The notes under the pieces are model-generated. The model searched no databases. It saw only the letters and a list, made by a program, of their open reading frames with translations, and had not been told where the DNA came from. Source: a virus. From it: a stretch of 35,746 nt of DNA. A program made the position numbers and the translations under genes. Shown one piece after another: positions 1 through 35,746 of this stretch (its first letter is position 1; the number at the start of each line of letters is the position of its first letter). The DNA is taken from the IMG/VR virus record IMGVR_UViG_3300037487_000802, positions 1 through 35,746 of that record, one strand, 5' to 3'.

Positions 1-62
1 ACTACATCTGGATTAATTAGTCTAACTACTTCATTAGGAAGACCTGGGGCAGGATTAGGTTC
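1..62. repeat. 62-bp direct repeat, left copy (circular overlap)
   Basis: The first 62 bases are identical to bases 35685-35746. The tail-fibre reading frame enters the right copy in the same phase in which it leaves the left copy. The simplest reading is an assembly overlap of a circular or circularly permuted genome. A true short terminal repeat of the virion DNA is less likely, because it would cut through the fibre gene. Confidence 0.9.
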
Positions 63-903
63 ATTTAATAGCGTTGGCAATACATACGATAGTGATTTGA
101 TTTTTTACAATATGTATTATGCTGGTGATACATCTTATCAATGGAAAGAAAGAATGCGTATCAGGTCAGATGGCAACGTAGGTATAGGTACTCCTACTCC
201 TGCAGCATTGCTTGAAGTAGTTAGTGCGGTTTATCCTGTGGCAAAAATAGTTATAACATCAATTTTAACTGATCAATGCAAATCAAGTTGGGCTTCGAAG
301 CATTTAACTACTGGAGATATGGTAGATGGTTTTGGATCGGATTTTAGTTTTATGATTCAAGACTCAAGTGGGGTTGAAAATGAAATTGCCAATTTTGGTG
401 CTGTGAGAGATGGTGCTGATAATAATGGTTCTTTGGTTTATTGGACTAGAATTGCAGGCACAAAATACGAAAGAATGAGAATCACAAGTGGTGGCAACGT
501 CGGCATCGGGACAACTACTCCTGCATATTTATTAACCGTTAATGGACAGCCTGGAGCAAATGGCTATACAGCATTCACCAACTATTCAGATATTCGATTA
601 AAAGAAAACATTGAAGATATGTCTTATGATGCTGTACTTCCTAAGATCATGGCTCTTCATCCTGTTGCTTTCAACTATAATTCTCTCTCAGGATTTGATC
701 AAAAAACAAGAGATCGCAGAATAAAAGGCTTTATTGCTCAGGAATTAATGGATATATTCCCTGAAATGGTAGGAGAAATAACAATAAATGGTGGCAAATA
801 CTATGATACTAATCTATCAGACATGACATTATATTTAATCAAAGCCATGCAAGAAATGAATACAGAATTATTATCTTTGAAACAAACTTTAAATATTAAC
901 TAA
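1..903 (+). CDS. Tail fibre, C-terminal part with Peptidase_S74 chaperone domain (gene continues from 32754)
   Basis: This is the last 300 codons of the fibre gene that starts at 32754; the circular product is 1277 residues. Two NVGIGT-P-LL-V repeats start at residues 1036 and 1143 of the joined protein. The final 110 residues are an S74 intramolecular chaperone. The signature SDIRLKENI places the predicted catalytic Ser at 1173 and Lys at 1178, matching the Ser-Lys pair of endosialidase-type fibres, where the chaperone trimerises the fibre and then cuts itself off just before the Ser. A helical end (about residues 1250-1277) fits the usual trimer-forming coil. A TTG at 97 could be taken as a start, but the frame is open through base 1 and the 62-bp overlap, so it is internal. 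The receptor is unknown. Confidence 0.9.
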   Translation, partial: TTSGLISLTTSLGRPGAGLGSFNSVGNTYDSDLIFYNMYYAGDTSYQWKERMRIRSDGNVGIGTPTPAALLEVVSAVYPVAKIVITSILTDQCKSSWASKHLTTGDMVDGFGSDFSFMIQDSSGVENEIANFGAVRDGADNNGSLVYWTRIAGTKYERMRITSGGNVGIGTTTPAYLLTVNGQPGANGYTAFTNYSDIRLKENIEDMSYDAVLPKIMALHPVAFNYNSLSGFDQKTRDRRIKGFIAQELMDIFPEMVGEITINGGKYYDTNLSDMTLYLIKAMQEMNTELLSLKQTLNIN

Positions 904-905
904 AA

Positions 906-1202
906 ATGCAAAATTCAGTAAAAACAGAAAGAGTATCTACGACTATCGTAGGAACAATCCTTGGTGAAACAGTCACTATCAACTATGACAACCTTTTAGG
1001 AGTCAAGGTGAAAGCTATCAACGCTAATTGTACCATCGACATGGTAGGCACTGGCACTCCTATTCAACAGGGGACATACATCAACATCAGATATGATGAA
1101 GGTGGTAACAAGAATGTACAAGTGAATGGTAAAAAAACAGTTGAAGAACTTGCTGCATTAATTATTGCTATTGAAACAGAACTTGAAACAATTTTAATTT
1201 AA
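906..1202 (+). CDS. Small tail-fibre-associated protein, unknown
   Basis: A 98-residue protein that I do not recognise. It begins three bases after the fibre stop codon and is surely co-transcribed with it. The first 70 residues are rich in Thr, Val and Gly and look beta-stranded; the last 20 (EELAALIIAIETELETILI) form an amphipathic helix. Its position between fibre and lysis genes suggests a fibre accessory or assembly factor, but nothing in the sequence proves that. Confidence 0.7.
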   Translation: MQNSVKTERVSTTIVGTILGETVTINYDNLLGVKVKAINANCTIDMVGTGTPIQQGTYINIRYDEGGNKNVQVNGKKTVEELAALIIAIETELETILI

Positions 1203-1208
1203 TTATTT

Positions 1209-1625
1209 ATGAAACACATCGAAACGAAACAACTGAATGCAGAATTAATTGCACTTATTAACTATTGCGTAGAGAATAAAGTGACAAACTTCACTCTCAA
1301 CTATGCTCTTAACAAGAATCTGAAGCGAATAACAACGTCAATTGAAGAAGTTGATAAATGTATCTCTCAGGAATTAAAAGATCTTGAAACGAAGATATGG
1401 GAAGCAGCAAAGAAAATCAATGCTGAAGCTCCTAATTTTGAGGATGGTCTTGGTATTCTCACTGAAGAAGAGAAAGCAAAAAGAATTGAACTTTACACTG
1501 AGTACACTAAAGCAATGCAAGAAGAAAGTGATGTAGAGCTTTATTTGATTGATCCTTTGAAAATTGAAGAAATAAAAATTGAGTTTGCATATCTAACCAT
1601 TTTAGGAAAGTTCCTGAAAGAATAA
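1209..1625 (+). CDS. Helical protein of unknown function, DUF1617-like position
   Basis: 138 residues, predicted almost all alpha-helical, with many Glu and Lys and no membrane segment. The pattern ELIALINYC followed by charged helices and an acidic middle recalls DUF1617-type phage proteins, which also sit between tail genes and lysis genes, but this is a resemblance by eye only. It starts six bases after the previous stop and is followed by the membrane protein at 1637. Confidence 0.7.
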   Translation: MKHIETKQLNAELIALINYCVENKVTNFTLNYALNKNLKRITTSIEEVDKCISQELKDLETKIWEAAKKINAEAPNFEDGLGILTEEEKAKRIELYTEYTKAMQEESDVELYLIDPLKIEEIKIEFAYLTILGKFLKE

Positions 1626-1636
1626 TACACAATGTT

Positions 1637-1981
1637 ATGACAGATACCCTAATCTTGGGAGCAATAGGCTCTATATTACTTGTTTTCACTTCAATAATTG
1701 GTTACTTAATAAGTATTTGGATGGCTCGAACATCGTCTTTAATATCAGAGGCATCGGGGGCAATAGCAATCCTAAATGTAACTTTGACAAAAGTAAACAC
1801 TACAATGGAAGTCTATCAGGCTACTGTTAATGAAGAACTCAAGAGTGTAAGAGAGAAAGTGGCAGTGCAGGATAAACTTTTGAATCAACATGGTATTGAC
1901 ATACAAGATCATGAAATCAGAATCAGTATCAATGAAACTAAATGTGAAGCAAAACATCCACCAAAACTTGCAAAAAGATGA
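1637..1981 (+). CDS. Small membrane-anchored coiled-coil protein
   Basis: 114 residues. Residues 5-28 (LILGAIGSILLVFTSIIGYL onward) form one clear membrane helix. The rest, about residues 35-105, is a polar, heptad-like helix. The layout (short N-terminal anchor, long helical tail) is that of XhlA-like or other lysis-cassette accessory proteins. The stop overlaps the start of the receiver-domain gene by four bases (ATGA), so the two are translationally coupled. That coupling is of interest because the next protein is a signalling-type domain. A role in lysis timing is inference. Confidence 0.7.
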   Translation: MTDTLILGAIGSILLVFTSIIGYLISIWMARTSSLISEASGAIAILNVTLTKVNTTMEVYQATVNEELKSVREKVAVQDKLLNQHGIDIQDHEIRISINETKCEAKHPPKLAKR

Positions 1982-2310
1982 AAGCATTATTAGTTGATGA
2001 CAATCCTCTATATCTCACTCTTGTAAAGAATTGGGATATTGGAATCAAAACAGTATCCACTGCTGTTGATGCAATTGAAGAAATGACTAGACACCATTAT
2101 GACATGGTTATCATTGACCTTTTTATGCCTCTGATGTCAGGAGTTAAACTTCATGAATTTCTTACAGAAAGATATGACACTCCTGTTGTAATTATCAGTG
2201 AAAATGTAGATTTTGAAATGAAATTGAAAAATGTCAAATTCAAATATCAAAAGCCAATGACTAAACATAGACTTTTGGAAATAATGGAGGAAGTAAAAAA
2301 TGAAGCTTGA
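1978..2310 (+). CDS. Stand-alone CheY-like response-regulator receiver domain
   Basis: 110 residues, a single receiver (REC) domain and no output domain. Every landmark residue is present: acidic pair D7-D8 for Mg2+, phospho-acceptor D47 in MVIIDLFMPLMSG, the switch hydroxyl S74 after VVII, and the invariant K92 followed by P93. Beta strands before D7, D47, S74 and K92 fit the (beta-alpha)5 fold. At 110 residues it is slightly shorter than the usual 118-125, with shortened loops between D8 and D47 and before K92. It is coupled by ATGA to the membrane protein upstream and overlaps the DUF5675 gene by eleven bases, so it belongs to the lysis cassette. No histidine kinase is encoded here; phosphorylation by a host kinase, or use of the fold for binding only, are both possible. 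Confidence 0.9.
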   Translation: MKALLVDDNPLYLTLVKNWDIGIKTVSTAVDAIEEMTRHHYDMVIIDLFMPLMSGVKLHEFLTERYDTPVVIISENVDFEMKLKNVKFKYQKPMTKHRLLEIMEEVKNEA

Positions 2311-2686
2311 ACTTAAAAGAGCTTATATAGGTAAGACTTATACTATAGGGCATTTATATGTAGATGGTGAATTCTTATGTGATACTCTTGAAGATATTCC
2401 TAGAGATGTCAAGATTATGAATGAAACTTGTATTCCTACAGGTGATTATAAAGTCATTCTAAACGAGTCAAACAGATTCAAAAGAGTAATGCCTCTTCTA
2501 TTGCAAGTGCCTAATTTTGAAGGAATTAGAATCCATGCAGGAAACTCAGAAGCAGACACAAGTGGTTGTATCCTTGTTGGAAAGAATACAGCAAGAGGAA
2601 TGCTATCAGAATCAAGAGCAACATTTGATAAACTTTTCTCTATGATGACAAAAGCTGAAGATAGCATCGAAATTATCATATCATGA
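2300..2686 (+). CDS. DUF5675 family protein, probable cell-wall-active enzyme
   Basis: 128 residues matching the DUF5675 pattern: an N-terminal half with LEDI-PR and IPTG-Y-V, then IRIHAGN and TSGCILVG. The spacing H79...S88-G89-C90 resembles the HG/SxGC signature of YkuD-type L,D-transpeptidases, which makes C90 a plausible nucleophile. Members of this family recur in the lysis cassettes of phages of Gram-negative hosts. It lies between the receiver domain and the holin-like gene and overlaps both neighbours by a few bases. Peptidoglycan cutting or remodelling during lysis is the likely role. No other endolysin is visible in the window, so this is the best candidate. Enzyme activity is inference. 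Confidence 0.75.
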   Translation: MKLELKRAYIGKTYTIGHLYVDGEFLCDTLEDIPRDVKIMNETCIPTGDYKVILNESNRFKRVMPLLLQVPNFEGIRIHAGNSEADTSGCILVGKNTARGMLSESRATFDKLFSMMTKAEDSIEIIIS

Positions 2687-2901
2687 AAGCAAAAGAAATA
2701 TTCTTTTATTCTTTAGGAACATTAATAGTGGTCGGGTTCTTTACCTCATTTGCTATTATGCTTTTTTTGAAAACATCACCTGAAACTACAAATCTATGGG
2801 GAGGTGCTTTAATTGGTGCTTTTGGAACAGTGGTTGGTTGGTTCTATGGTTCAAGTAAGGGCTCATCTGATAAAAATGAAATGCTAAACAATAAATCATG
2901 A
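2683..2901 (+). CDS. Holin-like protein with two membrane helices
   Basis: 72 residues. Two hydrophobic segments, about residues 7-29 and 38-56, are separated by a short polar turn (KTSPETTN) and followed by a hydrophilic tail with Ser, Lys and Asp (GSSKGSSDKNE). Size, two-helix hairpin and charged C-terminus are typical of small holins. It overlaps the DUF5675 gene by ATGA and the spanin-like gene by four bases. It probably forms the membrane lesion that triggers lysis. A non-holin membrane role cannot be excluded. Confidence 0.75.
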   Translation: MKAKEIFFYSLGTLIVVGFFTSFAIMLFLKTSPETTNLWGGALIGAFGTVVGWFYGSSKGSSDKNEMLNNKS

Positions 2902-3473
2902 ATAATATAAAATTATATTTAATAGGAGCTATAGTCTTATTATTAACAGGACTATCATTAGTCTTACATAGAAATTCTATTCTTAAAAAAGACAGAGACA
3001 GGCAAACAGAAAATCTTGCAAATATCACAAAAGAGAATGAAAGGCAGTTAGTGCTAAAATTAGACGATTACAACGCACTTAATGCAAAGTGGAAGACTAC
3101 ACTTGATTCTACATTAAAAGCAAATGATATAGCCTTAAAGCGTGTTAAAGGAGCAACGATTATAATAACCCAGTATAAAGATACGGGAAGCACTAAAATT
3201 GTCTACAAAGATGTTGTATCGCTCCCTGATGGGTCATTTAAAATTCCTGTAGGCTTTGATTCTCAATGTTGGGGGTTTAAGGGCGAGATACTTTCTAAAG
3301 ATCAATCGTCAACTTTAAAAATAAATGAAAAGACTGCGAACAATTCAATTCAATTAGTGGTAACAAAAGATCGCTACTTCCTTGGGTTTCTTTGGCGAAC
3401 ACGAAAAGCGGACTTTAAAACATTTTCCGATTGCGGACAAGTTGATATAACTAAAATCGACTTTGTAAAGTAA
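2898..3473 (+). CDS. Spanin-like inner-membrane coiled-coil protein
   Basis: 191 residues. One N-terminal membrane helix (residues 5-23) is followed by a heptad-rich segment (about 28-85, KKDRDRQTENLANITKENE onward) and a C-terminal beta-rich part (90-191). Anchor plus periplasmic coiled coil at the end of a lysis cassette is the layout of an i-spanin or unimolecular spanin-like protein of Bacteroidota phages. I see no lipobox partner gene inside or after it. It is the last gene before the terminator at 3532, so it closes the late transcription unit. Confidence 0.65.
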   Translation: MNNIKLYLIGAIVLLLTGLSLVLHRNSILKKDRDRQTENLANITKENERQLVLKLDDYNALNAKWKTTLDSTLKANDIALKRVKGATIIITQYKDTGSTKIVYKDVVSLPDGSFKIPVGFDSQCWGFKGEILSKDQSSTLKINEKTANNSIQLVVTKDRYFLGFLWRTRKADFKTFSDCGQVDITKIDFVK

Positions 3474-3531
3474 TAGATTAATCATTGTAAAGTGATAGCA
3501 TAGTTGTTAGTTTCGTTTCGTAGTTTCGTTT

Positions 3532-3562
3532 GACCTCATCCAGATAACCGGGTGGGGTCTTT
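3532..3562 (+). terminator. Terminator after the lysis cassette
   Basis: A 10-bp stem, GACCTCATCC (3532-3541) with GGGTGGGGTC (3550-3559), contains two G-U pairs and closes an 8-base loop; TTT and further T-rich sequence follow. It lies 59 bases after the last lysis gene and before a change of gene class. Confidence 0.8.
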
Positions 3563-3645
3563 CGTTTGTTATCTATAATCATTATAAATAACGCTATATT
3601 GATAAAATAAATGATTTTAAGAGTATCAAATTGAAATATTGGATA

Positions 3646-3653
3646 TATCTTTG
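3646..3653 (+). promoter_or_regulatory. Possible early promoter, -7 element TATCTTTG
   Basis: TATCTTTG matches the Bacteroidota -7 consensus TAnnTTTG and sits 42 bases before the first early gene, just after a terminator. No TTTG occurs at the expected 19-21 base distance upstream, so the call is weaker than the promoters at 6621, 13902 and 16203. The rest of 3474-3695 holds only AT-rich sequence and the terminator. Confidence 0.5.
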
Positions 3654-3695
3654 TCATATCGAAAGCAAGGAAGCTAAGATATAAATCAAAACAAG

Positions 3696-3941
3696 ATGAA
3701 ACTGTTTTCAGACATTAAATCGGGAACAATTCTGGCAAACACTTACGATAACGGTATTACGGTTGAATTTTACAAGATGGGTAAGCGTACCAAAACAGGG
3801 TTTAAAATGGTTGAGCTTGAATTTTCAGAAGATGTTGTTATTGCGTATAATTCAACTGTTAATGGTGGTTTTCATCATTCAAATTGGTTCACAAAAGATA
3901 ATAAGCCAGAACTATTCATAAACTATAAAAAAACTTTGTAA
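3696..3941 (+). CDS. Small early protein, unknown
   Basis: 81 residues, basic and beta-rich, with no recognised motif. It is the first gene after the terminator/promoter gap and therefore probably the first gene of the early unit, a place where phages often encode host-takeover proteins. The sequence itself does not show a function. Confidence 0.65.
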   Translation: MKLFSDIKSGTILANTYDNGITVEFYKMGKRTKTGFKMVELEFSEDVVIAYNSTVNGGFHHSNWFTKDNKPELFINYKKTL

Positions 3942-3944
3942 ATT

Positions 3945-4040
3945 ATGAAAGCATCAGACAAAACCAAAAAAGAGCAGATCACCGCTCTTGCTATAGTAAT
4001 CTTAATCTCAATATTAACGAACATTTTTATCAACTTATGA
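3945..4040 (+). CDS. 31-residue single-pass membrane microprotein
   Basis: A short frame of 31 residues: a charged start (MKASDKTKKEQIT) followed by one hydrophobic helix (residues 14-31, ALAIVILISILTNIFINL). It starts three bases after the previous stop and its stop overlaps the next start as ATGA, like real genes around it. It is one of four such tiny membrane proteins in this phage. Confidence 0.6.
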   Translation: MKASDKTKKEQITALAIVILISILTNIFINL

Positions 4041-4384
4041 CGCTAAAAGAAATCAGCGATTTACCGCTCGGAACTTACCGGGTGATTGACTCAGAGTATG
4101 GGGTCAAACAATGGTACAACATCATTCACATTCTTTACGATGGGAAGCACAAAGGAGTACGAAGGCATTCAGCATTTAAATTCGGACTATGTGCCCCGGC
4201 TCAACAGGGATCGTACATCGAAACACGAGGAGGATCAAACAAGTCCTCCGGTCGAAAAGCGGTAAAGGAAGCAGACAAAAAAAAGCCTATCACGGTTTTC
4301 GCTTCCGAAAATCAGATCCGTCAATTCGGAAATAAAGAAAAATTAAAACAAGTATTAACAAATATAATTAAGAGACCGATATGA
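4037..4384 (+). CDS. Unknown early protein with a short DNA-binding-like C-terminus
   Basis: 115 residues. The N-terminal 60 residues are beta-rich and unrecognised. A basic Gly/Ser linker (about 60-80, with AVKEADKKK) leads to a C-terminal segment ITVFASENQIRQFGNKEKLK, which follows the same pattern as the C-terminus of the protein at 14635 (VSMYVLSSQIEKFGGLDEFK): a strand, then a QI-FG helix, then a K-L helix. The pattern suggests a small strand-helix-helix module, perhaps for DNA binding or dimerisation. ATGA overlaps link it to both neighbours. Confidence 0.65.
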   Translation: MTLKEISDLPLGTYRVIDSEYGVKQWYNIIHILYDGKHKGVRRHSAFKFGLCAPAQQGSYIETRGGSNKSSGRKAVKEADKKKPITVFASENQIRQFGNKEKLKQVLTNIIKRPI

Positions 4385-4539
4385 CAACTCAAGACGCAAT
4401 GTTGATGCTCGTAACCCTTTTGCTATTTAGTTGCTTTATATGGCTCTATTTTGGGCATGAAAAGGCAAAGCAAGAGCGAAGGAAAAGAACAAGTCAAGAA
4501 GCAAGAAGATTAAGAACTTTTAAAAATTCACAAAATTAA
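4381..4539 (+). CDS. 52-residue membrane microprotein with basic tail
   Basis: 52 residues: one hydrophobic helix at about residues 7-24 (MLMLVTLLLFSCFIWLYF) followed by a strongly basic tail (HEKAKQERRKRTSQEARRLR). Its start overlaps the previous stop as ATGA. The positive-inside rule places the tail in the cytoplasm, where it could contact nucleic acid or a membrane partner; that is inference. Confidence 0.6.
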   Translation: MTTQDAMLMLVTLLLFSCFIWLYFGHEKAKQERRKRTSQEARRLRTFKNSQN

Positions 4540-4549
4540 AAACGAAACG

Positions 4550-4870
4550 ATGAAACTGAAAATTACAAGAATCGAAGAGGTAGAAGTTCCGGACAACTAT
4601 CCAATTTATCGCAAAAGCGGAACATTGCGCTGTCATTATTGGATGGTTTTTAACGCAAGGCAATGCGTAAGCATATACGTGGGCGAACAATGCTCGATAC
4701 AAATAAGCGATATTTCAAACGCTTACTACGATTATCAGGCTGTAAACTGTGAGCAGGAAGAATTTGAATTTGCATTCACGGAAGTAATGGAGCGACTACG
4801 GGAAACTGCTAACGTAGAATGGATGAAAAGTATCAATCATATTCACGGCATTAATAAATTTATATTATGA
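4550..4870 (+). CDS. Unknown early protein
   Basis: 106 residues, unrecognised, mixed alpha/beta with an acidic middle (NCEQEEFEFAFTEVMERLRE). It contains four Cys that do not form a clear metal site. The start is the first ATG ten bases after the preceding stop, and its end overlaps the next start by four bases, so it is part of the early unit that leads to the ERF gene. Confidence 0.65.
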   Translation: MKLKITRIEEVEVPDNYPIYRKSGTLRCHYWMVFNARQCVSIYVGEQCSIQISDISNAYYDYQAVNCEQEEFEFAFTEVMERLRETANVEWMKSINHIHGINKFIL

Positions 4871-5100
4871 GAGGTAACGGACAATTAAAATACAAGGGCG
4901 TTGTCATGGACTTAGTCTTTGATGCAGAAGCTATTATACCCGGATTATGGACGCTTTCAAATGGTGATCCAGGTTATCCATCAGAGGGCGGGGAGTTTTA
5001 CATCGAAGAGGTTTGGATCGAAGGGGTCAACTGCACCGAATTACTTGAACCGTTTATGGAAGAAATTGAAGAACTATTTTTATCAAAACACAGATTATGA
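4867..5100 (+). CDS. Small acidic early protein, unknown
   Basis: 77 residues, acidic, with aromatic-rich strands (FYIEEVWIEGVNC) and a helical Glu-rich end (LLEPFMEEIEELF). Not recognised. It overlaps the gene before and the ERF gene after it by four bases each, so it may be stoichiometrically linked to recombination or replication proteins; no motif supports a particular role. Confidence 0.65.
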   Translation: MRGNGQLKYKGVVMDLVFDAEAIIPGLWTLSNGDPGYPSEGGEFYIEEVWIEGVNCTELLEPFMEEIEELFLSKHRL

Positions 5101-5660
5101 AAAACATTTACAAAGCACTTGCAGACTTTCAACAGGAATGTCCAATTATTCACAAAGACACTCAGGGTTTTGGCTACACTTATGCCGATTTGCCGAAAAT
5201 CTTTTCTATTATCATGCCGTTACTGAAAAAACACGGTCTTGGATTTACTCAACTTATCCAATCAGATGGCATTGTAACGACTCTTTTCCATATCGAAAGT
5301 GGTGAAACTCTTCAAAGTTCAACTCCTATCCCGGTCGTGCAATTGGCAAAGATGAATGAATATCAGGCTTTCGGCTCAGGGGTTACTTATTACCGTCGTT
5401 ATGCTCTCTCTTCGATGCTCGGGATCGTGACAGACAAGGACACAGATGCAGCCGGGGAACAAATCAAAGAACAACCTAAAGTTGAAAAGTGGATGTCTGA
5501 AAAACAGTTCAATGGCATCAAATCATTAATTTTAAGTGAGAATATTGAAGATCACGAGTCGGGACTTCGCAATTTTGAAGCGTTCAAAACTCCTCCCTAT
5601 GGCATGAAAAAAGATTATCTTGATGAATTTCAAACAATTTTAATAAACTTGAAACGATGA
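5097..5660 (+). CDS. erf: ERF family single-strand annealing recombinase
   Basis: 187 residues. The ERF core is clear from residue 1 to about 125: IYKALADFQQECP, then YTYADLPKI, LKKHGLGFTQ, and the signature GSGVTYYRRYALSSMLGI followed by DKDTDAAGEQ. ERF proteins anneal complementary single strands and promote phage recombination and genome circularisation. The last 60 residues are helical and more variable, as usual for the family. Start and stop overlap neighbouring genes by four bases. Such proteins usually work with an SSB and an exonuclease; no clear SSB is visible, although the small protein at 6147 is a possible substitute. Confidence 0.9.
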   Translation: MKNIYKALADFQQECPIIHKDTQGFGYTYADLPKIFSIIMPLLKKHGLGFTQLIQSDGIVTTLFHIESGETLQSSTPIPVVQLAKMNEYQAFGSGVTYYRRYALSSMLGIVTDKDTDAAGEQIKEQPKVEKWMSEKQFNGIKSLILSENIEDHESGLRNFEAFKTPPYGMKKDYLDEFQTILINLKR

Positions 5661-6127
5661 GCGCATTGACACTATTCGGCAAAATACCCGAAACAAAAGA
5701 AGCTATTTACTTCTATATTAAAACTGCAAAAGACGAGATACTCAAGGGGGAATATAACCCTCTTGAGATCGAAACTAAATTGAAGCGGATGGAGCTTATT
5801 ATCGAAGGACTGCGCAAGGACTTCGATCTTAAAGAAGCAGTTCAGATTGAGGCTGATTTGTACCCTGAAAAGACGATCAAAAAGTATGGCTGTGAGATCA
5901 CCAAGAAAATGAACTCTTCGTACAACTTTGATCTTTGCGGTGACTCGGAACTTGTAAGACTTCAGGATTTGGCAAAAGAAACGAGCGAAAAACTAAAGCA
6001 AAGGCAGGATTTTTTAAAGATGATCCGGGGGGAGCTTACAATCGTTAATTCAGTGACGGGAGAGATCACAACGATCTACGAACCGGATGTTAAAAAGTCT
6101 GATGTAATTTCAATAAAAGTGTTATAA
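5657..6127 (+). CDS. Helical ERF-associated protein, unknown
   Basis: 156 residues. It looks mostly helical and charged, with a likely coiled coil at about 20-60 and another at 100-125 (LAKETSEKLKQRQDFLKMI). The C-terminus (IVNSVTGEITTIYEPDVKKS) is beta-like. It is translationally coupled to ERF by ATGA. Comparable helical proteins next to annealing recombinases can inhibit host nucleases or serve as partners, but I see no Gam or Abc signature, so the role is open. Confidence 0.65.
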   Translation: MSALTLFGKIPETKEAIYFYIKTAKDEILKGEYNPLEIETKLKRMELIIEGLRKDFDLKEAVQIEADLYPEKTIKKYGCEITKKMNSSYNFDLCGDSELVRLQDLAKETSEKLKQRQDFLKMIRGELTIVNSVTGEITTIYEPDVKKSDVISIKVL

Positions 6128-6146
6128 TAATTTAAATCAATTAATC

Positions 6147-6347
6147 ATGGAAGCAAAAAAAGAAGGTATCCCGGCATGGGTAAAGACAACAGCGAAAGGT
6201 GATGTAATCAACTTTTCAATTAATGGAGTGAAGTATAATATGTGGAAGAATCAATTTAAGAATGCCGAAAATCAACCGGACTTCAAAATCTACATAAATG
6301 ACTGGGTAGCGACTCCTGTAGACCAAAAAGATGTGACAAAATGGTAG
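6147..6347 (+). CDS. Small beta-rich protein, possible nucleic-acid binder
   Basis: 66 residues: WVKTT, INFSINGVKYNMWKN, then PDFKIYINDWV. Aromatic and basic residues on short strands, and the PDFKIYI pattern, recall very small OB-like or DUF736-like proteins found near recombination genes. It ends the ERF transcription unit just ahead of the repeat-rich gap. A DNA-binding role is a guess from composition and place. Confidence 0.55.
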   Translation: MEAKKEGIPAWVKTTAKGDVINFSINGVKYNMWKNQFKNAENQPDFKIYINDWVATPVDQKDVTKW

Positions 6348-6350
6348 TCG

Positions 6351-6616
6351 CAACACATTGAAAGTGCATTTGCAACACTTCACAACACATTTTAAATGAC
6401 ATAAAACGGTTTAAGTAATTAATATATAGAGAGATACAGCGACCAACACATTTTGGCTTCCTATCTCTCTATTATTTTTCAATTTTTACTAATCACGATT
6501 TTAAAAATATTACAAATTGAAAGATTAAAGTGTTAAAGTGTTGCACTCTCTGAGTATCAAATAATTAAAGTGTTGCGAAAGTGTTGCGAATGTGTTGTTT
6601 TTAAAATAAAGTGTTG
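6351..6616. repeat. Array of opposed GTGTT(G) repeats, candidate origin or operator
   Basis: Four copies of CAACAC (6351, 6373, 6383, 6444) and six copies of the reverse-complement type, core AA(A/T)GTGTTG (first copy ends TTA), starting at 6527, 6535, 6567, 6578, 6589 and 6608. Three of the latter are spaced exactly 11 bases, one helical turn. The two groups point at each other across an AT-rich segment (6471-6520) and a hairpin. The array precedes the gene for a small HTH protein and the primase-helicase. This is the form of a phage or plasmid replication origin with iterons; an operator for the promoter at 6621 is the alternative. There is no gene in 6348-6656. Confidence 0.7.
6426..6478 (+). 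terminator. Long-stem hairpin and T-rich tail after the ERF unit
   Basis: A perfect 11-bp inverted repeat, ATAGAGAGATA (6426-6436) and TATCTCTCTAT (6462-6472), is followed by TATTTTT. Inside its 25-base loop a second 4-bp stem CCAA/TTGG (6443-6446, 6453-6456) can form. It probably terminates the ERF unit. Because it sits between the two repeat groups it may also act at the candidate origin. Confidence 0.7.
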
Positions 6617-6620
6617 TTTG

Positions 6621-6652
6621 TTTGGTGCTGTAAAATACTTTTATTATATTTG
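6621..6652 (+). promoter_or_regulatory. Bacteroidota-type promoter TTTG-N20-TATATTTG
   Basis: TTTG at 6621-6624, a 20-base spacer, and TATATTTG at 6645-6652 match the -33/-7 consensus exactly. The expected start of transcription is close to 6657, which is the A of the ATG of the next gene, so the message may be leaderless. The last copy of the GTGTTG array (6608-6616) lies directly upstream, a suitable place for regulation. Confidence 0.8.
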
Positions 6653-6656
6653 TTGC

Positions 6657-6803
6657 ATGGAAAAAGTAGACGTAAGCAGATTGATTACTCCATTTGAGTA
6701 TTCAAAATTAATTAAGGTTTGCCCTGCAACCGTTACTAAAAGAATGAACACAGGTAAAGTAAAGGTAATCAACATAAAGGGGGGTAGACTTATATTATTG
6801 TAA
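6657..6803 (+). CDS. Small excisionase/MerR-like helix-turn-helix protein
   Basis: 48 residues from the ATG at 6657, which I prefer because the promoter -7 element ends at 6652; an upstream ATG at 6570 lies in the repeat array. The pattern LITPFEYSKLIKVCPATVTKRMNTGKV followed by IKGGRLI matches the compact HTH of excisionase-family proteins: helix, recognition helix after PATVTK, and a strand in place of the wing (VINIKGGRLILL). It lies between the repeat array and the primase-helicase gene. Binding the array, to start replication or to regulate its own promoter, is the obvious hypothesis. Excision is unlikely, as no integrase is visible. Confidence 0.7.
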   Translation: MEKVDVSRLITPFEYSKLIKVCPATVTKRMNTGKVKVINIKGGRLILL

Positions 6804-6843
6804 CAGCAATTTGCAGTAATGATGGAATAATTATCTAATAAAG

Positions 6844-6858
6844 GTAAAATAATTTTAC
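6844..6858. repeat. 15-bp palindrome GTAAAAT-A-ATTTTAC at the primase start
   Basis: Two 7-base arms with a single central base end one base before the ATG of the primase-helicase gene. The same arms occur at 19847 and 19864 before the portal gene. It may be an operator or may sequester the start codon region. AT-rich palindromes arise by chance, so support is modest. Confidence 0.4.
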
Positions 6859-6859
6859 T

Positions 6860-9208
6860 ATGATAACAATATTTAGGGACATTCATTCAACTTCAACTCC
6901 ATATTTTAAGGAGATTGAAATAATAATTGAACGCATAAAAAATGGGCAAAGCAAAGAGCTGATAACAAAAATACGATCTGCAACAAAAGAGGAACGCAAC
7001 CATCTAAAAAAATCACTGCCATCAATTTGTTTCTCTGGCAAGTTTTCAAAGCGTAACGCTGAGAGCTGTCTTGAACATTCCGGATATATTTGTCTTGATT
7101 TTGATGCTTTCCCAAATGAAAAGATAATGAACGAAAACAGAGCAATTTTGTTAAAGGATAAATACACTCATTCGTTATTTATTTCTCCTGGAGGAGATGG
7201 TCTAAAATTGATAGTTAAGATTCCTGCAGAGATGCAGAATCACAAAAAGTACTTTGACAAATTAAAAGAGTATTACAATAGTCAATATTTTGATTCTAAA
7301 ACATCAGACATTTGCCGGGTATGTTATGAGTCTTATGATCCTGATTTGTACTTCAATAAAAATTCATCAACATGGACAGACAAAGAAGAGAATGAGCATT
7401 ATTCATACAACGAAAAAAAGCCTCTTCTACCCATTGAGTCAAGTGGATTGATTATCCAAAAATTACAAAAGTGGTTCGATGGTAAATACTCAGTAACCAA
7501 AGGCCAGCGTAATGCTAATTTATTTATCCTCGCATCATCATTTAACGAATATGGAATAAATGAGAATGAAGCACGATCATATCTGCTATCATACAGGACA
7601 GATGATTTTTCACAACGGGAAATTGATAATATAGTCAAGTCGGCATATTCCAAAAGTGGACAGTTCGGATCTAAATATTTTGAAGACAATGATACACGTA
7701 ATCAAATCAGGGATCGGATCCAATCAGGAAGGGATATTACCAAAATTTACAAAGAATATCCCAAATTAACACCAGACAAAATTGATGATGTTGTAGAAAA
7801 TATTCAGGCTTCATCTCCCATACTTGAATTTTGGTACTTTGACAAAGCCGGGAAATGCAGAATTAGTAATCTGAAATTTAAAACATTCTTAGAACAGAAC
7901 GGATTTTGTAAATATTATCACGAAGGTGCTGAAAATTACATATTTATAAAGATTGAAAATACATTCATTGAGAATACAAATCCGCAACACATTAAAGATT
8001 TTGTACTTAATTATCTGATCAATCAGGAAACATTAAAGCCTTATGAATTTATGGCCTCTGCGACTAAATATTTTAAAGAGGATTATTTATCCTTGATCAA
8101 AGTTAAAAATATCACTCTGTATGAGGATGATGTAGATTATATGATGCTTTACTTTCTGAACTGCGCTGTAAAGGTTTATAAAAATAAGATTGAAAAAATT
8201 GATTATCTCAACCTAAATGGGATGGTATGGAAACGCCATGTTATTAATCGTAATTTTGAAATAATGGACTTTAAGGAGTCAATATTCGATAAATTCATTG
8301 GTCTTATATCCGGGAGCAATACGGATAGATCAAAGGCAATGAGAACAGTGATAGGGTACTTGATGCACAGCCACAAGACATCGGCAAATAATAAGGCAAT
8401 AATACTCAATGACGAGACAATTAGCGAGAACCCGAATGGAGGAAGTGGCAAGGGGATAATTATTAATGCACTGACGCACATGAAAAGGATATGTATTCTT
8501 GACGGTAAGCAGTTCGATTTCAACAAGGCTTTCCCCTATCAGACCGTTTCGGCAGATACTCAGGTGCTGGTGTTCGATGACGTAAAAAAGAACTTTAATT
8601 TTGAAGGCCTTTTTTCACTTATCACTGAAGGGATAACGCTTGAAAAGAAGAATAAAGATGCTATAAAAATACCCGTTAAGAAGTCACCAAAGATTGTGAT
8701 TAGCACTAATTACACTGTAGGGGGAGTGGGTGGCTCATTTGATCGGAGGAAATTGGAAGTAGAACTATCCGCATACTTTAATATAAATCATACTCCATAC
8801 GATGAATTTGGTTTAATGCTGTTTGATGAATTTTGCTCGAATGAGTGGACAAGATTTGATAATTATATGATCCATTGTTCTCAAGAATATTTAGAATCAG
8901 GATTAATGAATTATGAATATGCCAATTTGAAGACCCGCAAATTCATCTCAGATACATCGTTTGAGTTCTTTGAATGGGTACAGGATAATCACCTTCCTTG
9001 TGGTGAGCGATTAATTAAGAATTTAAAATTTGACACGTTCTGCGGTGACTATCCTGACAATAAAAAGTTATTAAGCCAAAAGAAATTTGCCCGGTTTATT
9101 GATTGCTACGGAATATATCTCGGCAAAAAAGTAATATCAGGCAATAGTCAAGGGTCAAGATGGGTGCAAATAGGTGAATTATCTGAACCAATAACAATAC
9201 CATTCTAA
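6860..9208 (+). CDS. Primase-helicase: VirE-N/BT4734-like domain, PriCT-like domain, SF3-like helicase
   Basis: 782 residues in three parts. Residues 1-150 form a VirE-N/BT4734-like domain with ICLDFDAF (D80, D82) and SPGGDGLK (109-116), which resemble the DxD and SxGxG patterns of primase-polymerase folds. Residues 200-275 (KGQRNANLFILASSFNEYGI...EIDNIVKSAY) look like a PriCT domain. Residues about 460-720 are an AAA+ superfamily 3-type helicase: Walker A GGSGKG (527-532), Walker B VFDDV (571-575), sensor-1-like ISTN with N617, and arginine-finger candidates in FDRRK (R629, R630). Proteins like this prime and unwind DNA in Bacteroidota phages and plasmids. It follows the repeat array and HTH protein, consistent with an origin there. 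Its stop overlaps the next start as TAATG. Confidence 0.88.
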   Translation: MITIFRDIHSTSTPYFKEIEIIIERIKNGQSKELITKIRSATKEERNHLKKSLPSICFSGKFSKRNAESCLEHSGYICLDFDAFPNEKIMNENRAILLKDKYTHSLFISPGGDGLKLIVKIPAEMQNHKKYFDKLKEYYNSQYFDSKTSDICRVCYESYDPDLYFNKNSSTWTDKEENEHYSYNEKKPLLPIESSGLIIQKLQKWFDGKYSVTKGQRNANLFILASSFNEYGINENEARSYLLSYRTDDFSQREIDNIVKSAYSKSGQFGSKYFEDNDTRNQIRDRIQSGRDITKIYKEYPKLTPDKIDDVVENIQASSPILEFWYFDKAGKCRISNLKFKTFLEQNGFCKYYHEGAENYIFIKIENTFIENTNPQHIKDFVLNYLINQETLKPYEFMASATKYFKEDYLSLIKVKNITLYEDDVDYMMLYFLNCAVKVYKNKIEKIDYLNLNGMVWKRHVINRNFEIMDFKESIFDKFIGLISGSNTDRSKAMRTVIGYLMHSHKTSANNKAIILNDETISENPNGGSGKGIIINALTHMKRICILDGKQFDFNKAFPYQTVSADTQVLVFDDVKKNFNFEGLFSLITEGITLEKKNKDAIKIPVKKSPKIVISTNYTVGGVGGSFDRRKLEVELSAYFNINHTPYDEFGLMLFDEFCSNEWTRFDNYMIHCSQEYLESGLMNYEYANLKTRKFISDTSFEFFEWVQDNHLPCGERLIKNLKFDTFCGDYPDNKKLLSQKKFARFIDCYGIYLGKKVISGNSQGSRWVQIGELSEPITIPF

Positions 9209-10470
9209 TGGAACTACGAGATTATCAATTAACTGCCATCAATCAGGGTGCGGGCATACTGCAAAAATACAGACTTCTTTATTTGGCTTTTCAAACTCGT
9301 ACCGGAAAGACATTAATAGCTCTGAATATTGCCAAAGGATTTAATAATGTGCTATTTGTGACTAAAAAAAAGGCTATTGAAAGTATTTTGCATGATTACA
9401 AATTAGGCGAATTTACCTATACTTTGACCGTAATAAATTATGAGTCAGTGCATAAAGTAAATGGAATATTTGATTTGATCATATTAGATGAGGCTCATTC
9501 TTTAGGTGCTTTTCCTAAGCCTTGCAAGAGAGTTAAAGACTTGCAAAGATTAACAGTTAATAAGCCAATCATTTTTTTATCCGCAACACCGTCACCAGAG
9601 AGCTGGAGCCAGTTGTTTCATCAGATGTATTTATCAGGTTATTCGCCATTTCATCATAATAATTTCTATAAATGGGCGAAAGATTATGTTAATATCACTA
9701 AAAAATACATCTATAATAAGGAAATGAATGATTATGGAGATGCAAACAAAGTAATGATATGGCAGATTATTAAACATTTATTTTTAATTAAGACTCAGGA
9801 AGATGCAGGGTTTAAAATTGAGGTTGAAGAGCGGGTTTTAACTGTTCAAATGCCGGGTAATTTGAAAAGCATCATATCCAGGCTGATGAAAGATAAGGTC
9901 TATGTCGATGATAAATTTAGTATTGTGGCCGATACGGCAGTAAAGACAATGCAAAAGGTGCATCAGCTAAGTTCCGGGACTGTTATTGACGATAACGGGT
10001 ATCAGATAATTTCGGACTATAAATCACGCTATTTGAGCGAATGGGTGAATGGCCGTAAAGTAGTGATATTCTATAAATTCAAATCAGAGTTTGAACTGTT
10101 AAAGATTGCTTTTCCTAATTGGACAGATAACGCTTTTACTTTTCAATCATCTAAAGATTTGATATTTTTAGGACAGTTCCAATCGGCAAGAGAAGGGATC
10201 CGGCTCGACAGCGCAGAAGCGATTATCTTTTTTAATATTGACTTTAGTTTTTTATCGTATGAACAGGCAAGAAACAGAATAGCTTCATTTGAGAGGGCAG
10301 ACAAAGCCATATTATATTGGCTCTTTTCAGATATAGGTATTGAGAGGCGTATTTATCGGGCATTAATGAAAAAAGAAGACTACACATTAAAATATTTCAA
10401 TCATGACAGAATCAGCATTCGAACAGAAATGGAGTCACAAGGCACAAGCAAAAGGTTGGCTTTCGATTAA
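9208..10470 (+). CDS. SF2 (SNF2-like) DNA helicase 1
   Basis: 420 residues with a compact SF2 core. Walker A is QTRTGKT (29-35), with Thr-Arg-Thr where most helicases have Gly-xx-Gly. Motif II is DEAH (94-97), motif III is SAT (125-127) and a motif VI-like segment is YEQARNRIASFERAD. There is no large accessory domain, which is typical of short phage helicases. The downstream VRR-NUC gene overlaps its end by 68 bases in another frame; such helicase/VRR-NUC pairs are common in phages and suggest a joint role in recombination or fork processing. Confidence 0.88.
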   Translation: MELRDYQLTAINQGAGILQKYRLLYLAFQTRTGKTLIALNIAKGFNNVLFVTKKKAIESILHDYKLGEFTYTLTVINYESVHKVNGIFDLIILDEAHSLGAFPKPCKRVKDLQRLTVNKPIIFLSATPSPESWSQLFHQMYLSGYSPFHHNNFYKWAKDYVNITKKYIYNKEMNDYGDANKVMIWQIIKHLFLIKTQEDAGFKIEVEERVLTVQMPGNLKSIISRLMKDKVYVDDKFSIVADTAVKTMQKVHQLSSGTVIDDNGYQIISDYKSRYLSEWVNGRKVVIFYKFKSEFELLKIAFPNWTDNAFTFQSSKDLIFLGQFQSAREGIRLDSAEAIIFFNIDFSFLSYEQARNRIASFERADKAILYWLFSDIGIERRIYRALMKKEDYTLKYFNHDRISIRTEMESQGTSKRLAFD

Positions 10471-10642
10471 AAATATTCAAATGAGTCTTAATGGATGGCC
10501 TGACAGAATGTATCTAAAAGACAGAATGGTCTTTTTTGCTGAATTTAAAAGTAAAAAAGGCAAATTATCCGAACTCCAAAAGTATAGAATCAATCAAATA
10601 AGATCATTAAATTTTCACGTATTAATAATTTATGAACAATGA
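10403..10642 (+). CDS. VRR-NUC domain nuclease
   Basis: 79 residues covering a minimal VRR-NUC domain. The PD-(D/E)xK residues are visible: E6, D34 (WPDRMY), E47 and K49 (AEFKSKKGK), then Q59 (SELQK), with the closing strand FHVLIIYE. In this family the fold cuts branched or flap DNA, and phage copies accompany helicases. The gene starts inside the helicase gene at 10403; the overlap of 68 bases is unusually long, but the first residues (TESAFEQKW) contain the expected E6 of helix 1, which supports the start. It is coupled by ATGA to the DnaA-like gene. Confidence 0.88.
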   Translation: MTESAFEQKWSHKAQAKGWLSIKNIQMSLNGWPDRMYLKDRMVFFAEFKSKKGKLSELQKYRINQIRSLNFHVLIIYEQ

Positions 10643-10977
10643 AAAACGAGCTATTAAAGGCACACCGATCATCCAACAACCTAAGAGGGGTTATCCTTCT
10701 TCTTGACTCGGTAAGCAAGATCACAAAGGTGACAATTCCCGAACTAACCGGAAGATCAAGAAAAACAGAAACAGTATATGCCCGGACTGTATTCGCTGCA
10801 CTTGCAAAATCGAACTACCCGGAGCTTTCCCATGCACTGATTGGGTCGATAATCAACCGGGATCATTCAACGATAACTTATATGATCGCAGAAACTAAAG
10901 ATGTGAAAGAAAAGGCAGAGCTACTACGGGAGGTCGAATTCAAACTGAATGTTCAGAACCTGGAATATGTTATATAA
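10639..10977 (+). CDS. Stand-alone DnaA domain IV-like DNA-binding protein
   Basis: 112 residues. Residues 20-85 follow the DnaA C-terminal domain: VSKITKVTIPELTGRSRKTETVYARTVFAAL, then LSHALIGSIINRDHSTI. GRSR (38-41), the AR pair (48-49) and RDHST (74-78) are the residues that contact the DnaA box in bacterial DnaA. There is no AAA+ ATPase domain, so it can bind DnaA-type sites but cannot by itself melt an origin. It may recruit or block host DnaA, or mark the phage origin. It lies in the replication block right after the nuclease gene. Confidence 0.85.
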   Translation: MKNELLKAHRSSNNLRGVILLLDSVSKITKVTIPELTGRSRKTETVYARTVFAALAKSNYPELSHALIGSIINRDHSTITYMIAETKDVKEKAELLREVEFKLNVQNLEYVI

Positions 10978-11044
10978 CAGCTTTTGTTAAACGAACGATA
11001 ACATTAATTAATATTACAACGACAAAATAAATATCAAGTAAATT

Positions 11045-12412
11045 ATGAAATATCAAGATTTTTTAGAACTAAAGAAACATTCTATTTCAGAATATGGGAT
11101 AAAAGCCAATTTTATACCTGATAAAATGTTTGACTTTCAGAAATATGTATCTAATCATATGATAGAAAAAGGAAGGTGCGCATTTTTTGGAGATACCGGA
11201 ACAGGCAAGACGGTAATAGAATTAACGACTGCTACAAATTATATCAAGGCTACTAATAAGCCTGTATTAATTATCACTCCTTTAGCAGTAGCGGATCAGC
11301 ATTTAAGGGAAGCATTAAAATTCGGTATAGATGATGTTTGCCATACAAAGGACGGGAAATACAATAAAAAAATAGTATTATGTAATTATGAGCGTTTACA
11401 TAAATTAAATACATCAGACTTTGATTGTGTGATACTTGATGAATCAAGCATTTTAAAAAACTTTGACGGTGCAATAAAAAACCAACTTAATACATTTTTA
11501 AAAAAAGTAAAATACCGGTTTTTATTCACAGCAACTCCTTCTCCTAATGATTTTGTGGAGCTTGGAACCAGCTCTGAAGCATTGGGATATATGGGATATA
11601 CAGATATGCTTACTAAGTTTTTCACTAATAACGAAGACACAATTAAGCCTCAGAATATCGGGACTAAATGGATTCTCAAGGGTCATGCAACAGATGATTT
11701 TTTTAAATGGGTATCCGGTTGGTCAATATCAATGAGAAAGCCTTCTGATTTAGGATTCTCAGATGATCGGTTTATTTTGCCTGAATTAATAGTAAATTAT
11801 AATTCTGTAAAAAACGAAAAAAACTTAGTAGTAAACGGTCAGATTCAGTTATTTAATCAAATTGCAAGGCGATTAACAGAGGTTAGAGAAGAGCAGAAAT
11901 GTACTATCGAAGATAGATGTATTAAAGCTGTTGAAATTGCATCTAATCACCCTAAGACAGTGTATTGGTGCAACTACAATAATGAAGGTGACCTATTGCA
12001 GGAGCTTGATAAAGATTCGTATCAAATCAAGGGATCAATGAATATTGATAAGAAAGAAGAAATACTATTAGCGTTTGCAAACGGAGAAATTGATAAGCTG
12101 ATAACAAAAGCTAAAATGACAGCCTTTGGATTAAATTGGCAACATTGCGGACATACTGTTTACTTTCCTGATTTTAGTTATGAAAAATATTATCAGGCTA
12201 TCAGGAGATTTTGGAGATTTGGACGAACAGAACCCGTAATTTGCGATTTAGTTTTCTCGGATGGACAACAAAGAGTATTAGATTCTCTTTTAGCAAAAAC
12301 ATCAAAAGCGGATCAATTATTTACGAAACTAAATACAACACTTCATCAGGATTTTACAATCAAAACAAGCGAATTTAATAAGCAAGTAATTTTACCAACT
12401 TTTTTAAAATAG
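11045..12412 (+). CDS. SF2 (SNF2-like) DNA helicase 2, paired with a methyltransferase
   Basis: 455 residues. Walker A GDTGTGKT (49-56), motif II DESS (132-135), motif III TATPSPND (162-169) with the following ELGTSSEALGYM, and motif VI AIRRFWRFGR near residue 395. The TATPSPNDFVELG block is typical of phage helicases encoded beside DNA methyltransferases, and here a methyltransferase gene follows after five bases. The 67-base gap before it (10978-11044) contains no gene. It differs strongly from the helicase at 9208, so it is not a recent duplicate. A role in DNA modification during replication, or in moving along DNA for the methyltransferase, is inferred from pairing. Confidence 0.85.
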   Translation: MKYQDFLELKKHSISEYGIKANFIPDKMFDFQKYVSNHMIEKGRCAFFGDTGTGKTVIELTTATNYIKATNKPVLIITPLAVADQHLREALKFGIDDVCHTKDGKYNKKIVLCNYERLHKLNTSDFDCVILDESSILKNFDGAIKNQLNTFLKKVKYRFLFTATPSPNDFVELGTSSEALGYMGYTDMLTKFFTNNEDTIKPQNIGTKWILKGHATDDFFKWVSGWSISMRKPSDLGFSDDRFILPELIVNYNSVKNEKNLVVNGQIQLFNQIARRLTEVREEQKCTIEDRCIKAVEIASNHPKTVYWCNYNNEGDLLQELDKDSYQIKGSMNIDKKEEILLAFANGEIDKLITKAKMTAFGLNWQHCGHTVYFPDFSYEKYYQAIRRFWRFGRTEPVICDLVFSDGQQRVLDSLLAKTSKADQLFTKLNTTLHQDFTIKTSEFNKQVILPTFLK

Positions 12413-12417
12413 AAATC

Positions 12418-13401
12418 ATGATTAAAGATCAATTAATTACAGAAGATTACGCAATTTATTGCTCGGACAATATGTTTGTCCTTCCTTCATTCCCGGATAA
12501 TTCTATTCCTTTATCTGTGTACTCACCACCATTTGCCGGACTTTACAATTACTCCAGCTCTCCGAATGACTTTTCTAATTGTGAATCGAGAGAACAGTTT
12601 TTGAATCAGTATGAATATTTAATTGCTGAAATATCAAGGGTTACAATGCCGGGAAGAATTACGGCAGTACATTGCACTGATATTAATAGTTGTGCCAATG
12701 AGAATTTGTGGGATTTTCCGCACGAAATTATCAAACTACATGAAAAGCATGGATTCCATTACAGGAATAGAATAACGATATGGAAAGAACCATTAAAAGT
12801 CAGAATGAGAACGATGGTAAGAAGTTTAATGCATAAATTAATAGTCGAGGATTCTACCGAATGCTTCCCGGCTATGCCTGATTATGTTCTCATTTTCAAA
12901 AAATCAGGAGAAAACGAAATACCCGTAACTCATCCATTTGGATTAGCACATTATGCCGGAGCTCATCCATTTTTACCGGAACACGTCGAAACTTATGGAA
13001 GTTATGAAGACTTTAAAAAGAAATGGTCAGGATTTAACGGTGATCCGAGGGAAAATAAATTTAGTCATTTAGTATGGCAACGTTATGCCTCCAGTGTTTG
13101 GGATGATATAAGAATTGATGAGGTTTTACAGTATAAAGAAAGCAAAGACGAGGATGATGAAAAACACGTACATCCGCTTCAGCTTGATGTTATTGATCGA
13201 ATTGTGGAGCTGTATTCAAATCCAGGAGAGGCAGTATTAACTCCATTTATGGGAGTAGGATCAGAGGTTTATAGTCCGGTATCAATGGGCAGGAAAGCAA
13301 TTGGGATAGAGCTTAAGGACAGCTATTTCAAACAGGCTGTTAAAAATTTAGCAGATGTTAAAAAGAGATTTGATGTAGATACTCAACAAAAACTATTTTA
13401 A
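12418..13401 (+). CDS. DNA methyltransferase, beta class (N4-cytosine or N6-adenine)
   Basis: 327 residues. The catalytic motif IV SPPF (36-39) precedes the S-adenosylmethionine motif I TPFMGVGSE (about 275-283), which defines the beta order. SPPF is more common in N4-cytosine enzymes, although some N6-adenine enzymes carry it. The middle (about 80-240), with HVETYGSYEDFKKKWSGF, probably contains the target-recognition part. There is no cognate endonuclease next to it, so it is likely an anti-restriction or self-marking enzyme working with the helicase upstream. Confidence 0.88.
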   Translation: MIKDQLITEDYAIYCSDNMFVLPSFPDNSIPLSVYSPPFAGLYNYSSSPNDFSNCESREQFLNQYEYLIAEISRVTMPGRITAVHCTDINSCANENLWDFPHEIIKLHEKHGFHYRNRITIWKEPLKVRMRTMVRSLMHKLIVEDSTECFPAMPDYVLIFKKSGENEIPVTHPFGLAHYAGAHPFLPEHVETYGSYEDFKKKWSGFNGDPRENKFSHLVWQRYASSVWDDIRIDEVLQYKESKDEDDEKHVHPLQLDVIDRIVELYSNPGEAVLTPFMGVGSEVYSPVSMGRKAIGIELKDSYFKQAVKNLADVKKRFDVDTQQKLF

Positions 13402-13436
13402 CCTACAAAAAAATTAACTTTGAGCAAATTAAGAAT

Positions 13437-13553
13437 ATGAAATGTAAATCATGCAACGAAGATTTTAATCCTATACTCTCAGCATTGGGATCGAAACACG
13501 CTACTCGGAATAATAGAAAAATACAAAGCATTGAATTTACAACAAGGAAATAA
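13437..13553 (+). CDS. 38-residue protein with one CxxC knuckle
   Basis: Short frame of 38 residues starting MKCKSCNEDFNP, with a CKSC metal-binding half-site and a basic end. A -7-like element TAACTTTG (13415-13422) lies 14 bases upstream, without a good -33 partner. The single CxxC suggests a truncated zinc ribbon or dimeric zinc binding. It may be a remnant. Confidence 0.4.
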   Translation: MKCKSCNEDFNPILSALGSKHATRNNRKIQSIEFTTRK

Positions 13554-13574
13554 ATTTTAATTTAAAACAAAACT

Positions 13575-13784
13575 ATGAAAGCATTCAACAACATCGAACA
13601 AGGCAAAAGCATGATCAATGATCTGCTAATAGCTCACAAGACGTACATAATCGAGAACTTGACCACAGTTGATGAAGATGTCGTAAACCAAAAAACAAGA
13701 ATGTATAAGTTCTTCTGCTGGTTCATTTGGGGTCATATATTCAAGGGTGGTATCTGTGCAAGATGTGGGAAAAGTAAAGCATAA
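13575..13784 (+). CDS. Small protein with DUF1660-like C-terminus
   Basis: 69 residues. The last 27 (MYKFFCWFIWGHIFKGGICARCGK) match the C...GH...CxxCGK layout of small DUF1660-like phage proteins, with Cys, His and a CARC pair as likely zinc ligands. The first 40 residues are helical and unrecognised. Its stop codon lies inside the 17-bp palindromic element GCATAACGGTGTTATGG, as seen for genes that end in an integron attC site. Confidence 0.55.
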   Translation: MKAFNNIEQGKSMINDLLIAHKTYIIENLTTVDEDVVNQKTRMYKFFCWFIWGHIFKGGICARCGKSKA

Positions 13785-13806
13785 CGGTGTTATGGCCCGT
13801 TTTTTC
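13779..13806. repeat. Collapsed attC-like element and terminator
   Basis: GCATAACGGTGTTATGG (13779-13795) has 6-bp arms CATAAC/GTTATG around GGT. It equals the ends of the element at 14800-14927 joined at its two CGGT repeats. The segment AACGG (13783-13787) can also pair with CCGTT (13797-13801), which runs into TTTTTT, so it may act as a terminator for the gene at 13575. Confidence 0.6.
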
Positions 13807-13901
13807 TCCGTGTTCTTTTTTGGTTAAATACCTGAAATTCAACCACTAATATTTAGAATTATTATAAATAGATTAAATATAGAAAAATAAGTGATAAAAT
13901 A

Positions 13902-13933
13902 TTTGCACAATTAAAAAACCCGTTGTATCTTTG
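13902..13933 (+). promoter_or_regulatory. Consensus Bacteroidota promoter TTTG-N20-TATCTTTG
   Basis: TTTG 13902-13905, a 20-base spacer and TATCTTTG 13926-13933 fit the -33/-7 consensus perfectly. Transcription should start near 13938. No gene starts for 350 bases, so it drives the structured segment that follows. A boxA-like GTTCTTTGAA lies at 13955-13964. Confidence 0.8.
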
Positions 13934-13937
13934 CAGA

Positions 13938-14260
13938 GTAATTAAATGATAAAAGTTCTTTGAAGATATGAAAAAAGGGTAGCAAGCCAGACCGCACCCA
14001 TCACAAACGAAAAATAGTAGTTTGTGATTGAAGACGAAGCTGGGGGTAGTGTGAATACCTTACGAGTAATAATTCACACCGTTGCAAATTCAAGAAGGTT
14101 GGTGAAGTAACCACTTGAATACGTTTTAGAAAAATCACCCGTTGAAAGGTCAGTTAGTAACTGAATACGTGTTGGCAAAGAGTAACCAGTCACTCTGGTA
14201 TGGTGCAGGGATTAGGAATGCCTGTCGAAAGTTACCTGAAAGACTTTCATTTATTTATTG
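13938..14260 (+). ncRNA. Candidate structured non-coding RNA with boxA-like leader
   Basis: No open frame of useful length, but successive hairpins: 14000-14008/14020-14028 (9 bp), 14049-14056/14072-14079 (8 bp), 14088-14094/14114-14120 (7 bp) enclosing 14097-14100/14109-14112 (4 bp), 14150-14155/14159-14164 (6 bp), 14179-14183/14192-14196 (5 bp) and 14227-14232/14243-14248 (6 bp) followed by T-rich sequence that could end the transcript. GAATAC recurs next to three stems. A perfect promoter stands just upstream, and the leader GTTCTTTGAA resembles the boxA of Bacteroidota rRNA operons. It is not a tRNA, tmRNA, RNase P or SRP RNA as far as signatures can be read. A long structured 5' leader controlling the gene at 14292 is the main alternative. 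Confidence 0.65.
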
Positions 14261-14291
14261 TTTAATAATTTTTATTTTTAAAAAAAAATAT

Positions 14292-14651
14292 ATGGAAACG
14301 TTAAGAATAACAAAAACCGTTGGGCAAAACGGGTTCTTTGATTTGAGAAATCAAATGAACGAATTTGTAAAAAGCAACTTCGGTATATTATACGAAGGTG
14401 CAGTTCGTTTAGGCTGTGAAATACCAGCCGATTACTACGCGCCAGAAAGGGTGCAAGTTGGCAACACAAGGTTGCACGCTTCAATGGGGTTGAAATATGC
14501 CGATGGGCATAAATACTCCGATAATGCAGCACCTTCGGAAAGCCAATTGAGGCAAACTGTTAAGGATTTGCAGACCTTAATTGATGCCGCTGCTGAAAAA
14601 ATACCAGCGCCATTCACTCTTAATATTGTTGAGAATGAAAAGCGAGGTTAA
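14292..14651 (+). CDS. Unknown cassette protein, 119 residues
   Basis: 119 residues from ATG 14292; the frame is open further upstream, but that part overlaps the structured segment, and 14292 follows the T-rich end. It starts METLRITKTVGQNGFFDLRNQ and has a helical C-terminal half (SESQLRQTVKDLQTLIDAAAEKI). Not recognised. It overlaps the next gene by 17 bases. It lies between the collapsed and the intact attC-like elements and so would be cassette cargo. Confidence 0.65.
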   Translation: METLRITKTVGQNGFFDLRNQMNEFVKSNFGILYEGAVRLGCEIPADYYAPERVQVGNTRLHASMGLKYADGHKYSDNAAPSESQLRQTVKDLQTLIDAAAEKIPAPFTLNIVENEKRG

Positions 14652-14805
14652 GAAATCCAACGCTGGAAGAAAACCTGTGCCTGATAAGAAGGTGCAGGTT
14701 TCTATGTATGTATTAAGCTCGCAAATTGAAAAGTTTGGTGGGCTTGACGAGTTTAAACAAGCCTTGTATGATTTCGTGGCTTTGCGTTCTCAAAATGGGG
14801 CATAA
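14635..14805 (+). CDS. Small GRKPVPDKK-type protein, possible DNA binder
   Basis: 56 residues from the ATG at 14635. A basic N-terminus with GRKPVPDKK is followed by VQVSMYVLSSQIEKFGGLDEFKQALYDFV: strand, helix starting SSQI, turn FGG, helix. The layout recalls small ribbon-helix-helix proteins and is shared with the C-terminus of the protein at 4037. The stop codon TAA (14803-14805) lies within GCATAAC, the first arm of the attC-like element, exactly as in integron cassettes. Confidence 0.6.
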   Translation: MKSEVKKSNAGRKPVPDKKVQVSMYVLSSQIEKFGGLDEFKQALYDFVALRSQNGA

Positions 14806-14927
14806 CGGTTTGCATAAGACCAGTAAAGGAATGCGAGCGATGAACTATCAAGATACACAACAGGCTGAACGGGCTACGATGCTGAAATTACCGATACAAC
14901 CTTTATTGGTTTTATGCGGTGTTATGG
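14800..14927. repeat. attC-like imperfect hairpin element
   Basis: Outer arms CATAAC (14801-14806) and GTTATG (14921-14926) flank unequal spacers of 5 and 3 bases. Then comes an 18-bp inner stem, 14812-14829 with 14900-14917, whose only departures are two G-T pairs. A 70-base loop lies inside. Outer core, asymmetric spacer, inner stem, variable loop, and the stop codon of the gene placed in the first core are the features of integron attC sites. R' would be GTTATGG at 14921-14927. AACGG 14804-14808 can also pair with CCGTT 14932-14936 before TCTTT, as in the copy at 13779. Confidence 0.65.
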
Positions 14928-14983
14928 GCTGCCGTTCTTTCAAAATATAGCCTTGGACGGGCTTTGTAAAATCCAATAAGATT

Positions 14984-15307
14984 ATGGACAAAATAATGAT
15001 TAGCCAACCTATGAATGGCTTTACAGAAGAACAAATTGTAGAAACAAGAAATCGTTTTTTACAGTTTGCTGAAAAAGAAAACTTAGAAGTTGTAAACACT
15101 TACTTTCAAGATGAATGGTATTCAAAAGATGCTATGACTGGACGTGGAGTGGTGCAAATCCCATTATGCTTTTTAGCGAAATCAATCGAAAACATGAGCC
15201 TTTGCCATAAAGCATATTTTGCTAAAGGTTGGGAAAATGCAAGAGGTTGTAAAATTGAGCATGAGGTAGCTTTGCAATATGGATTAGAGATAATCCACGA
15301 GAATTAA
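14984..15307 (+). CDS. DUF4406 (nucleoside deoxyribosyltransferase-like) protein
   Basis: 107 residues. The start MISQPMNG (5-12) and the block FAKGWENARGCKIEHEVALQYGLEII (79-104) match DUF4406, a family related in fold to nucleoside 2-deoxyribosyltransferases (ISGPMSG start, GWxxSRGxxxE middle). E93 and E95 are candidate catalytic acids. Phage members may act on modified nucleotides or nucleotide signals, but substrates are unknown. It is the first gene after the intact attC-like element, 57 bases past its R' core, and so probably a cassette gene itself; the hairpin at 15320 follows it. Confidence 0.75.
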   Translation: MDKIMISQPMNGFTEEQIVETRNRFLQFAEKENLEVVNTYFQDEWYSKDAMTGRGVVQIPLCFLAKSIENMSLCHKAYFAKGWENARGCKIEHEVALQYGLEIIHEN

Positions 15308-15319
15308 GAGTTTCGGGTT

Positions 15320-15349
15320 CGTAGGACTGTTCTTCGGAGCGGTCTTACG
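15320..15349 (+). terminator. 13-bp hairpin with TTCG loop after the DUF4406 gene
   Basis: Bases 15320-15332 pair with 15337-15349 (13 bp including three G-U pairs) around a TTCG tetraloop, a very stable RNA turn. No T-run follows, so it could be a terminator of unusual type, an RNA-processing site, or a core of another recombination element (CCATAAC follows at 15355-15361). A second imperfect palindrome, 15366-15386, follows. No gene is seen in 15308-15439. Confidence 0.55.
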
Positions 15350-15439
15350 GTTGCCCATAACTAAGATATACACGCAATGCGTATATACACCCAATTTGGA
15401 TCGCTATACGCAACTAACATAATAAGGAGGAAAACAAAA

Positions 15440-15805
15440 ATGACATCAAATGAGCTAAGAATTGGAAATTATATCGAATGGGTTGGTAAACACGAAGATT
15501 CAAGAATTTTAAAGTTAAAAGATTTTAATATTGTTTGTGAATCTTTAAATAATAACGAACCTTATTTTAAGCCTGTTCCAATAACTGAACAGCAATTATT
15601 AAGGTTTGGATTTAAAGATTGTGGTTATACTTTTGAATTAAAGAGAAAAACAAAATCATTTATTTTCACATGGTATTCAAAAGAAGTCTTAACTGGCAAA
15701 CGAAGTGGATGGTATTGCAAAAAGTATGAACACATAAAATATGTTCATCAGTTGCAGAACTTATATTTTGCTCTTACAGGAGGAGAATTGTTATTAAAGA
15801 AATAA
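15440..15805 (+). CDS. LRIGNY-type phage protein, unknown function
   Basis: 121 residues from ATG 15440, chosen because a strong AAGGAGG (15424-15430) precedes it by nine bases; the frame is open from an ATG at 15377 that lacks such a site. The pattern ELRIGNYIEW, then PVPITEQQLLRFGF and a C-terminal KYVHQLQNLYFALTGGEL, is that of a family very common in Bacteroidota phages and mobile elements. Its role is unknown. The same 18-base leader as at 15421-15438 occurs before the next gene. Confidence 0.8.
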   Translation: MTSNELRIGNYIEWVGKHEDSRILKLKDFNIVCESLNNNEPYFKPVPITEQQLLRFGFKDCGYTFELKRKTKSFIFTWYSKEVLTGKRSGWYCKKYEHIKYVHQLQNLYFALTGGELLLKK

Positions 15806-15817
15806 GGAGGAAAACAA

Positions 15818-16036
15818 ATGGAAAATAAAGAATCTAAATTAGACTTAGTCTCATTATCTGACAGTCTTGATACTGCTCTAAAGAATGAGACTAAAGAAAG
15901 TTTAACCGAATGGTTGGAGAGTGGAAGAAAAGAAACTACTACACAATATTGTAACCACGATTTTGTTATAAAATATGGTGGATATGAATGCCAGAACTGC
16001 GGTATTGAATATGATGAAATTAATAAACTAAACTAA
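15818..16036 (+). CDS. Small zinc-ribbon-like protein
   Basis: 72 residues. An acidic, helical N-terminal half leads to YCNHDFV...GGYECQNCGIEYDE, where C, H and the CQNC pair could bind one zinc. A strong AAGGAGG site (15804-15810) overlaps the stop codon of the gene before and is unusual for this genome, implying high translation or reinitiation. Function is unknown. Confidence 0.7.
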   Translation: MENKESKLDLVSLSDSLDTALKNETKESLTEWLESGRKETTTQYCNHDFVIKYGGYECQNCGIEYDEINKLN

Positions 16037-16040
16037 ACAA

Positions 16041-16202
16041 ATGGAAATATTAACAGACATCGGAATACTTGCATTATGGGTAACGCTCATCGTTGTTACT
16101 CTTTTAGTAATCGCTTTCTTTGCTCTCCGGGAGCCAGACCCCGTTGACGAATGGGATGAAATAGACGGTCACGACTACACAGATCAGGAAGAATGGAGAT
16201 AA
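16041..16202 (+). CDS. 53-residue membrane microprotein with acidic tail
   Basis: 53 residues: one hydrophobic helix (8-28, GILALWVTLIVVTLLVIAFF) and a strongly acidic tail (EPDPVDEWDEIDGHDYTDQEE). It starts four bases after the preceding stop. Its charge pattern is the opposite of the basic-tailed microprotein at 4381. Not recognised. Confidence 0.6.
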   Translation: MEILTDIGILALWVTLIVVTLLVIAFFALREPDPVDEWDEIDGHDYTDQEEWR

Positions 16203-16234
16203 TTTGATATTGTTAAAAATATTATTTAATTTTG
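16203..16234 (+). promoter_or_regulatory. Consensus promoter TTTG-N20-TAATTTTG
   Basis: TTTG 16203-16206, a 20-base spacer and TAATTTTG 16227-16234 fit the Bacteroidota consensus. Transcription should start near 16239, ten bases before the ATG at 16249. It could drive the genes up to the methyltransferase and terminase. Confidence 0.75.
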
Positions 16235-16248
16235 ATCAAAATATCACA

Positions 16249-16395
16249 ATGAAAAAATGTATCGAATGTGATGAATTATACGAAGACGAATTAATTGATG
16301 AGTCGGGTAAATGTGAGATGTGTGCCGAAATCGATCCGTGCGAAGACTGCAACCTGTTTTGTAAGTCAAGATGTCTAAAAGGACTTAAATTTTAA
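16249..16395 (+). CDS. 48-residue protein with eight cysteines
   Basis: 48 residues from ATG 16249, placed just downstream of the promoter. Cys at 4, 7, 22, 25, 31, 34, 38 and 42 make four CxxC-like pairs, enough for two zinc sites in a double-ribbon or treble-clef-like arrangement. It is acidic between the pairs. Such mini zinc proteins in phages often bind host RNA polymerase or other proteins; that is inference. Confidence 0.7.
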   Translation: MKKCIECDELYEDELIDESGKCEMCAEIDPCEDCNLFCKSRCLKGLKF

Positions 16396-16397
16396 TT

Positions 16398-16628
16398 ATG
16401 TACTACTATTTGAAACCACAGCATTTTATGTTCTCAAGGATCGGTCATCACAACGAAGAGATCATAATCGACAAGCTCAACACAAGAGTGATTCAGTTCA
16501 TGACAATCAATGATCCTTATTCAAAATTCAACATCGAACAAGTGACCAAAGAACAATACATGAGATATAAGAAATTAGCCTTATTTAGACTAAATAAAAA
16601 TGAAGACACTACTAAAAATATTCGATAA
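16398..16628 (+). CDS. Small protein, unknown
   Basis: 76 residues, basic and aromatic-rich (MYYYLKPQHFMFSRIGHH), with a helix near EQYMRYKKLALF. Not recognised. It begins two bases after the Cys-rich gene and overlaps the next small gene by 29 bases, so it belongs to the same transcript. Confidence 0.6.
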   Translation: MYYYLKPQHFMFSRIGHHNEEIIIDKLNTRVIQFMTINDPYSKFNIEQVTKEQYMRYKKLALFRLNKNEDTTKNIR

Positions 16629-16719
16629 CATACTTGAAATATACGGAGCTTTGATACTCGGACTATTGACTTCAGCCCTGATATTTATTACATTTGCAAT
16701 AATTGACAAAATGATATGA
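16600..16719 (+). CDS. 39-residue membrane microprotein
   Basis: 39 residues with one long hydrophobic stretch (about 9-35, ILEIYGALILGLLTSALIF onward) between short basic ends. It starts inside the preceding gene in another frame, and its stop overlaps the ParB-like start as ATGA. This coupling and the clear membrane helix favour a real gene. It may be an anti-host or superinfection-exclusion peptide, but there is no motif for this. Confidence 0.55.
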   Translation: MKTLLKIFDNILEIYGALILGLLTSALIFITFAIIDKMI

Positions 16720-17243
16720 AACTCAACGAAATAAAAGAAAATCCATCAAATCCAAGACTTATTAAAGACGATAAGTTTAAAAAGTTACTAAAGTCTATTA
16801 AAGATTTCCCTCAAATGATGTCACTTCGTCCTATTATCATTGACGAAAACAACATAATACAAGGCGGCAATATGCGATTTAAAGCACTCAAAGAATTGGA
16901 CTACAAAGAGATACCAGACGAATGGGTAAAGCAAGGGAAAGACCTAACAGAAGAACAATGGAAAGAGTTTGTAATCAAGGATAATGTAGGCTTCGGTGAG
17001 TGGGATTGGGATGCGCTGGCAAATGAGTGGGATAGTGAACAGTTGACGGAGTGGGGAGTTGATTTGCCGGATTTTACCGACTATTCAGATAAAAACAAAG
17101 AAATCGACACCGAAAGTTTTGACGATGAAATGATAATCAAACTGAAATACACGGAAGAGGATTATTTGAAAGTCAGGGATCAACTGGCAAAAGTAGCATC
17201 TTCGCCGGAAATGGCAGTTTGGAAACTATTAGGAAATGAGTAA
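16716..17243 (+). CDS. ParB/sulfiredoxin-fold domain protein
   Basis: 175 residues. The N-terminal 60 residues carry the ParB-like nuclease/CTPase fold signature: NPSNPR, RPIIIDENNIIQGGNMRFKALKEL, with GGNMR (50-54) in the place of the GERR/GxxR motif. The rest is acidic and helical. In phages such ParB-like proteins are often encoded next to DNA methyltransferases, as here: its end overlaps the C5 methyltransferase start by eight bases. Substrate binding or guidance of methylation is assumed; partition is unlikely. Confidence 0.82.
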   Translation: MKLNEIKENPSNPRLIKDDKFKKLLKSIKDFPQMMSLRPIIIDENNIIQGGNMRFKALKELDYKEIPDEWVKQGKDLTEEQWKEFVIKDNVGFGEWDWDALANEWDSEQLTEWGVDLPDFTDYSDKNKEIDTESFDDEMIIKLKYTEEDYLKVRDQLAKVASSPEMAVWKLLGNE

Positions 17244-18279
17244 AGGACATTTATTCCCGTACAAATGGAATTTAGCGGATGGTTATCCGGCTAAAGGAAT
17301 AAGCAAACACGGTTTAAAAGTGTTTGGTACTTTCATTTGTGGCGGTGGTTCTACAATGGGTTATAAATTAGCTGGGTTTAATCATTTGGGCGGTGTTGAA
17401 ATTGACCCACCTATTGCAGATGTTTACAAAACAAATCATAAACCGAAGCATCTTTATAATTTAGATATTAGAGAATTTAATAAACTTATTGATTTACCTA
17501 CTGAATTATTTAATTTAGATATTTTGGACGGTTCTCCACCTTGCTCAACTTTTAGCATGGCTGGTAGTCGTGAAAAAGCGTGGGGCAAAGAAAAAGTATT
17601 TAGAGAGGGACAAGCAAAACAAAGTCTTGATGATTTAGTTTTCGTTTATTGCGATACAATCATAAAACTACAACCAAAAGTATTTTTATTAGAAAACGTA
17701 AAAGGTATTATACAAGGTAATGCAAAGGTTTATTCAAAAAATATAGTTAAGAAAATGACTGATGCAGGTTACAAAGTGCAAGTTTTTTGCCTTAACGCTG
17801 CATCAATGGGAGTGCCACAAAAACGTGAACGTGTATTTTTTATAGGACACAAAAAAGAATATAATTTACCGAAATTAAAATTAGAGTTTAGTGAGGTATC
17901 TATAAAAATGGATTTTTTAGAAAGCAATAATGAATTAAATAAAGACGGTAAATTATACAGCGATTGGCTACAAAGAAAACAAGGAGATAAAAATTTCGGA
18001 GATGTTTGTTTAAGAACAGAAGGAGTTCAAAAGTCTTTTGGCAGAGTTTTATTATCTAAAACTGATTATGTACCAACTATTGTGAGCGGTAATCAATATA
18101 TTTATTTTGATAAATTCGTAGAAGCAAGTAAAAAAGATTATTGCCAAATTGGCACCTACCCACTTGATTACAACTTCAAAAAAATAGAACCTAAATATTT
18201 AATCGGTATGAGCGTACCGCCGGTGATGACCGCTCAAATATCAAATCAGATTGCAAAACAATGGTTCAAATTAATTTAG
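17236..18279 (+). CDS. C5 cytosine DNA methyltransferase
   Basis: 347 residues with the usual order of C5-methyltransferase motifs: motif I FGTFICGGGSTMGYKLAGF (30-48), motif IV GSPPCSTFSMAG with catalytic Cys103, motif VI LLENV (E153-N-V155), motif VIII QKRERVFFIG (195-204) and the closing GMSVPP near 330. The target-recognition region is about 210-310. There is no restriction enzyme beside it, so protection of phage DNA from host restriction is the likely role. Together with the beta-class enzyme at 12418 it gives the phage two different modification activities. Confidence 0.92.
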   Translation: MSKGHLFPYKWNLADGYPAKGISKHGLKVFGTFICGGGSTMGYKLAGFNHLGGVEIDPPIADVYKTNHKPKHLYNLDIREFNKLIDLPTELFNLDILDGSPPCSTFSMAGSREKAWGKEKVFREGQAKQSLDDLVFVYCDTIIKLQPKVFLLENVKGIIQGNAKVYSKNIVKKMTDAGYKVQVFCLNAASMGVPQKRERVFFIGHKKEYNLPKLKLEFSEVSIKMDFLESNNELNKDGKLYSDWLQRKQGDKNFGDVCLRTEGVQKSFGRVLLSKTDYVPTIVSGNQYIYFDKFVEASKKDYCQIGTYPLDYNFKKIEPKYLIGMSVPPVMTAQISNQIAKQWFKLI

Positions 18280-18294
18280 ATTAAAAATAGATCA

Positions 18295-18708
18295 ATGTCA
18301 AAAAAAGGAGGTGTTCCGCAAAATCTTATTCCTGCAAAGAAAGGAGAGGTCAGAAATCCCGATGGAAGGCCACGCAAAACGATCTCGGTCGTTAATGCCG
18401 AACTTGAAAGGCAGGGTTATACAGAAGCATCAAAGCAGGATATAACGTCCTGTTATCTTCGATTGATTCAAATACCAGTCCCGGAACTTACAAAGATGGT
18501 GAGCGACAATACACAACCATCATTAGTTCGGATCGTTGGTAAGGCTGTATTATCAGGTAAGGGTTTTGATGTGATCGAAAAGATACTTGACAGGGGCATA
18601 GGTCGGGCAACTAATACGACAGAAGTAACCGGGAAAGACGGAAAAGAGCTGAACACAACTATTATAGTTCAGTCACAACAGGCAAAAGACGATGATGATA
18701 AGCTATGA
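18295..18708 (+). CDS. terS: Small terminase subunit-like protein
   Basis: 137 residues. GEVRNPDGRPRKT at 18-30 is the GNPxGRPxG-type start seen in DUF5681 and small-terminase-like phage proteins; the middle is helical. Its place directly before the large terminase, overlapping it by four bases, supports the role of recognising the packaging site. It is short and partly by-position, so the call is moderate. A packaging site may lie within or close to this gene, but none can be read. Confidence 0.65.
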   Translation: MSKKGGVPQNLIPAKKGEVRNPDGRPRKTISVVNAELERQGYTEASKQDITSCYLRLIQIPVPELTKMVSDNTQPSLVRIVGKAVLSGKGFDVIEKILDRGIGRATNTTEVTGKDGKELNTTIIVQSQQAKDDDDKL

Positions 18709-19844
18709 CGATGCTAACGACAACAGTTTACGAGAGAAATCTACATGAATATGTTGGGGGATCATCATTAATAGTCAATCAAGGCGGTACAAGATCATCT
18801 AAAACCTATTCAGTACTGCAATTACTCGTTAGGATAGCGGAAAAATCAAAAGATCCGTTAATAATATCGGTAGTTTCAAAAGCTTTGCCTCATTTAAAGC
18901 TGGGAGCAATGCGAGATATGGACTCTATTTTAATTTCAAGGGGGTATATTCCTGACTTAATAAAAAATCATACTGATAACTATTACAGGGTAGGGAAATC
19001 AATTATTGAGTTCTTTGGTACTGACAATATCGGTAAAGTTCACGGCCCAAGTCGTGATATATTATTTGTAAACGAAGGAAATTATATAAAGTATGACATT
19101 TATGACCATTTGGCGGTAAGAACAACAAAGACGATATTTCTTGATTTTAATCCTAATCGCTCATTCTGGTATCACGATGAAATACAAGGTAAACAGCCTC
19201 ATTCATTTATTAAGTCTACCTATCTTGACAATAATCACTTATCTAAAGAACAAATAGAACGAATAGAAGCTAAAAAACATCACCCGTATTGGTGGCAAGT
19301 GTACGGATTAGGCGAATTAGGCAAGCTAGAAGGCACAATATTTGATTGGCAATGGGGGACTTTTGATGATTCGCTCCCTTACATATACGGTCTTGACTTC
19401 GGGGTAAAAGATCCGGACGCAATGGTGAAGGTTGCGATTGATCAACCTAATAAAAAGATATATTGGAAGCAGGAAATCTATCAAAATAGCCTTTCTACTC
19501 CTCAATTAGGGACAATAATCAAGGCAAGAAACGTCGGGAATCATTTAATTGTTGCGGATAATGCCGGGTTAAGAACGATAATGGACTTGCGAAATACAGG
19601 ATTAAACATTGTTGCAGTAAAAAAGCCACGTATATTGGAGCGTATCAAATTTTTATGGGATTATCAACTAATTATTGATCCAGGTAGTAATGATTTGGAG
19701 CAAGAATTAAACACTTATGTATGGTTAGATAAGAAGGGTGAGATACCAATTGACGAGTATAATCATTTATGTGACGCAGGGGGTTATGCCTCATATTACT
19801 TCTCTCCAGCGTATAAAAAAGGAAATTACGTCATAAAAACGTAA
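18705..19844 (+). CDS. terL: Terminase large subunit
   Basis: 379 residues. The ATPase part has Walker A GGTRSSKT (27-34) and Walker B ILFVNEGN (119-126, E124 catalytic). The RNase H-like nuclease has D231 (GLDFGVKDP), D285 (VADNAG) and D357 (LCDAGG). All five landmarks are present although the protein is shorter than the 420-560 residues usual for the family. It drives DNA packaging into proheads through the portal. A second Met at codon 3 is an alternative start. Confidence 0.92.
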   Translation: MTMLTTTVYERNLHEYVGGSSLIVNQGGTRSSKTYSVLQLLVRIAEKSKDPLIISVVSKALPHLKLGAMRDMDSILISRGYIPDLIKNHTDNYYRVGKSIIEFFGTDNIGKVHGPSRDILFVNEGNYIKYDIYDHLAVRTTKTIFLDFNPNRSFWYHDEIQGKQPHSFIKSTYLDNNHLSKEQIERIEAKKHHPYWWQVYGLGELGKLEGTIFDWQWGTFDDSLPYIYGLDFGVKDPDAMVKVAIDQPNKKIYWKQEIYQNSLSTPQLGTIIKARNVGNHLIVADNAGLRTIMDLRNTGLNIVAVKKPRILERIKFLWDYQLIIDPGSNDLEQELNTYVWLDKKGEIPIDEYNHLCDAGGYASYYFSPAYKKGNYVIKT

Positions 19845-19846
19845 TT

Positions 19847-19870
19847 GTAAAATAAAATATATAATTTTAC
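19847..19870. repeat. Inverted repeat GTAAAAT...ATTTTAC before the portal gene
   Basis: GTAAAAT 19847-19853 and ATTTTAC 19864-19870 have a 10-base AT-rich spacer, 21 bases before the portal ATG. The arms are those of the palindrome at 6844. TAATTTTA here is also close to the -7 consensus, so it may be a weak promoter or a phage-specific operator. Confidence 0.4.
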
Positions 19871-19891
19871 ACTAAATTAATCCGCAGAAAA

Positions 19892-21223
19892 ATGAATATA
19901 TGGCCATTTACTTCCAAAAAATCTTATGATCAGGTAGATAATCCGCTAAAAAATACCCTTCTTAAAGCTATTTACTCAATGCAGATGCATTCAGGAGTGG
20001 CTCAGGTGATGGATGACAACCCTACGGCGTACATAAAGCAAGGATATTCTGGTAACTCGGATGTATATTCGATCATTAACCGGATCATTCGAATGAGTTC
20101 ACAAGCACGACTTGCGTTGTACACTCTTGAAAATGGCAAATGGATTGAAGTAACCGATCATGAGTTAGTTAAGTTCATCAAGCAAGTCAACCCAACAATG
20201 AAGACAAGCGACTTCATTCAGGGTCATTTGATTTATAAACTGTCAATTGGTAACTCCTATTGGTACAAGCCACTCATTGAAAGCGGAGTAAACAAGGGCA
20301 AGACAAATGAAGTTTGGTTAATGCCGTCCAATAATGTTGAGATATTAGCCGGGAAATCATGGATGAATCCCGTCGGGGGGTATCGCTTGGTGACTAATTC
20401 AACCATTGAATTTAATGATAAAGAGGTTTATCATGCGAAGTTCTTTAATCCTTTATTCGGGGAGTATGGCTCACTTTATGGGCAGTCCCCACTAAAGGCT
20501 GCAGCCGAAACGGTAAGCAAACAAAACCAAGCAGAGATAACCGAACTTAAACAGTTTGAGAATCAATCACCTCCATACCTACTCTATCGGGATGTTCAGG
20601 ACGCTATCATGGGAGGTCTTAACTCTCAGCAACGAGAAGAAGTTCAGGACTTATTTAAGGATTACAACAAAAAGTATAAATCAGGTCATCCGCTTGTTCT
20701 ACCCGATAAATTTGGGATGCTGAATCTTGGTATCAGTCCCGCAGACTTGAAGATACTTGAATCATCACAAGAAGGGCGAAGAATACTATGTAACATCTAC
20801 GGCATACCCTCAGAACTGTTTAATGACAAATCATCAGCAACATATAATAACGTAAGCGAAGCAAAGAAGGACGCTTGGAATAACTGCATCAAGCCTAATC
20901 TTAATGACTTTGCCGATGATATGACTTCTTTCCTTATCTCCTCTGTCCCGGCATATGCAAATGAAAACCTATTCTTTGCCTTTGACTACTCGGATGTTGG
21001 GGAGCTACAAGGCGATAGAGCTGTTCAGGTGCAATGGATGCGTCAGGCTTATTGGACACCTAACCAAATCCTTGAAGCAACGGGACAACTCCCGGTTGAT
21101 AACCCTTACATGAATGAGCCATGGATGGGAATGGGTGAGAGTCCGTTATCTGTGTTGACAGCTCCGACAGAACCACTGCCGATTAAAGACTTTGGCGATT
21201 ACGACATATTGAACAGGAAATGA
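19892..21223 (+). CDS. Portal protein, HK97 family
   Basis: 443 residues, the normal size of HK97-type portals. Recognisable parts are SDVYSIINRIIRMSS (helical wing start), GNSYWYKP, MPSNNVEILAGK, FNDKEVYHAKFFNPLFGEYGSLYGQSPLKAAAETV and the stem/crown region with EGRRILCNIYGIPSELFND. The portal forms the dodecameric ring through which DNA passes. The gene overlaps the MuF gene by four bases. Confidence 0.92.
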   Translation: MNIWPFTSKKSYDQVDNPLKNTLLKAIYSMQMHSGVAQVMDDNPTAYIKQGYSGNSDVYSIINRIIRMSSQARLALYTLENGKWIEVTDHELVKFIKQVNPTMKTSDFIQGHLIYKLSIGNSYWYKPLIESGVNKGKTNEVWLMPSNNVEILAGKSWMNPVGGYRLVTNSTIEFNDKEVYHAKFFNPLFGEYGSLYGQSPLKAAAETVSKQNQAEITELKQFENQSPPYLLYRDVQDAIMGGLNSQQREEVQDLFKDYNKKYKSGHPLVLPDKFGMLNLGISPADLKILESSQEGRRILCNIYGIPSELFNDKSSATYNNVSEAKKDAWNNCIKPNLNDFADDMTSFLISSVPAYANENLFFAFDYSDVGELQGDRAVQVQWMRQAYWTPNQILEATGQLPVDNPYMNEPWMGMGESPLSVLTAPTEPLPIKDFGDYDILNRK

Positions 21224-21990
21224 CGGCATTCGAGCGATTGATAATAAGAAAGCGCAAGGCACTCATTGCCAGAAGTAAGATCATGTTCAAGGCAGCGATT
21301 AGAGATCAGTATATACAAGCGATAAAGATCATCGAAAACACTTCTATTGATCAGTTAACAGAAAGACTTACGGGGGCGATAAGTTCAGAACCGATTGAGA
21401 AGGCATTCACTCGAACCTATTCATCGGCTTCAGATATTGCGATGATGTGGCGAAAGAAATTATTACCACCTAAAAAAGACGTAACAGAAGAGATACAAGA
21501 AACAATCTTTGAGCGGTCACTGGCTAATTATGCACTCACAAAAGCAGGGGAGAGGATAGTTTTGATCAGTGCAACGACAGAAAGTTACATCATCAGTGCA
21601 ACTCAGAAAGCCGTCACTACAGGACTTGAAGAAGGCTTAGGGATAAGCGAGATAAAAGACTTGATCCTTAGCTCCGTGAATGATCAGTACAAGTCAATGA
21701 CAGACTCAAGAGCCGGGTTGATAGCACAAACAGAAATCATCACGGCATCAAATCAGGCAACGAGAGAATCAGCAGAATCAACAGGCTACGAATATGTAGG
21801 ATTTTGGTCAACATCGGGACTCAGTAACGTAAGGGACTCCCATCGTGAATGTGAACAATGGTCAATTGATAATGGAGGGGTAAAGCCGGGCGATACTTTT
21901 CCTAACGGATTAGAGTTCCCCGGTGACCCGAATGGGGATGCTGCGGAGGTCTGCAATTGCCACTGCTCCTATATGACGGAACTTGTATAA
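21220..21990 (+). CDS. Head morphogenesis protein, Mu gpF-like
   Basis: 256 residues. The C-terminal 100 carry the MuF domain: AGLIAQTEIITASNQATRESAE, GFWSTSG, NVRDSHRECEQ, FPNGLEFPGDPNGDAAEVCNCHCSY. The N-terminal 150 residues are helical. MuF-domain proteins are minor head proteins near the portal. Nothing in the sequence points to a toxin domain fusion, which some MuF proteins have. Confidence 0.88.
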   Translation: MTAFERLIIRKRKALIARSKIMFKAAIRDQYIQAIKIIENTSIDQLTERLTGAISSEPIEKAFTRTYSSASDIAMMWRKKLLPPKKDVTEEIQETIFERSLANYALTKAGERIVLISATTESYIISATQKAVTTGLEEGLGISEIKDLILSSVNDQYKSMTDSRAGLIAQTEIITASNQATRESAESTGYEYVGFWSTSGLSNVRDSHRECEQWSIDNGGVKPGDTFPNGLEFPGDPNGDAAEVCNCHCSYMTELV

Positions 21991-22043
21991 TATGTTGTAA
22001 AACATATCGGATTATTTTTTTATTTCAATTATTATTATATTTG
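21990..22043 (+). promoter_or_regulatory. Hairpin plus -7-like element before the protease gene
   Basis: ATATGTT (21990-21996) and AACATAT (22001-22007) form a 7-bp stem with loop GTAA, followed by ATTATTTTTTT, so it may end transcription. TATATTTG at 22036-22043 matches the -7 consensus, 18 bases before the protease ATG; no TTTG stands at the expected distance upstream. Together they suggest a separately controlled protease/capsid unit. Confidence 0.5.
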
Positions 22044-22061
22044 TACTAAAATTGCAACATA

Positions 22062-22751
22062 ATGAAACATAACCTTCAATTTAAGAGCTTCAAAATCGCC
22101 AATGTTCAGGAAGAATCCGGGACAATGACAATCGAAGGATGGGGAGCAGTGTTCGGAAATATTGACTCAACAAATGATGTGATCGTAAAGGGAGCATTTG
22201 CAAAGACATTAATGGAGCGAAAAGACCGTATAGCCTTTGCTTATCAGCATGATATTTGGAATCCAATTGGCAAAATACTTGATATTAAAGAGGATAATAC
22301 GGGACTTTATGTAAAAGTTATGCTCTCTGCTGCTGAAGAAGACATCCAATGCAAAGTTAAAGAGGGCATTTTAAAAGAAATGAGCATCGGTTACCGGGCG
22401 ATTAACTCAACATCGGGGGTTCAGGATGGGCAAGATGTGCAGTATCTTAATGAGATTATGCTCTATGAAGTTAGTTTAGTCACCATTGCCTCTAATCCGT
22501 TGGCTGTGATAACCCGGATGAAAGCCGAAGAGAAAGCAGACTTTATTGATACAGAGTTTGAAAGACTAATTGCCATTGAAAGAAATCAAGCGAAGAGATT
22601 TGATCTTATGAAATTGAAATCACAGGTCGAAGCATTAATAAATGAATCACAGGTCGAAACACTCAAAGAAGAAGAGCCGATAATTGAAACAGTTATCACT
22701 CCGATTGAAGAGCCGTTTACAAAATCAGATATTTTAAAATTATTATCTTAA
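22062..22751 (+). CDS. Prohead protease, HK97 family
   Basis: 229 residues. Typical blocks: TIEGWGAVFGNIDSTNDVIVKGAF, FAYQHDIWNPIG with catalytic His63, EMSIGYRAI with catalytic Ser108, and LYEVSLVTIASNPLAVIT. It digests the scaffold part of the capsid protein and itself during head maturation. The C-terminal 60 residues are helical and acidic, as usual. It stands directly before the major capsid gene. Confidence 0.93.
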   Translation: MKHNLQFKSFKIANVQEESGTMTIEGWGAVFGNIDSTNDVIVKGAFAKTLMERKDRIAFAYQHDIWNPIGKILDIKEDNTGLYVKVMLSAAEEDIQCKVKEGILKEMSIGYRAINSTSGVQDGQDVQYLNEIMLYEVSLVTIASNPLAVITRMKAEEKADFIDTEFERLIAIERNQAKRFDLMKLKSQVEALINESQVETLKEEEPIIETVITPIEEPFTKSDILKLLS

Positions 22752-22763
22752 AAATTAAAAGTA

Positions 22764-23975
22764 ATGGAAAAACAAGAATTAGAATCAGCTTTATCGGCTC
22801 ATGGAGATCAGATCAAAGCAACTCAGGCTGAACTACTCAACACGATTGAGAGTCAAAAATCTGAATTAATATTAGTTAAGTCCGGAACTGCAAAGATGCA
22901 AGAGCAGTTGGACGCATTGGCAACCGTTCAGGCGAAAGCTGAAAAAGAAGGCCAAAAATCCGAGATCATTTCTTTTACCAAAGATTTGCGTAAAAAGCTG
23001 AACGCGGAAATCGCTACTTTCAAAAAGTTTGCAGAAGATAGCACCTTTAAGGGTGAGATTAATTTGCTTGTTAAATCATTCTTGGAAAGTGACAACGCTA
23101 ACATCACCACTAACGCGCTTCTGCCAGGTGGGGAAATGGAAGCAGGGATCGGGAAGGCCCCGGATCGTATGCCTTTCTTGTTATCATTAGTTGAGACGGG
23201 AACAACCAACAAATACCAGATTAGCTGGGTTGAACGCAAAACGCGGACTGATAATTCGCTGTTGGTCGCTGAAGGAGTTGCGCCTGCCAATCCTGTTGTT
23301 TTAGGTTATGAAACCAAAACTTTGACCGTTAAGAACTTCGGGTCTTACATCAAAGTATCAAATGATTCTTTGGATGACATCGAGTGGATTCTTTCGGAAA
23401 TCAAAACTGAACTGGTCACTTTGATGATGCTGAAGATCGATGGTGATATTCTTGCCGGTACGATCGCACTGAACGGTTATGATGGTATCAAAACTTTGGC
23501 TACTGCCTTTGCAGTTCCAAACGCTTACAAGTTGAACGCTGGTGACATTGCCAACAATAAGGACGTTCTAAGGGCTGCCTTAACTCAACTCCAGGTTGCA
23601 AACTACAATGCATCGGCTATTATCATCAATCCGGTATCATCTATGGAAATGGACTTGGAACGTGACAAAGATGGGGCATATGTTTTAGCACCATTTACCA
23701 CCAATAGCGGCCAGGTCGTTGCAGGTTGTCCTGTTTATGTCAACAATGGTGTGACTTCTGACGAATTTGTAGTAGGTGACTTCAAGAAAGCGAAGTTTGT
23801 CTATCGCAAAGGTATGGATCTTAAAATATGGGATCAGAACGAGAGCGATGCAATTGCACAGCTAAAAACTGTTACCCTGTACATGAGGGCCACAATGCGA
23901 ATTAAGGCCCCTGATTACTTGGCATTTGTTAAAGGTACATTCACCGCTGGTAAGGCATTGTTAAACGTTGTTTAA
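22764..23975 (+). CDS. Major capsid protein, HK97 fold
   Basis: 403 residues. Residues 1-105 are a helical delta (scaffold) domain rich in Gln, Glu and Lys, expected to be removed by the protease. The shell part follows: NALLPGGEMEAGIG, MPFLLSLVETGTTNKYQISW, VKNFGSYIKVSNDSLDDI, and GYDGIKTLATAF near 228, then GQVVAGCPVYVNNGVTSDEFVVGDFKKAKFVYRKG. It makes the icosahedral head. The hairpin at 23982 lies directly after the gene. Confidence 0.93.
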   Translation: MEKQELESALSAHGDQIKATQAELLNTIESQKSELILVKSGTAKMQEQLDALATVQAKAEKEGQKSEIISFTKDLRKKLNAEIATFKKFAEDSTFKGEINLLVKSFLESDNANITTNALLPGGEMEAGIGKAPDRMPFLLSLVETGTTNKYQISWVERKTRTDNSLLVAEGVAPANPVVLGYETKTLTVKNFGSYIKVSNDSLDDIEWILSEIKTELVTLMMLKIDGDILAGTIALNGYDGIKTLATAFAVPNAYKLNAGDIANNKDVLRAALTQLQVANYNASAIIINPVSSMEMDLERDKDGAYVLAPFTTNSGQVVAGCPVYVNNGVTSDEFVVGDFKKAKFVYRKGMDLKIWDQNESDAIAQLKTVTLYMRATMRIKAPDYLAFVKGTFTAGKALLNVV

Positions 23976-23981
23976 TTAATC

Positions 23982-24002
23982 GGGAGGTTTCCGCCTCCCT
24001 TT
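23982..24002 (+). terminator. GGGAGG/CCTCCC hairpin after the capsid gene
   Basis: GGGAGG 23982-23987 and CCTCCC 23994-23999 with a 6-base loop, followed by TTT. It starts six bases after the capsid stop. A partial terminator here would let capsid protein be made in excess over later genes. The same stem core recurs at 24458. Confidence 0.65.
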
Positions 24003-24016
24003 AAATCTTTGAAAAT

Positions 24017-24439
24017 ATGAAAAAGTTAATTTTTATGTTTATTTGCTTGTTTGCCGGGTTGGCAGTTCAGGCGCAGGTAATTGATTCTTCTGTTGCTTTC
24101 CCAAAGGATAGCACGACTAATACTCAAACAAAGTATCTCACTATTGCTACTCCGGTAGCGATTAAAGGGGATTATTTGGCGAGTTACTTTATCATCCCTG
24201 TTAATAAATCAGGCACTGAAACCGTTAATACAATGCTTCAGGGGTCATATGATGGTACACGATGGGTTGATTTAGGCACTTCTTCGGATAGCGTTATCGT
24301 TAATACAGCCGGGGTAATTAAAGCGTTAGGTTACGAGATACCTAATACTATTTGGCGTTATTACAGAGTAAAATGCAATGGGTATAATACAGGAGTTACT
24401 ACTTTTACAGGTGGCTTTACACTGAAGAGAAAACAATAA
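24017..24439 (+). CDS. Secreted protein of unknown function between capsid and connector genes
   Basis: 140 residues with a textbook signal peptide: MKKL, a hydrophobic core (residues 4-16) and AVQAQ with cleavage probable after residue 19. The mature part is beta-rich (TKYLTIATPVAIKGDYLASYFIIPVNKSG, SYDGTRWVDLGTSSDS) and resembles small beta-sandwich domains. The gene is bracketed by two hairpins with the same GGGAGG/CCTCCC core and its own start is 41 bases after the capsid stop, so it may be a late-added gene. It could coat the host surface, block superinfection, or be a head decoration protein whose start only looks like a signal peptide. Confidence 0.75.
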   Translation: MKKLIFMFICLFAGLAVQAQVIDSSVAFPKDSTTNTQTKYLTIATPVAIKGDYLASYFIIPVNKSGTETVNTMLQGSYDGTRWVDLGTSSDSVIVNTAGVIKALGYEIPNTIWRYYRVKCNGYNTGVTTFTGGFTLKRKQ

Positions 24440-24481
24440 CCGTATATTGGTACACGGGGGAGGATCGTTACCTCCCTACGG
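24440..24481 (+). terminator. Two-part hairpin with GGGAGG/CCTCCC core
   Basis: Outer stem CCGTA (24440-24444) with TACGG (24477-24481) and inner stem GGGAGG (24458-24463) with CCTCCC (24471-24476), loop ATCGTTA. It begins directly after the stop of the secreted-protein gene. No long T-run follows, so it may be an attenuator or a mRNA-processing or stability element rather than a full terminator. Confidence 0.55.
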
Positions 24482-24499
24482 TTCATTAAATTTTAAACT

Positions 24500-24691
24500 A
24501 TGGGAACATTTAAGTTAAAATCTGATTTTATCGGGAAGCTAAAAGGTGATATAATTCATGTACCTGACTACCTTGATAACGACATGATACGCTATAACTA
24601 CGGTGTTAAGATTGACGAGGCAAAAGTTGAAGTTCCATCTGTCAATAAAGCTGTTGTTCCGGCTTATAAACCTAAAAAACAAAAGCGATGA
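24500..24691 (+). CDS. Small head protein, unknown
   Basis: 63 residues with a basic, Pro-rich end (VVPAYKPKKQKR). Small proteins with a KLKSDFIG...GDIIHVPD pattern often stand between capsid and connector genes. It overlaps the connector gene by four bases. The role is unknown; a decoration or joining protein is possible. Confidence 0.65.
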   Translation: MGTFKLKSDFIGKLKGDIIHVPDYLDNDMIRYNYGVKIDEAKVEVPSVNKAVVPAYKPKKQKR

Positions 24692-25212
24692 GCTTCGAAA
24701 TCCGCACTACTATAACGGGTAAAGAACCTGTTCAGCTGGTCGATATGAAGCTCTATCTTCGCACTGACTACACAACGGATGATAGTCTGATCATTGCGCT
24801 TATAACGGCTGCACGTGAACAGGCTGAAAAGTTTTGTAATCGCTCATTTGTCGCTCAGACCATCGAATATAATCGGGTAGTCACTGTATGGGATGCAGCT
24901 AATTACACAGTTATAACACTTCCTTATCCGTCACACTTGGCAATAACAGAGGTTAAAGTTAATGGGGATGTAATAACCACCTACACAAAGAAGGGATTAG
25001 ATCAGTTTACAATCACGATACCCGGTGTTGAGTTGATTGACGATTCAACAACTTGTGAAATTTATGTGAAATATACTACTCAGGATTATTGCCCTGATTT
25101 GGTTAAAATCGCAATCAAGAACATGGTGAAGGAAATGGCAGAAAACAGGAATGATAAAATGCTTCTGCCTAATCTTTACAATTATTTAGCAGCTTATAAA
25201 TTGTACGCATGA
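24688..25212 (+). CDS. Head-tail connector protein, HK97 gp6-like
   Basis: 174 residues. The N-terminal half, VQLVDMKLYLRTDYTTDDSLIIALITAAREQAEKFCNRSF, is the DNA-packaging/gp6 connector signature (first helix, TDDSLI, second helix). Beta strands follow, and a helical end. The protein forms the adaptor ring under the portal. Confidence 0.88.
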   Translation: MSFEIRTTITGKEPVQLVDMKLYLRTDYTTDDSLIIALITAAREQAEKFCNRSFVAQTIEYNRVVTVWDAANYTVITLPYPSHLAITEVKVNGDVITTYTKKGLDQFTITIPGVELIDDSTTCEIYVKYTTQDYCPDLVKIAIKNMVKEMAENRNDKMLLPNLYNYLAAYKLYA

Positions 25213-25664
25213 TTACAATAACTCTTGATCAGGTTTCCTTGGATCGGCTTAATAAGCAGATGGATGTACTTCGTGACGGTGGCAAAAAAGCTGCTTCGTG
25301 GTCTATCCGTAAGATTGGGGACAAGATCAAGAATGAAGCACAGATGAGATTAAGAGGTCAAAATCACATAATCACTTCACGACTTAGGAACTCGTTATTT
25401 GTAAAGACATCAACAAAGCCAGACTTTACCTTTAGTGACAATAAGGGGAATTCTTTTGTGTCTGATCTTAAGACGGTATCATTGGACAAAGGAGATATTG
25501 CAATCGGTACTAATGTTGAGTATGCTGAGTATGTCGAAATATTGGATAGTTATCTTGAATGGGCGATTAAAAATGTTGATGTATCTAGGTCAATTCATCA
25601 GGATATGCAACAGACGATGGAGAATGTAATGAAATTTGGAGCAGGAATAATACCGGAACAATGA
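25209..25664 (+). CDS. Tail component, HK97 gp10-like
   Basis: 151 residues with the gp10 pattern: a helical start (LDRLNKQMDVLRDGGKKAASWSIRKIGDKIKNEA), a basic loop RLRGQNHIITSRLRNSLFV, then IGTNVEYAEYVE (residues about 96-110), the conserved VxYAxYVE block. It stands between the connector and terminator proteins in the order usual for long flexible tails. Overlaps of four bases link it to both. Confidence 0.85.
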   Translation: MITITLDQVSLDRLNKQMDVLRDGGKKAASWSIRKIGDKIKNEAQMRLRGQNHIITSRLRNSLFVKTSTKPDFTFSDNKGNSFVSDLKTVSLDKGDIAIGTNVEYAEYVEILDSYLEWAIKNVDVSRSIHQDMQQTMENVMKFGAGIIPEQ

Positions 25665-26068
25665 AAGACATACGATCAATATTAATACCTGCTCTAACTA
25701 CTGCACTGACAACAGCGACAGGGCGAAAAGTTTATGATTCAATGCCTATTCAACTCTTCGGAACTGCAATTTATCCTTGTATTAATATCGCTGATGTGTT
25801 TGTTGAGGAGGACGGCTCAAAAAATTCATATCAATACCGGGCGAATATCTTAATTGAGGTAGTTCATAAAGGACTTCAAAGTCTTACTTCGCTTTACACC
25901 GATATGGATAATGTGCTATCAATAGTCAATAACGGTGTTCCATTCGCTTTAGCAAGTCCTTATAAGATAATGGATTGCACCTTGAACACAACAACAACAA
26001 CGAAAGCAACTACAGATAAGGTATTGGTAGACATTGGTATAATAAGATTAATATTCAGGATTCAATAA
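25661..26068 (+). CDS. Tail terminator / DUF3168-like protein
   Basis: 135 residues: a helical start (IRSILIPALTTALTTATGRKVYDSMP), then strands (PCINIADVFVEEDG, RANILIEVVHKG) and a helix, then VDIGIIRLIFRIQ. Length, fold pattern and place between gp10-like and tail-tube genes match tail terminators, which cap the tube and join it to the head. Confidence 0.75.
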   Translation: MKDIRSILIPALTTALTTATGRKVYDSMPIQLFGTAIYPCINIADVFVEEDGSKNSYQYRANILIEVVHKGLQSLTSLYTDMDNVLSIVNNGVPFALASPYKIMDCTLNTTTTTKATTDKVLVDIGIIRLIFRIQ

Positions 26069-26084
26069 ATTAAAATTAAAAGCT

Positions 26085-26513
26085 ATGACAAACATTGGCA
26101 CACTCGTACTCCTTAAAATCGGCACTATATTAGTAGTCGGTGAATCATCAACATCCTTTAAATCGGCTCAAAACATGATTGAGCTATCAAACAAGACTTC
26201 AGGCAATGATGCAGCCTTTGCTTCGGGAAGAATAACCCGGACAATGTCGGTTAGTTCTTTAGCTTCTACAGATCCATCGGCTTCAACTTATGGTTATAAG
26301 GCAGCACTTGACGCACAGGAAGCAGGGACTGAGATAGCTTTCACACTGACAGAATACACAACAGCAGTCGGGACTACTCCAGCAACGGGAGCAATCAAAC
26401 TTTCAGGAAACTGTCTTATCTCTAATGTATCGGTCGAATTTCCGGACAATGACAAGATGACTTTTAGTCTTGATCTTCAGGTAACGGGTCACGTAACAAC
26501 AGCGACAAACTAA
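26085..26513 (+). CDS. Major tail (tube) protein, short paralogue
   Basis: 142 residues. TFKSAQ-like block (STSFKSAQNMIELSNKTSGNDAAF), GRITRTMSVSSLASTDP, and the end SVEFPDNDKMTFSLDLQVTG are those of TP901-1-type tail-tube proteins. The same blocks occur in the next gene, so the two arose by tandem duplication. This copy has no inserted domain. Confidence 0.88.
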   Translation: MTNIGTLVLLKIGTILVVGESSTSFKSAQNMIELSNKTSGNDAAFASGRITRTMSVSSLASTDPSASTYGYKAALDAQEAGTEIAFTLTEYTTAVGTTPATGAIKLSGNCLISNVSVEFPDNDKMTFSLDLQVTGHVTTATN

Positions 26514-26514
26514 A

Positions 26515-27231
26515 ATGGCAACGAGTATAGGCACACTTGTCTTGTTGAAACTTGAGGCAAGGCAACGGGAAGTAATCACCCTCACGGGTACGGGGGGAAC
26601 TGCTAATGTTACTCTTGTCGGGGGTCTTACTAAGTTGGCTACATGGGCAACATCTCTAACGGTGACGGCTCAGAACTTTGTCACATCTCATGCGGTGGCT
26701 TATCTTGCCGTAGGTGTTCAGGTGACAGCTTATCAGGGTAAACTATACTTTGAAAGCGTATCTGTTGGAGTTGCAATAGTCGCTCCTGAGATTACAAATG
26801 TGACTACTAATCTCGCTGGTACTGTTGCGAATGCTATCGCCAATGCAACGAACATCACGATAATAGGAGAAACATCTACATCCTTTAAATCGGCTCAAAA
26901 CATCATTGAAACATCAAGCAAATCATCAGGTAACGATGCAGAGTTTAAAAGCGGACGCATAACCCGTACAATGAGCGTGAGTTCACTTGCTTCTACCGAT
27001 CCAACATCAACGGGATATGGCTTTGATCTTGCTTTAGCAGTTCAGGAACAGCAATCAGCTATTTCTTTTTTGCTAACGGAATATGCTTCAGGCACTCCGG
27101 TAACGGGAGCAATAAAGTTAAGCGGATCGGCTTTCGTATCTAATGTAAGTTGGGAAGTCCCTGATAACGATAAAATGACTTTCTCGCTTGATCTTCAGGT
27201 AAGCGGAGAGGTGGCAGTTGAAACAAATTAA
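26515..27231 (+). CDS. Major tail (tube) protein, long paralogue with inserted beta domain
   Basis: 238 residues. After a short start (SIGTLVLLKL, as in the copy before) an insert of about 100 residues (14-115) carries a beta-rich GTANVT...TSLTVTAQNF domain, then the tail-tube blocks resume (STSFKSAQNIIETSSKSSGNDA, GRITRTMSVSSLASTDP, PDNDKMTFSLDLQVSG). The insert is related to two segments of the tail-tip protein at 29673. It would probably project from the tube. Whether both paralogues enter one tube, or one is minor, cannot be told. Confidence 0.85.
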   Translation: MATSIGTLVLLKLEARQREVITLTGTGGTANVTLVGGLTKLATWATSLTVTAQNFVTSHAVAYLAVGVQVTAYQGKLYFESVSVGVAIVAPEITNVTTNLAGTVANAIANATNITIIGETSTSFKSAQNIIETSSKSSGNDAEFKSGRITRTMSVSSLASTDPTSTGYGFDLALAVQEQQSAISFLLTEYASGTPVTGAIKLSGSAFVSNVSWEVPDNDKMTFSLDLQVSGEVAVETN

Positions 27232-27260
27232 AATCCGTAATCATCATAGCTTAAAGTGCA

Positions 27261-27291
27261 ACAGACGGGTGTCAATGTGGGATCCGTCTGT
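27261..27291 (+). other. Intergenic hairpin after the tail-tube genes
   Basis: ACAGACGG (27261-27268) pairs with CCGTCTGT (27284-27291); TGCA at 27257 and 27294 can extend it past a 2-base bulge. A-rich rather than T-rich sequence follows, so an mRNA stability or attenuation element that limits expression of the tail chaperone relative to tube protein is more likely than a terminator. Confidence 0.5.
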
Positions 27292-27326
27292 ATTGCAAAT
27301 TAAAAACAAACTAAAAACGAAACGAC

Positions 27327-27725
27327 ATGAACAATTCAAAAGATTTTATCATCCTTAACCTTCCTTATCCTGCACGAATCTTAGGGGTTAATTTTCTCAA
27401 GCCTAGAAGAATAGGCTTTCTGTTTACTAATCTTTCAATCTTTCTTTTTCGTGAAAATGAAGGGTTATTGACTTCGGATGACTATAATGCTTGGGTTAAA
27501 GAACGTGGACAAGCTCAACTAGTGAGTGAAATGGTTTATGCAGCAGCACAAGCCTATTGCATGGAAGAGAAAGTAAAAGAGAACTTTACCCATGACTTAC
27601 TTAGGGTTGCTATTGCGACATCATGCGAAGCGGATCAAAAAAAGATTGTCGAAGCGTGGAAACACAGCCAGACCTTTGGGGCAAAGATTGAAAAAAAAAA
27701 GGTGAAAGTGACGCTGATCGAGTAA
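27327..27725 (+). CDS. Tail assembly chaperone, short form (gpG-like)
   Basis: 132 residues, the product of ordinary translation. It has a helical middle (EMVYAAAQAYCMEEKVKENFTHDLLRVAIATS) and a Lys-rich end. By place (after tail-tube, before tape measure) and by the slippery A-run near its end, it is the G part of a G/GT pair that coats the tape-measure protein during tail assembly. Confidence 0.85.
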   Translation: MNNSKDFIILNLPYPARILGVNFLKPRRIGFLFTNLSIFLFRENEGLLTSDDYNAWVKERGQAQLVSEMVYAAAQAYCMEEKVKENFTHDLLRVAIATSCEADQKKIVEAWKHSQTFGAKIEKKKVKVTLIE

Positions 27726-28027
27726 TCTACTCGGACGAGTACGGTTGGATAATCGGGGAGCTTGGAATATCAAAGCAGGAATATTGGGAGTTAACACCGG
27801 CAGAAACGTTTGCAAAAATTAAAGGTTATGTTTTTAATCGTGATATGGACGCAGCTAATTTCAGGGCATTGTTTACGCTTGGGTACAATCAATATGCAAA
27901 GCATCCTAAATCAGCGAATCAGTTATGGCCTCTTGGTATTGACGGATCAAATCAATCCTCAACAATGACAGCAGATGAAATGTATGCCCGCAACCGTGAT
28001 ATTATCGCTTCTATGGGGGAAAATTAA
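27692..28027 (+). CDS. Tail assembly chaperone T part, made by -1 frameshift
   Basis: This frame lies in -1 relative to the G frame. It opens only after a TGA at 27689-27691 and has no sensible start of its own until an ATG at 27845, in the middle of conserved-looking sequence. After slipping on A AAA AAG (27695-27701) the ribosome would read GESDADRVIYSDEYGWIIGELGISKQEYW and on to the stop at 28025-28027, giving a G-T fusion of about 233 residues (125 + 108). The motif LGISKQEYWELTPAETF is typical of T parts. It recruits tail-tube subunits to the tape measure. Confidence 0.85.
   Translation, partial: KKKGESDADRVIYSDEYGWIIGELGISKQEYWELTPAETFAKIKGYVFNRDMDAANFRALFTLGYNQYAKHPKSANQLWPLGIDGSNQSSTMTADEMYARNRDIIASMGEN
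27695..27701 (+). promoter_or_regulatory. Programmed -1 frameshift site A AAA AAG
   Basis: Inside a run of ten A (27691-27700) followed by GG, the G-frame codons AAA (27696-27698) and AAG (27699-27701), preceded by A at 27695, form the X XXY YYZ heptamer known from E. coli dnaX. I did not find a clear stem immediately downstream. Confidence 0.8.
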
Positions 28028-28050
28028 GGCACTTTAACGGTGCTTTTTTT
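28027..28050 (+). terminator. Short terminator after the tail chaperone
   Basis: GCAC (28029-28032) with GTGC (28040-28043) and seven T (28044-28050). The stem is short, with AAG/CTT possible beyond a bulged G. Partial termination is likely, as the next element TAATTTTG (28068-28075) fits a -7 promoter box 23 bases before the tape-measure ATG. Confidence 0.6.
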
Positions 28051-28067
28051 ATGTGAAAAATAATGTA

Positions 28068-28075
28068 TAATTTTG
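28068..28075 (+). promoter_or_regulatory. Possible promoter -7 element before the tape-measure gene
   Basis: TAATTTTG matches TAnnTTTG. There is T-rich sequence but no TTTG at the -33 distance. It stands directly after the terminator and 23 bases before the ATG, which supports its use. Confidence 0.45.
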
Positions 28076-28098
28076 AATAACAATTAATACTCCGCACA

Positions 28099-29673
28099 AT
28101 GGGAATGATAGCAGACTTGTTCGTCAAACTTGGATTCAAGGGTGAAGAATTTAATCAAGGGGTCGATCAATCAAAAAAGAAAGCCGATGAATTAAAAAGC
28201 TCATTATCCAACATGAGTGATAAAATCGCCTCAGCCTTTGGTGTTCAAGGGTTAAAGGACAATATTACTAATCTTGTTAGTGGTATAGGGTCGTTTATTT
28301 CAAGTTTAAAAACGGCTGCCGGGGGTGCTTCCATCTTTTCCAATGCTATGAAAGTAGTCAAGGGAGCAATGATAAGTACAGGAATAGGTGCTTTAGTCGT
28401 TGCTTTCGGTGCTTTGGTCGCTTACTTCACACAGACAGAACGAGGGGCAGAATCATTAGAGAGGGCAATGGCAGGACTCAAGGCAGGGTTTAAAGTGCTT
28501 ATTGATCGTGCAGCCATGTTCGGGGAAGGCATGATGAAACTATTTACTGGCGATTTCAAGGGTGCTTGGGAATCAATGGGAGCATCAATGAAGGGTGTAG
28601 GTGAGGAAATGAAAAAAGAGATTACCGCAGCAACAGAATTAGAGAAAAGACTTCAGGATGTTGATGACCGGGAACGAGATTTAATAAAAAGCATAGCAGA
28701 GAGAAAAGAACAGGCAGCAACATTAAGAGCTGACGCAAAAGATGAAAACACAAATGCAGACGTAAAGAGAAAAAAAGTACTTGAAGCCCGGGCGTTACTA
28801 ATATCTGTCTTTGACGATGAAAAGTCAATCGCCACTGAACGGGCATCTATTATGAGGGCTCAATTTGAGATGGGCAGTAAAAGAGATGATCAGAACGAAA
28901 AAGTACTACAATCTGAAGCAAGAGTTAATGAACTTGAAACATCAAGACAAGATACCCTTAGGGGATTAACAAGAGAATTAACGGCTGCAACAAAAGCAGG
29001 AGAAGCAAAAAGATTAGAGGATGAGGCTAATGCTCTTATGTTGGCAAAACCTGCAATGATGCAGATGAGAGGGGGCGGGTTAGTAGAATCAGCAACAGTA
29101 GCTCCATCGGGATTAATGGGCATGGCTGACGCAATGACTCCTGAAGGGGCGAAAATAAAAGCTGAAGAAGACAGAATCCTTTCTGATTCAATCAACTTTA
29201 CAAATGATCTAAATTCAGTAATTACTGCAGGAATGGTAGACTTTGCGAACACATTCGCAACTGGAGTAGGCGCAATGATGGCTGGGGATATGAATATTGG
29301 TGAATTCGGATTAACTCTTCTTGCTTCTGTAGGTGATTTTTTAGTAAAATTGGGGCAGATGTTTATTCAATATGCCATTGCATCAGCCGGGTTTCAAGCA
29401 GCTTTAAAAACTCCGGGGGCATGGCCAATAGCTTTGGCTGCAGGTATCGCACTTGTAGCTATTGGGACGGCAATATCCAATGTTTCCAAAAAAGGATTAG
29501 CTGGTGCAGGGGGTGGTGGCTCTTCATCGGGTGGCGGTGGATCGGCTTCGGGTTATTCACCTGCAATGGGTGGATCATCTGCAATGGGCGGTAATGTGCA
29601 ATTTGAAATACAAGGGGCATCACTTGTCGGAGTTTTATCGAATAATGAGCGTAAAAATAAAAACTACAAATAA
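28099..29673 (+). CDS. Tape measure protein
   Basis: 524 residues. The start (IADLFVKLGFKGEEFNQGVDQSKKKADELKSSL) is the usual tape-measure N-terminus. A membrane-like segment lies at about 84-110, a coiled, charged helix at about 170-310, a second hydrophobic segment at about 440-465 (WPIALAAGIALVAIGTAIS), and a Gly/Ser-rich stretch at 470-500. This is short for the family; by the usual rule of about 0.15 nm per residue the tail would be roughly 80 nm. Its stop overlaps the next start (TAATG). Confidence 0.9.
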   Translation: MGMIADLFVKLGFKGEEFNQGVDQSKKKADELKSSLSNMSDKIASAFGVQGLKDNITNLVSGIGSFISSLKTAAGGASIFSNAMKVVKGAMISTGIGALVVAFGALVAYFTQTERGAESLERAMAGLKAGFKVLIDRAAMFGEGMMKLFTGDFKGAWESMGASMKGVGEEMKKEITAATELEKRLQDVDDRERDLIKSIAERKEQAATLRADAKDENTNADVKRKKVLEARALLISVFDDEKSIATERASIMRAQFEMGSKRDDQNEKVLQSEARVNELETSRQDTLRGLTRELTAATKAGEAKRLEDEANALMLAKPAMMQMRGGGLVESATVAPSGLMGMADAMTPEGAKIKAEEDRILSDSINFTNDLNSVITAGMVDFANTFATGVGAMMAGDMNIGEFGLTLLASVGDFLVKLGQMFIQYAIASAGFQAALKTPGAWPIALAAGIALVAIGTAISNVSKKGLAGAGGGGSSSGGGGSASGYSPAMGGSSAMGGNVQFEIQGASLVGVLSNNERKNKNYK

Positions 29674-32261
29674 TGGCCTATCAGGAAAAATATTACTTTG
29701 AGTTTGTGTCTATAGACGGCAAAGCGAATAGGGTCGAAATATGGGAGGACACAGGCGCAACAATAACAGCGGTTGAGGTCAAATCAATGGCAATGCCTTT
29801 CTCGGTGTCTATGCCTGATCTTGATGGCAAGTTTCAAGTTGTAAGGGGGTCAGGTTGTGAGATCAATCTACTTTCAGAAACTAATATGCAGTTCTTTACA
29901 AGCCTTTATGCGGTTAACAAAAAGGCTTTCATGGTTAAACATTATATTGATACGGTCATTAATTGGGTCGGTTATCTTAACACGGAAATGAATCGTGAGC
30001 CTTACATAACATTGACTAATTACCCTGTTCAATTCTCAGGGAATGATGGCTTTGCTCTTATGGATAGGTATCAATTCCTTCAGGGTGTTTCTGACCCTGT
30101 TCCGGGGGGGATTTATGAGGGCATAAAATCAAAATGGGACATACTTAATATCATTTTAACCCGGATCGGCTTACCTTATGGGTACATTTACACGAGTCTT
30201 TCAACAACATTTACGGGGTATCTGACTGTTTTCCCTACTCTCTTACATCAAAGTTACGTTAATTGTTCAAACTTTTATGATGAAGATGGCGTTGCAATGA
30301 CAATGCGAGAGGTTTTAGAGGCTATTTTACAGCCTTATGGAGCTTTCATAACTCAACTTGGTGCTGATATTTACATAACTGATCTAAATACATTGGCTCT
30401 TGGGACGGATGTAACATGGATGAAAATTCCCTTTATCTTTACTCCGGTTACTGACTTGGGCGGGGTGGTCACAAATGAATCAACATCAGCTATTGCCCGG
30501 TGGGATATAGTGGATTTCGGCTCATGGACACAAGCAACGGCAACGATAACAATAAATGGTTACACCAATACAATCGCTTATAACTACTCGGTGATCGAAA
30601 GTATTGAAGCCTTCATCATTGATTACGGAGCATCATTTGGGGCTGTTACGCTTGTGCAGACAGCGGATGAGTCAATAACATTTTACGCCAATGTGCCGGG
30701 GACTGACTTTATTGGTGCATCATCGGTTAACGAGGGGTTATTTGTCGCAACGGGTCAAATAAATGTACTTGGTATTAAAGTATATCGGATTACACTTTCA
30801 GGATCAAGCGGTACGGCTAATGTGACTTGTAACGGGTTTACTCATTTGATGACTTTTGACACCTCACTAACTTTGACGGCTCAAAATTTTGCTGCTGACT
30901 ACTTAAATTCTTACGGTGACTTACTCCTTGAAGCATCAAGTAACGCAATAATATTTACTCTTGATGATTGGACGGCTAACTTTGTAGGCGAAACTTTAAT
31001 AGTCAATACGGAGTCATCAGGCGAAGAAGTGATAATTGATCCGTTAAAAACAATAACAGGAATAGAATATGCTCAGACTGGTGGAGATATAGAGATAAGC
31101 GGAGGGAAGAATAAGCAAACGGTCAAGTACTCTCCTTATCCGTCAAAGTACCTTATTGATCCATGTCTGTCAAGTGCTGAAGAGTTCGGAACTATTCCAA
31201 CATCTTACACAACGGTTGATAATGATGTTTTCAAAGTTCTTGAAGATCATGATACTTTTCTTGAGTACACCCCGGCAGAGTTTCAATACGGTAAAATTAA
31301 CGGTATAGCTCCTGAGTTTCGTTACTATCTTAAATGGCCTTATTGCGCTACTCCGCAGAAAGTAGCAGACTTAAAGATAAGTCCTCAATTTGTGATTAAT
31401 GGAGCGATTGACAATACAATAGTAGCTTTCCATCGTATCCTTAATGGTGTTGGAATAATGATCAAGGGAAAGGTTTATTTTGAAAATTCAGGTGCTGACT
31501 TTATAACACAAATCTACCTAAACATTAAAGTTTCGATAGGTTCAAAAACGGCAGACAATTACTTCACCGGGTGGCTCTCTGGTTCTAATGATTACAATGT
31601 GATGGCGCAAAGTGCGGACGCAACAACGGGACTGCAAAGGAAATGGAGTGATCTAAATCCGGGTGATAAATTCTATTGGACTATCCCATGTAATATTGAT
31701 TTGTCAGGTGATTTAATAGTAGAGATTTATTCCAACGTAAGAGTTCAACTTAATGGAGCGGGTGCATTGGTTAGTAATCCATCGTACATATCTGATATAC
31801 GGCTTTCGGACTTTTCTGTAGATATTATTGATCTTGGTTCGCTCGGAGCTTTACCTAAATCGGATATTGAGTTTGTCGGCTATCTTGATGAACAGTACAA
31901 GGAAGAGGGCGATAAAGTAGAACTAAAATGCGGATCCGATACAACCTTTACCGACAGGGGTAAGATAATGTATGCGCATGATGGGTTTTATACTCCTATT
32001 CAAACATGGATAAGAGGGGGGCAAACTTATAAAATCGAGCAGTTGCTTCTTAATTCGCTTGTGAGCAATTCGCAGACAGGGTTTTATACTCTTTCAAATC
32101 TGAAATTAAGAAACGCATTTAATCAGCTAAATGTAATTCAAGACACATACACGGGTGATAAGGTTTTCATGGTTAAATCTATGTCAATCAATTTTCGTGA
32201 CGATCAGATAGATACTACTTTAGTTGAGATAACCCCGGATGAACTCACAATAACAACTTAA
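29673..32261 (+). CDS. Large tail-tip/baseplate protein with inserted beta domains
   Basis: 862 residues. The N-terminal 130 (YYFEFVSIDGKANRVEIWEDTG...MPFSVSMPDLDGKFQVVRGSGCEINLLSE) is typical of Bacteroidota phage tail-tip proteins that combine distal-tail and Tal-like parts. In the middle, two beta domains of about 80 residues (roughly 285-365 and 370-455) resemble each other and the insert of the long tail-tube paralogue. The last 400 residues are beta-rich with PYPSKYLIDPCLSSAEEFGT. It presumably closes the tube and carries the fibres. No enzyme motif is seen. Confidence 0.78.
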   Translation: MAYQEKYYFEFVSIDGKANRVEIWEDTGATITAVEVKSMAMPFSVSMPDLDGKFQVVRGSGCEINLLSETNMQFFTSLYAVNKKAFMVKHYIDTVINWVGYLNTEMNREPYITLTNYPVQFSGNDGFALMDRYQFLQGVSDPVPGGIYEGIKSKWDILNIILTRIGLPYGYIYTSLSTTFTGYLTVFPTLLHQSYVNCSNFYDEDGVAMTMREVLEAILQPYGAFITQLGADIYITDLNTLALGTDVTWMKIPFIFTPVTDLGGVVTNESTSAIARWDIVDFGSWTQATATITINGYTNTIAYNYSVIESIEAFIIDYGASFGAVTLVQTADESITFYANVPGTDFIGASSVNEGLFVATGQINVLGIKVYRITLSGSSGTANVTCNGFTHLMTFDTSLTLTAQNFAADYLNSYGDLLLEASSNAIIFTLDDWTANFVGETLIVNTESSGEEVIIDPLKTITGIEYAQTGGDIEISGGKNKQTVKYSPYPSKYLIDPCLSSAEEFGTIPTSYTTVDNDVFKVLEDHDTFLEYTPAEFQYGKINGIAPEFRYYLKWPYCATPQKVADLKISPQFVINGAIDNTIVAFHRILNGVGIMIKGKVYFENSGADFITQIYLNIKVSIGSKTADNYFTGWLSGSNDYNVMAQSADATTGLQRKWSDLNPGDKFYWTIPCNIDLSGDLIVEIYSNVRVQLNGAGALVSNPSYISDIRLSDFSVDIIDLGSLGALPKSDIEFVGYLDEQYKEEGDKVELKCGSDTTFTDRGKIMYAHDGFYTPIQTWIRGGQTYKIEQLLLNSLVSNSQTGFYTLSNLKLRNAFNQLNVIQDTYTGDKVFMVKSMSINFRDDQIDTTLVEITPDELTITT

Positions 32262-32265
32262 ACAC

Positions 32266-32355
32266 ATGGCAAATATTTATGTTAGTACTTTAATTGTTCC
32301 TGAGGTCGCAAGGTCGAAAAGAATTTATATCCCACCGACACCAACGACAAAATAA
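32266..32355 (+). CDS. 29-residue protein, uncertain
   Basis: A short frame of 29 residues: MANIYVSTLIVPEVARSKR, then IYIPPTPTTK. It starts four bases after the tail-tip stop and has no membrane helix. The compact spacing supports it, the length argues against. A short linking peptide of the tail tip is possible. Confidence 0.4.
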   Translation: MANIYVSTLIVPEVARSKRIYIPPTPTTK

Positions 32356-32385
32356 TTTAGTAATTTTACAATAAAAATAAATGAT

Positions 32386-32757
32386 ATGGCAGCTATAACA
32401 GTAGGACTTATTGATTTCGATGAAATAGTAAGGGGTGATCTTCTTGATCTTACTTTTGATGTTCAACATGATCTTGACTTCACGGGAAAGACCATTTATT
32501 CTGAAGTCCGAAAAGACATGGATACGCCAATCATTCTGAAGTTCAAGGAGTCGGACGGGTCGCTTGTTATCACTACTGCATCAAGTGTATTGTTCAGCAT
32601 TCAGTTTTATAAATCGGCATCAGATATGGACATAAACACTTCAAAGTATCAGATCAGCGTTATCTTCGGAACAGCTCCGAACTACGAAGATAAGCAAACA
32701 TTTATAACCGGAAATTTTAATGTTGTTGAAGAAATAACCCAAAAGCCAACGATATGA
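32386..32757 (+). CDS. Baseplate/fibre adaptor-like protein
   Basis: 123 residues. The pattern VRGDLLDLTFDVQHDLDFTGKTIYSEVRKDMDTPIILKF resembles the N-terminal domain of upper-baseplate and fibre-adaptor proteins (BppU-N-like): a strand, then the phrase DFTGKTI-S-VRKD. Its stop overlaps the fibre start as ATGA. ATTTTAC at 32363-32369 upstream recalls the motif before the portal gene. It probably connects the fibre to the tail tip. Confidence 0.6.
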   Translation: MAAITVGLIDFDEIVRGDLLDLTFDVQHDLDFTGKTIYSEVRKDMDTPIILKFKESDGSLVITTASSVLFSIQFYKSASDMDINTSKYQISVIFGTAPNYEDKQTFITGNFNVVEEITQKPTI

Positions 32758-35746
32758 GTACAATCATAGTAACGCAACAGGCAAAGCAAACAGTTAACAT
32801 CGTTAAGGAGGTTAATAAGACTGTTGAGATATATCGCAAGGGCGAGAAAGGGGACAAAGGTGATCAGGGCATTCAAGGTATTAAAGGCGATAAAGGTGAC
32901 GTAGGTACTAACATTGTGAGCGTTTCATTTGTCGCTGATGATATGGTGTTTGTCAAAGATGATGCTTCGCAGGTCGTTTTAGTTGACGCAAAAATTGATC
33001 TAAAAGGTGATCAAGGAGTACAAGGAATTCAAGGAATTCAAGGAATACAAGGAGTAAAGGGTGATAAGGGGGATCAAGGGCTACAAGGTATTCAAGGGAT
33101 ACAGGGTGATCAAGGCATAAAAGGCGATACCGGATTAAAAGGAGATCAGGGATTAAAAGGTGATCAAGGTATTCAGGGTGATCAGGGTATTCAAGGTATT
33201 CAAGGTATTCAGGGAGTCAAGGGCGATACCGGAACGAAGGGTGACAAAGGTGATACAGGTGCAGGGATTGCAATCGGTGGCACAGTAGGGCAGTTGATAG
33301 CAAAAAAGTCTTTAACAGATTACGATACTGAATGGGTTAATCCTGTTGACATATCGGGTAAACTTGATAAGAATACAGCGATAACCGGAGCAACAAAAAC
33401 AAAAATAACATACGATGCGAAGGGGTTAGTAACATCGGGAGCAGACGCAACAACGGCGGACATAGCAGACTCGTTAAATAAAAGATATGTTACTGATGCA
33501 AATCTGACAGTAATCGGAAACACATCAAATACGAACACAGGGGATCAGACTTTATCAAGCCTCGGAGCGGAGGCGGTTGCAAATAAAAGTACTTCGGTCA
33601 CAACAGACGGGACAAGTGACGTAAAATATCCATCTGTCAAGGCGGTCAAAGATTATGCTGATGGCTTAGTCGTTGGATTACTTGACTATCGTGGCGGTTA
33701 TGATGCATCGGTTAATACATGGCCTGTATCGGGTGGATCAGGAACAGCCGGGGCAGTTCTTAAGGGTGATATGTGGGTAATATCAGTCGTGGGTACTCTT
33801 TGGGGTGTGGCAGTTCAGGCAGGGGATTCTATAATTTCAAACGTAGACACACCGGGGCAGACAGCAACAAATTGGAATACAGTAAACTCAAATATATCTT
33901 ATGTACCGGAAGATCAAGCGAACAAAGTAACAAGTATTTCAGGCTCTTCAACCGATGTTCAATATCCGACAGCAAAACTTCTTTATGATCAACTTGTCTT
34001 AAAACAAAATGCTTTAACTAATCCAATAACAGGAACAGGAACTGCAAACGAGATAGCTTACTTCCCAACTACTTCAACTGTTGGTTCACTTGCTGTTGCC
34101 ACTTATCCTAGCTTAACCGAATTAAGTTATGTTAAAGGTGTTACTTCTGCTATTCAAACTCAAATAGGAACTAAAGCACCAATAGCTTCTCCAACCTTTA
34201 CTGGAGTGGTCACTTCCCCTATTTCTGTTCTACCTATTATAAGACCTGCCGCTGACTCCACTACAGCAGTCGGTATCTTCAAAGCCGATGGCACAACTAA
34301 TGTTTTGAATGTGGATACGACGAATGGGAGAGTCGGCATCGGGACGACGGCACCAACAGCTTACTTGACGATTAAAGCAGGAACAGCAACTGCTTCAACA
34401 GCACCTATTAAATTGACTTCAGGTGTATTACTCACAGCACCTGAAGAGGGAGCGATTGAGTTTCTTACAGATGCTTTTTACGGCACAATAACAACAGGAT
34501 CAGCAAGGAAACAATTTGCATTTACAAGTGATCTTTCAACATTTATTACCTTGACATCGCTTTCGTCAATGGCAACAGGATTGACATACAACAATACAAC
34601 AGGAGTATTTTCTCTCACTTCTGGCTATGTTATCCCAACTACAACAGAACAGACTAATTGGGGTACAGCATATACTAATAGAATTACAAGTTTGACAACT
34701 ACAGGTTCAAGTGGTGCAGCTACATTAGTTAGTAATACTTTGAATGTACCTACATATACACTTGTTGGACTTGGTGGACAACCTGCATTAAATGGTACAG
34801 GTTTTGTAAAAATAAGTGGAACAACTATAAGTTATGACAATAGTACTTATCTAACTACATCAACTGCAAGTTCAACTTATGTCCCTTACACAGGAGCAAC
34901 GGGAGCGGTCAATCTTGGTGCTTATGATTTGACGGTTCAAGGGATCACAATTGGAAAAGGAAATAATACAGTAACTTATAATACAGCCCTCGGCAAAGGT
35001 GTTTTGTTTTTCAACACAACGGGAAATTATAACACAGGTATTGGTTATCAGGCTTTACAGAACAACACAGCAGGAAATTATAATACAGCAGGGGGAGTTG
35101 GGTCTTTGGGCAATAATTCAACTTACAGTAATAATACAGGATTTGGGTATGATGTTTTGTTTGCAAATAATGGATCTGATAATACGGGACTTGGGTATCT
35201 TGCAGGTGGATTCATCACGGGTGGCGCAACAATGAACACGGGAGCGAGTAATGGTCTTTATCTTGGGTCTAATACTAAAGCATTTGCTATTGGGCAGTCT
35301 AATGAAATAGTAATAGGTTATGACTCTGTTGGTCATGGAAGCAATACAGCTACATGGGGCAATACATCTATTCTTAATCATTACTTTACAGGCACTATTC
35401 AAGCAACAACAGCTACATTCTCAACAATAGGCACAGGAACAGCTACAGCACTTCTTGGGGTTACATCGGCAGGGTTGCTCACTACAGCTAATACGCTTAA
35501 TGTCATTACAGGCACAGGCACACGAACATCTAATTACGTTGCTAAATTTAATGGGTCGAGTAATACAATTAGTAATAGTTTGATTTATGATGATGGTACT
35601 AACGTAGGTATAGGTACTCCTACACCTTATGGTAAGTTAGATGTAAAAGTTGGAACATCAGCACAAGATAAATATTGGTATGATACTACATCTGGATTAA
35701 TTAGTCTAACTACTTCATTAGGAAGACCTGGGGCAGGATTAGGTTC
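32754..35746 (+). CDS. Tail fibre, N-terminal part (continues at base 1, ends at 903)
   Basis: The frame starts in an ATGA overlap and is open to the end of the window; joined to 1-903 it gives 1277 residues. Order: attachment segment (1-28); collagen-like Gly-X-Y stem 1 (29-51); a 30-residue non-collagen spacer; collagen-like stem 2 (84-171), with many GIQ, GDQ, GDK and GDT triplets; beta-rich shaft; VGIGT-P-L repeat near 527; a YadA-like beta-roll (about 743-820: NTALGKG, NTTGNYNTGIGYQAL, NTAGNYNTAGG); another VGIGT repeat at 950. Trimeric assembly follows from this design. The C-terminal chaperone is described under the first part. This is the likely receptor-binding protein. Confidence 0.9.
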   Translation, partial: MSTIIVTQQAKQTVNIVKEVNKTVEIYRKGEKGDKGDQGIQGIKGDKGDVGTNIVSVSFVADDMVFVKDDASQVVLVDAKIDLKGDQGVQGIQGIQGIQGVKGDKGDQGLQGIQGIQGDQGIKGDTGLKGDQGLKGDQGIQGDQGIQGIQGIQGVKGDTGTKGDKGDTGAGIAIGGTVGQLIAKKSLTDYDTEWVNPVDISGKLDKNTAITGATKTKITYDAKGLVTSGADATTADIADSLNKRYVTDANLTVIGNTSNTNTGDQTLSSLGAEAVANKSTSVTTDGTSDVKYPSVKAVKDYADGLVVGLLDYRGGYDASVNTWPVSGGSGTAGAVLKGDMWVISVVGTLWGVAVQAGDSIISNVDTPGQTATNWNTVNSNISYVPEDQANKVTSISGSSTDVQYPTAKLLYDQLVLKQNALTNPITGTGTANEIAYFPTTSTVGSLAVATYPSLTELSYVKGVTSAIQTQIGTKAPIASPTFTGVVTSPISVLPIIRPAADSTTAVGIFKADGTTNVLNVDTTNGRVGIGTTAPTAYLTIKAGTATASTAPIKLTSGVLLTAPEEGAIEFLTDAFYGTITTGSARKQFAFTSDLSTFITLTSLSSMATGLTYNNTTGVFSLTSGYVIPTTTEQTNWGTAYTNRITSLTTTGSSGAATLVSNTLNVPTYTLVGLGGQPALNGTGFVKISGTTISYDNSTYLTTSTASSTYVPYTGATGAVNLGAYDLTVQGITIGKGNNTVTYNTALGKGVLFFNTTGNYNTGIGYQALQNNTAGNYNTAGGVGSLGNNSTYSNNTGFGYDVLFANNGSDNTGLGYLAGGFITGGATMNTGASNGLYLGSNTKAFAIGQSNEIVIGYDSVGHGSNTATWGNTSILNHYFTGTIQATTATFSTIGTGTATALLGVTSAGLLTTANTLNVITGTGTRTSNYVAKFNGSSNTISNSLIYDDGTNVGIGTPTPYGKLDVKVGTSAQDKYWYDTTSGLISLTTSLGRPGAGLG
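35685..35746. repeat. 62-bp direct repeat, right copy (circular overlap)
   Basis: Identical to bases 1-62 and in the same reading frame of the fibre gene. One copy should be dropped when the map is closed. Confidence 0.9.

Follow-up and report, generated by a model that had tools for sequence, protein, structure and literature searches.

Whether a stretch of DNA upstream of the gene at position 14292 encodes a dedicated noncoding RNA (ncRNA), or serves as a long leader of that gene, was the question raised by a 35,746-nt viral sequence (IMG/VR record IMGVR_UViG_3300037487_000802; the whole stretch is referred to here as the window). The initial annotation had proposed a possible structured RNA of about 300 bases at 13938-14260, made up of six successive hairpins and devoid of a usable reading frame. 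The absence of a reading frame was confirmed, as the TTG-started frame from 14142 merely prolongs the gene at 14292 in the 5′ direction. Folding of single sequences was a weak argument, with local folding z scores of −2.7 for 13938-14291 and, in the core regions of the five family members described below, between −0.4 and −2.3, weakly better than shuffles. Thus, comparative evidence had to decide.

A homologue search with the 119-amino-acid (aa) ORF at 14292 identified a phage record (L002) with the same RNA upstream, minus a 60-nt unit, and pattern scans of IMG/VR recovered L006, L011, and L012, for a total of four further distinct members (L013 is the same phage as L012). A 100% copy found in a Bacteroidetes metagenome-assembled genome (MAG; L004) is probably the same phage. 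Two broader scans gave no further members, and nine candidate records (L025 to L033) had no match to R1, a model of the 3′ domain. When ∼1,290 Bacteroidota genomes (some of them sampled repeatedly) were searched with R1, the only convincing match was on the MAG's own phage contig. Two other R1 matches (L023 and L024) were rejected, as they appear protein-coding (L023 resembles an ftsH gene) with several stems broken, and L007, L008, L009, and L010 were chance matches to short patterns. No homologue of the RNA turned up among GenBank phages and plasmids by Blast. An Rfam search had been proposed as a check; Rfam 15 gave no RNA-strand match for the whole window at the gathering threshold, nor for the members searched (L006, L011, and L012) at E values up to 5.

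Covariation analysis, also proposed initially, showed that the stems change with compensation among members. In the five-member alignment (A4), hand-made, N-padded, and fitted by eye from few sequences, 98% of 247 pair cells were standard pairs, and compensating changes were present in 28 of 57 pairs (43 cells). None of 500 shuffles reached the observed covariation, slid controls yielded 1 to 4 compensating pairs, and the proposed stems ranked first when every four-column helix was scanned without guidance. Compensating changes beyond those of the controls are the decisive evidence for a structured RNA. The G-U pairs (the P7 closing pair and pseudoknot b) are present when the element is read as the plus strand. 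We conclude that this is a real, undescribed RNA family that is not in Rfam. The element proposed at 13938-14260 was therefore a structured RNA, with its core corrected to the interval given in Table 1; a dedicated RNA of roughly the suggested length is supported by the compensation seen across the five members and by L012, in which the RNA stands alone.

Table 1. Coordinates of the RNA, its parts, and the cassette features around it in the window
Feature	Position	Strand	Remarks
Shortened attC-like site (CATAACGGTGTTATG)	13779..13795	+	Cassette 5′ edge
Bacteroidota sigma-A type promoter, TTTG-N20-TATCTTTG	13902..13933	+	Motif; L002 identity; related L006 promoter
boxA, GTTCTTTGAA	13955..13964	+	Also in Bacteroidota 16S leaders
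RNA core	13977-14248	+	Conserved structured RNA, ∼275 bases
P1 hairpin	13977-13980 with 13996-13999	+	Loop contains CCAG; covariation GGGT/ACCC to CGGA/TCCG
Pseudoknot a	CCAG 13987-13990 with CTGG 14040-14043	+	Pairs in 5/5 members
P3 hairpin, 8 bp	14000-14007 with 14021-14028	+	Compensating changes in six pairs
Pseudoknot b (H-type with P4)	GGGT 14044-14047 with ACCT 14057-14060	+	Pairs in 5/5 members
P4	14049-14053 with 14075-14079	+	Both-side changes in 5/5 pairs
Module A, CGT ... CAAG/CTTG ... ACG	14080..14123	+	Within 60-nt unit missing from L002
Module B, CGU-UGAAAGGU-CAGUU...AACUG-AAU-ACG	14140..14169	+	Alignment
P6 hairpin, ACCAG/CTGGT	14185..14199	+	Both-side changes in 5/5 pairs
P7 hairpin, near-invariant loop GATTRGRATG	14205..14225	+	Kept in 5/5 members
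P8 terminal hairpin, conserved loop TACCTGAAAG	14227..14248	+	Both-side changes in 6/6 pairs
119-aa ORF, same cassette, 3′ of RNA	14292..14651	+	No Pfam family
Second small ORF of cassette	14635..14805	+	Homologue in L002
attC-like imperfect inverted repeat closing cassette	14803..14926	+	26 paired positions between arms; fold

By covariation, the fold divides into a 5′ domain that contains two pseudoknots and a 3′ domain built of modules and hairpins. The hairpins noticed initially were real, but they are not six simple ones, and both pseudoknots had been missed. Apart from the nested stems, the 5′ domain offers 1,208 possible four-column helices, of which just two, pseudoknots a and b, pair in all five members. 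One position of pseudoknot a is G-C, U-A, or A-U depending on the member, and pseudoknot b, which crosses P4 as an H-type fold with a long, A-rich third loop, shows a U-A to C-G change. P3 of L011 is uncertain, one L011 base was omitted from alignment A5, and module B and P6 are missing from L006. In the 3′ domain, a CGU-[5′ internal loop]-stem-[AAU]-ACG module occurs in two copies in the window, L011, and L012, in one copy in L002, and recognizably in one copy in L006. Because the window and L002 differ by one module unit, the number of modules changes by gain or loss of copies. GAATAC, noted initially as a repeat beside stems, has three copies: those at 14117-14122 and 14163-14168 form the 3′ side of the module, whereas the first, within the P4/pseudoknot region, is unconserved. 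The final hairpin and its T-rich sequence make a convincing terminator in L012 alone, where a T-run follows P8, and not in the window.

Next, the sequence 5′ of the RNA was considered. The promoter and the boxA-like element of the initial annotation are both present, and transcription is expected to start near 13938-13941. The promoter follows the TTTG-type Bacteroidota consensus (PMC7366714). By itself, the motif is weak evidence, since the loose pattern TTTG-N18-22-TANNTTTG is mildly enriched, with 7 occurrences in the window versus 2.1 expected by chance; its credibility comes from a nearly identical counterpart in L002 (92.7% identity in the region upstream of the RNA) and from its similarity to the L006 promoter. 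In Blast searches of phages and plasmids, the promoter region alone found matches, e.g., in Lak phages. The resemblance of 13850-13953 to promoters of Prevotella Lak phages and other phage records suggests a widely used phage promoter type; the Lak phage locus inspected was rejected as a homologue of the RNA, as an ORF follows the promoter there.

The boxA decamer is rare, with a chance expectation of 0.16 copies per window. Twelve Bacteroidota genomes with a 16S gene were sampled, and the 11 with a leader of at least 130 nt were counted; GTTCTTTGAA lies 75 to 138 nt 5′ of the 16S gene in 9 of these. The L002 leader carries the rRNA form GTTCTTTGAAAATAT, as do four of the nine boxA-bearing rRNA leaders. 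Only the window and L002 have a promoter plus an rRNA-type boxA immediately before their RNA, and it is in these two that a GTTCTTTGA-type element lies between promoter and untranslated RNA. No boxA was found before the other three of the five members (L006 and L011 included), which indicates that boxA belongs to the cassette version rather than to the RNA family.

The suspicion that the RNA might be mobile gained support from the comparison of the window with L002 and from the unrelatedness of the carrier phages. Homology between the window and L002 starts at 13787, inside the shortened 5′ attC-like site (a remnant), and ends at ∼14757, about 50 nt before the repeat that closes the cassette. 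Thereafter the two differ, and homology is back from ∼16.1 kb. When window positions 14930-16040 and 16041-16630 were compared with L002, the flank was common beyond ∼16.04 kb (82.9% identity) and the genes before it differed; differing genes between the RNA cassette and a common flank are as expected from cassette exchange. Identity between the window and L002 is 93.5% for the RNA (∼93% for RNA and promoter), versus 82.6% for the adjacent gene. The unit is bounded by attC-like repeats, as in an integron gene cassette or a CALIN (an attC cluster without integrase), and such repeats are also found near the RNA in L002, L006, and L011. A scan of 12.5 to 17.5 kb found no canonical RYYYAAC/GTTRRRY attC cores; the attC-like cores here read NTAACG...GTTAN, and the count from a relaxed scan was not above chance, with the strongest matches adjoining the RNA. 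Together, the boundaries support a placement of the RNA on what appears to be a mobile, attC-bounded, integron-type cassette. The cassette block is flanked by DNA methyltransferase and ParB-like genes (window 12418-13401 and 16716-18279), as in published phage CALINs.

The carriers of the RNA otherwise share almost no genes, and a search for a partner protein present in all five phages gave none. The window terminase resembles those of Parabacteroides phages, and that of L012 is crAss-like. Judging by these genes, the RNA is spread across otherwise unrelated phages of Bacteroidota-type bacteria. In the L006 record, a reverse transcriptase gene (phrog_1423; G003:C1:51977-53383, L038) adjoins a tail protein gene and is possibly part of a diversity-generating retroelement.

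What such an RNA does was approached through its neighbors. We judge it somewhat more probable than not that this is a dedicated phage ncRNA gene on an integron-type cassette, transcribed in rRNA-like fashion and acting in trans. The main rival is a cis-acting leader or intergenic element (riboswitch-, attenuator-, or IRES-like) that controls the downstream ORF and moves as a promoter/leader unit, because four of the five copies (window, L002, L006, and L011) lie with P8 11 to 43 nt before an ORF. No clear terminator intervenes in these four, and in L006 and L011 an ORF also lies directly 5′ of the RNA. Against cis control, the downstream ORFs are unrelated among loci except for the window/L002 pair, so that no same or related downstream gene accompanies all members, and neighboring genes in general differ at every locus outside that pair. 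L012 has no adjoining ORF: downstream on the same strand, a 40-aa GTG-started frame alone precedes the next ORF, ∼590 nt off. (At 6316-6510 of L012, two more long hairpins lie 5′ of the RNA, one of them terminator-like, AGCCGGAGG...CCTCTGGCTATTTTT.) Furthermore, a relative of the 119-aa ORF exists without the RNA in a 194-kb phage record (L003, positions 3001-3360; 56 to 59% identical), and the RNA has diverged less than the ORF. AlphaFold modeled the 119-aa protein with moderate confidence (pLDDT of 66.7). A tRNA-like sequence was observed at ∼2177-2275 of L003, upstream of the ORF relative. The slower evolution of the RNA relative to the neighbor gene, the stand-alone copy with a terminator-like end in L012, and the changing neighbors favor a trans-acting RNA, and we regard the cis-acting leader as a serious but rather unlikely explanation.

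Other functions appear far less probable. A ribozyme (an RNA that cleaves or processes itself), or a guide RNA that serves a nuclease encoded at another site, would suit the compact two-pseudoknot fold and the near-invariant P7 and P8 loops; we consider it improbable, given that no Rfam ribozyme or HEARO model matched the members searched and that the five phages have no protein in common. More doubtful still is an antitoxin role of the type III toxin-antitoxin kind, where a pseudoknotted antitoxin RNA lies directly 5′ of a small toxin gene. The order of promoter, pseudoknotted RNA, and small ORF in the window and L002 is of this kind, but there are two unequal modules instead of tandem identical antitoxin-type repeats, the downstream ORFs are unrelated among loci and absent in L012, the window ORF, which would stand for the ToxN-like gene, has no Pfam match, and no Rfam match was obtained in the members searched. 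Finally, the view that there is no RNA function, and that chance hairpins or DNA-level structure such as part of an attC site account for the weak advantage of single-sequence folds over shuffles, is already refuted by the covariation, the helix scan, and the two-pseudoknot result, and the attC-like sites are separate elements that flank the cassette.

For the trans-acting RNA, a working mechanism can be proposed. RNA polymerase would start near 13940 at the canonical Bacteroidota promoter, and boxA would be read as in rRNA leaders, leading to an antitermination complex and hence to large amounts of an untranslated, highly structured transcript. The predicted product is a compact RNA with a two-pseudoknot 5′ domain and a modular 3′ domain, whose transcript would either stop at P8 or read through. 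Its action in trans would most likely consist in engaging a host RNA-binding protein or ribonucleoprotein during infection, either as a scaffold or as a decoy. The variable-number modules (one in L002 and two in the window) would be the candidate binding sites, and it is from their repetition that the scaffold/decoy role is guessed. A broader proposal, which we advance tentatively and believe somewhat less than we doubt, is that the family represents a new class of phage RNA, compact, with repeatable modules and a two-pseudoknot fold of its own; it would travel on integron-type cassettes between unrelated Bacteroidota phages, borrow the host rRNA promoter/boxA arrangement for its expression, and act on host machinery in a manner unlike any known RNA family.

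Few parts of phage genomes are as poorly charted as their structured RNAs. Structured phage RNAs of unknown function, cassette arrays in phages (PMC9892861), and a cassette-borne regulatory RNA in Xanthomonas (as cited in PMC6557892) are already known. A covariation-supported family that is absent from Rfam, occurs in unrelated phages, and is found on a cassette with an rRNA-type leader provides a concrete target, and it raises the question of what selective job an untranslated RNA has in infection of Bacteroidota. It also suggests that the cargo of phage cassette arrays can include genes for RNA and not only for protein.

Comparison with known systems helps to place the family. The ornate phage RNAs ROOL and GOLLD (PMC12286853) are likewise structured, pseudoknotted phage ncRNAs of unknown function; the ROOL studied there has 659 nt and many GOLLD RNAs exceed 800 nt, whereas the RNA here has ∼275 nt and appears to be on an integron-type cassette. 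No member searched against Rfam matched a ROOL or GOLLD covariance model, and the window contains no tRNA genes of the kind that make up their tRNA-island setting. With Bacteroidota rRNA leaders the locus shares the promoter type and GTTCTTTGAA before an untranslated structured RNA; however, the RNA is not rRNA, just 21 nt separate its boxA from the −7 element, and three members have no boxA. CALINs with DNA methyltransferase genes have been described in phages, e.g., Polaribacter phage P12002L (PMC9892861), and the window similarly has attC-like sites near methyltransferase genes in a Bacteroidota-type phage; we found no structured ncRNA mentioned in that work, and the attC cores here deviate from RYYYAAC/GTTRRRY. 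A parallel for an ncRNA carried on an integron gene cassette is sRNA-Xcc1, a regulatory RNA from an ORF-less integron cassette of Xanthomonas (cited in PMC6557892). Compared with that RNA, the present family has no Rfam match and belongs to another host group; it is carried by phages, has two covarying pseudoknots, and shares its cassette with two ORFs.
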